From Pseudomonadota bacterium (lineage in GTDB: Bacteria; Pseudomonadota; Gammaproteobacteria; Acidiferrobacterales; Acidiferrobacteraceae): DNA of 64,000 nucleotides. The stretch lies in assembly GCA_021819245.1 (NCBI GenBank), contig JAKARI010000009.1, positions 1-64,000 of the forward strand, written 5' to 3'. Under the pieces are notes generated by a model. The model saw only the letters and a program-made list of their open reading frames with translations, was not told where the DNA came from and made no database searches. Made by a program: the position numbers and the translations under genes. How positions within the stretch are numbered: position 1 is the stretch's first letter; every line of letters starts with the position of its first letter. Below are positions 1-64,000 of this stretch, in pieces.

Positions 1-656
1 TGCACGATATCCGCAAGCGGCTGGCGGCTCTTCGGGGGCTGGGGCTCTGTCCGGTAGCCGAAGGCGACCATGCAGCTTATCTGCATCTGCTCGGTATCGA
101 CCCCGCACTGTTCGCGCAAAATGGCATTGACGGCATCGACCGGGAAGCCCTCTATGGGGCAGCTGTCGATGCCCATTAAGGCAGCGGCCGTCATCATGTT
201 CGCAAGGGCGATGTAGGTCTGGCGGGCCGCCCACTCAAAGAGCAGCCGGTCGGAGTCAAGGAGATGAAAGTCCGATTCCTGGAAATTCTTGACGAGGGCC
301 TCGCGCCTTTGCAGGTGCGCTTCGGGGAGCCTGTGTATGTCGCGCATGATGTGCCAGATGTAGCTCGCGTTGTAGCGCATGCCCTTGGCCGTGCGGGCGA
401 GGAGACATACGAAGTGGCTGGCCGTGGGCAGGGAGCGCTGCGCACCCCAGGTGACGGCGCGCAGTCTCTCACGCAGGGCCATGTTCTGAATGACGAGAAA
501 CCGCCAGGGCTCGAATCCATAGGAGCTCGGGCTTAAGTGTGCCGACTCGAGAATGGCCTCGAACTGCGGGTCCGGGATGCGGCGACTGGGATCGAATACC
601 TTGCACGCGTGGCGAAAGCGCATGGCATCTAGGACTGTGACTTCATCGATACTCAT
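1..656 (-). CDS. Nitroreductase family protein, copy 1 (3' end cut by window edge)
   Basis: FMN-dependent nitroreductase-fold protein, expected to be a cytoplasmic NAD(P)H oxidoreductase acting on nitro compounds or quinones. The ATG is at 656 and the protein begins MSIDEVTVLDAMRFRHACK. The frame runs to the window edge, where only about the last four or five codons are missing, judging from copy 2. The family's N-terminal R-x-A-x-K-x-F-DP segment and the SPSSYGFEPWRF flavin-binding segment are visible. It differs from copy 2 only within the first dozen or so codons. It lies downstream of the ABC exporter operon on the same strand but is separated by about 400 bases and a likely terminator, so it probably has its own promoter. 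Confidence 0.85.
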   Translation of the reverse strand, partial: MSIDEVTVLDAMRFRHACKVFDPSRRIPDPQFEAILESAHLSPSSYGFEPWRFLVIQNMALRERLRAVTWGAQRSLPTASHFVCLLARTAKGMRYNASYIWHIMRDIHRLPEAHLQRREALVKNFQESDFHLLDSDRLLFEWAARQTYIALANMMTAAALMGIDSCPIEGFPVDAVNAILREQCGVDTEQMQISCMVAFGYRTEPQPPKSRQPLADIV

Positions 657-675
657 TCTCGAAACTCCTTGTACA
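1..675. repeat. Direct repeat copy 1 (nitroreductase segment)
   Basis: Bases 1-617 match 7165-7781 exactly by eye, an offset of 7164. The first mismatch is at 618 (G versus T). From there to about 675 the two copies are homologous but clearly diverged. The left end of the repeat lies outside the window, so its true length is unknown. An abrupt change from identity to divergence inside a coding region suggests recent gene conversion or a duplication breakpoint. Confidence 0.95.
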
Positions 676-1066
676 GATGATGGTGTGGGGCAACGGCATG
701 ACCCGGAGAACACGCATTGTGGTGCATCCCGTGGTCACGGCGGCATCGCCCGGCAACGGTACTGACTCGCCGATTTTCAGTGCCGACACCATGCCGCATT
801 CGTTCGGGCAGGTTCAGCGGCACGGTATGAAATCGCGAGAAGCTACGCACATCGCGTGTCGCAACAACAAGACCATGCGCGACGGCCGTTGCGGCAATCA
901 TAGCACCTTCGTATAAGGGTGCTGGACTGGCGGCGCATAGGCCAGGTTTCTAAAAAAAGCAGGCGGCGTCCATAACAAGCCCTTATGCCGCATTCGGATC
1001 GGGTATACGGGATACCCATCGCCCCCTTTAACCAGACCCGGCGCTTGGCAACAGATAACATGGCGT
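657..1066. other. Intergenic region between exporter operon and nitroreductase copy 1
   Basis: No convincing gene is seen. It contains a likely operon terminator (952-991) and a perfect short hairpin at 1001-1017 (GGGTAT, 5-base loop, ATACCC). It should also hold the promoter of nitroreductase copy 1. Confidence 0.6.
952..991 (-). terminator. Probable rho-independent terminator of the ABC exporter operon
   Basis: Read on the minus strand, GCGGCATAA pairs with TTATG...CCGC across a 7-base loop, with a 4-base bulge. After a short spacer it is followed by seven Ts. It lies about 75 bases past the stop codon of the last permease. Confidence 0.5.
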
Positions 1067-2197
1067 TCAATCGAGCGATTTATGGAAGCGCCGCACGCTG
1101 ATGGTCAGCATAATCACGGCGAGAAGGGCCAAGGCCAGGAGGTCCGGCCACAGGGCCCGTAAGCCCACGCCCTTGAGAAAAATCGCACGAATGACGACGA
1201 GAAAATAGCGCAAGGGGTTTATCAGGGTAAACCATTGCAGGGCCTTCGGCATGGCTGCTATGGGGAAGGCAAAGCCCGAGAGGATAAAAAATGGATTCAC
1301 GAAAAAAAAGTTAAGGGCGAAGGCCTGCTGCTGCGTGCGCGAGAATGTCGATAGCAAAAGGCCCATACCGAGGGTGGCCAGCAAAAACAAAGAGGCGCCA
1401 AAGAGCATGAGTAGGGGGCTGCCCAGAAACGGGATATGAAACCACAGGATGCCCAGAATACTGATGAAGGTGATGTCGCCAAGCCCGATCAGAAAAAACG
1501 GCAGGGTCTTGCCGAGAATGAATTCGACGGGGCGTATGGGGCTTACCATGATCTGTTCAAGGGTGCCAATTTCCCGTTCACGGACGATGGCAAACGCGGT
1601 CAGGCTGACGACCTGCATCAGGGTGAGCGTGCCAATGACTCCGGGAATGAAAAACCAGCGGTCATTGAGCCCCGGATTGAACCAAGGCTGGGTGCGCAGC
1701 TGTATGCCTTGCGGCGGGGCGGCATAAACGGTCGACGTACGGATTACGGCACCTATGTGTTGCGCCGAATATTGCGCGACGATCTGCTCCAGGTAGCCAA
1801 GCGCAATCAGTGCGGTGTTGGAATTGGTTCCGTTTATGATCGCCTGTACCTGCCCTTGCTGGCCATTGGCGAGATCACGCGCGAATCCCGCATGAATGAC
1901 TATCGCAATAGTGGCTGAGTCGTCATTGATGTCGTGTGTGACCTGCCGCTGCGTCTTGGCGATATCGACCAGGGTGAAGCGGTGCGTCGCCAGGATCTGC
2001 GAGATGAGGCCGCGGCTCTGTTGGCTTTGGTCCAGATCGAGGACAGCAGTTGCCACATGGTGCACGGTGAAGGTGGCGGCGTAGCCAAATACCAGCATCT
2101 GGATAATCAACGGCACGACGAGGCGGAACATGGCCCACCGATCACGCTTTAGCTCGAGAAATTCCTTCATCCACATGACCGATAGGCGCTCGAGCAT
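1067..2197 (-). CDS. ABC-2 type transporter permease (YbhR/YhhJ-like), last gene of exporter operon
   Basis: Inner-membrane permease subunit of a type-2 ABC exporter, about 376 residues from the ATG at 2197. The layout is typical of the family: one N-terminal membrane segment (FRLVVPLIIQMLVFGYAATF), a large extracytoplasmic loop of about 130 residues, then a C-terminal block of five to six membrane segments with the conserved ERE-x-GT-x-EQ-x-x-VSP motif at the coupling helix. An upstream in-frame start (2236) would overlap the preceding permease. The ATG at 2197 lies 4 bases after that gene's stop and gives the normal N-terminus. It pairs with the permease at 2202-3338, probably as a heterodimer driven by the two upstream ATPases. 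Substrate unknown. Confidence 0.88.
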   Translation of the reverse strand: MLERLSVMWMKEFLELKRDRWAMFRLVVPLIIQMLVFGYAATFTVHHVATAVLDLDQSQQSRGLISQILATHRFTLVDIAKTQRQVTHDINDDSATIAIVIHAGFARDLANGQQGQVQAIINGTNSNTALIALGYLEQIVAQYSAQHIGAVIRTSTVYAAPPQGIQLRTQPWFNPGLNDRWFFIPGVIGTLTLMQVVSLTAFAIVREREIGTLEQIMVSPIRPVEFILGKTLPFFLIGLGDITFISILGILWFHIPFLGSPLLMLFGASLFLLATLGMGLLLSTFSRTQQQAFALNFFFVNPFFILSGFAFPIAAMPKALQWFTLINPLRYFLVVIRAIFLKGVGLRALWPDLLALALLAVIMLTISVRRFHKSLD

Positions 2198-2201
2198 AGG
2201 G

Positions 2202-3338
2202 TCAGTCCAGCCGTTTCTGAAAGGCTCGGGCGGCAAGCCAGATGACGATCACGGCATAAATGAGAAGCCCGAGGGAGGGCGCCCATAGGTCGGCAAGGCC
2301 GCTGCCTTTAAGGAAAATCGCGCGCAAAATCGTCACGTAGTAGCGGGGATAGACGATGAACGTCAAGGCCCGGATAGGCGCCGGCATTTGATCAATCGGA
2401 AAGGTATAGCCGGACAGCAAGGTGGTCGGCAGCAGGGTGATAAGCAATGCCACCTGGCTTGCCCCAAGCTGGCTGCGGATGCGCACGGAGATAAGGTAAC
2501 CGATGTCGAGGACGACGAGTATAAAAAGGGCGGTTGTGACAAACAGCGTCATGATACTCCCCCGAAAGGGGACCTTGAACCACCATGCGGCTGCCGCAAG
2601 GCAAAAGACCGCGTCGACGAGGCCGACGACAAAATAGGGAATGAGCTTGCCCAGCATGACCTCGAGCGCCGTCACGGGCGTCGAAATCAACTGCTCCATC
2701 GTGCCGCGCTCCCATTCCCGCGCAATCGTGAGGGATGTCAGCTGCGCGCCAACGAGCGCCAATATGACGGCTACCACACCCGGAATAATGAAGTTTCGGC
2801 TGTCTAAAGTTTCGTTGAACCAGGTGCTCTGGACGAGGTCGACCTGCCCGATCTGAGACGGTTGTATGCCATGCGCCGCCGCCCATTGCGCATCTATGCC
2901 GGCGTTGATCTCTCCTATGGCGCCCTGAAGGTAGCCGATGGCGATGTTGGTCGTATTGACGTCTGTGGCGTCGAGAATGGCCTGTACCGGGGCGGACCCG
3001 GTGGATGCGAGCCGGCGTGAGAAGTTGGCGGGGATCACGATGGCGGCGATGCAGTCCCCGCGATCCATCGCATGCCGGATGCCGACTTGGCGAGTGAGTG
3101 TACGACTGATGGAAAACCAGCCCGAGGAGACGATGTCCCCGATGATGCCGCGGGTCTGCTGGTTATTTTCCTGGTCATAGACACACACCGGCACGTGCTT
3201 GATGTCGAGGCTTACACCATACCCAAGCAAGGTCATCTGCATGAGCGGCATCAAAAGGGCAATGGCGAGGCTACGCGGATCCCGCCAGATCTGGAGCGTC
3301 TCCTTGTAGGCCAGGGCGAAGATGCGTCGTATGTTCAT
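2202..3338 (-). CDS. ABC-2 type transporter permease (YbhS/YhhJ-like)
   Basis: 378-residue permease, the fourth gene of the exporter operon. It begins MNIRRIFALAYKETLQIWRD, with an N-terminal membrane helix (SLAIALLMPLMQMTLLGYG), a periplasmic domain at about residues 45-175 and five or more C-terminal membrane helices. The EWERGTMEQLISTPV segment is the family's coupling-helix signature. Its ATG overlaps the stop of the upstream ATPase by 4 bases, so translation is coupled. It is paralogous to the following permease. Drug or solvent-type efflux is plausible from YbhFSR and YhhJ relatives, but the substrate cannot be read from the sequence. Confidence 0.88.
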   Translation of the reverse strand: MNIRRIFALAYKETLQIWRDPRSLAIALLMPLMQMTLLGYGVSLDIKHVPVCVYDQENNQQTRGIIGDIVSSGWFSISRTLTRQVGIRHAMDRGDCIAAIVIPANFSRRLASTGSAPVQAILDATDVNTTNIAIGYLQGAIGEINAGIDAQWAAAHGIQPSQIGQVDLVQSTWFNETLDSRNFIIPGVVAVILALVGAQLTSLTIAREWERGTMEQLISTPVTALEVMLGKLIPYFVVGLVDAVFCLAAAAWWFKVPFRGSIMTLFVTTALFILVVLDIGYLISVRIRSQLGASQVALLITLLPTTLLSGYTFPIDQMPAPIRALTFIVYPRYYVTILRAIFLKGSGLADLWAPSLGLLIYAVIVIWLAARAFQKRLD

Positions 3339-4288
3339 GGGGCGCCCTGCTCCCCGTGGTGGCCAGAGACCATCTGGACAAAGACGTCCTCGAGGCTCGG
3401 CGCGACCGTGCGCATGGCCTGCACGCTGATCCCATGGTCCTGAAGAAACCCCGGGAGGGTGGTGCTATCAAGACCGCCAGGAACCAATACCACATGCAGT
3501 TTGTCTCCGAATATTGCCGCGTCGATCACCCCGGGTGCATCCTTGAGGGCCTGACCCGCGGCCCCAAGCGGTGTGCAGCTGATCTCGAAAAGATCGCCGC
3601 CCAGATGCCGGCTGCGTAATTGGCCGGGGGTGCCCATGGCGACCAGTCGGCCACGGTCGATCAAGGCAATGCGATTGCAGTATTCGGCCTCATCCATGTA
3701 GTGGGTGGATACCAGGATGGTGACGCCGCCTGCCGCCAGGTCATGGATCAGGTCCCAGAATCGCCGCCGGGCCTCCGGTTCGACGCCCGAGGTGGGCTCA
3801 TCGAGAAACAGGATCGGTGGCCTGTGGAGGATGGCGCATCCCAGTGCCAGGCGCTGTTTCCAGCCCCCGGCAAGCGTGCGCACCAGGGCATCTTCACGCC
3901 CCTGCAACCCGGCCATGGTGATGGCAAAACGTGTCCGCTCCTCCATATCACTGCGGGCAACCCGGTAAATGCCGCCGAAGAAACGCAGATTCTCGCGGAC
4001 TGTCAGATCGCCGTAGAGAGAGAATTTCTGCGACATGTAGCCGATGTGCTCGCGCACGGCCTCCGGTTGTTGGCCGACATCAAAGCCCGCCACAAGCGCA
4101 TGGCCCTCGCTTGGGCGCAAAAGCCCGCACAGCATGCGGATGGTGGTGGACTTACCGGCCCCGTTGGGACCGATGAAACCCGCGATTTCGCCCTTCTCGA
4201 TGCGCAGATCAAGATGATCCACGGCCGTAAAGGTCTGGAATCGTTTCGTCAGACCTTCGGCGATGATGGCAGGCGCCGCCGCGTTCAT
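3335..4288 (-). CDS. ABC transporter ATP-binding protein (second ATPase of the operon)
   Basis: 317-residue cytoplasmic ATPase. It shows Walker A (GPNGAGKST), a signature motif that reads LAGGWKQRL in place of the usual LSGGQ/M, Walker B (ILFLDEPTSGVE) and a switch histidine (STHYMDE). The C-terminal extension of about 90 residues is typical of multidrug-type (CcmA-like) ATPases. It overlaps both neighbours by 4 bases. In E. coli the corresponding subunit YbhF carries two ATPase domains in one chain; here they are two separate genes. Confidence 0.9.
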   Translation of the reverse strand: MNAAAPAIIAEGLTKRFQTFTAVDHLDLRIEKGEIAGFIGPNGAGKSTTIRMLCGLLRPSEGHALVAGFDVGQQPEAVREHIGYMSQKFSLYGDLTVRENLRFFGGIYRVARSDMEERTRFAITMAGLQGREDALVRTLAGGWKQRLALGCAILHRPPILFLDEPTSGVEPEARRRFWDLIHDLAAGGVTILVSTHYMDEAEYCNRIALIDRGRLVAMGTPGQLRSRHLGGDLFEISCTPLGAAGQALKDAPGVIDAAIFGDKLHVVLVPGGLDSTTLPGFLQDHGISVQAMRTVAPSLEDVFVQMVSGHHGEQGAP

Positions 4289-5229
4289 AGCGGTGTCTGT
4301 GCTCCGACCAAGGCTACGAAGACGTCCTCGATGCCAGGCTCGGCAGGGGTAATAACGGCATCGGCGACCCCTTGCGCGGCTAGCAGGGTTGTGAGTTCCG
4401 GGATGCGCCGGCTGGGGTCATCGACCCGAACGTGAACCCTATCGCCCATGAGCAGCACGCCCAATACCCCGGGTCTGTCGGCGATGAGCGCGCGCAAGGC
4501 GCGTGGATCTTGCGAGGTGATGGCAAGCAGGGCGCCCGGCATCGCCTGCTTCAGGCGTTCGGGCGTGTCGCAGTGGCGTATCTCGCCTGCATGTAACAGC
4601 GCCAAGCGCGAACAGCGCTCGGCCTCATCCATATAAGCCGTGGAGAGCACGATGGTGACACCGCTTTCGCGCAGATTGTAGAGGATCGCCCAGAAATCGC
4701 GGCGGGAGACGGGGTCGACCCCCGTGGTGGGTTCGTCTAGCAATAGGATGCGCGGGGTGTGGATCAGCGCGCACACAAGGCCGAGCTTCTGCTTCATTCC
4801 ACCCGACAGTTGACCCGCGAGGCGGCTCTGAAAGGGCTGCAACCCGGCCGCCGCCAACAGCTCCTTGCTGCGTGCAAGGCGGTCCTTGCGCGATACGCTA
4901 AAAAGCTCGCCATAAAAAAACAGGTTTTCCTTGACGGTCAGGTCTTCATAAAGGCCGAAGCGCTGGGGCATGTAGCTTACATGACGCTTGGCCACCTCGG
5001 CATCGCGAACGACATCGACACCATCGACGGAAATGACGCCGGAATCCGGTGCCAGGATACCTGCCAGCATGCGCATAATGGTCGTCTTACCGGCCCCATC
5101 CGGGCCGACAAGCCCGAATATCTCGCCCTGCAGGATGGCCATGTCGACCTTGTTGATCGCAAGTACCCCGCCGAAGCTGCGGGACACCCCCTGTGTGCGG
5201 ATGGTAATCTCTGGTGCAGTGGCGCTCAT
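4285..5229 (-). CDS. ABC transporter ATP-binding protein (first ATPase of the operon)
   Basis: 314-residue ATPase with Walker A (GPDGAGKTT), a canonical signature (LSGGMKQKL), Walker B ([12 protein letters not shown]) and the H-loop position occupied by A (STAYMDE, where STHYMDE is usual). The missing H-loop histidine suggests that this site is catalytically degenerate and that the pair is asymmetric. The partner ATPase shows the complementary pattern: intact H-loop, altered LAGG signature. It overlaps the MFP gene stop by 4 bases and the next ATPase by 4 bases. Drug-efflux ATPase family; substrate unknown. Confidence 0.9.
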   Translation of the reverse strand: MSATAPEITIRTQGVSRSFGGVLAINKVDMAILQGEIFGLVGPDGAGKTTIMRMLAGILAPDSGVISVDGVDVVRDAEVAKRHVSYMPQRFGLYEDLTVKENLFFYGELFSVSRKDRLARSKELLAAAGLQPFQSRLAGQLSGGMKQKLGLVCALIHTPRILLLDEPTTGVDPVSRRDFWAILYNLRESGVTIVLSTAYMDEAERCSRLALLHAGEIRHCDTPERLKQAMPGALLAITSQDPRALRALIADRPGVLGVLLMGDRVHVRVDDPSRRIPELTTLLAAQGVADAVITPAEPGIEDVFVALVGAQTPL

Positions 5230-6221
5230 GGGCCGGCTGGCAACAGCCTGATCGTGGCATCGGCCGGCATGCCGGGGAGCAGCTCATGCGTGGGATTTTT
5301 GATATCGATGCGAATGCGGTAGACAAGCGTGACTCGCTCGGCATGGGTCTCTACGGTCTTAGGCGTAAATTCCGCCTGTGGCGAGATAAAGGCGATGCGG
5401 CCGGGATACTTCTTGCCCGGGTAGGTGTCGGTGGTGACGGTGACGGGTTCATCGAATCGGATCGCGCCCAGGTTTCGTTCATTGACATAGGCGCGTAGCC
5501 ACACATGGTTTAAGTCATCGAGCGTAAAGATGGCCACTCCGGGAGCTGCCAGTTCACCCAGTTCCGCCTCGCGCACAGCCAATACGCCGCTAAACGGGGC
5601 GCGCAGCGTGGTATAGGAGAGGGTTACGCGATCGAGGTCTACTCTCGCCTTTGCCGCCGCAAAGGCGGCCTGCGCCAGGGCAACGCTTTGTTTTTCGACG
5701 CGCAAAAGAGCCTCATCTCGCCCAAGCGTTGCAGTGGCTTGTGCGGCGGTGGTATAGGCCTCGTCATAGGCCTGTTGCGAGACCGCGCCAACTTTTATGA
5801 GGCGCGCAGCCCGGATATAATTGCTGTGGGTCAGTGCCACATTCAGCTGGTCGCTTACCACCGTCTTTTGGGCGGCGACGAAGTTGCTTTGATTGACTAG
5901 TATTTGGTTGCGGGCGACGTCCATGTTGCCGCGGTCTATCTGCAACTGCCGAATATAGAGGCGCGGATCAACCCGGGCCAGGACCGTGCCAGCCTTGACA
6001 AATCGGCCTTCGTCAAATGGGAGATAAATAATGGGCGCCTGCACATCGGCAAAGCTCAGTACGCTTTGATGGGCCTCGATGTTACCAGACACCTTAATGG
6101 TGCGAATACCGGCCGGGGGACCGAACACAAACCGGCGAACGAATGGCGTAAGCCATAGGCCATAGGCTAAAACCAGTGTACCGATCGCAATTAGGGCAAT
6201 GTGCAGGCGCGATAATTTCAT
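5226..6221 (-). CDS. HlyD-family membrane fusion protein (YbhG-like), first gene of exporter operon
   Basis: Periplasmic adaptor of the ABC exporter, 331 residues from the chosen ATG at 6221. An upstream in-frame ATG at 6371 adds 50 residues without a signal and is less likely. An N-terminal membrane anchor (HIALIAIGTLVLAYGLWL, near residues 7-24) is followed by a biotinyl-lipoyl half-motif, a helical hairpin of about 100 residues rich in Q, A and R, the second lipoyl half (YTTLRAPFSGVLAVREAELGE), and a beta-barrel domain (WLRAYVNERNLG). No outer-membrane TolC-type gene is nearby, so the system probably borrows one. It heads a five-gene operon with overlapping starts. Confidence 0.88.
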   Translation of the reverse strand: MKLSRLHIALIAIGTLVLAYGLWLTPFVRRFVFGPPAGIRTIKVSGNIEAHQSVLSFADVQAPIIYLPFDEGRFVKAGTVLARVDPRLYIRQLQIDRGNMDVARNQILVNQSNFVAAQKTVVSDQLNVALTHSNYIRAARLIKVGAVSQQAYDEAYTTAAQATATLGRDEALLRVEKQSVALAQAAFAAAKARVDLDRVTLSYTTLRAPFSGVLAVREAELGELAAPGVAIFTLDDLNHVWLRAYVNERNLGAIRFDEPVTVTTDTYPGKKYPGRIAFISPQAEFTPKTVETHAERVTLVYRIRIDIKNPTHELLPGMPADATIRLLPAGP

Positions 6222-7151
6222 GGCGGCCCACCGCTCGGAGGTTGGTATGACAGCTTTGCCGTTGATGCCATATGGCACCAAAGTCGCGACGCCATAATGC
6301 CCAGAACCAAGCGCATTTGCGCATTGGGCGTTGCGCGTATTGCCGATCGCGAATTGCGTGATGTGACCCACAGACTAGGACGTATAAAAACCCTAATCGG
6401 GACTAGCAGCCTCCATTTCGGGATGGACTGCATTTGACAGTCACCGAGTTCATATGCGCCAGACATGGGCATATACCCATAGCCTCCCGCGACCTGAGTA
6501 CCATCAAAAAAACTGTATTTCTATCGTATTCCAAAGTTTGGTTTGTGGCTAGTACTTAGGATAATGTTGCCAGCAGTCCGGCAATTTCTATTCATGCGAG
6601 TAACAAAAGAAAACAAGGCGTTACGGTTGACGGACATCAAAGCTTAAGGCCGCCTTTTGGGCCAAGGGATATGTCTCCACTTGCGCGGTCCCAGTAAGAA
6701 CGATGGTTGATTGCTTGGGCAGAGGGGCGCCAGTGAACACGAATTGCGTGCCTCTGCAGCCCCCTACAGACACCCTTTCGCGCGATCTCAGTAAACCCCA
6801 TGGCCGCCATTAGATGTCGGGTTTTGCTGGCGACCACCCCTCCGTGAGCAAGGCTGGGTCGTGGGCCCGCGTTTATGGGACGGTTCCCCGAGGCCGGAGG
6901 CCGGAAAGGCCTTAAGGGTGCCAATAAGAGCGAGGCAGCAGACGCCTGGTGTCACAACGCGTGGCCCGCAAGAAGGTGCTGGGTCTATGGGCGCATCCCC
7001 TGATTTGTGCGATCGATCCCGCACAAGAGAGGGCATCAGCGCAATATCGACATCATCAGGGCGTGCCCCCCCAAAATTTGTATGTCAGGAAAGCCATGGG
7101 GCATGGGGATGCATCCGGCGTTTCATGCAGCCACCCTGTTACGCACGGGAT
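6222..7151. other. Long intergenic region upstream of exporter operon
   Basis: 930 bases without a gene I can support. Reading frames here look random and none has a recognisable product. It must contain the promoter of the exporter operon (minus strand) and the end of nitroreductase copy 2. A GGCC-rich inverted repeat lies around 6888-6912. Confidence 0.5.
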
Positions 7152-7820
7152 CTAATCGAAGCGCTGCACGATATCCGCAAGCGGCTGGCGGCTCTTCGGG
7201 GGCTGGGGCTCTGTCCGGTAGCCGAAGGCGACCATGCAGCTTATCTGCATCTGCTCGGTATCGACCCCGCACTGTTCGCGCAAAATGGCATTGACGGCAT
7301 CGACCGGGAAGCCCTCTATGGGGCAGCTGTCGATGCCCATTAAGGCAGCGGCCGTCATCATGTTCGCAAGGGCGATGTAGGTCTGGCGGGCCGCCCACTC
7401 AAAGAGCAGCCGGTCGGAGTCAAGGAGATGAAAGTCCGATTCCTGGAAATTCTTGACGAGGGCCTCGCGCCTTTGCAGGTGCGCTTCGGGGAGCCTGTGT
7501 ATGTCGCGCATGATGTGCCAGATGTAGCTCGCGTTGTAGCGCATGCCCTTGGCCGTGCGGGCGAGGAGACATACGAAGTGGCTGGCCGTGGGCAGGGAGC
7601 GCTGCGCACCCCAGGTGACGGCGCGCAGTCTCTCACGCAGGGCCATGTTCTGAATGACGAGAAACCGCCAGGGCTCGAATCCATAGGAGCTCGGGCTTAA
7701 GTGTGCCGACTCGAGAATGGCCTCGAACTGCGGGTCCGGGATGCGGCGACTGGGATCGAATACCTTGCACGCGTGGCGAAATCGCATGGCATCCAGGACC
7801 GTCTTTTCATCGATGCTCAT
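7152..7820 (-). CDS. Nitroreductase family protein, copy 2 (complete)
   Basis: 222-residue NfsB/NfnB-like oxidoreductase. It shows the R-H-A-x-K-x-F-DP N-terminal motif, SPSSYGFEPWRF (FMN contact), AN-x-MTAAALMGIDSCPIEGF (active-site helix and loop) and a C-terminal region ending VAFGYRTE, as in NAD(P)H nitroreductases. It is likely a soluble FMN enzyme reducing nitro compounds or quinones. All but the first roughly 13 codons match copy 1 at 1-656 base for base. It lies upstream of the ABC exporter on the same strand, about 930 bases away, so transcription is probably independent. Confidence 0.92.
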   Translation of the reverse strand: MSIDEKTVLDAMRFRHACKVFDPSRRIPDPQFEAILESAHLSPSSYGFEPWRFLVIQNMALRERLRAVTWGAQRSLPTASHFVCLLARTAKGMRYNASYIWHIMRDIHRLPEAHLQRREALVKNFQESDFHLLDSDRLLFEWAARQTYIALANMMTAAALMGIDSCPIEGFPVDAVNAILREQCGVDTEQMQISCMVAFGYRTEPQPPKSRQPLADIVQRFD

Positions 7821-7839
7821 GCTCGAAGTTCCTTGCGCA
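7165..7839. repeat. Direct repeat copy 2 (nitroreductase segment)
   Basis: Partner of the repeat at 1-675. Identity is exact over 7165-7781, followed by diverged homology through the start codon and ribosome-binding region. Confidence 0.95.
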
Positions 7840-8410
7840 GATTGTGGGTGCCCGAGGGGGCACGATGCCAGTTCAGTTGCTATGTTAACCTCTTAGGTGA
7901 CGGCAACAAAGTACCGACGACCTCGATGGCTCGCCGTTTTCGCAGGGGGTCAGGGGTGAGATCGGTCTTTGTTGGCGCATTGGGCGTTTTTACGAGACGC
8001 GGCAGTCGTTCGGGGCACGCGACCCGGGGGATAAGGGTCAGGCTTGCGCATAGTGAAGACAGGTGATGCGGGGGGAGAACGTGCGTACAAGGAAAGGGAA
8101 GGATGAGGCGCTCCTACTTTTTTGAGCGAGTCGCCCAAGACGATATTTGAGCCAGAGGCAGATCGCGATGCCCTTATTTTCGCGAAGATCAATACGAAGG
8201 CATCTTTGGCAGGCAAGGATGCCCCCATGCAGCGCACCGGCACAGAAGGGACAGAAGGTCCGGAGCGGTGTCATGAGATGGCCCCCGGTGTCCGTGCCTT
8301 GAGCCTACGCGGGAAAGGTGGGGGGTGCCCCTATGTCCTTTGTCAAGCGCCAGCAGGAGGTGCGGCATAATAAAACGGAAGTATGTACTTGACGAAAGGG
8401 CCTTAACGGC
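7821..8410. other. Intergenic region
   Basis: 590 bases with no supported gene. It separates the duplicated nitroreductase from the accessory patch. I see no tRNA, repeat array or recognisable protein fragment. Confidence 0.5.
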
Positions 8411-8784
8411 ATGCATCCCCAAACGTGGGTAAAGGTTAATGCGCATGTCGATGAGGGGGTAGCGCCCATTGTGGCGGCCTTGGCTCGTTTTCCCAAATTG
8501 CGAACCATTGAAAGCTGCGAAGGCAATCCCGAGAGGGGTGCATGGGTCTGTTTTGACTATGGCGAGGATGGCCCCGAATCTTGGCGGGATCTTGCGGAAT
8601 TTGTCTTAGATTTTTCGGTCCTAGACTCGGCGCGCAAATCGGGGACGTGGCAACTGTCTCAATTACAGTCGCCTCCTATGGAAGATCGCAGGCCGAACTT
8701 TCGGTCAGACCGCTGGCAATTTCTCAGACAGCTTCAGCCATCCAGAAAATTGTGCGCGATTTTTCTCATCGCGGAGCGCCGTAA
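8411..8784 (+). pseudogene. Conserved hypothetical protein, split by a single-base frameshift
   Basis: The first frame starts MHPQTWVKVNAHVDEGVAPI and reads sensibly to about base 8608 (ESCEGNPERGAWVCFDYG, WRDLAEFVL). The protein then continues in the neighbouring frame as FFGPRLGAQIGDVATVSITV to the stop at 8784. Joined, they give a protein of about 124 residues. The switch falls at a run of five Ts (near 8611-8615), and one extra T would restore the frame. I recall similar small proteins of unknown function in mobile regions, but cannot name a family. It could be a real mutation, a sequencing error in the T run, or programmed slippage. Confidence 0.65.
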
Positions 8785-9100
8785 GTTCTCGTGTTTTTGT
8801 GGCAGGTGGCACACAAGGCTAAAAGGTTACCCAAACCGTCGCCCCCATTTCGGTCCTTATGGTGCGCGTCCCAATATCCCTGGCTTAGGCCTCGGGTGCA
8901 TCACCCGCTGTGGCCACACGTTGTCATCGTGCATTCGCATCGGCCCCCAGCCCTAGTGTATAGCGCCTTCTTCGTTGATTCCGAGATTGCCATGGCCCCT
9001 TCCTTAGTTGTCCTTTGGCGTCCTCAGTATGCGCCGAAGGGGCAAAAATGCCTACACAGGACTAATGTGATACTGAACAAAAGGCCTTTCCTCAAGTATT
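8785..9100. other. Intergenic region upstream of the IS1595-family transposase
   Basis: 316 bases with no supported gene. It should contain the left end of the insertion sequence. I could not identify a terminal inverted repeat with confidence. A short hairpin (GGCAAAAATGCC) lies near 9041-9052. Confidence 0.4.
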
Positions 9101-10075
9101 ATGATTAATATTACAACCAAGATCCAAAATCGCTCTACGAAAAACGACCCGATTATCCGGGCATTGCCAGCGGCATGTGCCGACGAGAAAACGGCGGTGG
9201 AATTTGGTGAGCGTATGCGGTGGGGCGGTCATCCCGCCTGCCCCCATTGTGGCGATACGGACGTCTACCAGATGATGAATGTGGACAACACGGCCCGTCA
9301 GGCCAACTATCGCTGGCGCTGTCGGGAGTGCAAAGCGCAGTTCACGGTTCGGATTGGGAGCGTTTTTGAGGATAGCCGGATTGAGCTACGTCATTGGTGC
9401 TTTGCCTTTTGGCGCGCCAGTACGTCCAAGAAGGGAGTAAGCGCCCTTGAGATCCACCGCCAGACAGGTGTTTCTTACAAGTCGGCGCTGTTCATGTTGC
9501 ACCGCATACGGTATGCAATGTCCGAATCTGCGCCTGTGATGCTCGGCCAGGATTGCGGGGACGTTGAAGTTGATGAGACTTACGTCGGAGGCAAGCCGCG
9601 TTATCGTGGGACCTCGAAACGCGGTCGGGGCACCAAGAAACAATGTGTTCTTGCCCTGGTGGAGCGGAACGGTAGCGTCAAGACCAAACCAATCGCTAAT
9701 GTGTCGGCCAAGACCCTGCAAACGGCCATTCGCCAGAATGTGAATGGCTCTGCGCGGATAGTTACCGATGAGAATAGCGCGTACACGGGCATCGGGAAAC
9801 ACTATGCACGCGGGCACCAAACTGTCTGTCACAGCACTCGTGAGTATGTTCGAGGCGATGCCTACAGCAACACGGTCGAATCGTTCTTTGCTACCGTTAA
9901 GCGCGGCATAAATGGCATCTACCACTCCGTAAGCAAAGAACATTTGTCCCTCTATCTCTCTGAATACGAATTACGGCATAACAATCGGAACTTGGAAGAC
10001 GGAGAGAGAACTGCTGCAGCGATTCGCAAGGCGCAAGGACAGAGGCTGCTTTATAAGCAACCAGTGACACGGTGA
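9101..10075 (+). CDS. IS1595-family (ISXO2-like) transposase
   Basis: 324-residue transposase that looks intact. An N-terminal zinc ribbon uses C47 and C50 (CPHC) and C74 and C77 (CREC). The ISXO2-like DDE/DDN domain has D158 (VEVDETYVGG), D223 (VTDENSAY) and N257/E260 (SNTVESFFATVKRG). A helix-turn-helix-like segment (GVSALEIHRQTGVSYKSALFM) lies near residues 112-132. Length and domain order are normal for the family. The surrounding bases look less GC-rich than the housekeeping regions, consistent with acquired DNA. Element ends were not resolved. Confidence 0.93.
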   Translation: MINITTKIQNRSTKNDPIIRALPAACADEKTAVEFGERMRWGGHPACPHCGDTDVYQMMNVDNTARQANYRWRCRECKAQFTVRIGSVFEDSRIELRHWCFAFWRASTSKKGVSALEIHRQTGVSYKSALFMLHRIRYAMSESAPVMLGQDCGDVEVDETYVGGKPRYRGTSKRGRGTKKQCVLALVERNGSVKTKPIANVSAKTLQTAIRQNVNGSARIVTDENSAYTGIGKHYARGHQTVCHSTREYVRGDAYSNTVESFFATVKRGINGIYHSVSKEHLSLYLSEYELRHNNRNLEDGERTAAAIRKAQGQRLLYKQPVTR

Positions 10076-10095
10076 ACATGAACTGCTATAATAGC

Positions 10096-10183
10096 TGCCG
10101 GTGGTGGGGGTCGAACCCACACGGGCCACTTGGGGTCCACACAATTCCAAATTGTGTCCGTCTGCCAATTTCGGCACACCGGC
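10096..10183 (-). tRNA. Class II tRNA (leucine-type body) with UGG anticodon
   Basis: 88-base cloverleaf on the minus strand. The 7-bp acceptor is perfect (GCCGGTG with CACCGGC) and the discriminator is A. T8 is present. The D arm CCG-AAATTGGCAGA-CGG matches the leucine tRNA pattern. The anticodon stem CACAA/TTGTG encloses the loop TTTGGAA, giving anticodon TGG. A 19-base variable arm can form a short stem. The T arm is GTGGG-TTCGACC-CCCAC. No CCA is encoded. The long variable arm, D-loop and A73 say leucine, whereas the anticodon reads proline CCN codons. It may be a mistranslating tRNA, a decayed island-borne copy or an unusual isoacceptor. Confidence 0.8.
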
Positions 10184-10199
10184 TATATAGAGCTACCTC

Positions 10200-10253
10200 G
10201 GCCCCATCAAGCTCGTCCCGCTAAGACACAGGCTTGATGGGGCCTGTCTTTTT
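10200..10253 (+). terminator. Strong rho-independent terminator
   Basis: A perfect 13-bp inverted repeat (GGCCCCATCAAGC at 10200-10212, GCTTGATGGGGCC at 10232-10244) has a 19-base loop and is followed by TCTTTTT at 10247-10253 on the plus strand. It could stop transcripts leaving the transposase gene. It sits just upstream of the minus-strand tRNA. Confidence 0.75.
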
Positions 10254-10325
10254 CGCTCCCAGCAACGGTAGTTTGCTGCATGCTTGCTGAGAGTCTAGTC
10301 CCTCCTCATTGCGAATCCTCCGGGT

Positions 10326-11036
10326 TTATTGGTCACTGACGCCAAAATAGGCGTCCAGCATTTTTCTTACGATTAACCAGTCTCCCTGGTCCATCTCAGA
10401 CGGGAAAATGATGAGGCCGTGTCCCTTACCCCTAATCGGGAACCGGAACTTCTCCATATCTGCCGCAACATCTGCCTCATCATCAACGGCTTCGTGTGGC
10501 TCGTTGTATGTCTCATCTTTGCGGCTTCGCTTCTTTTTTGTTGTCTTCTTGCCGTTTTGCGGTCGCTGCGGGAACTTTCTTGCGCCAAAGTGAGGCGAAT
10601 AAGCGACCTGGGCCTCCCCCAGTGCCGCGAGGAAAAAGCGCGTGGCTTTGTCCAGCATTTGTCCATCTACGTTTCCGTGGCGCCGAAAGGCGTTATCGAG
10701 CTGTTGGTCTGTCCCCACAGGAAGATTTACGTCATTGATGATGTCGGCGTATGCTGAAAAAATTACATCCTTAAGGGCGGCCGTCCAACCTTCAGTTTGG
10801 TACGATTCCACGAGCCGTTTTAGCGCTTCGCTAACCTCGCCGTTCATACTAATTAGGCCGAGGAAACGAAGTGCGGACATAATCTGGCTTCGTATTGACC
10901 CGGACATGCTGTGGAGTACACTAGAATCTATGACCGGAGGGACGGCGGTGCTGTGCAGGCGCTCCACTAGGCCCCTTAAGGTCTTAAAGGGAACATACGG
11001 CGCTACGACCTTGATTTCATTGTCTGTTTCAGACAT
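10326..11036 (-). CDS. DUF5343-like hypothetical protein
   Basis: 236 residues, probably cytoplasmic. The N-terminal part contains PYVPFKTLRGLVERL, then DSSVLHSMSGSIRSQIMSAL and RFLGLISMNGEV, which is the pattern I associate with DUF5343 proteins of mobile and accessory regions. The middle is a basic low-complexity linker (NGKKTTKKKRSRKDE) and the C-terminus returns to a folded-looking segment (GLIIFPSEMDQGDWLIVRKML). The role is unknown; similar proteins occur in variable islands. The family call comes from recollection of the motif and should be checked by profile search. Confidence 0.65.
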   Translation of the reverse strand: MSETDNEIKVVAPYVPFKTLRGLVERLHSTAVPPVIDSSVLHSMSGSIRSQIMSALRFLGLISMNGEVSEALKRLVESYQTEGWTAALKDVIFSAYADIINDVNLPVGTDQQLDNAFRRHGNVDGQMLDKATRFFLAALGEAQVAYSPHFGARKFPQRPQNGKKTTKKKRSRKDETYNEPHEAVDDEADVAADMEKFRFPIRGKGHGLIIFPSEMDQGDWLIVRKMLDAYFGVSDQ

Positions 11037-11184
11037 TTCGTTTTCCCTTCCGGAGGGATTAGGCTATTGGAGTACATTATGCAACAGGACAGATTGTGAG
11101 TCAACAGTATTTGTTTGTCCTCCTGTAAAACAATTCGTAACGGACATAATTAGGGCCTTTGGCGACGAACCAGTTAGGCTTCGG

Positions 11185-11382
11185 GTGTTAGGGGTCCAGG
11201 GACGTGTAATTGAAGTCTTCAATGAGGATCCAGGGCTTGCTTTGGGCGTGTCGCCGGTCTTGGTTTATGAAGATGATGACGGTGTCTACGCTGAATTGAG
11301 GGAGGCGTATAATAAAGGGGACACGAAACGCCTGACCAAATTATGGAGCGAGGCGCCCCACTTTGATCTCCCGAGGCCGTAA
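11185..11382 (+). CDS. Small hypothetical ORF, 5' end unclear
   Basis: The frame encodes an acidic-looking segment (RVLGVQGRVIEVFN, VSPVLVYEDDDGVYAELREA) ending at 11382. It stays open upstream to before 11041 but offers no ATG, GTG or TTG between there and the GTG at 11185, so the gene may have lost its 5' end. The coding-like part seems to begin near 11100. No function assigned. It overlaps the next small ORF by 20 bases. Confidence 0.35.
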   Translation: MLGVQGRVIEVFNEDPGLALGVSPVLVYEDDDGVYAELREAYNKGDTKRLTKLWSEAPHFDLPRP

Positions 11383-11527
11383 ATCAAAAAAGACTGGCCC
11401 GAAACCAGACACCCTCAAACTGAAGGGGGACTGGAAGTCTTTGGTGGGAGACGCGCTAAAGAAGCGGCGCCCACCGGAGGGCTGGCCGGACCCAGAAAAG
11501 AAACCGAGAAAGAAGAAGGGCCGCTGA
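11363..11527 (+). CDS. Small basic hypothetical protein
   Basis: A 54-residue frame from a TTG at 11363. The product is lysine- and proline-rich (RGRKSKKTGPKPDTLKLKGD, KKRRPPEGWPDPEKK). The TGPKPDTLK-x-x-GDW pattern resembles small proteins I recall from mobile regions, but I cannot assign a function. The TTG start is a guess; it overlaps the upstream ORF and would imply translational coupling. Confidence 0.45.
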   Translation: MISRGRKSKKTGPKPDTLKLKGDWKSLVGDALKKRRPPEGWPDPEKKPRKKKGR

Positions 11528-11552
11528 CCTATCCGGAAGACGGCCTAGTCGG

Positions 11553-12745
11553 TTACAACCGAGGTTTCGTCAAGTACATACTTCCATAATAAAAAGCCCC
11601 ATCGCGCAGCATCGCAAAGAGCACATCGCTGCGTCTGCGGGCGAGTGCAATAAGCGCCTGATTGTGCCGCTTGCCCTGGCGGATCTTGCGGTCGTAGTAG
11701 GCCCGGGAGATGGGGTCGCGCAATGCCGCGAAGGCCGACAGGAACATCGTCCGCTTCAGGATCTTGTTTCCCCGCCGGGAGGGATGCTCGCCGCGGATGG
11801 AGCTGCCGGAGCGGCGGGTGACCGGGGCAAGGCCCGCGTAGGCGGCAAGATGGGCCGCCGAGGCGAAGGGTAGGAGCTTGGCTGCGGTCCTGATGCCGAC
11901 TCCGGGCATACTCCGGTCCCGGGGCAAGAGGGTGCTGCCCAACCCGCTGCTCGACCTCTTGGGCGAGTTCCTCGCGCTGATGGCGCAAGGCGGCGAGTTG
12001 GGCGCCAAGTCTTGGCAGCACAAGGCCTACAGCCTTCGTGCTGGGCACCACCACCGTCTGTTCCGAAAGCGCCCGGTGGATTTCGGCGGCCAGTCGTTGG
12101 GCGAGCCGCGGCGCGAGCTTGTCGAGGAAGGCCAAAAGCCGCCTCTCGCTCACAGCAGACAGCGCCGCAGGCGTCGGATATTTCTGCAGCAAGGCGCATA
12201 CCGCGGGGTGATCGAGCTTAGGCCCCAGCACGCGCTCCAGGGCTGGATGGATCTGTGTCAGCAGCCCGCGGATGCGGTTTCACTCAGGTGATTTGCCCGG
12301 CCAGGTCATCATCAAACCCGCACAAGAGAGTCAATTCCGCCAGGGCCTCATCGGTCTTAGGCAACGCCCGCAAGGCATGCGGCATGGAGCGCGCGGCCTC
12401 GGCGATAATGGCCGCATCCCGGGCATCGGTCTTGGCCTCACCGGCATGGAGATCGGCGATGCGGCGCATGGCCAATCCCGGCAAATAGGCGACCTCAAGG
12501 CCTTCTGCGCGCGCTACCGTGACCGGCAGGGCGCCTATCGTGGCGGGCTGATCGACAACGAGCAAGAGCGTGCCGTGTATGGAGAGTCCGGCGATCAGCG
12601 TTCGCAGCTTCTCTTCATCATTTGGCAACGCCTTATCCAGCAACCGCTTGCCCGATCGATCCAGGGCTACGGCATGGTGCGACCCCTTTCCCACATCCAC
12701 GCCGATAAAGATACCTACACTGTCAGGGCCTTCATGGTCTGTCAT
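11553..12745 (-). pseudogene. IS110-family transposase, broken by two frameshifts
   Basis: Three consecutive frames add up to one transposase. Part 1 (12745 to about 12290) is the DEDD RuvC-like domain (IFIGVDVGKGSHHAVAL, AKTDARDAAIIAEA). Part 2 (about 12280 to 11950) is the coiled middle (RGLLTQIHPALERVLGPK). Part 3 (about 11930 to 11553) is the serine-containing C-terminal domain (SMPGVGIRTAAKLLPF, AYAGLAPVTRRSGSS, LKRTMFLSAFAALRDP). Frame changes lie near 12285 and near 11925. No single intact reading frame remains, so it should be inactive unless complemented. Confidence 0.88.
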
Positions 12746-13052
12746 ACCCACCTCCCGTATCGCGATGGTGCCTACGGCCAATGACCATGGCAGAAAGTCT
12801 CGGCATCCACGTTACAGGCGGCCTTGAGATACACTGGGCCGAGCCCCTATCAGCGATGACTTACTGCCTGCCCGAGCCCTCCGACAACACCCCCCGGATC
12901 ATGGTTGACTGGGGGTAGCAATCATGCCGGGCCGGACTGGCCGTACCTCTATTGTAGAGGCGGGAACATAGTAACGGGGTCGCCGCGGGCGCAGGACTGT
13001 CGCAAAAGGATAAGGCGGGTTGGCTAGGGTATGTGCGAAGCGCTGGGTTTTT
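12746..13052. other. Non-coding left end of the IS110 element and flank
   Basis: 307 bases between the transposase start and tRNA-Ala. In IS110-group elements this transposase-upstream end encodes the bridge RNA. I see G/C-rich repeats around 12890-12920 but cannot define the RNA or the element boundary. Confidence 0.35.
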
Positions 13053-13128
13053 TGGTGGAGCCAGGCGGGATCGAACCGCCGACCTCCTGCATGCCATGCA
13101 GGCGCTCTCCCAGCTGAGCTATGGCCCC
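13053..13128 (-). tRNA. tRNA-Ala (anticodon GGC)
   Basis: 76-base canonical tRNA on the minus strand starting GGGGCCATAGCTCAGCTGGG. The anticodon arm CTGCATGGCATGCAG gives GGC, the T loop is normal (GGTTCGATCC) and CCA is encoded at 13055-13053. It lies 16 bases after gltX on the same strand and is probably co-transcribed with it. Confidence 0.96.
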
Positions 13129-13144
13129 TTAGCGCGCCGCTACT

Positions 13145-14551
13145 CTAAGGCCTCGTTTCCGGAAAAGCAAGCGCGATTGCGGATTTGAGGCGCAGCACGC
13201 AGCGTTCGCGTCCCAGCAGGGCGCAGGTGATATCGATCGGGGGCGACACCGCAGTGCCGGTCACCGCGATCCGGATTGGTTGCGCGAGCTTGCCGAAGGT
13301 AAGCCCATGGGTTGTGGCCGCCGTCTCGACGGCGGCGTGAATGGCCTCGCGGGTCCAGGCTGGCGCTGTGGCAAAGGCCTCGGCGAGCGCCGCCAGCGCC
13401 GGACGCGGGGTACTGGCGATGATGGCCTGATTTTTGGGGTCGTCGATCACCGTCTCAGGCTTATAGAAGATGTGCGCCTGTTCGGCCATCTCGACTAAGG
13501 TCTTGGCGCGTTCCTGAAGGGCTGTGACCACCTCTACGAGTGCCGGACCGGCGGTAAGATCCGCGCCGCGCGCGGCCAGAAAAGGCGCCAGGCGCTTGGC
13601 AATATCCGCAGCCGGCAGGGTCTTTATATAGTGCTGATTGAGCCACAGGAGCTTTTTGGGATTGATGGCCGCCGCCGCCGCATGCACGTCCTTGATATCA
13701 AAAAGTGCCGTCATCTCGGCGCGCGTGAAGATCTCCTGGTCGCCATGGGCCCAGCCCAGGCGCACCAGATAGTTGATGAGCGCCTCCGGCAGATAGCCCT
13801 CATCGCGGTACTGCATGACGCTGACCGCCCCGTGGCGCTTGGACAGCCGCGCACCGTCCTCGCCGAGGATCATGGGGATATGGGCGTAGGCCGGCGGCGT
13901 GGCATCGAGCGCGCGCAGCATGTTGATCTGCCGGGGGGTATTGTTCAGGTGGTCGTCGCCGCGGATCACATGTGTGATGCCCATGTCCATGTCGTCTACG
14001 ACCACCGTGAAGTTGTAGGTGGGCGTGCCGTCGCCGCGGGCGATGACGAGGTCGTCTAGCTCGTCGTTACGAAAGACCACCCGGCCCTTGACGGCGTCGT
14101 CTACTACGACCGTGCCTTCGAGCGGGTTTTTGAAGCGCACGACGGCCTGAGGCGATGGCCCATGACCGGCGTCCCGGCACCTGCGGTCGTAGCGCGGCTT
14201 TTCCTTGCGTGCGATCTGGGCCGCGCGCCGCTCCTCGAGCTCGGCCTTGGTGCAGGTACAGTAGTAGGCATGGCCCTGGGCGATGAATTCGGACAGGACC
14301 TCGCGATACCGGTCGAAGCGCGCTGTTTGGTAGAATGGCCCCTCGTCATAGTCAAGACCCAGAAACGCCATGCCCTCAAGGATCGCGTCGACCGATTCTG
14401 GCGTCGAGCGCTCGAGATCGGTGTCTTCGATGCGCAGGATAAAGCGCCCCTGATGCTTGCGGGCGAAGAGCCAGGAGTAGAGGGCGGTGCGCGCCCCGCC
14501 GATATGGAGGTAGCCTGTGGGGCTTGGGGCAAAGCGTGTGCGTATCGTCAT
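13145..14551 (-). CDS. gltX: Glutamate--tRNA ligase
   Basis: 468-residue class I aminoacyl-tRNA synthetase charging tRNA-Glu in the cytoplasm. The HIGH-type motif is H16-I-G-G in FAPSPTGYLHIGG, and the KMSKS-type motif is RLSKRH (235-240). A zinc-site cluster includes C98, C100 and C125 with Y121. The VVDDMDMGITHVIRGDDHL stretch is typical of GluRS. The C-terminal anticodon-binding domain is complete. The ATG at 14551 lies only 11 bases from the start of the divergent nuclease gene, so promoter elements must reach into that gene. tRNA-Ala(GGC) follows downstream. Confidence 0.97.
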   Translation of the reverse strand: MTIRTRFAPSPTGYLHIGGARTALYSWLFARKHQGRFILRIEDTDLERSTPESVDAILEGMAFLGLDYDEGPFYQTARFDRYREVLSEFIAQGHAYYCTCTKAELEERRAAQIARKEKPRYDRRCRDAGHGPSPQAVVRFKNPLEGTVVVDDAVKGRVVFRNDELDDLVIARGDGTPTYNFTVVVDDMDMGITHVIRGDDHLNNTPRQINMLRALDATPPAYAHIPMILGEDGARLSKRHGAVSVMQYRDEGYLPEALINYLVRLGWAHGDQEIFTRAEMTALFDIKDVHAAAAAINPKKLLWLNQHYIKTLPAADIAKRLAPFLAARGADLTAGPALVEVVTALQERAKTLVEMAEQAHIFYKPETVIDDPKNQAIIASTPRPALAALAEAFATAPAWTREAIHAAVETAATTHGLTFGKLAQPIRIAVTGTAVSPPIDITCALLGRERCVLRLKSAIALAFPETRP

Positions 14552-14562
14552 AGTGGGGGGCT

Positions 14563-17169
14563 ATGGTACTGAAAACCGCGAATGAATTCACGGGCGTTTT
14601 GGACCCGGAGGTGTTCGCGGCGCTCTCCGCCGGGGCCTGCCTCATCACCGCCAACAACCGTTTGGCCCGCCATATCCGCCTCGCCTATGCCCAGAGGCAG
14701 TCCGCCGCCGGACACCGGGCCTGGGAGGCGCCGGATGTCCTCCCCTGGCAGGCCTTCATCGCGCGGGCCTCTGAGGCGGCGCGCGCGCAGGGTGGTCTTC
14801 GGCCCGTGCTGAACCCCGCTCAGGAGCGCTGGCTGTGGTCCACGGCCGTGGCCGAACAGGCCCCGAACCTTCTCTGTCAGGACCGGTTGCTGGCCTTGCG
14901 CGCCGCCGAGGCCTGGCAGCTGCTCGCCGATTATGACCTGCCGTTGCCGGAGGCCTCGGGCGATCGCGAGAGTGAGATGTTCGTGGCCGTGGCGGGGGCC
15001 TTCAGGCGGCGCCTTGCGGCCCTGGGGCGCGACGATGCCGCGCACGAGGGCGCACGCGCCGCGACGGCCATTGCCAGCGGGCGGGTGAAGGTGGCACCCG
15101 AGGTGCTATGGGCGGGATTCGACCACATCACCCCGGTGCAGGAGGCGGTGCAGGCGGCGTGCCGGGCCTTGGGGGCGCGCAGTGTGACCGTGCCGCTTCC
15201 ACACCGTGCAAGGCAGAGCGATGCGCGCGTGTTTGCGACATCCGCGGAGGAGGTGACGGCCGCGCTTCTATGGGCCCGCGAACGCATGAATGCCAATCCG
15301 CGCGGGCGGTATGCGCTGGTGGTGGCCGATCTTCCCTCATGGCGGCGGCCCATCCTGCGGCGGGCCCGCGAGATCCTGGCACCACGCGAGGCGCCGGGCG
15401 TGGTGCCCTGCTATGAGATCTCGCTCGGCGAGGCGTTGACCCAGGCGCCCGTGGTGGCAAGCGCATTGCGCATCTGGCATCTGGCGCAAGGCGACGTGAC
15501 GGCAGCCGATGCCGCGTCGCTGATCCAGTCTCCGTTTATCGCAGGCGCGGAGACGGAACGCGCATCACGCGCCTCGCGTGCTTATGATGTGCTGGAAGGC
15601 GCGGCGCGGGTTGGTCTTGCGGGGATCGTGCGCGGTCTGCGCGGTGGCGGAACGCCGATAGCGCAGGCGGCATTTGCGCGTCTTGCGGGCATCACGCGCC
15701 GGTGGCCCAAGCGCAATCCGGCGAGTGCCTGGATGGGACTTTTCATGAATGCCCTCGAGGCCTTGGGTTGGCCGGGCGCGGCCGAGCCTGAAGACTATCA
15801 GGCGATCAGCGCGGTCCACGAGGTCCTGGAATCCTGCGCGACCCTGGATGCCGTGGCTGATGGGCTCTCTTATGCGCAGGTGCTTGCCTTCGTGGCGGGC
15901 TCCCTTGCCGACCGCGTCTTTCAGGCACGCGGAGGGGATGCCCCGCTCAAGATCCTGGGGCCGCTCGAGGCGGTGGGCCTGGAATTTGACGGCCTTTGGA
16001 TGATGAATCTCCATGATCGGGTGTGGCCCGCGGTACGTCCGCCGCACCCGTTTTTGCCGCTTGCCTTTCAGCGCGCGCATCGCTTGCCCCATGCGCTCAT
16101 AGAAGACGAGATCGCGTACGCTCGCAGCCTTGCGGCGCATCTGCGGGATGCCGCGCCCGAGACCATACTGAGCTGCGCGGCACATGACGCCTCGGGCCCC
16201 CTGCGTCCCAGCCGGATCATCACGGAGCATGGCGCCCAGGAAACCGCAAGGCCTGTCTTTATGGACCGCGCGGGGCGCGCGTTTGCGGCGCGCCTGCCGC
16301 TCGAGCCCTACCCTGCGATCGCGGCGCCCTTGGGTGCGGCGGCCGGCGCCGGGCCGTTTGGGGCCGGGATGCTTGCGGCGCAGGCCGCGTGTCCGTTTCG
16401 GGCGTGGGCGCAATACCGGTTGCGCGCGAACCCCTTGGATAGGCCAATCTCTGGGCTTTCGCCCGCGGTGCGCGGCCTCATAGTCCATAAAATGCTGGAG
16501 ACCTGGTTTGCGGAATTTCCACGCCCCGGGGCGTGGATGGCGCTCGCAGACGACGCCCGCGCGCGACGCATCTCGGACGTCGTGGGGGCCGCGCAGGCGG
16601 CAGCGGCGGATGACTATGCGAATTTCCCCAAGGCGTTCATGGCCCTTGAGGCACGGCGCATGGAGCGCCTGCTCGCGGAGTTTCTTGCGCGCGAGGAGAC
16701 GCGCCCGGACTTTGTGGTTGTCGACCGCGAGAAGGAGGTATCGCTGCGCTGCGGGCCGCTTATGGTGCGCGGGCGGATCGACCGCATCGACGCGGTCGGC
16801 GGGCGCCTTGTGCTGATCGATTACAAGACCGGCAAGATGCCCAACGTGGATTGGACAGTGGACCGCCCCGAGTACCCGCAACTTTTGTTTTATGCCGCCG
16901 CCGAGGGCGCAGGGGTGGCTGGCATCAGCTATGCGGGGCTCTCGGCCCGTGGCGGCTACAAGGGTTGGGTGCGCGACGCCGATCTCGTGCCGGGCGCGAC
17001 CGTGGTGGGGGAGTGGGAGACAGTAACAGGGGCATGGCCGCCGCTTTTGGCGCGGCTTGCGAGCGATTTCGCAAGCGGTTCGGCGGCCGTCGACCCGCTG
17101 GAACACGCGTGCGACTATTGCGGGCGCGAGGCCTTCTGCCGGATTGATGAGGGCGGCCATGACGAGTGA
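14563..17169 (+). CDS. PD-(D/E)XK nuclease, AddB-like 'probable DNA repair protein' (TIGR03623-type)
   Basis: 868-residue protein, probably the AddB-like partner of the helicase-nuclease that overlaps its 3' end. The N-terminal half is a degenerate helicase-like region (ACLITANNRLARHIRLAYAQ). The C-terminal nuclease domain has RGRIDRID and LVLIDYKTGKMP (D and K catalytic residues, about 740-765). An AddB-style iron-sulfur set is visible: one Cys in QAACPFRAW near 608 and C-x2-C-x5-C (CDYCGREAFC) near the C-terminus. Its role is predicted to be double-strand break processing with AddA. It overlaps the next gene by 11 bases. Confidence 0.85.
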   Translation: MVLKTANEFTGVLDPEVFAALSAGACLITANNRLARHIRLAYAQRQSAAGHRAWEAPDVLPWQAFIARASEAARAQGGLRPVLNPAQERWLWSTAVAEQAPNLLCQDRLLALRAAEAWQLLADYDLPLPEASGDRESEMFVAVAGAFRRRLAALGRDDAAHEGARAATAIASGRVKVAPEVLWAGFDHITPVQEAVQAACRALGARSVTVPLPHRARQSDARVFATSAEEVTAALLWARERMNANPRGRYALVVADLPSWRRPILRRAREILAPREAPGVVPCYEISLGEALTQAPVVASALRIWHLAQGDVTAADAASLIQSPFIAGAETERASRASRAYDVLEGAARVGLAGIVRGLRGGGTPIAQAAFARLAGITRRWPKRNPASAWMGLFMNALEALGWPGAAEPEDYQAISAVHEVLESCATLDAVADGLSYAQVLAFVAGSLADRVFQARGGDAPLKILGPLEAVGLEFDGLWMMNLHDRVWPAVRPPHPFLPLAFQRAHRLPHALIEDEIAYARSLAAHLRDAAPETILSCAAHDASGPLRPSRIITEHGAQETARPVFMDRAGRAFAARLPLEPYPAIAAPLGAAAGAGPFGAGMLAAQAACPFRAWAQYRLRANPLDRPISGLSPAVRGLIVHKMLETWFAEFPRPGAWMALADDARARRISDVVGAAQAAAADDYANFPKAFMALEARRMERLLAEFLAREETRPDFVVVDREKEVSLRCGPLMVRGRIDRIDAVGGRLVLIDYKTGKMPNVDWTVDRPEYPQLLFYAAAEGAGVAGISYAGLSARGGYKGWVRDADLVPGATVVGEWETVTGAWPPLLARLASDFASGSAAVDPLEHACDYCGREAFCRIDEGGHDE

Positions 17170-20100
17170 TGCCCTCGTGCGGCGCGCGGCCTGCGATCCG
17201 GCACGCTCGTTCGTGGTGCAGGCCCCGGCGGGATCCGGCAAGACGGCGCTTTTGGTGCAACGTTATCTTGCCCTGCTGGCACAGGTCGAGGCCCCCGAGG
17301 AGATCCTGGCACTCACCTATACACGCAAGGCCGCCGAGGAGATGCGTACGCGGGTGTTGGCGGCATTGGCCAGCGATTGTGCGGGGCCTTATGACAGCGA
17401 CTATGAGAAGGGGCTCGCCTCGGCGGCGCAGGCCGCCGCGCGCCGTGCCGAGGAGCGCGGATGGCTTTTGACCGATTGTCCCACGCGGCTGCGTATTCAG
17501 ACCTTCGATGCCTTCTGCGCGCAGGTCGTCAACCAGTGGCCGGCGGCGGCCGGTGTGGGTGTCGCCCTCGAGGTCACCGAAGATCCGGATGCCCTCTATG
17601 CCGAGGCCGGGCTCGCCACCTTTGAGGGACTCGGACAGGATGATGTCGTGGGGCAGGCGCTTGCGGACCTCTTGCCGGCGCTTGCCAACGATGTTGATCG
17701 CTTCATTGGCCTCGTAAGTCAGCTCCTCGGCCGCCGTGAACAGTGGCTGTCCCTGGTCCTGGAGACCGGATCCGTGGGCCCGCAAGAGGCCCGCGCGCGC
17801 CTCGAAGGGGTCTTGGCGAACCTGGCGCAAGAGACGATGGCACGGATACATGCCCTGTTTCCGGACGAGGCCCTGGGGCCGGCCTGCACCTATCTCGCCG
17901 CGATCACGGGGGAGGCCGACTGGCAGCCGGAACGCTTGCGGGGAGATGATCGGGGGACCATAGGCCGCTGGCAGCGCCTGGCTGAATATTTTTTGACGGC
18001 AGGCGGGGGGCTGCGCAAGCAGCTCAAGGACTGGCCCAAGGACTTGGGATCGACGCGCGCGTTCATGGCCCAGTTTGGCGACCCGGAGGGGCTTGCCGAG
18101 GCGCTGGTGGAGCTCATGGCGTGGGGGACATGCGCCTACGATGAGGGTCAGTGGCGGCGGCTGTCGGCCTTGCTGCATATCCTGCCGGCGGCCGCAGCGC
18201 AGCTTCAGATCGTGTTCGCTCGCCATGGTCAGTGGGATTTCACCGAGGCCGCCCTGCGCGCCTTGCAGGCCTTAGGCGCGGGGGGCGAGCCCACCGCCGG
18301 GGCGTTGCGCATGGATCGGCGCCTTCAGCACATTCTGGTCGATGAGTTTCAGGACACATCGCTGCTCCAGTACCGGCTGCTGCAATGCCTGACGAATGAA
18401 TGGGTGCCCGGGGAGCCACGCAGCCTCTTTATCGTCGGCGACCCGATGCAGTCGATCTATGGGTTCCGCAAGGCCGAGGTGGGGCTTTTTATCAAGATCG
18501 CCACAGAAGGGCTCGGGTCGTGGCCATTGGAGTCCGTGACGCTTTGCACGAACTTCCGATCGCGCGAAGGGCTTGTCGCTTGGGTTAATGGCGCGTTCAC
18601 GCGGCTTTTGCCCCGGCAGTTTCTCGCCACCGAGGGCGCGGTCCCCTATGTGTCTGCCGTGGCCGCTTCCGGGGCGGGGGGCGGCGTGCGGGTCCATGGG
18701 CTCGTCGATGCCGGCTTGCCGGCCGAGGCGCGCTATGTCGCACGGCTTGCAGGCGAGATCCGCGCCGCCCGTCCACACGCCGGGATCGCCATTTTGGTGC
18801 GCTCGCGCTCGCATGGCCACGCCATCGCGGCAGCGCTCGCCGCGGACGGCATGCGCTTTATCGGCGAGGAGCTCTACAGCCTTAAGGCCGAGCCCGTGAT
18901 TCGCGATCTGCTGGCGCTTACCGAGACCCTCCTGTTCCCGGCCGCGCGCTTAAGTGCCCTGAGCCTGTTGCGGGCCCCGTGGTGCGGGCTCGATCTGGCC
19001 GATCTCACTGCGCTGTGCGAACACGACACGCGCGCGCTCGTCGATATCCTGAGCGATGGGGCGCGGCTTTCGGGCGTGAGCGCCGAGGGGCGCATGCGCG
19101 TACTGAGGTTACGCGATGTCTTGCAGGAGGCGGAACGGCGCCGCGGGCGCGCCGGCCTTGCGGGACGCGTGGAGGAGGCATGGCTTGCGCTCGATGGGCC
19201 GCGGGCGCTTGCCTCACAGACGGATCTTGATGAGGCCATGATCTTTTTTGAGGCCCTGGACGGGCTTGAAGAGGCGGGTGGGGTCGATATCTGGCGGCTG
19301 CGTAATCATCTGGCGGCGCTGTACGCCCCCCCCGATGCCCAGGCCTCCGGCCTGCATATCCTGACCATTCATAAGGCCAAGGGGCTGGAATTTGATGTCG
19401 TGATCTGTCCGGGGCTTGGGCGCAAGACACGCAGCGACGATCGTCCCCTGCTGCTTGCGCTCGAGATTGAGGGCGCGCGAGGGCCCGACCTGCTGCTCGC
19501 ACCCCTCAAGGCGCATGATGACGAGAAGGACCGCCTCTATGACGCCCTGTGGAGTGTTGCGGCCCGGCGCCGCGAACACGAGGTCAGGCGGCTCCTGTAT
19601 GTGGCCTGCACGCGGGCCCGCGACGACCTGCATCTCGTGGGGCATGCAATGGCCAAGGACGATGGGACCTTGAAGCCGTCGGGCCTTTTGGCCGTGCTGT
19701 GGCCGGTGATCGGCGAGGCCTTCACGCAATCACTCATAAATCCCGATGGGATCGCGGCCAGGGCGCCAGGGCCCTCTTCGGGCATGCGCCGGATCGCGCG
19801 CGAGGCCATAACCTCGGCCGCGCCGGCCGAGACGAGGGTGTGCGCGCCCGCCAGCGTGCCCCCGCCCCTGGCCTACGATTGGGCGGGCAGCCGGATCCGG
19901 CGCATCGGCATCGTTGTGCATGCCCTGCTGGCCGAGTTATCCGATGCGGCGCTGCCCGCGGGCGCCGTGCTACCGGATGCCCTGATCGCGCGCGCGGGGA
20001 GGCTGCTCGACGGCCAGGGGTTCGCGGGGGCCGACTGGCATTCGGCGCGGGAGGCGGTATTGACCGCGCTCGCGCGTACCTTGCGGGATGCCGATGGGCG

Positions 20101-20437
20101 CTGGATCCTCACGGCTCACGCAGAGGCCCGCAACGAGTATGCGTTGAGCGCCTTCGAAGGGGTTGACGTCGTGACCGCGCGGGTCGATCGGACCTTTATC
20201 GACGATAAGGGTGTGCGCTGGATCATCGACTACAAGACCAGCGAGCACCAAGGCGCGGACCGCGAGGTCTTTCTCGATCGCGAGTGCGAGCGTTACGGCG
20301 AGCAGCTTGCACGTTACGCGCGGTTGTTTCAGGAGCTCGACGGGCGGCCCGTTGAGCTCGCGCTCTATTTTCCGATGTTGTCGGCGTTTCGGCATTGGCG
20401 CCATGGGGCCCAAGACAGTCCACACAGCGGGCCGTGA
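17159..20437 (+). CDS. UvrD/AddA-family helicase-exonuclease
   Basis: 1092-residue superfamily 1A helicase with C-terminal nuclease. Walker A is APAGSGKTA (K28), motif Ia includes ALTYTRKAAEEM, Walker B is ILVDEFQDTS (near 396), motif III GDPMQSIYGFRKAE, motif V LTIHKAKGLEFD (near 737) and motif VI RRLLYVACTRA (near 814). The C-terminal PD-(D/E)XK segment has DRTFIDDKG and WIIDYKTSEH. The ATG at 17159 overlaps the upstream nuclease stop; longer in-frame starts would extend deep into that gene. Together the pair should resect DNA ends for recombination, as RecBCD or AddAB do; no recBCD genes occur in the window. Confidence 0.9.
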   Translation: MTSDALVRRAACDPARSFVVQAPAGSGKTALLVQRYLALLAQVEAPEEILALTYTRKAAEEMRTRVLAALASDCAGPYDSDYEKGLASAAQAAARRAEERGWLLTDCPTRLRIQTFDAFCAQVVNQWPAAAGVGVALEVTEDPDALYAEAGLATFEGLGQDDVVGQALADLLPALANDVDRFIGLVSQLLGRREQWLSLVLETGSVGPQEARARLEGVLANLAQETMARIHALFPDEALGPACTYLAAITGEADWQPERLRGDDRGTIGRWQRLAEYFLTAGGGLRKQLKDWPKDLGSTRAFMAQFGDPEGLAEALVELMAWGTCAYDEGQWRRLSALLHILPAAAAQLQIVFARHGQWDFTEAALRALQALGAGGEPTAGALRMDRRLQHILVDEFQDTSLLQYRLLQCLTNEWVPGEPRSLFIVGDPMQSIYGFRKAEVGLFIKIATEGLGSWPLESVTLCTNFRSREGLVAWVNGAFTRLLPRQFLATEGAVPYVSAVAASGAGGGVRVHGLVDAGLPAEARYVARLAGEIRAARPHAGIAILVRSRSHGHAIAAALAADGMRFIGEELYSLKAEPVIRDLLALTETLLFPAARLSALSLLRAPWCGLDLADLTALCEHDTRALVDILSDGARLSGVSAEGRMRVLRLRDVLQEAERRRGRAGLAGRVEEAWLALDGPRALASQTDLDEAMIFFEALDGLEEAGGVDIWRLRNHLAALYAPPDAQASGLHILTIHKAKGLEFDVVICPGLGRKTRSDDRPLLLALEIEGARGPDLLLAPLKAHDDEKDRLYDALWSVAARRREHEVRRLLYVACTRARDDLHLVGHAMAKDDGTLKPSGLLAVLWPVIGEAFTQSLINPDGIAARAPGPSSGMRRIAREAITSAAPAETRVCAPASVPPPLAYDWAGSRIRRIGIVVHALLAELSDAALPAGAVLPDALIARAGRLLDGQGFAGADWHSAREAVLTALARTLRDADGRWILTAHAEARNEYALSAFEGVDVVTARVDRTFIDDKGVRWIIDYKTSEHQGADREVFLDRECERYGEQLARYARLFQELDGRPVELALYFPMLSAFRHWRHGAQDSPHSGP

Positions 20438-20456
20438 GGGGTGTTAAGACGGCCGT

Positions 20457-21662
20457 TCAGAGGCGCCGGAGATAGAGGAGGAAGGCCTTCTCGAACGTCG
20501 ATTTGACAGAAATCAGGCGCCGTGACCTACGCGGGAAGAGGTTATGAAACGGCGGCCGCCCGTCTTCGGAGCGGTGCATCCAAAGGGCGTCATCGGCCAT
20601 ATCTAAAATGCACGAAAGCTCGTGGCGGTAGCGATGGGAAGGGGACGCACCGCCCAGGATCTGGCGCAGGTTGGCGGCGGCAGCCTTAGCCCGCAGCTTT
20701 GCCATATGGGCCTGATGAGGGACCCATGGCGGCGAGGCCTCGTGGCCTGCGCAGTCGCCGGCGGCCAGCACCCGGGTAAGGCCCGGGACCTGGCCATAGC
20801 GGTCGACGGCAATGTGGCCACCGGGCGTGCGCGGGAGCGCGGCCGTGCTCGCATAGAGGGGTCCGGTCATGGGGGGCGAGTAGAGGATGGCGTCGGCCCG
20901 CCGGAAATGCCCATCATGATCGGTCATGCCGCCGGCGACAAAGGTCGCGGGCCCGTAGCCGTCATCCATGATGATGCCGCGCTCCACGAGCCGGTCTGTC
21001 AACGCGCCTTTTTCACCGACTGCGCGATGGGGCGAGAAGAAGTGGATCTCGAAGTTCTGCCGCACGCCACGTCGGCGCAAGGCGAAATCCAGCAGGCAGG
21101 CGCATTCGTAGAGCGGACCGGTGCGTCCGGCCACGAAATCATCATCCTTGTTGATGGCAAAGCCTATGTAGATGACGCCTTCGGTCAGGCTATCTAGGTG
21201 GGTCGCGAAACGCACCATATCGTCGGGGCCATAGCAGGGCGAGTAGGTGAACTCACGCGTCCCCGGGATCGCGTCTTTGCGAAATGTAGGTCCGGTCCCG
21301 AGAAACAGGGCATCATTGGCATAGGAGATATTTTGAGCCGTCACCACCGTGCGCCCGCCATCTGTGATGTTGGCGATCCGGTCTTCCAGGAAACGGATCC
21401 CGCGGCGGCGCAAGAAGGGCCGGATATCGACCACGATGTCCCGGGGCGTGCGTGCGCCGATCAGAAATTCCGGTATCGCGGGGAAATACACGAATTCGTG
21501 TGGCCCTATGAGGGTGATGTCGAGGCATGAACGGATGCGCCGCACGGGTCCCGGGAGTGGAAGAAAGGGCGGGTCCTCGAGGAGGTAGATAAGAAAGAAG
21601 AGCGATGCAAAGCCGCTGCCGGCGATGGTGATGCGCGATGGAACTCGGGCGGATGGGCGCAC
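20457..21662 (-). CDS. Sulfide:quinone oxidoreductase-like FAD-dependent oxidoreductase
   Basis: 401-residue flavoprotein of the SQR/flavocytochrome c/NDH-2 fold. The N-terminal dinucleotide motif is AGSGFAS (near 14-20), a second FAD segment is VLAAGDCAG (near 298-306), and the C-terminal STFEKAFLLYLRRL can form an amphipathic membrane anchor. Cysteines at 143, 187/189 (GPLYECACLLDF) and 351 (ELSCILDM) are at places where SQRs carry redox cysteines. Likely role: membrane-associated sulfide oxidation feeding the quinone pool; another quinone-reducing or persulfide activity is possible. It is convergent with the helicase gene, 19 bases away. Confidence 0.8.
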   Translation of the reverse strand: MRPSARVPSRITIAGSGFASLFFLIYLLEDPPFLPLPGPVRRIRSCLDITLIGPHEFVYFPAIPEFLIGARTPRDIVVDIRPFLRRRGIRFLEDRIANITDGGRTVVTAQNISYANDALFLGTGPTFRKDAIPGTREFTYSPCYGPDDMVRFATHLDSLTEGVIYIGFAINKDDDFVAGRTGPLYECACLLDFALRRRGVRQNFEIHFFSPHRAVGEKGALTDRLVERGIIMDDGYGPATFVAGGMTDHDGHFRRADAILYSPPMTGPLYASTAALPRTPGGHIAVDRYGQVPGLTRVLAAGDCAGHEASPPWVPHQAHMAKLRAKAAAANLRQILGGASPSHRYRHELSCILDMADDALWMHRSEDGRPPFHNLFPRRSRRLISVKSTFEKAFLLYLRRL

Positions 21663-21979
21663 AGGACACCCCCTTTGGCCAGGATTGTCTATTTCACACA
21701 GTCTGCAGCCGTCCTACCGGGCGCCTTGACCCCGAAGCGATTACGGGGTTATTTTCTGGCCCGGCCGCATCGTGGTTCGAATCGCGGCCCATCCCCTGAT
21801 AGCACCGCCCGCCTTCGTACTCATGGCGTAGCGTAGCATAGCGCCGCGCCGTTGCAAGCAGATTCAACCTCGGACGTCGGAGGCGTGCCCGCAAACCCGT
21901 GACGAGGGCGCGGCTGTTGCGGGCCCATAACGGGTCCTTGCGGGCCGCGTTCATAAAGCGCGGCCCTGGCGCCCAGCCG
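21663..21979. other. Intergenic region
   Basis: 317 bases between two minus-strand genes. No gene supported. It should hold the SQR-like gene promoter. A weak plus-strand hairpin followed by TTATTTT lies at 21730-21755. Confidence 0.45.
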
Positions 21980-24637
21980 TCACACGTCTTTAAGCCGCGC
22001 GGCCGTCTCATCGGGCGGCAGGGGCCGGCTGAACAGATACCCCTGGTACCGGTCACAGCCGTGGTCGCGCAGAAAATGATGCTGCTCCTTAGTCTCTACG
22101 CCCTCGGCGGTGATTGTCATATGGAGGCTGTGCCCCAAGGCGACGATCGCCGTTACGACCGCGGCATCGTTGGCGTCGCTCGCGATATCCCGCACGAATG
22201 ACTGGTCGATTTTCATGGTATTGATAGGCAGGCGTTTTAGATAACTCAAGCTTGAGTATCCCGTGCCAAAATCATCGAGCGCGATCTGGACTCCCGTGGC
22301 GCGCAGTGCGTCCAGTGCCGCTATGGCGGTATCGAAATTCCCGATGACCATGCTCTCGGTGATCTCCAGGACAAGGGCGGACGGATCGACGCCGTATTCA
22401 TCCAGAGTCCGGGTAACCGTTGCCGCAAGCTCGGCCTCGCGAAACTGGCGGGCGGAGAGATTGACTGCAATCGGCGGGGCGTTTAGGCCGGCATCCGACC
22501 ACATCCGCCATTGTGCGCAGGCGGCGGCGAGTACCCAGTTTCCTATTGGCACGATAAGCCCCGTTTCTTCCGCCAGGCCTATAAAGTGGGAGGGCGCAAG
22601 CAGGCCATGAACGGGATGCTGCCAGCGCACCAAGGCCTCGAGGCCCACGATGGTCTCGGACGCGAAATCGACGACCGGCTGATAATGGAGCCGGAACTCG
22701 TCTCGCTTCAGGGCCTGATGCAGGTCCGTGCCAAGCGACTGCCTCGCCGCCACCTCCCGGTTCATGTCAGGCCGGAAAAACAGTCGGACGTTGCCGCCTG
22801 CATCCTTGGCCCGGTACATGGCGATGTCGCAGTTTTTCATGAGCGTGTCGCGATCCTCGCCATCGTCCGGGTAGATCGTGATACCGACGCTTGCGCCGAC
22901 ATAGAGCATGCGGCCTTCGATGTCATAGGGCGCGGCAAGGCGCGCCAGGAGCTTTTGCGTGACCTTATCGGCTGTGGCGATGCTGGCCAGGCCCGGGAGG
23001 ATGACGACGAACTCATCTCCCCCCTGGCGCGCTACGGTATCCGTGGCCCGCAGGCTTGCCACCAGCCTTTGCGCCACGGCCTTTAGCATCAGGTCCCCGA
23101 TGGCATGACCGAGGGAATCGTTGATGGTTTTAAATCCGTCTAGATCCAGAAAGAGCAGTGCCACGCGCGTCTGGGTGCGGCGGCCCTGGACGATTGCCTG
23201 ATCGAGCCGGTCCGCCAAAAGCAGGCGGTTGGGCAGCCCCGTCAAGGCGTCGTGGGTCGCGAGCTCCTGAATCCGCCGGGCGGTCTCCTTCTCCTCTGTG
23301 ATGTCCCGGATCACGGCAATAAAGAGAGACGAGGCCTCGACGGGGATCTCGCTCACCTTGATGACAAGGGGGAACGATTCGCCGTTACGGCGCACGCCGA
23401 CAAGCTCGCGGGATGTGCCCAGGATCGATGCCTGACGGGTCTTTTGATAGCGTTTGAGATACCCGTCGTGCTCGCTGCGATAGGGCTCCGGCATGAGGCG
23501 ATTGACGTTCGTGCCGACCATTTCGCGGGCCTCATACCCGAAAATCTTTTCGGCCGCATCATTAAATATCTCAACGATGCCGCTTTCATTGATCACGACC
23601 ACGCCGTCTGCCACATGCGTCAGGAGCGCCCGCAGGCGGGATTCGCTTGCGCCAAGCCTCGCATTGGCCGTGCGCGTTGCCTCCTCGGCCTCTGTGCGTC
23701 GGCGCAATAGCGGCAGGATCAGCCAGCGCGTCAGCAGCATGCCGGCCAGGAGCAGGGCGAGCAAAAGCCAGCCGACGCGCCAAAGGCGTGCGGTGGTCCT
23801 GGCAAAAAGCTCCGATCGCCGGATCTTTAGCACCATGCCAAGTCCGGTGTCGCCTACTGGGGCATAGGCCGCAACGACCCGGTGCCCCCTATAGTCCGCC
23901 GTGGAGATGACGCCGGTCTGTCCTGCCAGGGCGAAGTGCATGGGCAACGGCCGGTGTTTTCGCCATTGCGAGACCATCCCGATATCCGTGCGCGGGTGGA
24001 GGGTGTCCGGGAGGCAGCGCATCCGGGTCGCGCCCAAGGGGGCGCAGACCGCAAGGTCGGCGGTGCGTCCCAGGGCCTTGACGACCGGGACGATGCGGTC
24101 CAGGAATGACAGCGGCTCCTGGGTGGCCACATAGCCCAGGCGCCGCCCGTGGTCATCGACCGGGGTCAGCACCTGGAGCTGCGGGTGGCGCTGCCAGGTG
24201 ATGAGCGTCTCTTCCCTGGCCTTGATACCGACGGCAACGTCCGGCGCTATCATCGACCCGGCACGCACCACTGCCCGGCCGTTGCGATTGACGAACGCCA
24301 CCGCCGAGAACCCCATCGGCAGGAACGAGCGCGCGATTTTGCGCAATCGGGTCCGCGCCAGACGCACTCCGTGCCGCCCCTCGAGGGCCTTGAGATTGAG
24401 CGCGACGAACGGGCGCGTCGCCACCGTGACGCTTTGCAGGACCTCGCGCCGGATCTCTTGGCGAAAATCGCGCGCACGCGCTTGCAGTTCGACATTCAGG
24501 TTTGCTGTAAGGATCGACTCCGCCTCGCGACGCATCACGAGGTAGGTAGAGGCGCTGGCGGCAACCGTCAAAACCGCAAGCATGATCATGATCATGATGT
24601 GGATACGGGAATCGGCTCCGCCCATCCGAGGGGTCAT
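21980..24637 (-). CDS. Membrane sensor with PAS, GGDEF and EAL domains
   Basis: 885-residue inner-membrane cyclic-di-GMP enzyme. TM1 spans about 13-34, followed by an extracytoplasmic sensor domain (about 40-280, Cache-like by layout), TM2 at 288-311, PAS (330-450), GGDEF (455-620) and EAL (640-885). The active-site motif is intact GGDEF at 539-543, with an inhibitory I-site RATD at 530-533. The EAL motif is at 667-669 with the downstream DDFGTGYSSL segment present. Both synthesis and hydrolysis of c-di-GMP are therefore possible. A run of ATGATC repeats encodes IMIMIML in TM1. Confidence 0.92.
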   Translation of the reverse strand: MTPRMGGADSRIHIMIMIMLAVLTVAASASTYLVMRREAESILTANLNVELQARARDFRQEIRREVLQSVTVATRPFVALNLKALEGRHGVRLARTRLRKIARSFLPMGFSAVAFVNRNGRAVVRAGSMIAPDVAVGIKAREETLITWQRHPQLQVLTPVDDHGRRLGYVATQEPLSFLDRIVPVVKALGRTADLAVCAPLGATRMRCLPDTLHPRTDIGMVSQWRKHRPLPMHFALAGQTGVISTADYRGHRVVAAYAPVGDTGLGMVLKIRRSELFARTTARLWRVGWLLLALLLAGMLLTRWLILPLLRRRTEAEEATRTANARLGASESRLRALLTHVADGVVVINESGIVEIFNDAAEKIFGYEAREMVGTNVNRLMPEPYRSEHDGYLKRYQKTRQASILGTSRELVGVRRNGESFPLVIKVSEIPVEASSLFIAVIRDITEEKETARRIQELATHDALTGLPNRLLLADRLDQAIVQGRRTQTRVALLFLDLDGFKTINDSLGHAIGDLMLKAVAQRLVASLRATDTVARQGGDEFVVILPGLASIATADKVTQKLLARLAAPYDIEGRMLYVGASVGITIYPDDGEDRDTLMKNCDIAMYRAKDAGGNVRLFFRPDMNREVAARQSLGTDLHQALKRDEFRLHYQPVVDFASETIVGLEALVRWQHPVHGLLAPSHFIGLAEETGLIVPIGNWVLAAACAQWRMWSDAGLNAPPIAVNLSARQFREAELAATVTRTLDEYGVDPSALVLEITESMVIGNFDTAIAALDALRATGVQIALDDFGTGYSSLSYLKRLPINTMKIDQSFVRDIASDANDAAVVTAIVALGHSLHMTITAEGVETKEQHHFLRDHGCDRYQGYLFSRPLPPDETAARLKDV

Positions 24638-25346
24638 AAAGATATGTCAGGGCCTTCCGATACTGTTTTCCATGGGCTTTGCCCCAATCGCCACTTCATT
24701 ACCACCCCGGCGGTCGAGGGTTGGGGCGGGCATACCCCGGTCGCGAGGGCGTGACCGCTTGACGCAAGACCCGGGATCAGGGTGCGGCCTGAAACACCCG
24801 GGCATTCCGAGACCTCAACAACCCATGCCTCATCGTGCGGTTTTCGCATCGGGAGATGCCTTTAATCTCATGATCATGGACTCAATAAAGCATAAGGCGA
24901 TATCGAAAATCGTCAAATCATTATGGCACACGGCGCGCCGACATTCCATGCGCGATACGCCGCGTGCGGCGGTGTCCGATTGCCGTAAGGAATGTCCGGA
25001 GCCGGTCGGAAAAGTCGGATGGCACAGGAAAGGCCCGCAGAATGGGGCGGGCGGGCCGTGCGCATGGGCGTTGGGCGCAAGGGCCGGACGATGCGCGACG
25101 CGATGGATAGGCATATCAGGTCCGTGGGCGGATGTCTGTTAATGGCATGAAGGCCCGGGCCACCGCAGGTGGCGTCCGGATGCGTCCAGCCTCGTCTGAC
25201 CCTGATAACGCGGGGTTGGCGCGAAGGGCCGGAGACCGCGGGCGGCCGGCCGCGATCGCTAGGTCGCGGACAGGCCCTTGGGTTTCGTGGACGGTGGCGA
25301 AGGGGCGAGGATGGCACGGGTGGCCGAATGCCCGGGGCGGATGGAC
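24638..25346. other. Intergenic region
   Basis: 709 bases without a gene I can support. Frames on both strands are Pro/Arg-rich and look non-coding. It includes the promoter region of the GGDEF-EAL gene. Confidence 0.5.
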
Positions 25347-26972
25347 TTACCGAGGCGTGCGTGCATTACCGGGGCAGCGGGCAGGTCCGCCTGGGGCGGC
25401 ATTTTCCAGGGCCATGTCGCGGCCGTTGCTCGCGATGACATGAAAGTGCCGGTAGCGTCCCCATCGGGCCTCATGCCTGACGGATCCGACGATAACGACT
25501 CGATGGTATCGTATCAGGCGCATCAGGGCCTTGCCTGTGATCAGGCGATGTGCCTTGGGGTAATGGCGTATGCCGTAATAGAGATCCCCCTGGCGCGGGT
25601 CAAGGACGTAGATCGGCCGATGGAGATAGAAGTCCAGGGAGGAGAGGTCCTCATAGTGGTGCGCGACGAAGACGTAGGTATGGGGCGTGAGATGAGGCGC
25701 CAGGGCCCTCGCCAGGTCTTTGGAGGCGTAATGATTGGGGTGCGCGAACAGAAAGGACAGATAAAGGGCGACGAAGGCCGCAAGCGATCCCAGGGCCGCG
25801 TGGATCAGTATGCGCGGGGCGCGCGAGCGCAGAGCGGTGACAAAAAAGCCGAGATAGGCGAGCGCCCCGGCCGCGATATAGGGGCGCATGGCGGCGTGCG
25901 GGATGTCGAATGCCGCGAGCCCTGCGACGGCGCACAGGAGGGCAAACGACGCCAAAAGCCATCTCGGGGTTTGCCCCGCGAGGTCCGGCAGGGCGCGGCC
26001 CAGGAACAGCGCGAGCGCCGGCAGCGCCGGCAGCATATAGTAAGCCGATGTGGTCGTCGAAAACGTGAAGAAGACGAGGTAGGCGCCGGCCCATAGGAGC
26101 AGGAAGCGGTCCAGGCGATCGTAAGGGCGCCTTTTTGCGAGGGCCGCGAGCAGAAAGGGTGTCCATGGGAATATACCGAGCAGCAAATGCTCGAAATTGT
26201 AGTAGATCGGCGGCCGCCTATAGTCCATCGGCTTTAGGGTCCCGAGATAGCGTCCAAATTGTTCCTGAATGATGTAGCGATCGAAAAATCCCGGGACATG
26301 GATCGCCATCCAGATGTGCCAGGGCAGGGCAATCACAAAAAAGACCCCCCACGCGGCCAGAAACGGCCGCCAGCGGATCGTCTGGCGTTCGATAGCCAGG
26401 AAGATGATGACGATAAGTCCAGGCAGGGCAATACCGAGGAGGCCCTTGGTCAGGCAGGCAAACGCGCTTGCCGCAGCCGCAAGTATGAGGCGCCACGGGT
26501 CTTCGGGGCGCTCGATGTAGGCATAGAACGCAAGCAGCGTGATGGTATGAAAAAACGTGAACGTCATGTCGAACATCGCCAATTGCGACATCATGTAAAA
26601 GCCGACCGACGTAAACAAGATCGCCACCGGCCATATCGGCTCGCGAAGCCTGGTCTTGGCAAAGCGCATCATGACAAGCAGGGTCCCGAGGGCCGCGAGC
26701 GCCGAGGGCAGGCGCGCTGCGAATTTGCCTACGCCAAAGACCTTGTATGACAGCATGATGAGCCAGTAGAAGACCGGCGGTTTCTCAAGGTAGGGCATGC
26801 CATCGAGGCGCGGTATGAGCGGGTTGTGCGCCAGCATTTCACGCGCGGCCTCGGCATAGAGGCCCTCGTTGAGATTAAAGAGCGGCCGCAACGCGAGCGG
26901 CACGAAGGTCAGGACCGCTATGGCGAGAATGAGGATACGGCCGATGGAGCGGCGTACGGTGACAGCTGACAT
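25347..26972 (-). CDS. Glycosyltransferase family 39 (ArnT/PMT-like) membrane protein
   Basis: 541-residue integral membrane glycosyltransferase. The first extracytoplasmic loop carries NLNEGLYAEAAREM and YLEKPPVFYW, the family's acidic E-x-x-Y-A-E and EKPP motifs. About ten to twelve hydrophobic helices follow, then a soluble C-terminal domain of about 120 residues. Relatives transfer a sugar from an undecaprenyl- or dolichyl-phosphate donor to lipid A or protein in the periplasm. I chose the ATG at 26972; a TTG 18 bases upstream is also in frame. It stands alone, so acceptor and donor are unknown. Confidence 0.85.
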   Translation of the reverse strand: MSAVTVRRSIGRILILAIAVLTFVPLALRPLFNLNEGLYAEAAREMLAHNPLIPRLDGMPYLEKPPVFYWLIMLSYKVFGVGKFAARLPSALAALGTLLVMMRFAKTRLREPIWPVAILFTSVGFYMMSQLAMFDMTFTFFHTITLLAFYAYIERPEDPWRLILAAAASAFACLTKGLLGIALPGLIVIIFLAIERQTIRWRPFLAAWGVFFVIALPWHIWMAIHVPGFFDRYIIQEQFGRYLGTLKPMDYRRPPIYYNFEHLLLGIFPWTPFLLAALAKRRPYDRLDRFLLLWAGAYLVFFTFSTTTSAYYMLPALPALALFLGRALPDLAGQTPRWLLASFALLCAVAGLAAFDIPHAAMRPYIAAGALAYLGFFVTALRSRAPRILIHAALGSLAAFVALYLSFLFAHPNHYASKDLARALAPHLTPHTYVFVAHHYEDLSSLDFYLHRPIYVLDPRQGDLYYGIRHYPKAHRLITGKALMRLIRYHRVVIVGSVRHEARWGRYRHFHVIASNGRDMALENAAPGGPARCPGNARTPR

Positions 26973-27413
26973 GTGGAGGAATGTTACCAAACCGTGGCGC
27001 GCTTGTCAGGAGCCGGTGGGCAAAGATACCGGCCGCATAAGAGGCGGCGCGTGCCCGATGGGTATTGACGCATCGTGGTCCGAATGAAATATGTAAAAAT
27101 AATTTTTGGCAGGCATGAGGAAACGCGCCATGCGTCGCGTGATAAAGGAGCGCCGTATGATTGCGGGGCCGCGATGTGTCGATAGCGGCGGCATGGGGCC
27201 GGTATCGCGGCCTGCGCCGACCGGGGTCCGGGAAGCCATTGCGCACGAACCCCTGCATCCGGCCCTATCCGGCAAGGCCGGGGCGACGGTGTGTCGCCCC
27301 GGCACGAGCGGTTCTTACCGATGACCCGCGACCGCGCGCAATCCGGCGGGTGCCGATCGGGGCGTGTGCCCGCCCTATCCGCTAGGGATGCGGGGATGCG
27401 CGGCGGCGCGGTA
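26973..27413. other. Intergenic region
   Basis: 441 bases between the glycosyltransferase start and the wrbA stop. No gene supported; only short GC-rich frames. Confidence 0.5.
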
Positions 27414-28022
27414 TCACGCGCCTGTCGTGAGGCGCGCGGCCAGCCGCGCGACATGCTCGCCCTGAAAGCGCGCGATGGCGAGTTCATTGGCGCTGGGCTG
27501 GCGGCTGCCATCGCCGCCGGCAAGGGTGCCGGCGCCATAGGGGCTGCCGCCTGTCACCTCATCTGTGCGCGTCAGGCCAGTGCAGGAGAACGGGACACCC
27601 ACAATGATCATGCCATGATGAAGCAGGGTGGTATGAAAGGAGGTAATCGTCGTTTCCTGGCCGCCGTGCTGCGTGCCGGTGCTGACAAACACGCTCCCGA
27701 TCTTGCCGATCAGCTTGCCGGCGCTCCACAAAGGACCCGTGCGGTCGAGAAATTGGCGCATTTGTGCGCACATGCTGCCAAAGCGCGTGGGTGTCCCGAA
27801 CACGATGGCGTCATAGTGCTCGAGATCGCCGGGCTCGGCGATGGGCGCGGCCTGATTGGTCTTGGCGTGCATGGCCGCCAGGGTCTCGGCCGGCAAGAGC
27901 TCCGGCACGCGCTTGATGTCGACGGTGGTGTGGGCGACGGCGCGTGCCCCTTCGGCGACGGCTGAGGCCATGTGCTCGACGTGTCCCCAGGTGCTGTAGT
28001 ACAAGACCAGAATGCGGCTCAT
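27414..28022 (-). CDS. wrbA: NAD(P)H:quinone oxidoreductase, WrbA
   Basis: 202-residue flavodoxin-fold quinone reductase of the cytoplasm, carrying out two-electron reduction of quinones to limit radical formation. It begins [18 protein letters not shown] (FMN phosphate loop). It shows the family segments [31 protein letters not shown] and [20 protein letters not shown]. Length is normal. It is transcribed away from the HxlR regulator at 28110 across an 87-base gap with an operator-like inverted repeat, so HxlR control is likely. Confidence 0.95.
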
Positions 28023-28074
28023 ATGACCCTCCTTGTGAAAAACGCGTTATGATGGCGGGTATATAACCGTACTT

Positions 28075-28109
28075 AGTTATCTTTGTGAAGTAGGTATTTA
28101 AAAGTAACT
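28075..28109. promoter_or_regulatory. Operator-like inverted repeat between wrbA and hxlR
   Basis: AGTTATCTTT (28075-28084) and AAAAGTAACT (28100-28109) form inverted half-sites, 8 of 10 bases matched, spaced by 15 bases. They end directly at the hxlR start codon. The AT-rich gap contains TATATAA at 28060-28066. It is a plausible HxlR-type autoregulatory site controlling both genes. Confidence 0.5.
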
Positions 28110-28460
28110 ATGGACACACCCTCATCATGTCCGGTCGATGCCGTCCTCAAGCTCCTGGCGGGGCCGTGGACGACGCACGTCCTCTGGACGCTTCAGACGC
28201 GGGGTGCGCTGCGCTTCGGGGTCTTAAAGCGCGCCATTCCCGGGATCTCGAGCCGGCTCCTGACCGAGCGGCTGCGGCGGCTCGCGGGCGCGGGGTTCGT
28301 GGACCGCGAGGTGGTGCCGAGCGTCCCCCCGCAGGTCACGTACCGCCTGACCGAGCGGGGCCGGCGGCTCGGCGGGGTGCTGGCACAGCTTCAGCCCCTC
28401 GTCAGCGAATGGGAGGCGCAGCCGGCCCGCGCGATCGAGGCGGGCGAGAGGCGGGCATGA
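28110..28460 (+). CDS. HxlR-family winged-helix transcriptional regulator
   Basis: 116-residue regulator. The HxlR N-terminus carries the conserved early cysteine (MDTPSSCPVDAVLKLLAGPW, C7), followed by the winged helix (LKRAIPGISSRLLTERLRRL, then the VPPQVTYRLTERGRRL wing). Members sense quinones, aldehydes or oxidants through the N-terminal cysteine and often control an adjacent oxidoreductase; here the divergent wrbA fits that pattern. It begins at the edge of an inverted repeat, suggesting autoregulation. RmuC follows 31 bases downstream on the same strand. Confidence 0.9.
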   Translation: MDTPSSCPVDAVLKLLAGPWTTHVLWTLQTRGALRFGVLKRAIPGISSRLLTERLRRLAGAGFVDREVVPSVPPQVTYRLTERGRRLGGVLAQLQPLVSEWEAQPARAIEAGERRA

Positions 28461-28491
28461 CGGCCTGGGACGCGCGGGGCCGGAAGGCGGC

Positions 28492-29877
28492 ATGCCCATG
28501 GACGCCATGAGCACGGTGGCTGCCGGAATTCTGGGTGTTGTCGCAGGCGGCGCCGTGGGCGCGTGGTTGTGGGGCCGGGAGCGGGCCCGCGCGGCGCGCC
28601 TCGCCCGCACCCTCCACGACCTCGAGGAGGCATCGCGCGCGCGCGACGGCGAGCTCGAGCGCACGCGCGCGGCGCTGGCGGCACTCCAGATCGAGCATGT
28701 GAAGCAGACTGAGCGCGCCCGTTACGAGGAACAGGTCCATGGCGCGCGCCTTGAGGCGCTGCGCGACGCGCAAAACGCCGCCGGAGAGGTGTTCAAGGGT
28801 CTGTCACAGGAGGCCCTGCAGCACAACAATCAGCTGTTTTTGAGTCTTGCCCAGGAGCGACTGGGCGCGCTCACGCAGGGCGCGAGCGCCGATCTTAAGG
28901 CCCGCGAGCAGGCGATTGCGCATCTCGTGGGACCGGTGGTGGAGCGCCTCAATCGCGTCGACGCGCTCTTGGCGCAGCTCGAGATCAAGCGCGAGAGCGC
29001 CTACCAGTCGCTTACCGATCAGGTCAAGGCCTTGATCGAGGGTCACCTCCCGAGACTCCATCGTGAGACCGCAAACCTCGTGAAGGCGTTACGCGAGCCG
29101 GCGGCGCGCGGTCGGTGGGGCGAATTGCAGCTCAAGCGTGTCGTGGAGATGGCCGGCATGCTCGATCATTGCGACTTCATAGAGCAGGTGCACACGACCG
29201 GCGACGAGGGGCGTGTCCTGCGTCCCGATCTGGTGGTGAAATTGCCCGGCGGACGGCATGTGGTGGTCGATGCCAAGACCCCGGTTGACGCCTATCTGAG
29301 CGCCGTCGAGGCCGAAGACGAGGCGGTGCGCGCCGCGTCTCTTAAGCGTCACGCCGCACAGCTGCGCACGCATCTCAATCAGCTCGCCAAGAAATCCTAT
29401 TGGGAACAGTTTCCGCGGGCCCCCGAGTTTGTCGTCATGTTCGTGCCGGGCGAGGTCTTTTTCAGCGCCGCCTTGCGCGAAGACCCGGCCCTGATCGAGA
29501 CCGGCGTTGATCAGAAGGTGATCCCGGCTAGTCCCACCACCCTGATTGCGCTTTTGCGCGCCGTGTCCTACGGCTGGCAGCAAGACGCGATCGCGCGCAA
29601 TGCCGAGGAGATCGCGGCGCTTGGCCGGGAACTCTATAAGCGCGTGGCGCTCCTTGGCCGCGGCTGGTCGGACACCGGGGCCAAGCTTGCCGCCGCCGTG
29701 CAGGCCTACAACAAGACGGTCGGCACCCTCGAGGCGCGGGTCTTGCCCCAGGCGCGGCGTTTCCGGGATCTGCGGGCCGCCGACGAAGACGAGATCCCGG
29801 TGCTTGATGCCCTGCCGGAAGAACCCCGCCCGCTGTCGGCGCCGGAGCTCGCCGGACCTTCGGCGCCGGATGAGTGA
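28492..29877 (+). CDS. rmuC: DNA recombination protein RmuC
   Basis: 461 residues. One N-terminal membrane helix (TVAAGILGVVAGGAVGAWLWG) is followed by a coiled coil at about 30-190. The RmuC nuclease-like core comes next: REPAARGRWGELQLKRVVEMAG, VLRPDLVVKLPGGRHVVVDAK (D-x-K) and the LIALLRAVSYGWQQ stretch. RmuC is linked to limiting inversions and handling of recombination intermediates. Possible starts are the ATG at 28492 or the ATG at 28507. It lies 31 bases after hxlR and 93 before the ABC-F gene. Confidence 0.93.
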   Translation: MPMDAMSTVAAGILGVVAGGAVGAWLWGRERARAARLARTLHDLEEASRARDGELERTRAALAALQIEHVKQTERARYEEQVHGARLEALRDAQNAAGEVFKGLSQEALQHNNQLFLSLAQERLGALTQGASADLKAREQAIAHLVGPVVERLNRVDALLAQLEIKRESAYQSLTDQVKALIEGHLPRLHRETANLVKALREPAARGRWGELQLKRVVEMAGMLDHCDFIEQVHTTGDEGRVLRPDLVVKLPGGRHVVVDAKTPVDAYLSAVEAEDEAVRAASLKRHAAQLRTHLNQLAKKSYWEQFPRAPEFVVMFVPGEVFFSAALREDPALIETGVDQKVIPASPTTLIALLRAVSYGWQQDAIARNAEEIAALGRELYKRVALLGRGWSDTGAKLAAAVQAYNKTVGTLEARVLPQARRFRDLRAADEDEIPVLDALPEEPRPLSAPELAGPSAPDE

Positions 29878-29970
29878 GAATAGGGCATAGGGGGTGACGT
29901 GGGGCATGGTGCGCGTGTACACTGAAAGCCCTTTTCATTTCCGCACACCGCGATTTCTCGTAGGACTTTC

Positions 29971-31584
29971 GTGTTATCCACCACAGAACTCACCATGCAG
30001 TTTGGGGCCGCGCCGCTTTTCGAGAATGTGACCGTCAAGTTTGGCGCGGGACACCGGTACGGGCTTATCGGCGCCAACGGTTGTGGCAAGTCCACGTTTC
30101 TTAAGATCCTCGGTCGTGATCTTGTGCCGACGTCGGGCGCGGTCGCGTGGGAGGCCGACAAGCGCATCGGCACGCTCCGTCAGGATCAGTTCGCGTTCGA
30201 ATCGCATACCGTTCTCGATACCGTTATCATGGGCGACGCCGAGCTCTATCGCCTTAAGTCCGAACGCGAACGGCTCTACGGCCTGCCCTCGTTGAGCGAG
30301 GACGATGGGATGCGCGTCGCCGAATTGGAGGCGGAGTTCGCCGCCCGCGACGGCTACAGCGCGGAGTCGCGCGCCGCAGGGCTTCTGACCGGGCTTGGGG
30401 TGCCGGTGGCGCAGCATACTGGGCCCATGGGCGCCGTGGCGCCGGGCTTTAAGTTGCGCGTGTTGCTGGCGCAGGCCCTGTTTCCGGATCCCGATATCCT
30501 GCTGCTCGATGAACCGACCAACCATCTGGATATCCACACGATCCGCTGGCTCGAGGACCTGCTGGTCGCGCGCCGCAGCACCATGGTGATCATCTCTCAC
30601 GACCGCCATTTCTTGAATCAGGTCTGCACCCATATCGCTGACTTAGACTACGGGGAGGTGCGCATCTTTCCCGGCAATTACGACGAATACATGACGGCCG
30701 CCACTGCCGTGCGCGAACGGCGGCTCGCTGACAATGCGCGCAAGAAGGCCCAGATCGCCGAGCTGCAGGCCTTTGTGAGCCGATTTTCGGCCAATGCCTC
30801 CAAGGCCCGCCAGGCCACATCGCGCGCACGCCAGATAGAGAAGATCGAGTTAGATGAGATCAAGCCATCGAGCCGGGTGAGCCCCTATATCCGGTTCGAC
30901 ATGGGCAAGAGGCTTTATCGGCAGGCCGTCGAGCTGCGCGCCATGGCGCAGGGCTATGACCGGCTCTTGTGGCAGGGCCTCGACCTGTACGTCGGGGCGG
31001 GTGCGCGCATCGGCATCATCGGCGCCAACGGGGCCGGTAAGACCACGCTTTTGCGAACGCTGGCGGGGGAACTGACGCCGCGCGCAGGTGAGATCCAGTG
31101 GGCCGAGGGCGCGCGCATCGGATATTGCGCGCAGGATCACGGCGAGGCCTTCGTCAAGGACCAGACCCTTCTCGAGTGGATGGGCCAGTGGGCGCAGGCA
31201 ACCCATGATGAACAGGGGATTCGTGCGGTGCTCGGGCGCCTGTTATTCTCGCGCGAAGAAAGCGAGAAGTCAGTGCGTGTGCTGTCGGGCGGCGAGCGCG
31301 CCCGCATGATCTTCGGAAAGCTCATGCTGCTTGCCCCCAACGTCTTGATATTAGATGAGCCCACCAATCATCTCGACATGGAGTCGATCGAGGCATTGAA
31401 CCTCGCGCTCGTCCACTATCCCGGCACCTTGATCTTTGCCAGCCATGACCGCGAGTTCGTGTCGTCCCTTGCGACCGAGATCCTGGAGCTCGATGGCGGG
31501 CAGGTGACGCTCTTTGGCGGCGGCTACGAGGATTATCTGAAGACCCGGGGAGTGGGGGTGGCGGGGCGCGCGGCGGCCTCGTGA
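29971..31584 (+). CDS. ABC-F family ATPase, YbiT-like
   Basis: 537-residue cytoplasmic protein with two ABC domains and no membrane segment, of the ribosome-associated ABC-F class. Domain 1 has GANGCGKST and [20 protein letters not shown], but its signature reads VAPGFKLRV in place of LSGG, as in E. coli YbiT. A helical linker spans about 235-310. Domain 2 has [19 protein letters not shown] and [15 protein letters not shown]. The start at 29971 is a GTG; a TTG is the only near alternative. Its 3' end overlaps the convergent deacetylase gene by 52 bases. Confidence 0.92.
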
Positions 31585-32396
31585 GAAGAGGGGTGCGGCG
31601 CATCGGGATCGGCCAGCAGCGTAGGGAGATCCACCGCACGCAGCCCGCGCCCTTGCAGCTCCTTAAGGAGCCTTGGCAGGACCGTCTCCAGGACCGGCCG
31701 CCCCATGGGGTCGCGGGCGTTGTGGCCATCGTGCAACAATAAGACGGCGCCAGGCACAAGGCCGGGCGCGAGGCGCCGTGCGACGCGCGCAGGCGATGGA
31801 TCCACGGTATCGAATCCGCGGCGCGACCAGGCAGCGTACCGCAGTGAGCGTTCGGCAAGCAGCGGGGCGAGCCAGGGGTTGCGAAACCCGGCCGGCGCGC
31901 GAAAGCAGCTTGGGGGCCGGCCGCTTAAGTCGGCAAGCAGGTGTTGGGTATCATCGATCTCGCGCGCCATCCGGCGCGATCCGAACAGCGCAAAGCGCAG
32001 GCTGTGGTGCCAGCTGTGGTTTTCGATGCTATGGCCGGCGCGGGCGACGGCGCGTATGAGCGTCGGCGCGGCGCGTGCGCGGGTGCCGATGCAAAAGAAG
32101 CTTGCCTTGGCATCATGCGCGGCGAGCAGCGCCAGGACGCGGGGGGTCAGGGTCTCATCCGGCCCGTCATCGAAGGTGAGCGCGACCTCAGATCGGGTGG
32201 TGGTGACGCGGGTGATGACCGATCCAAGCCATGGGCAGCGTGGGCACAGACAGGAGGCCGTCAGGGCGGCCTGAGTGGCGACCACGGCGCCTACCACCGG
32301 GGCGGCGGCGAGGGTGTGGGCGGCGGCACCCGCGGCCAGCAGGCCGTCTAGGGCACTAATACCCACAAACACATGCCGGGCGTCGAGACGCGGCAT
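31533..32396 (-). CDS. Polysaccharide deacetylase family protein (NodB domain)
   Basis: 287 residues. A hydrophobic alanine-rich N-terminus (about 10-48) could anchor it in the membrane. The NodB domain has LTFDDGPDE (D76, D77), the metal-binding H-x3-H (H127, H131 in NHSWHH), RAPAGF (catalytic Arg motif) and the LLLHDG histidine near the end. It is predicted to remove acetyl groups from a cell-envelope polysaccharide or peptidoglycan on the outer face. It is divergent from the aryl-polyene-like cluster and convergent with the ABC-F gene; no direct functional link is evident. Confidence 0.9.
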
Positions 32397-32741
32397 TATC
32401 CGGCCTTACGCGAACACAAGACAGGGCAGGGCGGCATCGGTGATAATGCGCGTGTCCGTGGGCGATCAGGGCCTGTGGGCCGCAAGGGGGAAAGTGTGAG
32501 AGATGACCGCAAGTCGGGTTACCGCCGTTTTTTGCCGATGAGGCCGCCGATATCTCCGAGACGCGTCAGAGGGGCACTTTCGGGATGAGACCCGGGCGGA
32601 TAGGATGTGGACATAGGGCCGACGCTACACCGATTTGCGCGAACCGGCAAGAAACATGGGGCCCAGGGGCGACAGCGGCCGTGGCGGTGATCGCGCAAGA
32701 CGGGTCGCGCCCGGACGGTTTGACCCGGACCTTTTGATCCT
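32397..32741. other. Divergent promoter region upstream of the aryl-polyene-like cluster
   Basis: 345 bases between the deacetylase start and the chorismatase start. No gene supported. It should carry the promoters of both directions. Confidence 0.5.
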
Positions 32742-33695
32742 ATGCGAATCTTTTATTACCCGGCTGCGCGGCGTGCCGAGCTCGAGCATCGGTCAGATAT
32801 CCTGGGAGTGGTAGGCTATGGCCCGCAGACCGCGTGGCGGGGACACGCCCCCCATGTGGCCGTGCCCCTTAGGCCTGTGGGTCCGCCGATGGATGAGGTG
32901 ATCACAGGGGGTACCGTGGTATCGGCGGTGCGCGACGGCGTGCATTATGCGCACGATGGCGAATGGCTGTTTGCGACAGTCGAGGTGGAGGCGGCCAGTG
33001 GAGGTATCGAGCGCGCCGCCGTCGATGCCTATGGGCGCATCCTGCGGCGTGCCGAAGACGAGGGTTATCGGTATCTCATCCGCGCGTGGCAATATTTTCC
33101 GGATATCCATGCCCCGGATGAGGGCCTCGAGCGTTACCGGCAGTTCAACCGCGGCCGCCACCAGGCCTTGGAGGGCTATCTCGCGCGCGGTGGTGTCCGT
33201 CCTGCGGCGACCTGTATCGGCACGCCCACCGGCGCGCTCACGCTGCATGTGCTCGCGCACCGCCGGCCCGGCATCGCCATCGAGAATCCGCGGCAGGTGT
33301 GCGCCTACCGCTATCCCGAGATCTACGGGCCGCGGCCACCGGATTTCGTGCGCGCCATGAAGGTGGCGGATGTGGGGCGCACGTGGCTCTGGATCTCAGG
33401 TACGGCGGCGATCGTCGGCCACGAGAGCCGGGCCCCCGGGGATCTGAAGGCACAGGCGCGCGAGACCCTCGCCAATCTCGATGCGCTGGTGGCGAGCGCC
33501 GGACTGGGCGATGGTCCGCAGGTCCTGGCCATGAAGGTGTACGTGCGCGGCCACGAGGGCCCGCTGCCATCTTGGCCGCAGCCGTGGGCGGGCGCGCCCA
33601 CGCTGATCCTGGGCGGGGATATCTGTCGACCGGAGCTCGCCCTGGAGATCGAGGCGGTGATGGCTGACGGTGATATGGGCGCGGGGCATGAATGA
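32742..33695 (+). CDS. Chorismatase (FkbO/Hyg5/XanB2-like), aryl-polyene starter-unit enzyme
   Basis: 317-residue cytoplasmic enzyme of the chorismatase family (older annotations: pteridine-dependent dioxygenase-like). Characteristic segments are YRYLIRAWQYFPDI, ERYRQFNRGRHQAL, AATCIGTPTGALTLH, NPRQVCAYRYPEIYGPRPP and WISGTAAIVGHES. In Xanthomonas the relative XanB2 converts chorismate to 3- and 4-hydroxybenzoate, the former a starter for the xanthomonadin aryl polyene. It heads a cluster with an ACP, two ketosynthase-type proteins and an exporter, which supports the same job here. The next gene may overlap its 3' end. Confidence 0.87.
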   Translation: MRIFYYPAARRAELEHRSDILGVVGYGPQTAWRGHAPHVAVPLRPVGPPMDEVITGGTVVSAVRDGVHYAHDGEWLFATVEVEAASGGIERAAVDAYGRILRRAEDEGYRYLIRAWQYFPDIHAPDEGLERYRQFNRGRHQALEGYLARGGVRPAATCIGTPTGALTLHVLAHRRPGIAIENPRQVCAYRYPEIYGPRPPDFVRAMKVADVGRTWLWISGTAAIVGHESRAPGDLKAQARETLANLDALVASAGLGDGPQVLAMKVYVRGHEGPLPSWPQPWAGAPTLILGGDICRPELALEIEAVMADGDMGAGHE

Positions 33696-33744
33696 TCGAT
33701 CACGGATGCCAGTCGGCACATCGCACGACCGGCGGTCGTGCGGG

Positions 33745-34590
33745 ATGAGGGGGATGTTTGCGTCTCGGCGCGGTCCGTCATGGGGCGCATTGCGTCTTGG
33801 CGCCCTGGTCTTTTGGACGCTTGCGCTCGGATCGGGCGCGGCGCGGGCCGCACACTACCGTGGCGGGCTTGGGTTCGCGCTTTTCTTGGCGCCCGCCTAT
33901 CCCGGGTCCGACAGCGAGCATCTGTTTGCCTACCCTTATCCCTATTGGGAGTACGAATCCCCCAGATGGCACCTGCACCATGACCATCTGCGTGCCCAAT
34001 GGTCCCGCCATTCGCCCCTGAGCGTCGGTCTTGGGGCCAATGGTTCGCCGCCGGCGGCGGCCGGTACGCCGGATGCGCGCATCGGCATGCCAGGCCTCGA
34101 TCCGACGTTTGCCCTGGGGCCCGATGTCATGGTTCGCCTCCCCTGGCGCCCGCGTGGATGGCGCCTGTGGCTGGGTGCCCGTACACGATACCGCTGGGCC
34201 ATGGGTCCGGGGCTGCGCCTTGCGCCGATCGGCAGCAGCGCATCGGCCTTTCTGGAGTCGCGCACCCCGCGCGGGCGCGCCTGGCCCTTTGTGGTAAGCT
34301 TTGGGCCCGTTTTTCGCAGCCGCGGGGTCAATGCCTATTTTTTTGGGGTGCAGCCGGCCTATGCGACCGCGGGACGGCCGGCCTATGCGGCCTCCGGGGG
34401 GTATGCCGGCCTGCGGCTCACGGCGGCCGTGACCACGCAAGCCGGCCCGTTCGACTTTGCGATTTTCGGGCGTTACCGTAACTACTGGGGCGCGACATTT
34501 GCGGGAAGCCCCTTGCTCAAGGCGTCGAATACCCTGCTCTTTGGCGTGGCGGTCGTGTGGGTGTTTATCCGGTCCGGCGCGGGATCGTGA
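33745..34590 (+). CDS. MipA/OmpV-type outer-membrane beta-barrel protein
   Basis: About 281 residues from the ATG at 33745. An ATG at 33688 overlaps the upstream stop and adds 19 residues. The N-terminus is a signal peptide (LGALVFWTLALGSGAARA). The mature part is aromatic- and glycine-rich with alternating strands. AYPGSDSEHLFAYPYPYWEY is close to the OmpV pattern near the N-terminus, and it ends in strands such as GPFDFAIFGRYRNYWG and ALLFGVAVVW-like hydrophobic residues. It is likely an outer-membrane protein. Its place inside the aryl-polyene-like cluster suggests a role in housing or moving the lipid product, but this is inference. Confidence 0.7.
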   Translation: MRGMFASRRGPSWGALRLGALVFWTLALGSGAARAAHYRGGLGFALFLAPAYPGSDSEHLFAYPYPYWEYESPRWHLHHDHLRAQWSRHSPLSVGLGANGSPPAAAGTPDARIGMPGLDPTFALGPDVMVRLPWRPRGWRLWLGARTRYRWAMGPGLRLAPIGSSASAFLESRTPRGRAWPFVVSFGPVFRSRGVNAYFFGVQPAYATAGRPAYAASGGYAGLRLTAAVTTQAGPFDFAIFGRYRNYWGATFAGSPLLKASNTLLFGVAVVWVFIRSGAGS

Positions 34591-34653
34591 GGGCGGAGGT
34601 GACTATGTCGGCACCCAGGGGTATGGAGCGCGGGTATCGAGAGGACGGACGGA

Positions 34654-34932
34654 GTGAATAGCGGGCAAACAGAGTTTGAGCGTGAAATCGCACAGCTTTT
34701 GGTGAGCAGCCTCAACCTGACGGTGGAGGCGGGCGCCATCGATCCCGAGGCGCCGCTCTTTCGCGAGGGACTGGGGCTCGATTCGATCGACATGCTGGAG
34801 ATCGCGCTCGCGATCTCCCAGCACTACGGTATTCAATTGCGGTCCGATGACCCGGACAACGCCGTCATCTTCGCGTCGCTGCGGGCGCTCGCGGGGGCGA
34901 TCGGCGCCCGCCGGACCGAGACCGGGCGGTAG
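34654..34932 (+). CDS. Acyl carrier protein
   Basis: 92-residue acidic four-helix protein. The phosphopantetheine attachment motif is GLGLDSIDMLE with S44. It uses a GTG start after GAGGAC-type purines. It is the only carrier protein in the cluster, whereas characterised aryl-polyene clusters usually have two. It is expected to hold the aryl starter and growing polyene chain for the downstream ketosynthases. Confidence 0.9.
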   Translation: MNSGQTEFEREIAQLLVSSLNLTVEAGAIDPEAPLFREGLGLDSIDMLEIALAISQHYGIQLRSDDPDNAVIFASLRALAGAIGARRTETGR

Positions 34933-34970
34933 GCTGTGGCCCCTCGGGACAAGGTCGCTTAAGGACGGCA

Positions 34971-35993
34971 ATGGCCCAGGCGTGGTTTGAGAAACGGGAA
35001 CGCGGTAGCCATTGGAGCCTGCGCACGGCGCGGACCCTGGCGCTGCGCCTTGGGCGGCGTACCGCGCGCGTCTGGCTTATGCCCGTGACCGCGTATTTTT
35101 TCTGCGCGAGCCGCGAGGGCCGCGCCGGGCTGCGTCATTACTATCAGGCGCTGGACGGTCGCCGGCCCACGCTTGCCCGGTTGTTTCGGCATTTCCTGAC
35201 GTTTGCGCGCACCATTCTTGACCGCGCCTACCTGTTGGCTCGGCATCGCGATGCCCCGCATTATGAGATTCGCGGCTTCGAGGCGGTGACCTCATGCCTG
35301 GATCGCGGGCAGGGCGCGATCCTGCTCGGGGCGCATCTGGGCAGTTTTGAGGCGGCCCGCGCCGCGGCCTTCCTACGGCCGGGATTGAAGGTCCGCGTGA
35401 TCATGCACACCGGGGTGTCGCGCACGCTAAACGAGATCGTGACGGCGTTGCGCCCCGAGACGCGGGAGTCGGTGGTGCGTTTGGATGGCCCGGCCGCGCT
35501 GCTTGGGGTACGCGAGTTTCTCGGAGATGGGGGGCTCATAGGCCTCATGGGCGATCGCACGGTCGAGGGCGAGGCGACCTACCCGGCGGAGTTTCTGGGG
35601 GCTACGGCGCGATTCCCGATGGGACCCGTGCGGCTTGCAGCCGCGCTGCGCGCCCCGGTATTCTTCTTTACCGCGCTCTATCGCGGTCCGGTGGAGGGGA
35701 TATGCCGCTACGAACTGGTCTTCGAACCCCTGTGCGGCCCGGCCCCGGACGCGCCTGCGCGTGCGGAATGGATGCGGCAGCTCGGGGAGCGCTATGCGCA
35801 GATCCTGGAAAAATACTGCCGCCTGGCCCCTGACAACTGGTTCAATTTCTATGACTTCTGGCAAACCCCGGACGCTCGTGCGTCTCACCCTCGCCCTGGT
35901 CGCGACCCTGATGGCAGGGAGTGCGTCCGCCACCGGCCGCCCCTGGACGGTTGCGGTGTTGCTCAAGACCGTGGCGCACGCGGTCCATCGTAA
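34971..35993 (+). CDS. LPLAT-family (LpxL/HtrB-like) acyltransferase
   Basis: 340 residues. Hydrophobic N-terminal region (about 22-45), then the acyltransferase core with an H-x4-E motif (GAHLGSFE, H122 and E127), VRLDGPAALLG and GLMGDRTVEGE. It should transfer an acyl chain to a lipid at the inner membrane. In aryl-polyene clusters a similar enzyme esterifies the polyene to a glycerophospholipid-like core. The family's natural C-terminus, NWFNFYDFW, is reached near base 35862. The remaining roughly 40 residues are Arg/Pro-rich and overlap the next gene in another frame, so the stop may have been lost. Confidence 0.85.
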   Translation: MAQAWFEKRERGSHWSLRTARTLALRLGRRTARVWLMPVTAYFFCASREGRAGLRHYYQALDGRRPTLARLFRHFLTFARTILDRAYLLARHRDAPHYEIRGFEAVTSCLDRGQGAILLGAHLGSFEAARAAAFLRPGLKVRVIMHTGVSRTLNEIVTALRPETRESVVRLDGPAALLGVREFLGDGGLIGLMGDRTVEGEATYPAEFLGATARFPMGPVRLAAALRAPVFFFTALYRGPVEGICRYELVFEPLCGPAPDAPARAEWMRQLGERYAQILEKYCRLAPDNWFNFYDFWQTPDARASHPRPGRDPDGRECVRHRPPLDGCGVAQDRGARGPS

Positions 35994-36432
35994 GGTGCAC
36001 TTTACCGAGGTCAATCACCTCGCAAGCCTTAAGTACCCGGTGCGTACCCGCGGGACCCTTGAGTACGTCAAGCCAGATACCCTTGTCATGACGCAAAGCG
36101 CGCCGCGCCAGGCGATTTATCGTATCGTCGGGGACCGTCTGTATGTCAACCGCACGCGCCGCGGGGTCCCGGTCAGCCGTTTCCCGGGCGTGATCGCCCT
36201 GGTGTCCGGCTTCGAGGGCCTTTTGAGCGGAAACTACGCCTTGCTTAATCATGATTTCACGACCCGATTGCAGGGGGATCGCAAGGCCTGGCGGTTGGTG
36301 CTGCGCCCGCGGCTTACGGTCCTCAGAAAGGCCCTGGCGAGCGTCGCGATCAGCGGGCATGGGGCGCGCTTTGCGCGGATCGTTACGCGGGCCCCGAACG
36401 GCGACCGCTCGGATATGCGCATCCTTCCGTGA
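35851..36432 (+). CDS. LolA-like outer-membrane lipoprotein carrier protein
   Basis: 193 residues with a signal peptide (LVRLTLALVATLMAGSASA). The mature sequence has a LolA-type half-barrel pattern (LKYPVRTRGTLEYVKPDTLVM, YRIVGDRLYVNRTRRG, ALVSGFEGLLSGNYALL). Aryl-polyene clusters routinely carry such a gene (ApeL-like), presumably to carry the lipid-linked pigment across the periplasm. It overlaps the acyltransferase by 143 bases and the exporter by 4. It is too divergent for a definite name beyond LolA-like. Confidence 0.8.
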   Translation: MTSGKPRTLVRLTLALVATLMAGSASATGRPWTVAVLLKTVAHAVHRKVHFTEVNHLASLKYPVRTRGTLEYVKPDTLVMTQSAPRQAIYRIVGDRLYVNRTRRGVPVSRFPGVIALVSGFEGLLSGNYALLNHDFTTRLQGDRKAWRLVLRPRLTVLRKALASVAISGHGARFARIVTRAPNGDRSDMRILP

Positions 36433-38759
36433 ACACAAAAATCTCGGCGCTCACGGTGAGCGTGACGTGGCTTGGGGCCATGGCGATATTGGCGGCGGTG
36501 ATTGCCGGCACCGGGCGTTTTGGCGAAAGCCTGACGGCGTTTCTACCGCGGTCGGGCAGCACCGTACAGCGGGCGCTCGTGCAGGGGCTGCACACAGGGG
36601 AGGCCGCGCACATCCTTTTGCTTGCGATTCGCGGCGGGACCGGCTCGGAGCGCGCGCACGTTTCACGGGTGCTCGCCCGCGAACTGGGCCGTGATACCGG
36701 GGAGTTTTCCCTCGTGGCCAACGGCGGGCAGGGAATGGCGCAGGGCCTTGCGGCCTTTGTGTTTGCGCATCGCTACCAATTGGCGCCGCGGACGTCGTGG
36801 ACGGTCCGGGCCTTGCGCCATGATTTGCGCCGCGATCTCGCCATTCTTGAGTCCCCGGCGGGTTTAAGCGCAGGCAGGATGCTGGCCGATCCCACGGGCG
36901 CGTTCATGGCCGCCGCCCGGCCCTGGGAGCGCGTGCGCGGTCCGCGTGTACGCCACGGCGTATGGGTCTCACGCCATGGCCGCTCGGCGCTGTTGCTCCT
37001 AAAGACGCGCGCATCCGGGTTCGCGGTCGGCCCGCAGCGTAGGGCCTTGGAGAGGATCCGCACCGGGTTTGCGCACGCGGCGCGCGGCACGGCGCTTGCG
37101 CTCACCATCGGTGGTACCGGCGCGATCACCGTGGCGGCAAACGACAAAGTGGCAGACAGCGCCAAGGTCCTTACGATCATCGATCTTGTGCTGGTGACCG
37201 GGATCTTGGGGTTCGTCTATCGCTCCGTGCCGCCGCTTGCGGCAAGCCTGGTACCGCTCGTGACCGGGGCTCTGTGTGCCACTGCCATCACCGGTCTTGT
37301 GTTCGGACGGCTTGCAATCACCACCCTGGGTTTTGGAACCATGCTGATCGGCGTGGCGATGGACTATCCCACCTATGTGCTTTTGCATGTCCGCCCCGGA
37401 GAGCATGTCTCGCGCGCGGCGCGCCGCGTGGGGCGCGCCTTGGGGCTTGCGATGGCGGCCATGGTAATGGGATTTTCCACCATGATGGGCTCGCACCTCG
37501 CCGGTCTTGTGCAGCTTGGCGTGTTTGCCGCCATCGGGCTTGTGGCGGCAGCCGCCGCGGCGCGCTACATCCTGCCGTTTATGATGCCGGCATGGCAGCC
37601 GACCGCTGATCTTGGCGCCTGGGATGCGCGCGCGGCACGGTTTTCCGCGGGGCTGCGCCGCATGCGCGCAGGCGTCGTGGTCGTGGCGCTGGCCGCCGGC
37701 GGCATGCTCTGGGCGCGCGGTCCGCGGGTGTGGGACAATCACCTGTCGGCCTTGAGTCCGGCGTCGCATGCCCTGATGCGCAAGACCGGGCGGTTGAGTC
37801 ACGCATTCGGCGTGCCGGGGCTGTCGTCGCTCGTGGTCGTTGTGGCGGCAGACCGCGAGCAGGCGCTCTCACGGAGCGCGGCCCTGCAACCGGTGCTGGC
37901 GGGATTGCGCCACGCAGGCGCGCTCGGGGGCTATCAGATGGCGGCCCAATACCTGCCGAGCCGGGCCGTGCAGAGGCGGCGCCTGCAGGCCTTGCCGAGG
38001 TCTTCGGTCCTGCGCCGAAGGCTGCGTGCGGCGGCTGCGGGCCTGCCGTTTCGCCGCCGGGCGTTTCGGGCCTTCATCACGGCCGTGGCGCGGGCCCGGC
38101 ATGCCCCCCTGCTCGTACCTGCGGATGTGCCCGCAGCGGTCCGCGCGCGGGTCGATGATCTGCTCATGCGTGTCCATGGCCGCGGGGTGGCGTTCGTGCA
38201 GGTAACGGATGTGCGCAAGGCGCGTCGTGTGGCCCAGGCGATTGCCGCAAGCAAGGTCGCGGGCGTTCATTATGTCGTCGTCAAGCGGGCCGTGGGGCGT
38301 CTTTTGGCGCGCTATCGCGCGGCGCTATTGCGCCATGCGCTCATCGCCGGCGCGCTCATGGCGGTGGTCATTGCCATCGGTCTGCGATCCCTGCGCGAGG
38401 CCGCGCGCCTGGTGCTGCCGATGGCGGCGGCGATCGTGACCGCCTGCGCGCTTTTGGTGGCGACAGGCCCGGGCCTGACCCTTTTGAACCTTGTCGCCTT
38501 GTTGCTTATCGCGGGCCTATGCATGGGTTACGCCTTGTTTCTGGGGGACAACGGCCTGGTGCCCGAGCGCCGGGGGCTTGCGCCCTGGGTGTGCGCTGCG
38601 GCCACCATAACCGGGTTCGGGGTCTTGGCATCGGCGCCGGTGGCGATGCTGCGCTCGGTGGGGGTGACGGTAAGCGCAGGGGCGCTGCTGGCGCTCATTT
38701 TTACCGCGGCGTGGTCGGCGCGTCGCACCCCACCGGTTGCGGGGGGGCCGCATGGATAG
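36429..38759 (+). CDS. MMPL/RND-family exporter
   Basis: 776-residue inner-membrane transporter with twofold internal repeat: one N-terminal helix, a periplasmic domain of about 200 residues, a block of five to six helices (IIDLVLVTGILGFVYRSVPP, FGTMLIGVAMDYPTYVLLH), then the same again (HALIAGALMAVVIAIGLRSL, LLNLVALLLIAGLCMGYALF). Helix 4 carries D in GVAMDYPTY. It begins at a GTG overlapping the LolA-like stop (GTGA). It is predicted to flip or export the aryl-polyene lipid (ApeM-like). Confidence 0.88.
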   Translation: MNTKISALTVSVTWLGAMAILAAVIAGTGRFGESLTAFLPRSGSTVQRALVQGLHTGEAAHILLLAIRGGTGSERAHVSRVLARELGRDTGEFSLVANGGQGMAQGLAAFVFAHRYQLAPRTSWTVRALRHDLRRDLAILESPAGLSAGRMLADPTGAFMAAARPWERVRGPRVRHGVWVSRHGRSALLLLKTRASGFAVGPQRRALERIRTGFAHAARGTALALTIGGTGAITVAANDKVADSAKVLTIIDLVLVTGILGFVYRSVPPLAASLVPLVTGALCATAITGLVFGRLAITTLGFGTMLIGVAMDYPTYVLLHVRPGEHVSRAARRVGRALGLAMAAMVMGFSTMMGSHLAGLVQLGVFAAIGLVAAAAAARYILPFMMPAWQPTADLGAWDARAARFSAGLRRMRAGVVVVALAAGGMLWARGPRVWDNHLSALSPASHALMRKTGRLSHAFGVPGLSSLVVVVAADREQALSRSAALQPVLAGLRHAGALGGYQMAAQYLPSRAVQRRRLQALPRSSVLRRRLRAAAAGLPFRRRAFRAFITAVARARHAPLLVPADVPAAVRARVDDLLMRVHGRGVAFVQVTDVRKARRVAQAIAASKVAGVHYVVVKRAVGRLLARYRAALLRHALIAGALMAVVIAIGLRSLREAARLVLPMAAAIVTACALLVATGPGLTLLNLVALLLIAGLCMGYALFLGDNGLVPERRGLAPWVCAAATITGFGVLASAPVAMLRSVGVTVSAGALLALIFTAAWSARRTPPVAGGPHG

Positions 38760-39948
38760 CCGTCTTGCCATGACCCGGTACACGCTGACCACCGCCTTCG
38801 GCCGGGGGCTTTCGGCCAATCGCGCGGGGCTTTTGAGCGGACGGTCGGTCTTGTCCCGGCATATTCTTGCGGATGGGACCGGGTGCGCGGTAGGCCGTGT
38901 CGCGGGTCTCGAGGGTGTGGGCCTGCCCGGCGCGCTTGCGCGGTACGATTGCCGCAATAATCGATTGGTGCAGTATGCCCTCGAGGCGGATGGATTCGCG
39001 TCGGCGGTGGCGGCCGCCGTGCGCACCCTGGGGGCCGAAGGCATCGGCGTGGTGATCGGCACGAGCACCTCAGGGATCGCCGCCACCGAGGCCGCCTACC
39101 GCTCGCCCCGGTTTGCGGAACACAGCGTACTGCCTGCCGATTTTCCCTACCGCGAGACCCATAATGTCTTTTCCTGCGGCGATTTCACGCGCCGCTTACT
39201 CGGCGTGCGGGGCCCGGCGCTGGTGGTATCGACCGCGTGCTCGTCGAGCGCCAAGGCCTTCGCCACCGCCGCGCGGTTGATCGCATCCGGGGTGTGCCGG
39301 GCGGTGGTCGTAGGCGGCGTAGACAGCCTGTGCGATACCACGCTCTACGGGTTTCATGCCTTAAACCTCTTGGCGCGGGGGGACCCCAGGCCGTTTGGCG
39401 CCGATCGCGATGGCATCGGCATCGGCGAAGCGGCGGGTTTCGCGCTGCTGGGGCCGGCCGATCTGTTTGGCAAAGACGCGCCCTTGCGGCTCGCGGCCGC
39501 CGGGGAAAGTGCCGACGCCTATCATATGACGGCCCCGCACCCCGAGGCGCGCGGCGCCGTCATGGCGCTTGCAGGCGCGCTCGCGGGCGCCGGCTGGCGA
39601 CCGGAGACGGTCGACTATGTGCACCTGCATGGGACCGGAACGGCGCACAATGATGCCGCTGAGGATCTCGCGCTGACCACCGTCGGGCTTGCCGCGGTTC
39701 CGGCAAGCTCCACCAAGGGTGCCATCGGTCACACGCTGGGGGCGGCCGGGATATGCGGCGTGGTGTTTGCGGCCTTGGCCATGGAGGAAAACCTTCTGCC
39801 GGGGACGGCCAATACCCGCGTGCCGGATCCACGGTTCCGGTCACGCCTGCTGCTCTCCGGTGAATCCGGCAGTATCCGTCGCGCCCTGGTCAACACGTTT
39901 GGCTTTGGCGGCAGCAACTGTTGCCTTGCGCTCGCGTGGGACGCATGA
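38752..39948 (+). CDS. Beta-ketoacyl-ACP synthase (KAS II-type)
   Basis: 398 residues from the ATG at 38752, which overlaps the exporter stop by 8 bases. The catalytic triad is complete: C163 (VSTACSSSAKA), H293 (HLHGTGTAHND) and H327 (STKGAIGHTLGAAG), with K322. The C-terminal NTFGFGGSNCC motif is present. It should perform decarboxylative Claisen condensation for polyene chain extension, in partnership with the ketosynthase-like protein encoded directly downstream. Confidence 0.92.
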   Translation: MDSRLAMTRYTLTTAFGRGLSANRAGLLSGRSVLSRHILADGTGCAVGRVAGLEGVGLPGALARYDCRNNRLVQYALEADGFASAVAAAVRTLGAEGIGVVIGTSTSGIAATEAAYRSPRFAEHSVLPADFPYRETHNVFSCGDFTRRLLGVRGPALVVSTACSSSAKAFATAARLIASGVCRAVVVGGVDSLCDTTLYGFHALNLLARGDPRPFGADRDGIGIGEAAGFALLGPADLFGKDAPLRLAAAGESADAYHMTAPHPEARGAVMALAGALAGAGWRPETVDYVHLHGTGTAHNDAAEDLALTTVGLAAVPASSTKGAIGHTLGAAGICGVVFAALAMEENLLPGTANTRVPDPRFRSRLLLSGESGSIRRALVNTFGFGGSNCCLALAWDA

Positions 39949-40751
39949 CGACGTATATCGCCGGATGGGGTGTATTGGGGCCGGGGTTGCCGGATGCGCG
40001 GGCCGCGCGCGCCGTCCTATTAGGTGAACGGCCCTACCGGGATGAGGGGGTGCGCCCGCCTGTCGTCGAGGGGCTCTCCGCCAATGAGGCGCGGCGCTGT
40101 CCGACCTCGGCCCGCTATGCCCTGGATGTCGGATGGCAGGCCCTGCGCGATGCCGGCTGGGATCCGGCCGGGGTGGTGACGGTATTGGCCTCCGCCAGCG
40201 GCGATCTCGAGATCGCCGACAAGAATTGTCAGGCGCTGGCGAGGTCCGAGATCGCATTGTCGCCGACGCTCTTTCATAACTCCGTGCATAATGCCGCCGG
40301 GGGCTACTGGGGGATCGCCACCGCCTCGCAGGCGTCGACCACGAGCCTGTCTGCCTATGATGCGAGCTTCGCGGCCGGCCTGCTCGAGGCCTTGACCACG
40401 GTGGCCCCTGGCCGGCGGTGCCTGCTCATGGCCTATGACTTCCCGGCGCCCGCCGCGTTCGCCGCGGCCCGCCGGATCAGCGCGCCCTTTGCCGTGGCCC
40501 TGGCCCTGACCGCGGACCGGCCCGCCGGACCGTGCGCGTCGCTATCGTGGCAGTGGACGCGGTGCGATCAGGCGGTCGTCTTCGCCGGCATGACGGATGC
40601 CGCGCTCGAGGCCCTGCGCGTGGGCAATTCCGCGGCGCGCAGCCTGCCGCTTTTGCAGGGGCTCAGCGAGCGGCGCGCGACGACCTTGTCGTGGGCCGAT
40701 GCCGCGGACATGGACTGGGGGTTGTGCGTCACCCTGTCGTTTGCGCCCTGA
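39945..40751 (+). CDS. Beta-ketoacyl synthase-like protein (chain-length-factor type)
   Basis: 268 residues. It has a thiolase-like N-terminal fold only (PF13723-type): YIAGWGVLGPG, VVTVLASASGDLEIADKNCQ and the diagnostic HNSVHNAAGGYWGIA. It lacks the catalytic C-terminal half and a C-H-H triad, so it is probably a non-catalytic partner of the upstream ketosynthase, as in aryl-polyene heterodimers (ApeC-like). The ATG overlaps the upstream stop by 4 bases (ATGA). Last gene of the cluster. Confidence 0.85.
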   Translation: MTTYIAGWGVLGPGLPDARAARAVLLGERPYRDEGVRPPVVEGLSANEARRCPTSARYALDVGWQALRDAGWDPAGVVTVLASASGDLEIADKNCQALARSEIALSPTLFHNSVHNAAGGYWGIATASQASTTSLSAYDASFAAGLLEALTTVAPGRRCLLMAYDFPAPAAFAAARRISAPFAVALALTADRPAGPCASLSWQWTRCDQAVVFAGMTDAALEALRVGNSAARSLPLLQGLSERRATTLSWADAADMDWGLCVTLSFAP

Positions 40752-40935
40752 CACCCGTTCGAGTCCGGACGGCCCTTGAAGCGGGCGGCGTCGGGCCCCA
40801 TGGGAGCGAGGGATACTGTGCCCCGAGCCTTTGCCCGCTCGCACGCCCTGGCGACGGTATCCTGAAGGCCCCGACCCGTGACGGCGGGGGTGAGGCGAGG
40901 GCCTTGGTGGGCCCCCTCGGTGCCCCAGCCTCCCT

Positions 40936-41220
40936 TCAATGACGGCCCTTGACGGCATGCCAGAAGGCAAGGCCGCCCGCCTTGGCGGCATGTCCGATGG
41001 CGAGTCCCGCCTTTTTGGCCTCGCGCCCGACCTTGCGGGCGGCCGTGCCCAAGGCGTGGCCGACATGGCGCGCATCGTGCCGGATACCGGCGGAGGCGCT
41101 GGGGCTTGCCGCGACGAGCGGCGCCAGGATGGCACCCGCGAGCACAAGGCTACGCAGGGTCGCGCGGGTCCGTTTCGGGCGATGCACGCGCGGGGCGCGA
41201 GCGGGCGGAGGGGCAGGCAT
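40936..41220 (-). CDS. Small secreted cationic protein, hypothetical
   Basis: 94 residues. Basic N-terminus, then a signal peptide (LRSLVLAGAILAPLVAASPSASA). The predicted mature part of about 50 residues is rich in H, K, R, A and G (RHVGHALGTAARKVGREAKK, FWHAVKGRH) and could form an amphipathic helix. No family recognised. It sits convergent to the polyene cluster, about 180 bases past its end. It might be an envelope peptide or a metal- or membrane-binding factor; the function is unknown. Confidence 0.5.
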   Translation of the reverse strand: MPAPPPARAPRVHRPKRTRATLRSLVLAGAILAPLVAASPSASAGIRHDARHVGHALGTAARKVGREAKKAGLAIGHAAKAGGLAFWHAVKGRH

Positions 41221-41573
41221 GGTGACGGAAAACCTTTACGGGAGTGTGCGGTCAGTGTAGCAAATTTCGTGCGGGCAAGGGACGGTCGACCGATCGGAAG
41301 ATTCTTGCGGGCCCAGCGCAAAATGGTTATGGTGATCCGACCAGGCCCCGGGATGGCGTGGTGTGTGACGCCAAAGGCCCCGTCTGTTGTGGGGGTGGGC
41401 CCTGGCACGGCGCCGATGGCCGGTTCGTGGTGGGGGGCCGGCGGACCCGCGGTCTGGGAGATGGCATCATGAAGATAACATGCGCAACGAGAGAGGAGGA
41501 GCGGGGATCGGGGCGGCATGCGCCGCCGGGCCATCCTACCCCGGCATGAGGCCGGGGCTCCCCGCGCATCGCG
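41221..41573. other. Intergenic region
   Basis: 353 bases between the small secreted protein and the alcohol dehydrogenase. No gene supported. Confidence 0.45.
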
Positions 41574-42590
41574 ATGACACAACCGATTCAAGCCTGGGCC
41601 GCACCGGGGCCCGCCAGGCCTTTTGAGCGCTTTTCTTACGATCCGGGGGCGCTCAAGGCCGATGAGGTCGAGATTCAGGTCGAATATTGCGGCCTGTGTC
41701 ATTCAGATTTGTCGATGTGGACAAACGAGTGGGGTCTATCCACCTATCCGTTGGTGCCGGGTCACGAGGTGGTCGGCCGTATCGTGGCGCGGGGTGCCGA
41801 GGTCCGCGGGCTTGCCGATGGCGACCGTGTCGGCCTGGGGTGGTTTGCGCGCAGCTGCATGCATTGTGCACAGTGCCTGGCCGGAGACCACCATCTGTGC
41901 GCCCGGGCCGAGGCGACGATCGTCGGCCGTCACGGCGGTTTTGCCCAACGCGTGCGCTGCCACTTCGCCTGGGCGGTGCGCCTGCCGGCGGCCTTGCCGT
42001 CGGCCTCGAGCGGGCCGCTTTTTTGCGGCGGTATAACGGTATTTAGTCCGCTCATGGAATGGGGCGTAAGCCCCACCGATCGCGTCGGGGTCGTGGGCAT
42101 CGGCGGCCTGGGCCATCTGGCCTTACAATACCTGCGCGCTTGGGGCTGTCACGTGACGGCCTTTACCTCGCAGGCCGGCAAGGCCGCGGATCTCCAGTCC
42201 CTGGGGGCGCATCGGGTCGTGGCGAGCGGAGATGATCGCGCCTTGGCAGGGCTTGCCGGCACCCTTGACCTCCTGCTGGTTGCGACCAGCGCGCCGCTCG
42301 ATTGGGCGCGCTATATGACGACCCTGGCGCCACGCGGGCGCCTGCATTTCGTGGGGGCGGTCCTTGCGCCTCTCAATATCGGCGCGTTTAGCCTCATAAG
42401 CGGGCAGAAGTCGGTATCCGGATCGCCCTTAGGGCGCATCAGCACGATTGCGCGCATGCTCGATTTTTCCGAGCGCCACAAGGTCGCGCCGGTCGTCGAA
42501 CACTTTCCGATGAGTCGCGTAAACGATGCACTGGCCCATCTGCAGTCGGGCAAGGCGCGCTATCGGATCGTCTTAAAGCCGGATTTCTAG
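41574..42590 (+). CDS. Zinc-dependent alcohol dehydrogenase (YahK/CAD type)
   Basis: 338-residue medium-chain dehydrogenase, probably NADP(H)-dependent aldehyde/alcohol interconversion in the cytoplasm. Catalytic zinc ligands are C42 (CHSD), H64-E65 (GHEVVG) and C151. The structural zinc set is C95, C98, C101 and C109. The Rossmann motif is GIGGLGH (175-181). Length is normal for the cinnamyl-alcohol-dehydrogenase-like group. The physiological substrate is unclear; it stands between the polyene cluster and the quorum-sensing genes with no overlap to either. Confidence 0.93.
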   Translation: MTQPIQAWAAPGPARPFERFSYDPGALKADEVEIQVEYCGLCHSDLSMWTNEWGLSTYPLVPGHEVVGRIVARGAEVRGLADGDRVGLGWFARSCMHCAQCLAGDHHLCARAEATIVGRHGGFAQRVRCHFAWAVRLPAALPSASSGPLFCGGITVFSPLMEWGVSPTDRVGVVGIGGLGHLALQYLRAWGCHVTAFTSQAGKAADLQSLGAHRVVASGDDRALAGLAGTLDLLLVATSAPLDWARYMTTLAPRGRLHFVGAVLAPLNIGAFSLISGQKSVSGSPLGRISTIARMLDFSERHKVAPVVEHFPMSRVNDALAHLQSGKARYRIVLKPDF

Positions 42591-42651
42591 GGAACCGGAA
42601 GGGACGAGGGCGCGAGGCCGGGCTTGGGATTGGATCTGGTCCAAATTTAAA

Positions 42652-42673
42652 AATACGGGGAATTCCCCGTATT
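42652..42673. promoter_or_regulatory. Perfect 22-bp palindrome upstream of luxR
   Basis: AATACGGGGAA followed by its exact reverse complement TTCCCCGTATT, centred 88 bases upstream of the luxR ATG. A second short palindrome (GGGTATACCC, 42680-42689) follows. Symmetry and position suggest an operator for a dimeric regulator, perhaps LuxR itself or another repressor. It does not match the lux-box pattern seen upstream of luxI. Confidence 0.55.
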
Positions 42674-42750
42674 GTGCAGGGGTATACCCGATGATAAGGT
42701 AAAACGATCGTCCGCTTATGGGGGCGTGTCGATCTGTCGGGGTTTCCGGT

Positions 42751-43518
42751 ATGCACAAAAGACTGGCGCGTCTGTCGAAGCCGGATCTGTTGAATGTCGC
42801 CGAGATCGCCCATCGTACGGCGAGCGCCGGCAGCAGGGAGGCGGCGACGGGGGTGTTTCAGTCGCTATGCGGCTTACTGCCGGTACGCGGGGTGGTATGC
42901 GTGCGGGCGCGCTGGGACGCCGATGGCGGGATCCGCGATATTCGTCAGCTCCTCAATTTCGGCTACCCGCCCGAGTGGCTGGACTTGTACCGTGAACGGC
43001 GCTACGACCGGGTGGACCCGGTGCTCCGCGCCTATCGGTCCGGGGAGTACGTCCAGATCTGGTCGCAGGCCTTTCGAGGTGCGCGCTCGGCTGCGGAATA
43101 TTCCTTTATCGAGGCCTGCACGGCGTTCGGCCTGTGCGAAGGCCTGACCGTGGGGCAGATCGGCGCGGACGGATGCGGCAGCGTGGTGTCGTTCTGGGGT
43201 CATGGGCTGGGGCAGGTCGCGCGCCATCGCACGGTCATCGAGTGTCTGGCGCCCGGTCTGCACGATCTCTTGCTGCGATTGTCCGAACCGGGCGCCGGGG
43301 CGCACGATGGCGGCAAGGGTCTGACGGCGCGCGAACAGGAGATGCTGTATTGGGCGAGCCTGGGCAAGACGACCTGGGAGATCGGCCGGATCACCGGTAT
43401 TCGCGAGCGCACGGTCATGTTTCATATGGGCAACGCGATGCACAAGCTGGAGGCGCGCAATCGCGCTCAGGCGATCGCCAAGGCGGCACTGCTCGGGCTG
43501 TTGGCGCATCCGCCTTAA
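42751..43518 (+). CDS. LuxR-family autoinducer-binding transcriptional regulator
   Basis: 255 residues from the ATG at 42751 (in-frame alternative at 42718). The N-terminal acyl-homoserine-lactone-binding domain keeps the diagnostic pattern: EWLDLY, then RVDPVL and IWSQAF (the W, Y, D, P and W of the ligand pocket). The C-terminal GerE helix-turn-helix reads LTAREQEMLYWASLGKTTWE, then IRERTVMFHMGNAMHKL. It is convergent with the LuxI-type synthase, whose 3' end overlaps it by 104 bases on the other strand. It is the probable receptor for the signal made by that enzyme, acting at the lux box at 44183. Confidence 0.93.
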   Translation: MHKRLARLSKPDLLNVAEIAHRTASAGSREAATGVFQSLCGLLPVRGVVCVRARWDADGGIRDIRQLLNFGYPPEWLDLYRERRYDRVDPVLRAYRSGEYVQIWSQAFRGARSAAEYSFIEACTAFGLCEGLTVGQIGADGCGSVVSFWGHGLGQVARHRTVIECLAPGLHDLLLRLSEPGAGAHDGGKGLTAREQEMLYWASLGKTTWEIGRITGIRERTVMFHMGNAMHKLEARNRAQAIAKAALLGLLAHPP

Positions 43519-44128
43519 GCCACTCGCGAAATCGCGTAGGGCAGCTTACGGCCTGCTGCTCGAAGTCCTCGCGGTCGAGTCGCGCGGCAAGGCATGCGGG
43601 GCCCGCCCCCAGGCGCCGCGCGGGGCCGATGGGGACGCAGGGCAGCCCGCGCCGGCGCAGATGGCGGAGATAGCGCGCCTCGACGACGAGATAGAGAAAC
43701 CGCACCCCGTGGACGCAGGCCCAGCGATAAACCGCCTTGTACAAGAGGTCCGAGACCAGCAAGGGGCGGGGTGTTTTGATAACGCCCGGGCGTGTCGTAA
43801 GGCGCGTCACCTCGGCATACTCGGGGCCCTTGGGAAGGAGATGGCCCGGCGAAAGCAGCGCGCGAAACTCGTCATCGAGCATGAACGGGTGCCCGGGCGG
43901 GATGAGACGGACGAGGCCCGCGAGGACCCCGTTGGCGGCGAATACGCCTAGGGTGGTCGCGTCCTCGTCGTAGCGGTCGTATTCCCGGCCGTCGGCGCGC
44001 GGCGCAACCCAGCGCAGGGTCTTGCAATAGACCTCGTGGCGGAGTTCGTAGGCCTGATTGCGGTCTTCGCAGGTCTCGAGGGTGCGGACCGTAAGCCCGC
44101 CCTCTTGAAAGGGTGCGATGTCGGCCAT
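43415..44128 (-). CDS. LuxI-type acyl-homoserine-lactone synthase
   Basis: 237-residue GNAT-fold synthase making an N-acyl-homoserine lactone from SAM and acyl-ACP. The ATG at 44128 follows AGGAG at normal spacing. Residues fall at LuxI-family numbering by my count: R in LRHEVY (24), aromatic Y (28), W34, D45 and D48 (EYDRYDED), then VRLIPPGHPFML (Arg near 68) and EVTRL (Glu, Arg). The last roughly 40 residues are low-complexity and read antisense into luxR. An N-acyl amino acid synthase is the alternative, but the LuxR neighbour and the lux box favour AHL. Confidence 0.85.
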   Translation of the reverse strand: MADIAPFQEGGLTVRTLETCEDRNQAYELRHEVYCKTLRWVAPRADGREYDRYDEDATTLGVFAANGVLAGLVRLIPPGHPFMLDDEFRALLSPGHLLPKGPEYAEVTRLTTRPGVIKTPRPLLVSDLLYKAVYRWACVHGVRFLYLVVEARYLRHLRRRGLPCVPIGPARRLGAGPACLAARLDREDFEQQAVSCPTRFREWLKADAPTARAVPPWRSPERDCAPPACASRCPYET

Positions 44129-44694
44129 CGTGATCTCCTGTCGGCGGATACGTGAGAAATACCCCAAAACGGTCCGCCGGGGACCTGTCGGATCATACAG
44201 ATACGGGATCCCATCAGGGGAAAACGGCGAGGTCCCCAGGCCCGCGGCGCGGCCGGTCGCCGGGGCCTTGCGCATGTCGGTGCATCGGGTCCGGTTGATG
44301 TCACGGGGCCGATGGTTTCGGGCGGGACAGGCGGCAGGCCTTTTCGCTAGAATGGCGCCATGCAACCACGCGCGCTCCAACCGGTGGCCGGACCCCATCC
44401 GACCTACGACAGAAGACACGGATCGCCGATCTGCCAATCGCGGCACAGGGATGGCCCATGCGGCCGGGGCGCAGCCCGTGTGTGGCCACGCATCCCCACC
44501 GGTACCGCTGCCCGGCGCCATCGCCGCATGGGGGGCCGGGCCGCCGCCGGCTGGGAGGCCGCCTGGCCTGACGCCAGGCGCCTTGCGGTCAAGGCGCGCC
44601 GTGCCCTGCATGGCCCCGCGGGCATCGCGCAGCGCGCGAGGGTTCCCATGTCCGCGGCGGCGCACCCCGTGCTGGCGCATCGCCCGGGGTGGCC
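44129..44694. other. Intergenic region upstream of luxI
   Basis: 566 bases. It contains the luxI ribosome-binding site and lux box on the minus strand. Plus-strand frames between 44360 and 44694 are Arg/Ala-rich and I cannot support a gene in them. Confidence 0.5.
44183..44202 (-). promoter_or_regulatory. Lux box upstream of luxI
   Basis: ACCTGTCGGATCATACAGAT matches the Vibrio-type lux box ACCTGTAGGATCGTACAGGT at 17 of 20 positions, with the inverted-repeat architecture kept. It ends 54 bases before the luxI ATG. A TATTTC candidate for -10 lies about 21 bases downstream, the spacing expected for a LuxR-activated promoter. It implies positive feedback of the synthase gene. Confidence 0.75.
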
Positions 44695-45042
44695 ATGACG
44701 GCACGAAGGTCTTCTAAAAAGCCCCCTTCGCGTAGACCTTCCGCCCGGCGGTCGCGAACGCCGGCGCGAGCGGATTCGGCCCGCAAGGCGTGGCTTGCGC
44801 TCGTCGTCGCCGTGGTCGCCGGGATGTGTGTGTATCCGCCGTGGAATAACGTATGGACGAATTTCGAGGGGTTTCGGATGCACGCGCCGCTCTCGTACGG
44901 ATTTCTGTGGTCGCCGCCGCCACCCGTGTTTCCAGTGGCGCGCACAGTCGACCTCATGCGTCTTGGCAAGGAACTGGCGCTCGTCGTCGTGGCGGGCGGC
45001 TTCGTCTATTGGGCTCTTGGCAGGCGCGGCCGCCGCCGATAG
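44695..45042 (+). CDS. Small membrane protein, hypothetical
   Basis: 115 residues. The N-terminus is strongly basic (SSKKPPSRRPSARRSR), followed by two hydrophobic helices (AWLALVVAVVAGMCVYPPW and ELALVVVAGGFVYWALG) separated by a segment with FLWSPPPPVF. Such YPPW/YGFLWSPP-type small inner-membrane proteins recur as hypotheticals; I know no function. The outer-membrane protein starts 65 bases downstream on the same strand, so the two may be co-transcribed. Confidence 0.6.
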   Translation: MTARRSSKKPPSRRPSARRSRTPARADSARKAWLALVVAVVAGMCVYPPWNNVWTNFEGFRMHAPLSYGFLWSPPPPVFPVARTVDLMRLGKELALVVVAGGFVYWALGRRGRRR

Positions 45043-45107
45043 GCCGGACACGGGGAATGGGAGCGAGCTGCCAACAGGCGGATCGGACCTACAGGAAGGG
45101 AGGGGTG

Positions 45108-45881
45108 ATGCGGGCAGTGCGGGGAGGGCTGTTTTGGGCGATGCTCATGTGCCAGTCGGCGTGGGCGGCGCATCCCTGGACGCTCGGCAATGTGCCAGCG
45201 TACTATCAGGGCCATTACGGGACGGCGAATACGGTAGGGATCTTCTATGACCCAACCTACCTGCAATATCAGGCGTCAGGTCTGCGCCTGAGGCTTACCG
45301 TGCCCTATGTTTCGGTCACGAACCTGCCGGTCGGCGAGCGGCTCACAAATACCGTCGTCGCCGTGCATGCGCAAAGCGGCCAGACGACGGATGTAAGCGG
45401 CCTTGGCGATATCTGGCTCGCCGCCCATGTCACCGCGATTCCCGAGCGCGGCGTCAGCCCGGCTGTGGTCCCCTATGTCAAAGTGAAGTGGGCGACCGCG
45501 CGGGCAGGCGAGGGGCTTGGCACCGGACGCAACGACTATGAACTCGGGCTCGGTGTCCGGACCACGATCGGCCCGAACGTCTTTCCGTTTGCGCATGTCG
45601 GTTATCGTTTCGTGGGCAGTCCCCCCGGGGCAGGCCTGCGGAATATCGCGACTTATGATGCCGGTGTCAGCATTGGGATTTCGAGGCGCACTGTCGTGAC
45701 GGCCATGTATGCCGGGGCGCAATCGGAGCAGGCCGGTTACGCGGGCCCGTCGGACACGATAGTGGCGTGGAACTACAATGTGACGGCCGCCGGCAGCGGG
45801 TTCCAGGTCTATCTCGATAAGGGCTTGAGCAACGGGAGCGCGGGTCTCGGTGGCGGTATCGGCGGCCAGATCGTGTTCTAG
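45108..45881 (+). CDS. Outer-membrane beta-barrel protein (phenol-degradation MetA-like transporter family)
   Basis: 257 residues from the ATG at 45108, preceded by AGGAAGGGAGGGG; longer frames upstream are unlikely. Signal peptide near residues 4-20 (GGLFWAMLMCQSAWA). The mature protein is built of alternating beta strands (RLRLTVPYVSV, SPAVVPYVKVKWATA, NVFPFAHVGYRFVG) and ends in QIVF, a C-terminal aromatic typical of outer-membrane barrels. The layout resembles the PF13557 family of putative outer-membrane channels. Substrate unknown. Confidence 0.72.
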   Translation: MRAVRGGLFWAMLMCQSAWAAHPWTLGNVPAYYQGHYGTANTVGIFYDPTYLQYQASGLRLRLTVPYVSVTNLPVGERLTNTVVAVHAQSGQTTDVSGLGDIWLAAHVTAIPERGVSPAVVPYVKVKWATARAGEGLGTGRNDYELGLGVRTTIGPNVFPFAHVGYRFVGSPPGAGLRNIATYDAGVSIGISRRTVVTAMYAGAQSEQAGYAGPSDTIVAWNYNVTAAGSGFQVYLDKGLSNGSAGLGGGIGGQIVF

Positions 45882-45893
45882 GGCACATCTGAT

Positions 45894-46213
45894 CTAACCC
45901 CTCATGAGTATCGTCGTCTCATCCGGCCCCGGCCCCAGACCGATGCCGACACACCGACACAGGGAGACCGATTCGTCCAGGGCCTCTTGCGCCCCCGGAT
46001 CGGGGAGATTGAACCACGGCTGGAGGAAATAAATACGCAGCATGCGCTCCCGGCCCACTGCGGCCGGCCGTTCTCGCCCTTGGGATAAGGGCGCGATCAC
46101 CGCGCACAGATCCTGCCAGGGCGCCCTCTCTCCCTATACGAGAGGAACGTCTCGCGACGGGTGGGCTTCCTGTGGATCTCGAAGGCGCCGGTGGCTAAGG
46201 CGATCTGGCGCAT
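45894..46213 (-). pseudogene. IS5-type transposase N-terminal remnant
   Basis: The minus strand encodes the typical IS5/IS1031 N-terminus in two frames. From 46213 it reads RQIALATGAFEIHRKPTRRE, then after a frame change near 46133 it reads PWQDLCAVIAPL and RMLRIYFLQPWFNLPDPGA, up to GPGPDETTIL. The rest of the transposase is gone. It is therefore frameshifted and truncated: a decayed insertion. Confidence 0.8.
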
Positions 46214-46373
46214 GCGGTCTATCCCTTTGAACGTGCGCTATTCTCCCATAACGGTTTGTATGTAGGGGCTGCGTCAGGGGTGCCTGAGAGCGCGCGGCCA
46301 TGCGGGTCGAGCGGCATGGCGATCGGGCCGCTCGGTCTGCATGGTTATACACAGGCCCAGTAGCGGCGGCGGT

Positions 46374-48182
46374 TCATGGGTCCGCCGCCTGTTCCTCGAG
46401 ATAGGCGCGCCAGCCGCCCCATGCGGTGATATCGGCGAGCGCCTGCACCGCAAATCCTTCGGCGAGGAAGCCCTTGACGGATCGCCGGTCGGCGAGGATG
46501 ACAGTGCCTATGGCCAGGGGCGCCGGCACCTCCGCCACCAGCGCTCCGAAGTGGCCAAGAGGTATGTCCCATATTTCGACTTCGATAGATGCGCCGTGGG
46601 CGTCGCGCACCAGACATGGCTTTGGGGGCGTGCCAGGAAGCGCGTAAAGCCGATAGCAAGGCGCGGTACGCGTTCGCTCGCGAAATACCGCATTGCGTGA
46701 GGTCAGGGCGCCGTTTAGAGGGAGGCCCTGCATATGCGCCCCGACCACGGCGAGCGCTACGTGGGGGCTTAAGGCCGGGAGCGGCGGGTGGTTATGGTGG
46801 GGCAGCCTGCGCCTGATGGCACCAAGCGGCGTGTCGAGATGGCGCTCCAGGGTCTGCGCGAGGGCCGCGAGCATCTGATCGTGCCATGCCGGGCCGATGA
46901 AGGTCACGCCGGCCGGCAGTCCGTCTTGGCGCGCCACCCCAGGGACCGCAAGGGCGCACAAGTCGGCCAGATTCACGAAGTTCGTATAGTAGCCGAGTTG
47001 CGTGTTGAGTCTCACCGGGTCACGCATCATGTCGGCTATGGTATGGATCGTGGGCGCGGTCGGGACCAGCAGGGCGTCGAAGCCATGCAGGGCTCGGGCT
47101 ATGAGGCGACTTAAACGCGAGCGCTCATGTTCGGCGGCGAACGCGTCGCGGGCCGAGAAGCGGGAAACACCGGCCAAGACCGCGCGCACGGCCGGATGGA
47201 GTGCCGCGGGCTGGCGCTCGAGAAACGGTGCAAGCGGCGCTGCGCGTTCTGCCACCCAGGGGCCTTGGTAGAGGAGATCAGCGAGCGCGCGAAACGGGGC
47301 GAAATCCACGGGCTGGATCCGGGCGCCAAGGGTTTTTAGGGCCTCGGTCGTGGCGGCGAACGCGGTGGCCGCCTGCAGGTCCCCGAAAAACTCAAGGGTA
47401 TCGGGGACTGCGAGCATCGGGGGATGGCCGGGACGTGCCGGCGCATGCAGAGGGTCCTGTCGGGAATACGGGTCTTCGGGGTCGGGGCCGGCCACGATCG
47501 CGGCGATGCGCGCGGCATCGGAGACGGTCAGGGCAAAGACCGAGACACAGTCGAGCGTGCGGCAGGCTGGCACGATGCCGCGTGTCGACCACCATCCGCG
47601 GGTGGGCTTTAATCCGATGATATTGTTGAATCCGGCCGGCACGCGTCCGGAACCGGCGGTGTCGGTGCCGAGGGCAAAGGGTACGAGGCCGCGCGCCACG
47701 ACCGAGGCCGACCCGGAGCTCGACCCCCCGGATATATATGTCGGATCGAAGGCATTGGGTACCGCCCCATAGGGTGACCGGGTACCGCTCAATCCCGTGG
47801 CGAACTGGTCCATATTGGTCTTGCCGATGACAATCGCCCCGGCCCGCTGTAGGCGCGCCACGACGGGCGCGGTCTCCTGGGCGATATAACGGAACTCGGG
47901 GCAAGCGGCGGTGGTGGGCCATCCCGCCACATCGATATTGTCCTTGACGGCAAAGGGGATTCCATAGAGCGGCAGCGCTTTGGGGCCTCCCGCGGCCGAG
48001 GCGGCATCGTCAAGCGCGTCAATCTGGGCAGTAAGGTGCCTGTCGTCAGCGATGGTGATCCACGCCGGATCCGGTGCGGGAAGCGTTGCCATATAGTCGC
48101 CGAGGGCCGTGGGGCTGAGCGCGCCATGACGATAGCCCCGCCGCCACTCATCGAGGGTCCAGCCTGTGCGAGGCCCGGTCAT
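46374..48182 (-). CDS. atzF: Allophanate hydrolase
   Basis: 602-residue amidase-signature enzyme hydrolysing allophanate to ammonia and CO2, the second step of ATP-dependent urea breakdown. The Ser-Ser-Lys triad is K80 (PFAVKDNID), cis-Ser in GGSSSGSAS (154-156) and nucleophile S178 (GTDTAGSGR). A C-terminal AtzF-specific domain of about 120 residues is present (from about 475), which separates it from ordinary amidases. Urea carboxylase is not adjacent: the neighbours are an IS remnant and a divergent kinase. Either the carboxylase lies elsewhere or the enzyme serves another pathway. Confidence 0.92.
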   Translation of the reverse strand: MTGPRTGWTLDEWRRGYRHGALSPTALGDYMATLPAPDPAWITIADDRHLTAQIDALDDAASAAGGPKALPLYGIPFAVKDNIDVAGWPTTAACPEFRYIAQETAPVVARLQRAGAIVIGKTNMDQFATGLSGTRSPYGAVPNAFDPTYISGGSSSGSASVVARGLVPFALGTDTAGSGRVPAGFNNIIGLKPTRGWWSTRGIVPACRTLDCVSVFALTVSDAARIAAIVAGPDPEDPYSRQDPLHAPARPGHPPMLAVPDTLEFFGDLQAATAFAATTEALKTLGARIQPVDFAPFRALADLLYQGPWVAERAAPLAPFLERQPAALHPAVRAVLAGVSRFSARDAFAAEHERSRLSRLIARALHGFDALLVPTAPTIHTIADMMRDPVRLNTQLGYYTNFVNLADLCALAVPGVARQDGLPAGVTFIGPAWHDQMLAALAQTLERHLDTPLGAIRRRLPHHNHPPLPALSPHVALAVVGAHMQGLPLNGALTSRNAVFRERTRTAPCYRLYALPGTPPKPCLVRDAHGASIEVEIWDIPLGHFGALVAEVPAPLAIGTVILADRRSVKGFLAEGFAVQALADITAWGGWRAYLEEQAADP

Positions 48183-48554
48183 GATTGGTCGTCCTATCTG
48201 ATGAGATGACCGGTGCGAAGCAAAAACGATGCCGACAGAGGGCCTGCCGAGGGCGACCGCGGCACATGCCCTCGTAGGGGCATGGGGGGCGGCAGCCCTT
48301 GCCTCTGTGCCCTGTTGTGGGGCAGGCTAGCTGGAGTTGGGGCGATGGGGCCATACGTCAGGACCCGTCCGGCCCAACACCGCCCCGGCGGGTTCATGGC
48401 GGGTTGAGAAACACCATGTGGTCTTCGCAAAGGTCAAGAGGGCGAGGTCCCGACGGGCTGTGGTATTGTCTGTGTGCGTCGGTACGCGGCCGGCCATCAG
48501 GCGCGCACGGCAGGGCTATCAACAGGCGATGCAAGGGGGGGGTCTGGGGTGGGG
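48183..48554. other. Divergent intergenic region
   Basis: 372 bases between atzF and the kinase gene. No gene supported; it should hold both promoters. Confidence 0.45.
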
Positions 48555-49157
48555 ATGCGATCGGCAGGAGAGCGGACGGCGGACGCCGGTGGCCGGACCG
48601 GATTGGCGCTGTGGTTTACGGGCCTGCCGGGCAGCGGCAAGAGCACGCTCAGTCGCGCCGTGGCCGGCGAGCTCGATGCCAGCGACCGGCGCATCGTGAC
48701 GATACTCGACGGGGACATCGTGCGGCAGTTCTTGTCGCAGGGGGTGGGATTTACGCGCAAGGACCGCTACGACAATGTCTGCCGTATCGGCTACGCGGCG
48801 AGTCTCATCGTGCGCCATGGCGGCATTGCCATCATAGCGGCGGTGTCGCCGTACCGCGATGCGAGGTCGCAGGCGCGCTCGCTCGTCGAGGACGCAGGGG
48901 GCGTATTTTTCGAGATCCACATGGATACACCGTTTTCAGCCTGCGTGGCGCGCGATCCCAAGGGGTATTACGCGCGCGCCCTGGCCGGTGAGGTGGACCT
49001 GTTTACGGGTGTCGATGATCCTTACGAAAAGCCGCTTGCGCCCGATATCCGCGTGTGCACCGAGGGCGCGGATGTTCTAGGCGGGGTGAGACAGGTCATG
49101 ACGGTCCTGCGCCAGCAGCATTGCCTGTGCCCAGGCGGTCGCAAGACCACCGGTTGA
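48555..49157 (+). CDS. cysC: Adenylyl-sulfate kinase (APS kinase)
   Basis: 200-residue P-loop kinase phosphorylating APS to PAPS. Walker A is FTGLPGSGKST. ILDGDIVRQFLSQGVGFTRK corresponds to the APS kinase DGDxxR and FS/T-xx-DR region, followed by DNVCRIGYAASLIVRHGG and AAVSPYRDAR. The ATG at 48555 follows a G-rich stretch; an in-frame ATG at 48474 adds 27 low-complexity residues. No sulfurylase or PAPS reductase gene is nearby. The C-terminal CLCPGGRK tail is unusual. Confidence 0.85.
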   Translation: MRSAGERTADAGGRTGLALWFTGLPGSGKSTLSRAVAGELDASDRRIVTILDGDIVRQFLSQGVGFTRKDRYDNVCRIGYAASLIVRHGGIAIIAAVSPYRDARSQARSLVEDAGGVFFEIHMDTPFSACVARDPKGYYARALAGEVDLFTGVDDPYEKPLAPDIRVCTEGADVLGGVRQVMTVLRQQHCLCPGGRKTTG

Positions 49158-49237
49158 TAGCCAGCCGGACGATAAGGGCCGGTTCATGCTAAAATCCCTT
49201 TCCGTAATGGTGCCACCATGCCCTCTTTAATCGCCAG

Positions 49238-52200
49238 ATGAGCCCATCACCCAGCGCCCGGATTCGGGAGATCCCGTACAACTACACATCGTTTTCCGAT
49301 CGCGAGATCGTCATGCGGTTTTTGGGACCGCAGATGTGGGAGACGCTCAATACGCTGCGCTCGGCGCGCGTCACCGGGCGTTCGGCGCGCATGCTGTTTG
49401 AGGTATTGGGCGACATGTGGGTCGTGAGCCGCAATCCCTTCATTCAAGATGATCTCTTGCGCCATGAGGCCCGTCTGGCGTCGCTGGTGTCGGCCCTACA
49501 TCACCGCTTAGATCAGATCGTCGCGCGCGCGCAGGGTAACGCCGAGGCGTTGGCGCTGGCATCGGCGGCGCGTGCCGCGGTCCATACCTTCGAGGAGGGT
49601 TTTCCCAGAGAGCGAGTGCAGCGCAAGAAGGCCCTACGCGTGCTGTCGCGCGTCACGCACCGCGACAACATCGATTTTAGTGGCCTTGCGCGCGCCGCGC
49701 ACGTCACGGATGCCACCGACTGGCGGGTCGAGCTGCCGTTTGTGGTGATTACCCCGGATACCGAAGACGAGGTGATGGGGGTGGTTCAGGGGTGCATGGA
49801 GCTTGGGCTTACCATCATTCCGCGGGGGGGCGGGACCGGCTATACGGGCGGCGCGGTGCCGCTTTTTGCCGATACCGCCATTATCAACACCGAAAAGCTC
49901 GACTCCCTAGGCGATGTCGTCTGGCAGAGGCTGCCAGGGGTGGACGCAGAGACGCCCACGATACGCGCCGGTGCCGGTACCGTGACCATGCGCGTAAGCG
50001 AGGCCGCGGAGGCTGCCGGCCTGGCGTTTGCCGTCGACCCAACCTCGCAGGATGCCGCGACCATAGGCGGCAATGTCGCCATGAACGCGGGGGGCAAAAA
50101 GGCGGTTTTATGGGGCACGACGCTCGATAATCTGGTGTCCTGGCGCATGGTGACCGCGCGCGGCGAGTGGCTGACGGTAGAGCGCGAGCACCACAATCTC
50201 GGCAAGATCCACGAACAAGAGGAGGTGGTATTTCGCGTAAGCCGCACACGCGCCGACGGACGCACGGTGGCAGGACCCCCTGAGGTGTTGCGCATCCCGG
50301 GACATACGTTGCGCAAGGAAGGCCTGGGCAAAGATGTGACCGATAAGTTCCTCTCGGGCCTGCCGGGCATTCAAAAGGAGGGCTGCGACGGAATCATCAC
50401 TTCCGCGGTTTTCATTCTGCATGCCAAGCCCCGATACATACGCACCGTGTGTCTTGAGTTTTTCGGGTCCGATCTGCGCGAGGCGGTGTCGGCGATCACC
50501 GCCATCAAGGCCTACCCGGCCCGTGTATCGGGCATCATGCTCGCAGGCCTTGAGCATTTAGATGAGCGCTATCTGCGCGCGATTCGCTACAGCACCAAGG
50601 CCCCGCGGCGCGAGCGCCCAAAGATGGTGTTGCTGTGCGATATAGCGGGCGATCTGGATCAGCGCGTAGGGGAGGCGGCGGCGGCGATCGTGCGCATCGC
50701 CAACGGGCGCGGCGGGGAGGGTCATGTCGCGGTGACCGCCGAGGCCAGACGGCGCTTCTGGGCCGACCGGGCCAAGACCGCGGCCATCGCTGCGCACACC
50801 AATGCCTTTAAGATCAACGAGGATGTGGTGATTCCCATCGAGCGGCTCGCCGATTATAGCGAGGGGATCGAGCGCATCAATATCGAGCAGTCGCTTGCCA
50901 ACAAGATTACGGCCGTGGACGCGGTCATCGCCTATCTTGCCGAGGATGGACCCGCGCAGGCGCTCAGCCCCGACTACGAGGCGAGCGTGGAAAGTACCGC
51001 CATTCTTGCCGCCAAGACCGAGACTGCGATGACGCATCTGCGCAAGGTGGCAAAGCGCTGGGCCGGGATCCTTGCCGCGCTTGATGCGCCGGCCGATGCC
51101 TGCGGTTCGCTGCTTGGTGCCGACGAGGCCACGCGCGCACGCGCTGGCGAGCCCCTTATCGCGCTCCTGCTTCGGCGCGATGCGCGTATCTCATACCGGC
51201 ACGAGGTAGGAAGGATTCTCAAGGACATTTTTGGGGGACAGGAACTTGCCCCCGTGCGCCATCGGCTCGAGGCGATTCATGCCGAGGTCCTGACGAAGCG
51301 GCTTTTCGTGGCGCTGCACATGCATGCCGGGGACGGCAATGTCCATACCAACATCCCCGTGAATTCGAACGATTACGAGATGATGCGCGAGGCGGATCGT
51401 ATCGTTGAGCGCGTCATGCATCTGGCAATAAAGCTAGGTGGGGTGATATCAGGAGAGCATGGCATCGGTATCACAAAGATGCGCTATCTGGAACCTGCGG
51501 CAGTCGAGGCGTTTGCCGCCTACAAACAGCGCGTCGACCCGGATGGGCATTTCAATCGGGGCAAGCTCATGCCAGGATCCGGGCTGGATCGCGCGTATAC
51601 GCCATCCCTGCGGCTCGTCTCGCAGGAGGCGCTCATTCTCGAGCGTAGCGAGCTCGGCGCCTTGAATGACGCCATACGCAATTGCCTGCGCTGCGGCAAA
51701 TGCAAACCGGTGTGTACGACTCATGTGCCGCGCGCCAACCTTCTCTACTCACCGCGCAACAAGATCCTCGGGACCGGGCTTATCATCGAGGCGTTTCTTT
51801 ATGAGGAACAGACCAGGCGCGGGATTTCCGTCCATCATTTCGATGGCATGAGCGACATCGCCGATCATTGCACGGTATGTCATAAGTGCCTCAATCCCTG
51901 TCCGGTCGATATCGATTTCGGAGACGTGTCGATCCGCATGCGCGAGATTCTGCGCGCACGCGGCCACAAGCATATGGCCATCGGCACGCGCGCGTCGATG
52001 GCATTTTTGAACGCGACCGATCCCGGTACCATTCGCGCACTGCGCAAGGGGCTGATCCAGTGGGGCTTCGCGGCCCAGAGGCTGGGCCACGAGGTGGTGG
52101 TGAAGCTCGCCGCGATCGGCGCGCCCGCGCGCCCGCAGGCCACCACCGGCAAGACGCCTGTGGCGTCGCAGGTCATTCATTTCCTAAAAAAACCGCTGCC

Positions 52201-53095
52201 AAGTGATGTGCCGCGCCAGACCATGCGCGCGCTGCTTGCCATAGAGGATGCCAAGACCGTGCCTATCGTGCGCGATCCCGCCAAGGTGAGCGAGGATTCC
52301 GACGCGGTGTTCTATTTTCCGGGGTGTGGATCGGAGCGGCTCTTTAGCCAGGTGGGATTGGCGACGCTTGCGATGCTCTACGATGTTGGGGCGCAGGTCG
52401 TGTTGCCGCCGGGTTACCTGTGTTGCGGGTACCCTCAGACGGCGGCGGGGGACGATACCCGCGGCCGCCAGATCACGACCGATAACCGGGTCTTGTTTCA
52501 TAGGGTGGCGAACACCCTGAACTATCTCGATATAAAGACCGTCATCGTCTCGTGCGGGACGTGCATGGATCAGCTTCTGAAGTATGAGTTCGAACAGATC
52601 TTTCCGGGTTGCCGGCTGCTCGATATTCACGAATACCTGATGGAGAAATCGGTGTCATTGGAGGGCGTGCAGGGGGTGCGATACCTGTATCACGACCCGT
52701 GCCATACGCCGATGAAGACCCACAACCCGGTGACCGTGGCAAGCGCTCTGGTCGGCAGTCCGGTCACGCTTTCGGACCGCTGTTGCGGGGAGGCCGGGAC
52801 ATTTGCGGTGGCGCGGCCGGATATCGCGACCCAGGTCCGATTTCGCAAGAGCGAAGAGTTAACGAAGGGGTTGCGGGTCATTCATGACGCGGATCCTGAC
52901 GCGGGTGCCGCGGGCGTGAAGATACTGACCTCGTGTCCGGCCTGCCTGCAGGGCCTTAGTCGCTACCGCGAGGATACCGGACTTGATGCCGATTATATCG
53001 TAGTCGAGATCGCCAATAAGCGCCTGGGGGCGGGCTGGCAACAGCGTTTTGCCTTGGCGGCCAGGGCCGGGGGCATAGAGCGCGTATTGCTCTAG
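49238..53095 (+). CDS. Large FAD/Fe-S/CCG oxidoreductase (DUF3683, GlcD-GlpC-like fusion)
   Basis: 1285 residues. The N-terminal DUF3683-like part (about 1-140) leads into an FAD_binding_4 domain ([17 protein letters not shown] near 190, [20 protein letters not shown] near 270) and an FAD oxidase C domain with [14 protein letters not shown] near 690. Two 4Fe-4S motifs follow ([11 protein letters not shown] near 815, [12 protein letters not shown] near 878), then two CCG domains (CCGYPQ near 1062, CCGEAG near 1181). It combines in one chain what D-lactate or glycolate oxidases split into several subunits. It probably oxidises a 2-hydroxyacid and passes electrons to quinone or a heterodisulfide-type partner. 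Substrate unknown. Confidence 0.88.
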
Positions 53096-53110
53096 GCGCC
53101 CCGGACAAGC

Positions 53111-53146
53111 GGCCGTGGGCGCCCCCGCAAGGGACGCCCCACGGCC
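53111..53146. terminator. Hairpin between convergent genes
   Basis: GGCCGTGGGCG pairs with CGCCCCACGGCC (one bulged C) around a 13-base loop, located in the 58-base gap between the convergent oxidoreductase and protease genes. No strong T run, so it may act as a bidirectional or weak terminator. Confidence 0.45.
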
Positions 53147-53153
53147 CTTGGGC

Positions 53154-54578
53154 TTACGGCAGGGTCACGACCACATAGGCGCTTTCCTTACCGCGGCGCA
53201 CGAGCACCGGGATCGGCGTATGGGCCGGCAGGCCAGCCACGAGGTGGGCGAGTTGGCCGGGCGAGGTAATGGCCACGCCGTTCATTTCCTGAATCACCAT
53301 GCCCGGCGCGATTCCGGCATCCTCGGCCGGACCGGGTTCAACGGTCAGGACCACCACGCCATGATGGATGTCCATATCGCTGAGCGCCTCATGGGTGAGC
53401 GGACCCACCTCCATGTGCATGCGTGAGAGCGTGACATTGTGATCGCCCGAATGGCGCAGGTTCTTCGGGAGCGTGCCGATTCGGACGTCAATGGTGAGCG
53501 GATGACCATTGCGCATGATGCCTACCGGGACGCGCTCCCCGGGGGGCGTGTTGCCGACAAGCGGCGGCAATTGGCCCACGCTGTACACCGGCTTGTTGTC
53601 GTAGGTCATGATGACGTCTCCGGGCTTTAGGCCGGCACGGGACGCGGGGCCATTATGCGCAAGGCTCGCAATGAGCGCGCCCACCGGTTCCTTGAGACGC
53701 ATGGCGCGCGCCATCTCGCTGCTCACCCCCTGGACGTCGACTCCAAGCCAGCCGAATCGAATCGCTCTGTGGTGCTCGAAGGCATGAACGGCACGCATGG
53801 CGGTATTGATGGGGATCGAAAACGAAAGCCCCATATAACCGCCGTTGCTTGTGTAGATCTGGTCATTGATACCGACCACCTGCCCTTCCATGTTAAAGAG
53901 CGGGCCGCCGGAGTTACCGGGATTGATCGGAACGTCGCTTTGAATGAAGGGGATGTATTCGTCATCGGAGAGCGGGCGATTGATGGCGCTCACGACGCCC
54001 TGAGTGACCGTGTTATAGAAGCCAAAGGGCGCGCCTACGGCCAGCAGCCACTGACCGACCTGCAGCTGGCCTGAGTCGCCGAGGGGCACGGTGGGCAGGT
54101 CATGACCCTTGATCTTCAGTAAGGCCGTGTCATAGCGCACGGACAGGCCCACGAGCTTGGCCTTGTAGACGTGGTGATTGGAGAGTCCGACAACGATATG
54201 ATTGGCGCCGCGTACGACATGGGCGGCGGTCACGATGTAGCCGGAGTGGCTGATGATAAAGCCCGATCCGAGCGATTCCACCTTCTCGGTCTGCGAGGGG
54301 GCGGCGTTGGGCCCCGAGAAGAACCGCCGGAAGAATGGGTAAAAGGGTGAATTCGGCGGCACCGGGTCGGTCGGCAGCGCGCCATGGACCGTCTTCGTGC
54401 TGGTACTGCTGATATTGACGACCGCAGCCCCGTAATGCTGAATGATCGGCGTGAAGTCCGGAAGGCCGACCAGCGGCTGTGCAGTGGCCGCCTGCCAAGC
54501 GGTGCCTGCCGCAAGTCCCGCCGCCAGCGCAGCCGTTCCCCACCGACGCCGGTGCGATCGGTCTTTCAAGTGACCCAT
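53154..54578 (-). CDS. DegP/MucD-family periplasmic serine protease
   Basis: 474 residues. N-terminal signal sequence (about 13-33), trypsin-like domain with triad H120 (TAAHVV), D150 (RYDTALLKI) and S223 (NPGNSGGP), then PDZ1 (about 270-360) and PDZ2 (about 385-474). A strong ribosome-binding site (AAGGAGATCGAC) precedes the ATG at 54578. Predicted role: quality control of misfolded envelope proteins and, in MucD-type members, negative control of the extracytoplasmic stress response. No rseA/sigma-E genes are adjacent. Confidence 0.94.
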   Translation of the reverse strand: MGHLKDRSHRRRWGTAALAAGLAAGTAWQAATAQPLVGLPDFTPIIQHYGAAVVNISSTSTKTVHGALPTDPVPPNSPFYPFFRRFFSGPNAAPSQTEKVESLGSGFIISHSGYIVTAAHVVRGANHIVVGLSNHHVYKAKLVGLSVRYDTALLKIKGHDLPTVPLGDSGQLQVGQWLLAVGAPFGFYNTVTQGVVSAINRPLSDDEYIPFIQSDVPINPGNSGGPLFNMEGQVVGINDQIYTSNGGYMGLSFSIPINTAMRAVHAFEHHRAIRFGWLGVDVQGVSSEMARAMRLKEPVGALIASLAHNGPASRAGLKPGDVIMTYDNKPVYSVGQLPPLVGNTPPGERVPVGIMRNGHPLTIDVRIGTLPKNLRHSGDHNVTLSRMHMEVGPLTHEALSDMDIHHGVVVLTVEPGPAEDAGIAPGMVIQEMNGVAITSPGQLAHLVAGLPAHTPIPVLVRRGKESAYVVVTLP

Positions 54579-54849
54579 GTCGATCTCCTTTTATAGATGA
54601 AGCCAAAAAGGCCGCGCATCGCCGATATGGCGACTGGCCATCCTCTGCTCACAGTTCTAGGGCCTGCTTCTTTGAATCCCCGATTCAGGGCGCGACACGC
54701 CCTGCTCACGGCTTTGAGTCTGTTTTGCACCCGTTGTTCCCGACCGGCCGCTGAAAAACCTCATGAGCCCCTTCATGATAGCGCGCCAGACGCCACGCCC
54801 CAAGTGCGGGCCGGAATCTCTGCGGCGGGCCGCGCATACGGGCTGGCGA

Positions 54850-56145
54850 TCAGCCTATGTGGCCAGTAAGCATGTACAGGATAAGGCCCACGACCCCGCC
54901 CACCAGGGTGCCGTTGATGCGGATAAATTGGAGGTCGCGCCCGATATTCAGTTCGATCTGGTCGACCAGGAAGGCATCATCCCAGGCCTTGGCCTGCGCC
55001 GCTATGAAAAGTCCCACCGCGCGCCGGTAGCGTGCGATGATCTGCGGTATAGAGGATGCGATCTCGGCATCTATCCAGGCGTGCAGGGCGGGACGATCGG
55101 CCAGGGAGGCCGCCAGATCACGCAGGGCCACGGCAAGCGCGTCGGCCGCCTTGAATCGGCCGTCCCGATCTTCGAGTTGCCCTTGCAGCCATTCCTGAAG
55201 CCCGTTCCAGAGGGTGGTGAATACGGCCTCCATTCCCGGGCTTAAGACCAGATCGGCCTGCATGGTCTGAATGCGTGCGCGAAACGTACGGTCCGTTTTG
55301 AGCCTGTCGCTGATGTCCGCCACGGCCTCGTCAAAACGCCGGCGCAGCGCATGATCGTGATCGTCATGGACGGCCTGTAAGAGCGTCTGCAGGGCGTCAT
55401 AGAGCCTCTGGAGGATCGCGCGGCCGACGCGTTCGTCAAGATTGAGGGTCGATGGCACGAATTCCATGTGGCGCGCTATGGCGTAGACCAGCTCCTGACG
55501 CACGTCGTCGTGCTGCAGAAATTGATAGAGTTGCGCGAGCGCCTCATCGAGCAGCCACTGGTGGCGCCGGTTTTCGGAAAGCGCGTCCAGGATATGTCCG
55601 GCGATAAGGCCCGTATCCAGGGTCTCGAATCCGGACGTCAGCGCGCCGGCGAGAAAGTCGCGCGCCTGTTTTTGATCGATTGCCGAGAGCAGGTGGCGTG
55701 CCAGAGGGGCGACATAGGCCTGAATGCGCGCGAGATTCTCCTCGCGCAGGCACCACTTGGCGATACGCCGGCCGGGCTTAAACGCGTGAATGCCGGCGCG
55801 CACCTGGTCTGCCGAGAGGAACTGCGACTGGATGAACTCCCCAAGGCTGTCGGCAATGCGCTCTTTGTTGGCGGTGACGATGGCCGTGTGGGGCAGGGGT
55901 AGGCCCAAGGGATGACGGAACAGCGCCACGACCGCAAACCAGTCGGCGAGCGCGCCAATCATAGCCGCCCCACTAAACGCCGCCACGAATCCAAGCCACG
56001 GATGCCCTGGCCGGAAATATTGCGCCCCGGCGTAGAGCAGGCCTGCCGCTGCCAGCAGGATCAGGGCCGCCCGGCGCGCAGCCCGCAAGCGCGCACGCTT
56101 GAGCGCGTCGCGTGATCGTCTTGAGGGGGGTCCTGTGACCATCAT
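54850..56145 (-). CDS. DUF445 family membrane protein
   Basis: 431 residues. Two N-terminal membrane helices (AALILLAAAGLLYAGAQYF and LGFVAAFSGAAMIGALADWF) carry the family's GALADWFAVVALFRHPLGLP and PHTAIVTANKERIADSLGEF segments. A long helical cytoplasmic or periplasmic middle follows, then a C-terminal helix (GTLVGGVVGLILYMLTGHIG). DUF445 (YjiN-like) function is not established. It is a stand-alone gene. Confidence 0.9.
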   Translation of the reverse strand: MMVTGPPSRRSRDALKRARLRAARRAALILLAAAGLLYAGAQYFRPGHPWLGFVAAFSGAAMIGALADWFAVVALFRHPLGLPLPHTAIVTANKERIADSLGEFIQSQFLSADQVRAGIHAFKPGRRIAKWCLREENLARIQAYVAPLARHLLSAIDQKQARDFLAGALTSGFETLDTGLIAGHILDALSENRRHQWLLDEALAQLYQFLQHDDVRQELVYAIARHMEFVPSTLNLDERVGRAILQRLYDALQTLLQAVHDDHDHALRRRFDEAVADISDRLKTDRTFRARIQTMQADLVLSPGMEAVFTTLWNGLQEWLQGQLEDRDGRFKAADALAVALRDLAASLADRPALHAWIDAEIASSIPQIIARYRRAVGLFIAAQAKAWDDAFLVDQIELNIGRDLQFIRINGTLVGGVVGLILYMLTGHIG

Positions 56146-56203
56146 GAATACGAGTAAGGATAGCGGGGTTGGGGCGGTTTGTCGCCGGCCCCCGGGGATT
56201 GGG

Positions 56204-58987
56204 TTAGGAGAGTGCCGCGGCTGTGCGCGCCGCCGGGACGAAGATGCCCTGCTCGGGACTCAAGCATTGGCTCTGCAGCCATGCGCCAAGCCACTCGGGC
56301 ACGGCCGCAGCGGGCATTGGGCGGGCAATCGCGTAGCCTTGCGCGAGGTCGCAGTTGTGGGCCTTTAGCCATTGCCATTGGGCCGCGGTCTCCACGCCCT
56401 CGGCCAGCACCGGACGGCCCAGTTCATGGGCCATATGGATAACACCCTCGACGATGGTGCGGTGCTGGGGGTCGTCGGGCAGCGGGGCGATAAAGCCGCG
56501 ATCGATCTTGATAAGCGCGGTGGGCAGATCAGTCAGATAGCTAAGCGAGGCCTGTCCCGTGCCAAAATCGTCGATCGCAAACTGCAATCCCCGCTCGCGC
56601 CACGCGTCCAGGGTTCGGCGGGCGTGCGCCGGATCGGCAAACGCGGCGCGTTCGGTGATCTCGAGGGCGATATGGTGGGTCGCGGTCCCGCAGGTGCGCA
56701 GCACCTCGCACACGCGATGATGGATCTCGGGATCCTGGAACTGGCTGGGCGACAGGTTGACTGCGATCTTCAGCGTAAGCCCCTCATCCATCCAGCGTTT
56801 TTGTTGTCGGCACGCCTCCTGAAGGACCCACTCGCCGAGCGGCACGATAAGCCCCGATTCCTCGGCGATCGGAACGAACACATCCGGGGACTGCGGCTGT
56901 TCCTCGGGATCGCGCCAGCGCAGCAAGGCCTCAACCCCTGCGACGCGTCCGCTGGCAAGTTCGATCTGCGGCTGGTAATGGAGCACGAATTGGTCTTCCG
57001 CGAGCGCCTTGCGCAGACGCTTCTGGAGCGATTGGCGGTCGCGTGTGGCTCGATCGAGTGAGGGCTCATACAGCGACCAGCGGTCGCGACCTTGGCGCTT
57101 GGCCGTATACATGGCGAGATCGGCGTGGCGTAAAAGCGTGTGGGGCTCGCTGTCGTCAAATGGATAGATCGTAAGGCCGATGCTCGCCTGGGTCGAGACC
57201 TGGTCTGTGCCGATACGGACCGGGGCGCGCATCGCGGTAAGGAGCCGCACCATCACGTTTTCGATATCGGACACACACGCTGCATCCCGCAGGATGACGG
57301 CGAACTCGTCGCCACTTAATCGTGCTATGACATCGCCAGTGCGCGCGGCCTGACGCAGGCGCGCGGTGACCTCCAGAAGCAACCGGTCGCCCGCGGCATG
57401 GCCGAGCGCATCGTTGATGTCCTTGAAGCGGTCGAGGTCGAGGAACAGCACAGCCTGCAGGGCGTCAAGATGGGTCGCCCCCTCGATGATCTCGGTTAGT
57501 AGGCGCAGGAAAAACGCGCGATTGGGGAGCCCTGTGAGTTCATCATAATGGGCAAGCGCCCGCAACCTTGTCTGGGCGGCATCGAGCTCGCATACCGACC
57601 CGATATCCCAGGACACGCGCGCCAGCCACTCCTTGGCGTTGTCCGATAGCGCCTCCGGAACGAGGGGACGATAGGCGATGACGCCATAATGGCGGCCATT
57701 GTGGGTAAGCGGGTAGACGATACGGTGTGGGGGATCCGCGGGCGCAAGCGCAAGGGCGAGGGCATTGGCGGAATCGAGTTGCAGGCGCCCCCCTTGGGCC
57801 ACGCTAAGCGGCGCCCCCCTCTTGTTGACGCGCGCCATCGCAATCCAGAGGAGATCCAGGTGGTCGGCAATGCTGTCTAGGATTGCGCTCAAGGCCTTTT
57901 CTGGATTTGCGCCGCGCAGCGCGGCATCGGTCAGGCGGTCGCGCAGCTGGCGGGCCAGGATCTCCCGCTTGCGCGCCGTGATATCGCGGCCGATCAGCAG
58001 GGAGCCGCCGCCGACCGCGCCGGGCAGGGAGCAGCGCACGAGGTCCAGGACGCGTGGCGTGGTATCCATACCGCGCAGCAGGATCTCATCGCGCGGGCTG
58101 CCGTGAGGGCTTTGCATGAAATCCTTCAGGCTTTCGCGGGTCGCGGAATCGGCAAATCGGGCCAGGAGACGCTCGGGCGGGACATGGATCAGGTGTTCGC
58201 GGTCGATTCTAAACGCCTCCAGGGTGGCCTGGTTGGCGAGCTGCCAGCGACCCTCGGCGTCAAGCAGACCGATCAGGTCGGGCGAGGCCTCGAGCAGGGT
58301 GTGGACGGCGGCCTCGCGGCGACGGGAGCGCCGCAAGAGGCCTTGCAGGCGGTAATCCCGCAGAATGCGTTCCCGCACCGCGGCCCCATTGAGGTGCGCA
58401 ATCTTGGTGGCGATTCCCTGGAGTACCAGTATGGCCACGGCCATGGCGATGCCGAGGAGGTTGTCATGGCCGGCGTACTCGCGCCACGCCAGGGCCAGCA
58501 CCGGGGGGATGGCGAAGGCCTCGTAGGCGCCCGGCAGGACCCCCAGAAACGGGATCGGGCCGGTGGCAAGCCCGGTCACGACGGCCACCAGAAAGGGAGG
58601 ATTGATCCCCCCGTGGGGGTAGGGGACCGCGAGGATCAAGAGGGCCCATAAAAGCCCATCGATCAGGAGGTGGGCCACCAGGCGGGTATGGCGGGCCCGG
58701 GCATCGAGCCCCTGGTTGGGGCGCGTAAGCATGACCGGATAAAACCGCAGCACGCCGTTTACCATAAGACCCGTCAACCACAGGGTCTTTTCGAGGGTCC
58801 CTACGGGGCGCGCAAACAACAGCAGACAGGCCGTGGCCACCGCGAGATTGGCCAGCACCTGCCAGCCATAACGGCGACTGAAAAGCCGCAGCTGTTCGGC
58901 ACGCAGCACCACGCGTAAGGCGGGTTCGCGATCCGCCCCCCTAGGGGACACCCAGTGCCCACCCTCCGGCGGGTGCCCTTGGTTCAT
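56204..58987 (-). CDS. Membrane-anchored PAS-GGDEF-EAL protein
   Basis: 927 residues from the ATG at 58987; the longer frame upstream is Arg-rich and non-coding. Several N-terminal membrane helices (about 42-195, MASE-like by layout) precede a PAS domain (225-340), a GAF-like region (345-470), GGDEF (475-640) and EAL (650-915). The GGDEF motif reads SGDEF (558-562), a variant still active in many diguanylate cyclases. An I-site RTGD is at 549-552. The EAL motif is at 686-688, with DDFGTGQASL further on. It is a second bifunctional-looking c-di-GMP protein in the window. Confidence 0.9.
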   Translation of the reverse strand: MNQGHPPEGGHWVSPRGADREPALRVVLRAEQLRLFSRRYGWQVLANLAVATACLLLFARPVGTLEKTLWLTGLMVNGVLRFYPVMLTRPNQGLDARARHTRLVAHLLIDGLLWALLILAVPYPHGGINPPFLVAVVTGLATGPIPFLGVLPGAYEAFAIPPVLALAWREYAGHDNLLGIAMAVAILVLQGIATKIAHLNGAAVRERILRDYRLQGLLRRSRRREAAVHTLLEASPDLIGLLDAEGRWQLANQATLEAFRIDREHLIHVPPERLLARFADSATRESLKDFMQSPHGSPRDEILLRGMDTTPRVLDLVRCSLPGAVGGGSLLIGRDITARKREILARQLRDRLTDAALRGANPEKALSAILDSIADHLDLLWIAMARVNKRGAPLSVAQGGRLQLDSANALALALAPADPPHRIVYPLTHNGRHYGVIAYRPLVPEALSDNAKEWLARVSWDIGSVCELDAAQTRLRALAHYDELTGLPNRAFFLRLLTEIIEGATHLDALQAVLFLDLDRFKDINDALGHAAGDRLLLEVTARLRQAARTGDVIARLSGDEFAVILRDAACVSDIENVMVRLLTAMRAPVRIGTDQVSTQASIGLTIYPFDDSEPHTLLRHADLAMYTAKRQGRDRWSLYEPSLDRATRDRQSLQKRLRKALAEDQFVLHYQPQIELASGRVAGVEALLRWRDPEEQPQSPDVFVPIAEESGLIVPLGEWVLQEACRQQKRWMDEGLTLKIAVNLSPSQFQDPEIHHRVCEVLRTCGTATHHIALEITERAAFADPAHARRTLDAWRERGLQFAIDDFGTGQASLSYLTDLPTALIKIDRGFIAPLPDDPQHRTIVEGVIHMAHELGRPVLAEGVETAAQWQWLKAHNCDLAQGYAIARPMPAAAVPEWLGAWLQSQCLSPEQGIFVPAARTAAALS

Positions 58988-59186
58988 GGCTCGGTTCGTT
59001 TTAATTATAGTCCCTGCCTTATCGGGTCGCCTGGACCCTTGAGCCCGAGCAAACGGGGGGCGGCGTTCCGTGGCCCGATTGTGGCGTATTTTGGCATTTC
59101 TGGGAAGGCGAGCACTGACATGGCAGGCCCGGCGGCGGGGCGGACTCTCGGGTCGGGGATGGGTGCCCAGCCAAGGTGATCTGCGA

Positions 59187-59846
59187 TCAGTGCCGATGGT
59201 GTCGCGCGAGCGCCGGGATGTGCGGCGCGTGCAGGAGATGGCCAGCACTCACCAGGGCCACGATTCCGAGGATGATGATGAAGATTGCAGAGAGGCGGTT
59301 TATGAGGATGAGGGTACGCGATTCCAGTTGCGTGTGCAGACGCGCGGTGACAAGACTCAAGGCGATCCACCACAGAAGACAGCCCGTAAATATCCCGGCG
59401 ACCAGAGACAATAGGCGTGGCAGGCTTGAGTGATCGAGCTGTAGGGTGGTGAAGACCACGATAAAAAACAAGATGGTGAGGGGGTTTGCGAGCGTTAGCA
59501 GGTACGATGATACAAAGGTCCAGACGACCCCAGGTCCTCCATAGCGGTGTGCCGGGGTCCGCCGCCGCGGCTGAAAGAAGAATGCGCGCGCGCCAAACCA
59601 GAGGCAGAGAATGCCGGCGCCGAGGTGAATCCAAAAGCGCGCGCTGGCGAGGAAGTTCGCCACCACGCTCAAGCTTAAGCCCGCAAGCCCGGCATAGAAT
59701 GCGTCGGCGGCAGCCGCCCCCGCACCGCTCAATATCCCCGCGAGGCGTCCGTGCGCCAAGGTCCTTTGGATGGCCAGCAGACCGACCGGTCCGATGGGCG
59801 CGGACGTGATGATGCCGACGATGAGCCCTAAAAAAAACGGTTCCAC
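59187..59846 (-). CDS. LysE family amino-acid exporter
   Basis: 219-residue inner-membrane protein with six hydrophobic helices. The N-terminus FLGLIVGIITSAPIGPVGLLA carries the LysE-type P-x-GP motif, followed by RTLAHGRLAGILSGAGAAAAD and LTLANPLTILFF. It is predicted to export an amino acid or similar small molecule. It lies upstream of, and divergent from, a LysR regulator, though 371 bases apart, so an ArgP/LysE-type regulatory link is possible but unproven. Confidence 0.88.
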   Translation of the reverse strand: MEPFFLGLIVGIITSAPIGPVGLLAIQRTLAHGRLAGILSGAGAAAADAFYAGLAGLSLSVVANFLASARFWIHLGAGILCLWFGARAFFFQPRRRTPAHRYGGPGVVWTFVSSYLLTLANPLTILFFIVVFTTLQLDHSSLPRLLSLVAGIFTGCLLWWIALSLVTARLHTQLESRTLILINRLSAIFIIILGIVALVSAGHLLHAPHIPALARHHRH

Positions 59847-60217
59847 GCTGCTCCTCGGCCAAACCGCCCGCTCGTGCGCGGCCCTGCCGTGCGGATCGCT
59901 GTTCGTTATCGTATATGGGCCACGGCCCCCCTGGGCAGGCCTGGCGGTCTGCCGGGGCGCTATCGTAAAACGGCAGGCCGCGAAAGGCCAGACGGACGAC
60001 TGGGCCCCTGCGGTTTAGGCCCGCACGTCCAGGGGTGTCCTGAGGTAAGCGGCCCCCGCCCGAAAACCGCGGAAAACGAGGAATGCGCGATGGCGAAGCG
60101 GCGTTTCTGGAGAGTTTGGGCGGGATTGAGGCGGGTGGGATTGTCAAGATAGCGGGATGCCAAGCTGCGGTGTACAGTCCCCATGCGGCCCCTATGGCCG
60201 ATTATGAGTAATGTGTC
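59847..60217. other. Divergent intergenic region (lysE / lysR)
   Basis: 371 bases, no gene supported. LysR-type regulators commonly bind such divergent regions; I did not find a clear T-N11-A site that stands out. Confidence 0.45.
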
Positions 60218-61138
60218 ATGGCAAGGCCCGACCCTCAATTGCTTATGACCTGGACGGTCGTTGCGCGCATGGGGAGCATCAATGCCGCCGCCGAGAGTCT
60301 CGGTCTTACGCAGCCTGCGGTCTCGAATCAGCTACGGCGTCTTCAAGAGTGGCTAGGTGAACCGCTCTATCGTCGCCACGGGCGCGGCGTGACGCCGACG
60401 GCCTTGGGAAAGCGGTTGCTGCGCATTGCATCCCAGATCGAGGGGGCGCTCGCCGATGCCGAGACCCTGCGAACCGATGTTCAGGGTCTTATGCAGGGGA
60501 GCCTGCTGCTGGTCGCGAGCCAGACCAATGCCGAGATTCTGCTTTTGCGGGCGATGGCGATCTTTCAGAAGCGCTATCCGATGATTACAGTCCGATTACA
60601 GTCCGGAAACTCCGAGGAGGCACGCCGGCGTATTGACGTCGCGGATCTCGCGTTTGTCGAGGATGCGGTGGTCCCCGAATCGGTCCCCGGCATCACAGGC
60701 AAGACCCTGATCGAGACCGATATCCATATCCTCTTGAACGCTGACCACCCCTTGGCGCAAAGGCCAGCAGACGAACCCGTGGCGATTGGCGAGCTTGACG
60801 GGGTATCGGTGGTATGGCGAGAGCCGGGCTCCGGCACCCGGGAGCGTGTCGAAGTCGCGTTTCGGCAGGTGGGGCTCGAACCCGAGATCCGCTACGAGTT
60901 CAGCGCCGGTGCCGCGGTGCGGGAGGCGGTTCGCTGCGGGCTGGGCGTGGGCTTCGTATCCGCCTTGTCCGCCATGCCTGCGGATCTGTGCACCCGGCCG
61001 GTTACACCACGCATCGTACAGGCCCTCTCGGTCATTTATCAGGGCCCGCTGAGCCGCCCCGGCGAGGCGTTTCTCATGGTTCTCGAGGATATGATACGGG
61101 CCGGGGCCTATACCGGCAGGCGCCGCGAGGACCCTTGA
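60218..61138 (+). CDS. LysR-family transcriptional regulator
   Basis: 306 residues. N-terminal winged helix-turn-helix (MGSINAAAESLGLTQPAVSN, QLRRLQEWLGEPLYRRHGRG), linker helix, then a periplasmic-binding-protein-like effector domain (SLLLVASQTNAEILLLRAMA, VVWREPGSGTRERVE, GLGVGFVSALSAMP). It looks like the CbbR/CysB-like subgroup by its effector region (WREPGSGTR), where the target is often carbon fixation or sulfur genes; none is adjacent. Target and inducer unknown. Confidence 0.9.
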   Translation: MARPDPQLLMTWTVVARMGSINAAAESLGLTQPAVSNQLRRLQEWLGEPLYRRHGRGVTPTALGKRLLRIASQIEGALADAETLRTDVQGLMQGSLLLVASQTNAEILLLRAMAIFQKRYPMITVRLQSGNSEEARRRIDVADLAFVEDAVVPESVPGITGKTLIETDIHILLNADHPLAQRPADEPVAIGELDGVSVVWREPGSGTRERVEVAFRQVGLEPEIRYEFSAGAAVREAVRCGLGVGFVSALSAMPADLCTRPVTPRIVQALSVIYQGPLSRPGEAFLMVLEDMIRAGAYTGRRREDP

Positions 61139-61214
61139 ACGATCCGCGGTGGGGCGGGATTTAACGCGTGCGCAGCAAGGCGGTACAATCGGGGCCGGAC
61201 AAGGGGGTGGCTCG

Positions 61215-61805
61215 ATGGTCGGTGTGATCGATGGGCGGGGATGGCTTGAGGGGGTACGCCATGAGCGCTCACCAAATTACGATGCCCGTCCCCAGGGCAT
61301 GGCCGTAGAGGTCGTGATCGTGCATGCGATCAGTCTCCCCGAAGGATGCTATGGTGGTGAGGATGTGGAGCAGCTTTTCATGAATACCCTGGATACCGGC
61401 GCGGGGCGTTATCCTGATCTTCGCGGCCTTCGGGTATCGGCGCACGTCTTTATTCGCCGCGATGGCGAGATCGTGCAATTTGTGTCGTTTAAGGATCGGG
61501 CGTGGCATGCCGGCGTATCGCGATGCGAGGGGCGCGAACGGGTCAATGATTTTTCCGTTGGTATAGAGCTCGAGGGCACTGATCACAGCCCCTTTGAAGA
61601 CGCCCAGTATCGGTCCTTGCAACTGGTATCCGAGGCGCTGATGGGGCGTTATCCTGCGCTCGGCCCCGACCGACTCTATGCGCACTCGGAGATTGCCCCG
61701 GGGCGCAAGACGGATCCCGGGCCATATTTCGATTGGAGCCGGTACCGTGGCGCGCTGCGTTTTCAGAGGTCCGCGAGGGATGTCGGAAGGGGAGGTCTAC
61801 GGTGA
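61215..61805 (+). CDS. ampD: 1,6-anhydro-N-acetylmuramyl-L-alanine amidase AmpD
   Basis: 196 residues from the ATG at 61215, which follows AAGGGGGTGG; a longer frame starts at 61149. Cytoplasmic zinc amidase of cell-wall recycling, cleaving L-Ala from anhydroMurNAc peptides. Zinc ligands and active site are visible as VIVHAISLPEG, RAWHAGVS and AHSEIAPGRKTDPGPYFDW. Its stop overlaps the ampE start by one base (TGATG), so the two form an operon. Confidence 0.95.
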   Translation: MVGVIDGRGWLEGVRHERSPNYDARPQGMAVEVVIVHAISLPEGCYGGEDVEQLFMNTLDTGAGRYPDLRGLRVSAHVFIRRDGEIVQFVSFKDRAWHAGVSRCEGRERVNDFSVGIELEGTDHSPFEDAQYRSLQLVSEALMGRYPALGPDRLYAHSEIAPGRKTDPGPYFDWSRYRGALRFQRSARDVGRGGLR

Positions 61806-62731
61806 TGGCGATTACGCTGATCATCATTCTTTTTGCGATCGCGCTTGATCGCCTGTTTCCGGATCGCGGCCGCATCCCGCCGTTTGTATGGTATGAGGAT
61901 TGGGCGCGCAATGTGGAGCAGCGGTTTAATGCCGGGACACGAGGACAGGGCCTGGCGGCGGTGCTGGTCGTAATGGGGCCGGTCATACTGGCCGTGGCGC
62001 TCATCCGCTATGTCTTGAGTCATATCAGTTATTCCCTGGTCTATATCTTCGACATCCTGGTCCTTTACCTATGCCTCGACCTGTATCGTCTCACACGCCA
62101 GGCGGTGGCAATCTCGGAGTCTTTGGATGCCGGCGATGTGCTCATGGCCGCGACCCATCTCGAGGCGATGACGGGCAAGACCACGGGGGATGTGACCGAA
62201 CCCTTCATTGCCCAGGCGACTGTCGAGGCGGTTTTGAAGTATGCCAATAACGCGGTCATGGCACCCCTTTTCTGGTTCATTCTGTTTGGCCCGGTGGCGG
62301 TGGTCCTAGAGCGGCTGGCCGCTGTGCTCGATCGCCTATGGGGTCATCGCAGCGCCCAGTTTGCGGAATTTGGATGGGCCGCAGCGCGCCTCAATGACCT
62401 ATTGGGATGGGTGCCGGCGCGTATTACGGCGCTAAGCTACGGCATCATGGGTAGCTTCGAGGATGCCCTGCACTGTTGGCGTCGGCAGGCCGGCATGTGG
62501 TCTGACATCAATAGCGGCCCACTCCTCGCCTCGGGGTTTGGTGCCATGCACATGAGCGCGTGTGAGGAGCCCGAGGACGAGGACATGCCGGGGTTGCCGA
62601 CCGCGCGCGGCTATGTCGTCAATGCCGCCGATATCCGCCGTGCCGTGGCCTTGTTGTGGCGTGTCCTGCTATTTTGGCTGGCGGTGGCCTTGCTGATGGC
62701 GGGCGCCCGCTTGTTTGGTGTATTTGGCTAA
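61805..62731 (+). CDS. ampE: AmpE-like inner-membrane regulatory protein
   Basis: 308 residues with an N-terminal membrane helix (AITLIIILFAIALDRLFP), two central helices (VLVVMGPVILAVALIRYVLS, SYSLVYIFDILVLYLCLDLY), FWFILFGPVAVVLERLAAVL and a C-terminal helix. The WYEDWARNVEQRF and ANNAVMAPLFWFILFGP segments match AmpE. Adjacency to ampD supports the name. Its biochemical role remains unclear; it has been linked to beta-lactamase signalling. Confidence 0.88.
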   Translation: MAITLIIILFAIALDRLFPDRGRIPPFVWYEDWARNVEQRFNAGTRGQGLAAVLVVMGPVILAVALIRYVLSHISYSLVYIFDILVLYLCLDLYRLTRQAVAISESLDAGDVLMAATHLEAMTGKTTGDVTEPFIAQATVEAVLKYANNAVMAPLFWFILFGPVAVVLERLAAVLDRLWGHRSAQFAEFGWAAARLNDLLGWVPARITALSYGIMGSFEDALHCWRRQAGMWSDINSGPLLASGFGAMHMSACEEPEDEDMPGLPTARGYVVNAADIRRAVALLWRVLLFWLAVALLMAGARLFGVFG

Positions 62732-62780
62732 AAAGAGCCCTGCAGGCCCGTCGGTCTTGGGTCATGACTGGCCGCGGCAT

Positions 62781-63473
62781 TCATGCGAACAGTGCCTGCG
62801 GTGGGGGTTCGGAGCGCAGGATCTCCCAGCCGCGCTGCTCGGCGATCGCAAGCAGCGTCGGGTCCGGGTCGACGGCAACTGCGCGCGATACCGCCTCGAG
62901 TAGGGGCAGATCGTTGTGTGAATCGCTATAAAAAACGCTGTCAGCCCATGCCAGCCCGTGATCGGCCATCCACGACCGCACGCGCGTGACCTTGCCTTCG
63001 CGAAAACACGGGACACCCCCGCAACGGCCGGTAAAGTGGCCGTTGCGCCGCTCGGCGACCGTGGCCACGAGATGCGGGATGCCGAAGAGTTCGGCGATGG
63101 GCGCGGTCACAAAATCGTTGGTCGCGGTGACAAGGGCAAGCGTCACCCCCTGGGCGCGGTAGCTCTCAAGCAGCGGAGCGGCCCATGGCTTGATCATCGG
63201 CCGCACGCATTCCTCGACGAAGCGCGCGCGCCAAGCCAGCAGTTGCGATTGTGGGATCCGGCGCAAAGGCTCGAGGGCGAAGGCCAGAAATTCGCCGATG
63301 TCGAGCGTACCGGCCTTGTAGGCATCATAGAACCGGCCATTGGCATGCTCGTAGCGCGCGCGGTCGACGGCCCCGACCGTGATCAGGAACTGCCCCCAGG
63401 CGTAGTCGCTGTCACCAGCGAGCAGGGTGTTGTCCAAGTCAAACAGTGCGACCGCCAAATCCCCCCCTAACAT
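62781..63473 (-). CDS. HAD-IB family phosphatase
   Basis: 230 residues, cytoplasmic. HAD motif I is ALFDLDNTLLAGDSD (nucleophile D in FDLDNT), motif II LALVTATNDF, motif III lysine in REGKVTRV and motif IV YSDSHNDLPLLE. The helical cap lies between motifs I and II, as in SerB- and HisN-like HAD-IB enzymes. Substrate may be histidinol phosphate, phosphoserine or a lipid phosphate. It is divergent from rppH, 62 bases away, a common gammaproteobacterial neighbourhood. Confidence 0.9.
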   Translation of the reverse strand: MLGGDLAVALFDLDNTLLAGDSDYAWGQFLITVGAVDRARYEHANGRFYDAYKAGTLDIGEFLAFALEPLRRIPQSQLLAWRARFVEECVRPMIKPWAAPLLESYRAQGVTLALVTATNDFVTAPIAELFGIPHLVATVAERRNGHFTGRCGGVPCFREGKVTRVRSWMADHGLAWADSVFYSDSHNDLPLLEAVSRAVAVDPDPTLLAIAEQRGWEILRSEPPPQALFA

Positions 63474-63535
63474 TGCCGAAGCCGGCGGATTCTGTGAGAA
63501 TGACGCTATTCTAACTAGCTAACACCTTGTTGTAT

Positions 63536-64000
63536 ATGATAGATCACGACGGATATCGCCCCAACGTCGGTATTGTTCTTGCCAATGCCGAGGATCAGGT
63601 GTTCTGGGCGCGCCGCTGCCGCTGCGATGGCTGGCAATTTCCTCAGGGTGGTATCCAGCGCGAGGAGACCGCCGAGGATGCCTTGTTTCGCGAGCTTTAC
63701 GAGGAGGTCGGGCTTGAGAGCCGGCAGGTCCAGATCTGCGGGCGCACTCAGGGGTGGCTGCGCTACGATCTGCCGCGCGCCTACCAACGGTCCGGCGGGC
63801 GGCACCGGTTTCGCGGGCAAAAGCAGGTCTGGTTTCTCTTGCGGTTGACCGGCTGCGACGCCGATGTGAGGCTCGACGCATCGGCATCCCCGGAGTTTGA
63901 TGCCTGGCGGTGGGTGGATTACTGGAGCCCCATTGACGCGATTGTGGACTTCAAGCGCAAGGTCTACGAGATGGCGCTGACCGAGCTTGCGCCATTGCTC
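63536..64000 (+). CDS. rppH: RNA pyrophosphohydrolase RppH (3' end beyond window)
   Basis: The first 155 codons of a Nudix hydrolase that removes pyrophosphate from mRNA 5' ends. It begins MIDHDGYRPNVGIVLANAED, then WQFPQGGI and the Nudix box (G-x5-E-x7-RELYEEVGL), followed by RTQGWLRYDLP and RFRGQKQVWFLLR, as in RppH. The ATG at 63536 has little upstream purine, and the frame has no earlier start. The gene runs off the right edge. Confidence 0.95.
   Translation, partial: MIDHDGYRPNVGIVLANAEDQVFWARRCRCDGWQFPQGGIQREETAEDALFRELYEEVGLESRQVQICGRTQGWLRYDLPRAYQRSGGRHRFRGQKQVWFLLRLTGCDADVRLDASASPEFDAWRWVDYWSPIDAIVDFKRKVYEMALTELAPLL

What the first reader, a model, noticed from the sequence alone, without database searches (positions are those of the whole stretch)
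10096..10183. Leucine-type class II tRNA carrying a UGG (proline) anticodon
The fold is complete and all stems pair. The long variable arm, D-loop and A73 discriminator are leucine identity features, yet the anticodon reads CCN proline codons. LeuRS of E. coli does not rely on the anticodon, so such a tRNA could place leucine at proline codons. It sits between an IS1595 transposase and a DUF5343-like gene, so it may be an island-borne tRNA.
Basis: partly seen in the sequence, partly recalled or inferred. Interest (0 to 1): 0.7.

Follow-up and report, generated by a model that had tools for sequence, protein, structure and literature searches.

The report
Transposon carrying its own odd tRNA
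A small bacterial jumping gene carries its own transfer RNA, built like a leucine tRNA but with a proline anticodon; relatives in several bacterial phyla do the same, and the codons in their transposase genes hint that the tRNA may rewrite how the transposase is read.

Summary
Window 10183..10096 (-) is an intact class II tRNA with a UGG anticodon, a Leu-type D-loop, U48 and A73, in a genome that also has ordinary Pro (cgg, tgg, ggg) and four ordinary Leu tRNAs.

The larger finding is where it sits: inside a 3,211-bp IS1595-type transposon (8376-11586) with matching inverted repeats and an 8-bp target duplication, TAATAAAA on both sides. Related transposons from several phyla carry Leu-type tRNAs with non-Leu anticodons; 18 elements, the window's included, have exact 8-bp duplications around the tRNA. 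Most anticodons are UGG; AGG, UGC, CUA, UUA, GGA and UUC also occur.

In UGG carriers, Pro codons at two transposase sites are CCA in 27 of 33 cases (8.2 expected by within-gene shuffling). The AGG element has its only two CCT codons at those sites. In the one CUA element and one of two UUA elements the matching stop codon sits exactly at the C-terminal site. Exceptions exist, and the sites were chosen after seeing the data.

Best explanation, partly inferred: a private missense/nonsense suppressor tRNA coupled to its own transposase. Antisense promoter and terminator signals flank many of these tRNAs. Searches here found no description in print.

The parts
8368..8375 (.). left copy of the 8-bp target-site duplication TAATAAAA
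   Evidence: 8/8 match with right copy
8376..8397 (+). left terminal inverted repeat of the transposon (core GGAAGTATGTACTTGACGAAA)
   Evidence: 20/20 of the compared core
8411..8956 (+). 181-aa passenger ORF, no Pfam match
9101..10075 (+). IS1595-family transposase, 324 aa, zinc ribbon plus DDE_Tnp_IS1595
   Evidence: 126.8 bits, cut-off 27
9167..9169 (+). CCA codon at the N-terminal site (Pro23)
10061..10063 (+). CCA codon at the C-terminal site (Pro321), cognate to the element's own anticodon
10064..10092 (+). sigma-70-type promoter-like site (GTGACA-17-TATAAT, 11 of 12) reading antisense across the tRNA
   Evidence: consensus match only
10096..10183 (-). class II Leu-type tRNA with anticodon UGG (finding)
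10147..10149 (-). anticodon UGG
10200..10251 (+). 13-bp hairpin followed by a T run: terminator-like on the antisense/transposase strand
   Evidence: (I6)
10326..11036 (-). DUF5343-like passenger gene, upstream of the tRNA on the same strand
   Evidence: 19.4 bits, below cut-off 27
11076..11104 (-). promoter-like site (10 of 12) before the DUF5343-like gene; could also feed the tRNA
   Evidence: inference
11131..11382 (+). 83-aa passenger ORF, no Pfam match
   Evidence: it is the end of a longer mechanical ORF
11565..11586 (-). right terminal inverted repeat
11587..11594 (.). right copy of the target-site duplication TAATAAAA

Best explanation
A group of IS1595-family transposons carries, as an internal component, a leucine-type tRNA whose anticodon has been changed, mostly to UGG. 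Shown by sequence: the tRNA lies inside the terminal repeats and target duplication, keeps tRNA stems and Leu identity features across divergent elements, and the element's transposase places the codon cognate to that anticodon at particular sites far more often than expected. Inferred: host LeuRS charges the tRNA with leucine (LeuRS does not read the anticodon; recalled), and the charged tRNA reads CCA (or CCU, UAG, UAA in sister elements) as leucine in the transposase mRNA, competing with host tRNA-Pro or release factors. The form or amount of active transposase then depends on the element's own tRNA. Also inferred: an antisense transcript over the tRNA keeps it low, analogous in logic to the antisense control of other insertion sequences (recalled).
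For: tRNA within transposon: exact 8-bp duplications plus terminal repeats around the tRNA in 16 of 38 loci tested (in L263 and L272 the repeats are weaker, 15 and 14 of 20), plus L482 and L317/L661. Association: 8 of 12 viral and 10 of 18 genome tRNAs found by tRNA pattern sit beside an IS1595 transposase (viral L044 and L046 are near-identical contigs with a short transposase fragment), against 1 of 76 loci of a control pattern for other non-Leu anticodons, though ARAGORN calls a pattern-bearing tRNA of 80 nt or more in only 18 of those. Searching by transposase: 15 of 80 viral loci carry a Leu-type tRNA with a non-Leu anticodon within 3.5 kb; the query alignment was made of carriers and 4 of the 15 lie on contigs already found by the tRNA pattern. 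Identity: 33 distinct tRNAs have A73 in 33 of 33, U48 in 32 of 33 and 651 of 660 standard stem pairs (the scanner tolerates few mismatches, so the last figure is partly by construction); 0 hits in reversed decoys. Codon coupling: at sites M and C, 27 of 33 Pro codons in 31 UGG carriers are CCA, expected 8.2, maximum 20 in 200,000 within-gene shuffles. C site alone: CCA 16 of 18 in carriers, 6 of 39 in non-carriers. AGG element L419: its only 2 CCT codons among 16 Pro codons are at M and C. Only 3 of 172 ORFs with the C-terminal motif stop exactly at the C site, and two of them are L482 (anticodon UUA, stop TAA) and L317 (CUA, TAG). Leu is the commonest C-site residue in non-carriers, 80 of 224. 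CCA codons of carriers sit in columns less Pro-conserved than their other Pro codons, p=0.0002, and richer in Leu; non-carriers p=0.059.
Against: Sites M, C and N were picked after seeing the alignment, and some of the 31 carriers are related (for example L201 and L203). In a later test set (prediction noted) 8 new UGG carriers gave CCA at C in 2 of 3 cases with Pro there (L623 has CCC). At the strict M position it was 1 of 2 (L625 has CCG); L621 and L623 have CCA two residues earlier. The new UUA element L624 has no TAA at the C site. Of 30 UGG carriers with a residue at C, 12 have no Pro there (for example L241, L265, L631, L642), and L052 uses CCG. UGC, GGA and UUC elements show no clear match. 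A tRNA-less clade has CCT conserved at the C site (22 of 35 Pro codons), so codon conservation there can arise otherwise. N-site CCA also occurs without a found tRNA (3 of 5). Tree-aware pairs averaged none against the link but were at most 3 on supported branches, too few to test. The predicted structure puts M and C in low-confidence, probably flexible segments, where Leu/Pro ambiguity might simply be tolerated. M-site homologs are not Leu-rich. No expression or charging data exist, and no sense promoter scored 9 of 12 close to the tRNA (0 of 41).
Confidence: 0.45

Rival explanations
1. The tRNA is a passenger that mistranslates host CCA codons (or makes the host depend on the element), controlled by the antisense RNA like a type I toxin-antitoxin pair. 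The transposase merely avoids CCA at structured Pro positions and keeps it where Leu or Pro are both tolerated.
For: Antisense promoter (9 of 12 or better) in 11 of 41 and antisense terminator in 22 of 41 element tRNAs against 0 and 1 of 33 host tRNAs. M and C sites lie in low-confidence segments. In 12 of 30 carriers with a residue at C it is not Pro.
Against: Avoidance alone predicts a mixture of Pro codons at tolerant sites, not 27 of 33 CCA, and does not explain CCT with AGG or the stop codons with CUA/UUA. CCA is more frequent, not rarer, in carrier transposases overall: 84 of 310 Pro codons in scored columns against 214 of 2,166 in non-carriers.
Confidence: 0.25
2. The functional RNA is the other strand: a roughly 150-nt structured non-coding RNA made from the promoter at the tRNA 3' end to the terminator beyond its 5' end, used by the transposon; the tRNA likeness is a relic of its origin.
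For: Promoter and terminator signals lie on the antisense strand; no sense promoter scored 9 of 12 within 100 nt in 41 elements against 10 of 33 host tRNAs.
Against: Stem pairs show 21 G-U against 4 A-C on the tRNA strand (a set picked by rules that accept G-U and limit mismatches, so biased), as expected if the tRNA strand is the folded RNA. A73, the T-loop, U33 and the covariation of anticodon with transposase codons are not explained.
Confidence: 0.13
3. The tRNA is simply an ordinary extra Pro-codon reader: a codon-usage helper that ProRS charges with proline.
For: CCA is about 27% of scored Pro codons in carriers and 10% in non-carriers at similar GC3. G35, G36 and A73 are also ProRS elements (recalled).
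Against: The 1:72 pair is G-C in 26, G-U in 4 and C-G, as in bacterial tRNA-Pro (recalled), in only 3 of 33. Class II body and Leu D-loop. Does not explain the non-Pro anticodons or the stop codons.
Confidence: 0.1
4. A decayed tRNA captured by chance, with no function.
For: No encoded CCA in the window copy. Not found in 59 relatives.
Against: Recurs inside intact elements across phyla with paired stems. The host has two PolyA_pol/CCA-type nucleotidyltransferase genes that could add CCA (which one does was not tested).
Confidence: 0.05

Closest known systems
IS1595 insertion-sequence family
   Same: Transposase domain, zinc ribbon, terminal repeats, 8-bp duplication; passenger genes are known in the family (recalled)
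   Different: A tRNA component is not described in the listings seen
nev-tRNAs of nematodes (PMC4300185; abstract and outline seen)
   Same: tRNAs with a long variable arm and non-Leu anticodons (Gly CCC, Ile UAU) misacylated with leucine in vitro
   Different: Genes of nematodes, not described there as mobile; no misincorporation was detected in the proteome
tRNA-ProX with ProRSx of Streptomyces and Kitasatospora (PMC10365949, first of two parts read)
   Same: Bacterial tRNA whose body and anticodon disagree, causing mistranslation
   Different: Pro body with Ala/Asn/Thr anticodon and a partner synthetase; here a Leu body, no synthetase gene in the window element, on a transposon
tRNA genes of phages and of integrative elements (recalled; viral examples)
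   Same: tRNAs carried by mobile DNA, including Leu tRNAs with the same CCG/CGG D-stem
   Different: The five ARAGORN-called ones with that D-stem carry Leu anticodons, two of them in arrays; here a single anticodon-changed tRNA inside an insertion sequence
IS110 bridge RNA and IS10 antisense control (recalled)
   Same: Insertion sequences with a small RNA beside the transposase
   Different: Neither involves a tRNA

Membership tests
IS1595 family transposon | IS1595-type transposase with zinc ribbon | tested here: met
   PF12762 126.8 bits (cut-off 27), PF12760 41.2 bits (cut-off 25.4)
IS1595 family transposon | terminal inverted repeats and 8-bp target duplication (8 bp recalled as the family's figure) | tested here: met
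   repeats 20/20 in the compared core, duplication 8/8
functional tRNA | cloverleaf with scoring above the family threshold | tested here: met
   49.8 bits, gathering 29
functional tRNA | transcribed, processed and charged | not testable with these tools
   no RNA data
tRNA-Leu identity (bacterial) | class II arm, A73, Leu-type D-loop, A15-U48 (recalled as E. coli features) | tested here: met
   read from the window sequence; across elements A73 33/33 and U48 32/33 (the D-loop is required by the scanner)
tRNA-Leu by decoding | Leu anticodon | tested here: not met
   UGG
tRNA-Pro (bacterial) | class I body with C1-G72 (recalled) | tested here: not met
   window is class II with G1-C72
missense/nonsense suppressor tRNA | body charged with one amino acid, anticodon of another codon | tested here: inconclusive
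   sequence features met; charging and decoding not tested
tRNA-ProX/ProRSx | Pro body and neighbouring ProRSx | tested here: not met
   Leu body; none of the four window-element ORFs scanned matches a synthetase in Pfam

The most novel reading that the evidence does not exclude
These transposons use a private genetic code. Each encodes a dedicated leucine tRNA that reassigns one codon (CCA, CCU, UAG or UAA) at set places in its own transposase. Transposase form and activity are thus locked to, and regulated through, the element's tRNA and an antisense RNA over it.
Probability: 0.4. Interest if true: 0.95.

Novelty: categorically new. Interest (0 to 1): 0.85.

Why it matters
Insertion sequences are the simplest mobile elements. 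One that brings its own tRNA with a changed anticodon would be a new way to control transposition. It would also be a natural test of codon reassignment within a single gene: different elements pair different anticodons with different codons, so the coupling can be tested directly by swapping both. It would also show how missense tRNAs spread between bacteria.

Tried and rejected
Pro-for-Leu at conserved Leu columns of the transposase: not seen in carriers found by then, L184 apart. In-frame TAG in L317 as an internal stop: it is the terminal stop, but it lies exactly at the C site. DUF5343-like gene as the tRNA's partner: no homologue in 56 other genomes of the order, in plasmids, or confirmed in viral contigs. 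Tree-aware independent pairs: too few to decide. GCA in UGC elements, GAA in the UUC element and TCC in the GGA element show no clear site match. L528 has an ordinary host Ser tRNA and was left out of the carriers; so were Leu anticodons (L612), a tRNA array (L251), a 77-nt His tRNA (L634) and a 74-nt tRNA (L270). N site dropped as a test because non-carriers also use CCA there. Codon counts merge near-identical transposases (L239, L221, L181, L503 dropped). In the 302-row alignment some non-carrier rows seem to have shifted codon indices (45 Pro residues but 39 Pro codons at C; I think from internal stops). Sampling is uneven: viral protein searches return the best 80, the control scan listed 80 of 114, and genome loci often hold only 1.5 kb of flank, so tRNAs further away count as absent. 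Genome phyla were samples of up to 398. ARAGORN-only tRNAs (for example L241, L265) were judged Leu-like by a loose D-loop rule or by eye.

Full report
Observation. ARAGORN finds two tRNAs in the window; one is tRNA-Pro(tgg) at 10096-10183 on the minus strand. The Rfam tRNA model gives 49.8 bits. Its body is leucine-like: class II, D-loop AAATTGGCAGA, U48, A73 (read). The host genome (G000, 2.25 Mb, 54 contigs, 91% complete) has 38 tRNA matches, this one included, with Pro anticodons cgg, tgg, ggg and Leu anticodons caa, tag, taa, gag besides it. The finding is a second UGG tRNA and, unlike the host tRNAs listed there, it has no encoded CCA (one host row, Leu(taa), was printed cut short). It has no close copy in 59 relatives, nor a match in the plasmid collection; in phage records only 28-29 bases match, in 2 records.

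It is part of a transposon. Comparing neighbours of Leu-type UGG tRNAs from two collections showed IS1595-family transposases beside many of them. In the window, inverted repeats at 8376-8397 and 11565-11586 and the duplication TAATAAAA on both sides bound 3,211 bp. This stretch holds the transposase, the tRNA, a DUF5343-like gene and two small ORFs. Of 38 loci tested, 16 have exact 8-bp duplications and terminal repeats (L263 and L272 with weaker repeats, 15 and 14 of 20): in 14 my scanner places a tRNA inside, and in L622 and L658 the ARAGORN tRNA lies inside by its distance. L482 (2,887 bp, GGAAAATG) and L661, the wider stretch around L317 (AAACGTTA), also have exact duplications, making 18. 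The other 20 loci gave none; L239 has perfect repeats without a duplication and L419 has 26-nt repeats, 88% complementary, without a clear one.

How common. The pattern for Leu-type UGG tRNAs hit 16 viral-contig loci and 63 genome loci. A tRNA was called by ARAGORN or my scanner in 12 and 18 of these; 8 and 10 of them have the transposase (L044 and L046 are near-identical contigs with a short fragment of it). The control pattern, with a non-A middle anticodon base, gave 114 stretches, 80 listed. Of the 76 new loci, one (L128) has the transposase; ARAGORN calls a pattern-bearing tRNA of 80 nt or more in 18 of the 76, and L128 is not among these but was found by my scanner. Searching by transposase, with an alignment made of carriers, gave the best 80 viral loci; 15 have a Leu-type tRNA with a non-Leu anticodon within 3.5 kb, 4 of them on contigs already found by tRNA pattern. 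In genomes of the window's phylum 30 of 398, the window's included, have a strong match, and 2 of the 30 fetched loci, the window's own and L317, have such a tRNA. In the phylum of L196 (an Acidobacteriaceae record) 48 of 347 have a match, and 3 of the 29 new loci have one. Further phyla: 14 of 352, 38 of 360, 14 of 355 genomes have the transposase. Many loci hold only 1.5 kb of flank, so tRNA counts are lower bounds.

The tRNAs. Thirty-three distinct sequences from my scanner have anticodons UGG 26, UUA 2, UGC 2, GGA 1, CUA 1, UUC 1; AGG (L279/L419) was called by ARAGORN. A73 is in 33 of 33, U48 in 32 of 33, and the variable region is 13 to 57 nt. Stem pairs are standard in 651 of 660 cells with many pair types; the scanner allows one mismatch per stem, so this is partly by construction. 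Reversed decoys gave no hit. Position and orientation relative to the transposase vary, so the tRNA seems to move as a module.

Codon coupling. In carriers CCA is not spread evenly over the transposase. Three sites stand out: N (LPxAC), M (AMxxE-P-L) and C (RLxYxx-P). For 23 distinct UGG carriers M and C hold CCA in 26 of 29 Pro codons against 46 of 234 elsewhere. With 31 carriers and a new alignment it is 27 of 33, expected 8.2, maximum 20 in 200,000 shuffles. At C the non-carriers have CCA in 6 of 39 Pro codons and most often Leu (80 of 224 rows with a residue). The N site does not discriminate. The AGG element has exactly two CCT codons, at M and C. In one small clade the AGG element has CCT/CCT, the UGG elements CCA/CCA, and two sisters without a Leu-type tRNA found have CCG or CCC at M and TCA at C (of these L501 has little flank and L278 has a UAU tRNA). 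Of 172 ORFs with the C-terminal motif three stop exactly at C: L482 (tRNA UUA, stop TAA), L317 (tRNA CUA, stop TAG) and L263 (UGG carrier, TAA). CCA codons of carriers fall in columns with less Pro than their other Pro codons (p=0.0002) and with more Leu (mean 0.092 against 0.015-0.034); in non-carriers the Pro difference is weaker (p=0.059).

Tests that went against it. I noted the prediction before the last searches. Among 81 distinct transposases of the new loci (a few repeat earlier ones), 8 new UGG carriers gave CCA at C in 2 of 3 with Pro there and at the strict M position in 1 of 2 (two more have CCA two residues earlier). The new UUA carrier L624 has no TAA at C. UGC, GGA and UUC carriers do not fit. 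Of 30 UGG carriers with a residue at C, 12 are not Pro. A clade without a found tRNA keeps CCT at C (22 of 35). Independent pairs on the tree were too few. The structure model (mean pLDDT 75.9) has pLDDT under 50 at residues 143-147, 149-151 and 317-324, where M and C lie, so tolerance of Leu/Pro ambiguity is a real alternative.

Transcription signals. In the window a promoter-like site (11 of 12) at 10064-10092 reads antisense into the tRNA and a hairpin with a T run follows at 10200-10251. Across 41 element tRNAs an antisense promoter of 9 or more is present in 11 and an antisense terminator in 22; in 33 host tRNAs the counts are 0 and 1. A sense promoter within 100 nt scores 9 or more in 0 of 41 against 10 of 33. 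The tRNA may be transcribed from the passenger gene upstream: a promoter-like site at 11104-11076 precedes the DUF5343-like gene and no minus-strand terminator was listed between it and the tRNA (inference). Stems have 21 G-U and 4 A-C pairs on the tRNA strand (a set chosen with rules that accept G-U), favouring the tRNA strand as the folded RNA.

Mechanism and confidence. That the tRNA is a component of IS1595-type transposons I hold at about 0.97. That it is coupled to decoding of the transposase I hold at about 0.45; steps not shown are transcription, CCA addition, charging with Leu, decoding and an effect on transposition. The host has two nucleotidyltransferase genes of the PolyA_pol/CCA type. 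That LeuRS ignores the anticodon is recalled knowledge.

Literature. Searches of the held library (listings only unless stated) showed no title or abstract start about a tRNA inside an insertion sequence or a transposon with its own missense tRNA. Seen: PMC10365949 (first of two parts), PMC11415595 (passages), PMC8450103 (passages), PMC4300185 (abstract and outline). Most subscription papers and all bioRxiv preprints are not held, so a description elsewhere is possible.

Noticed in passing
window 1-300 and 7165-7464: Exact direct repeat, spacing 7,164 bp; identical ORFs suggest it runs further. The window begins at the contig start, so it may be an assembly overlap.
   Followed up: partly
window 11545-12781: IS110-type transposase, apparently in pieces (one piece scanned); the IS1595-type element is inserted beside it.
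   Followed up: no
L482 5095-5168 (-): A second, class I tRNA with anticodon ACC inside the same element as the UUA Leu-type tRNA.
   Followed up: no
L052/L239, L278, L512: Other class II tRNAs with odd anticodons near IS1595 transposases: CGC and UAU; the CGC one and L278's look Ser-type by eye.
   Followed up: no
L082, L092, L098, L101, L107, L126: Leu-pattern class II tRNAs with an Asn (GTT) anticodon recur in viral contigs without IS1595 transposase found.
   Followed up: no
L043, L048, L056, L057, L174, L195, L204, L205, L207, L213, L214, L216: Leu-type UGG tRNAs, some called only by my scanner, with no IS1595 transposase in the held stretch.
   Followed up: partly
C-terminal site in L270, L484, L485 and relatives: Clade without a found Leu-type tRNA that keeps CCT at the transposase C site; unexplained.
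   Followed up: partly
L661 about 2427-6184: The CUA element lies in repeats that look like integron cassette sites by eye; its duplication AAACGTTA overlaps one (the attC reading is recalled).
   Followed up: no
L183 4698-5087, L201 5940-6374, L043 4424-4858: Small ORFs beside the tRNA that look coiled-coil by eye; no Pfam match above cut-off.
   Followed up: partly
L050 1300-2748; L183 6887-7477: Passenger genes: Schlafen/AlbA_2 with a RecG-C-like ATPase domain; SocA/Panacea antitoxin-like.
   Followed up: no
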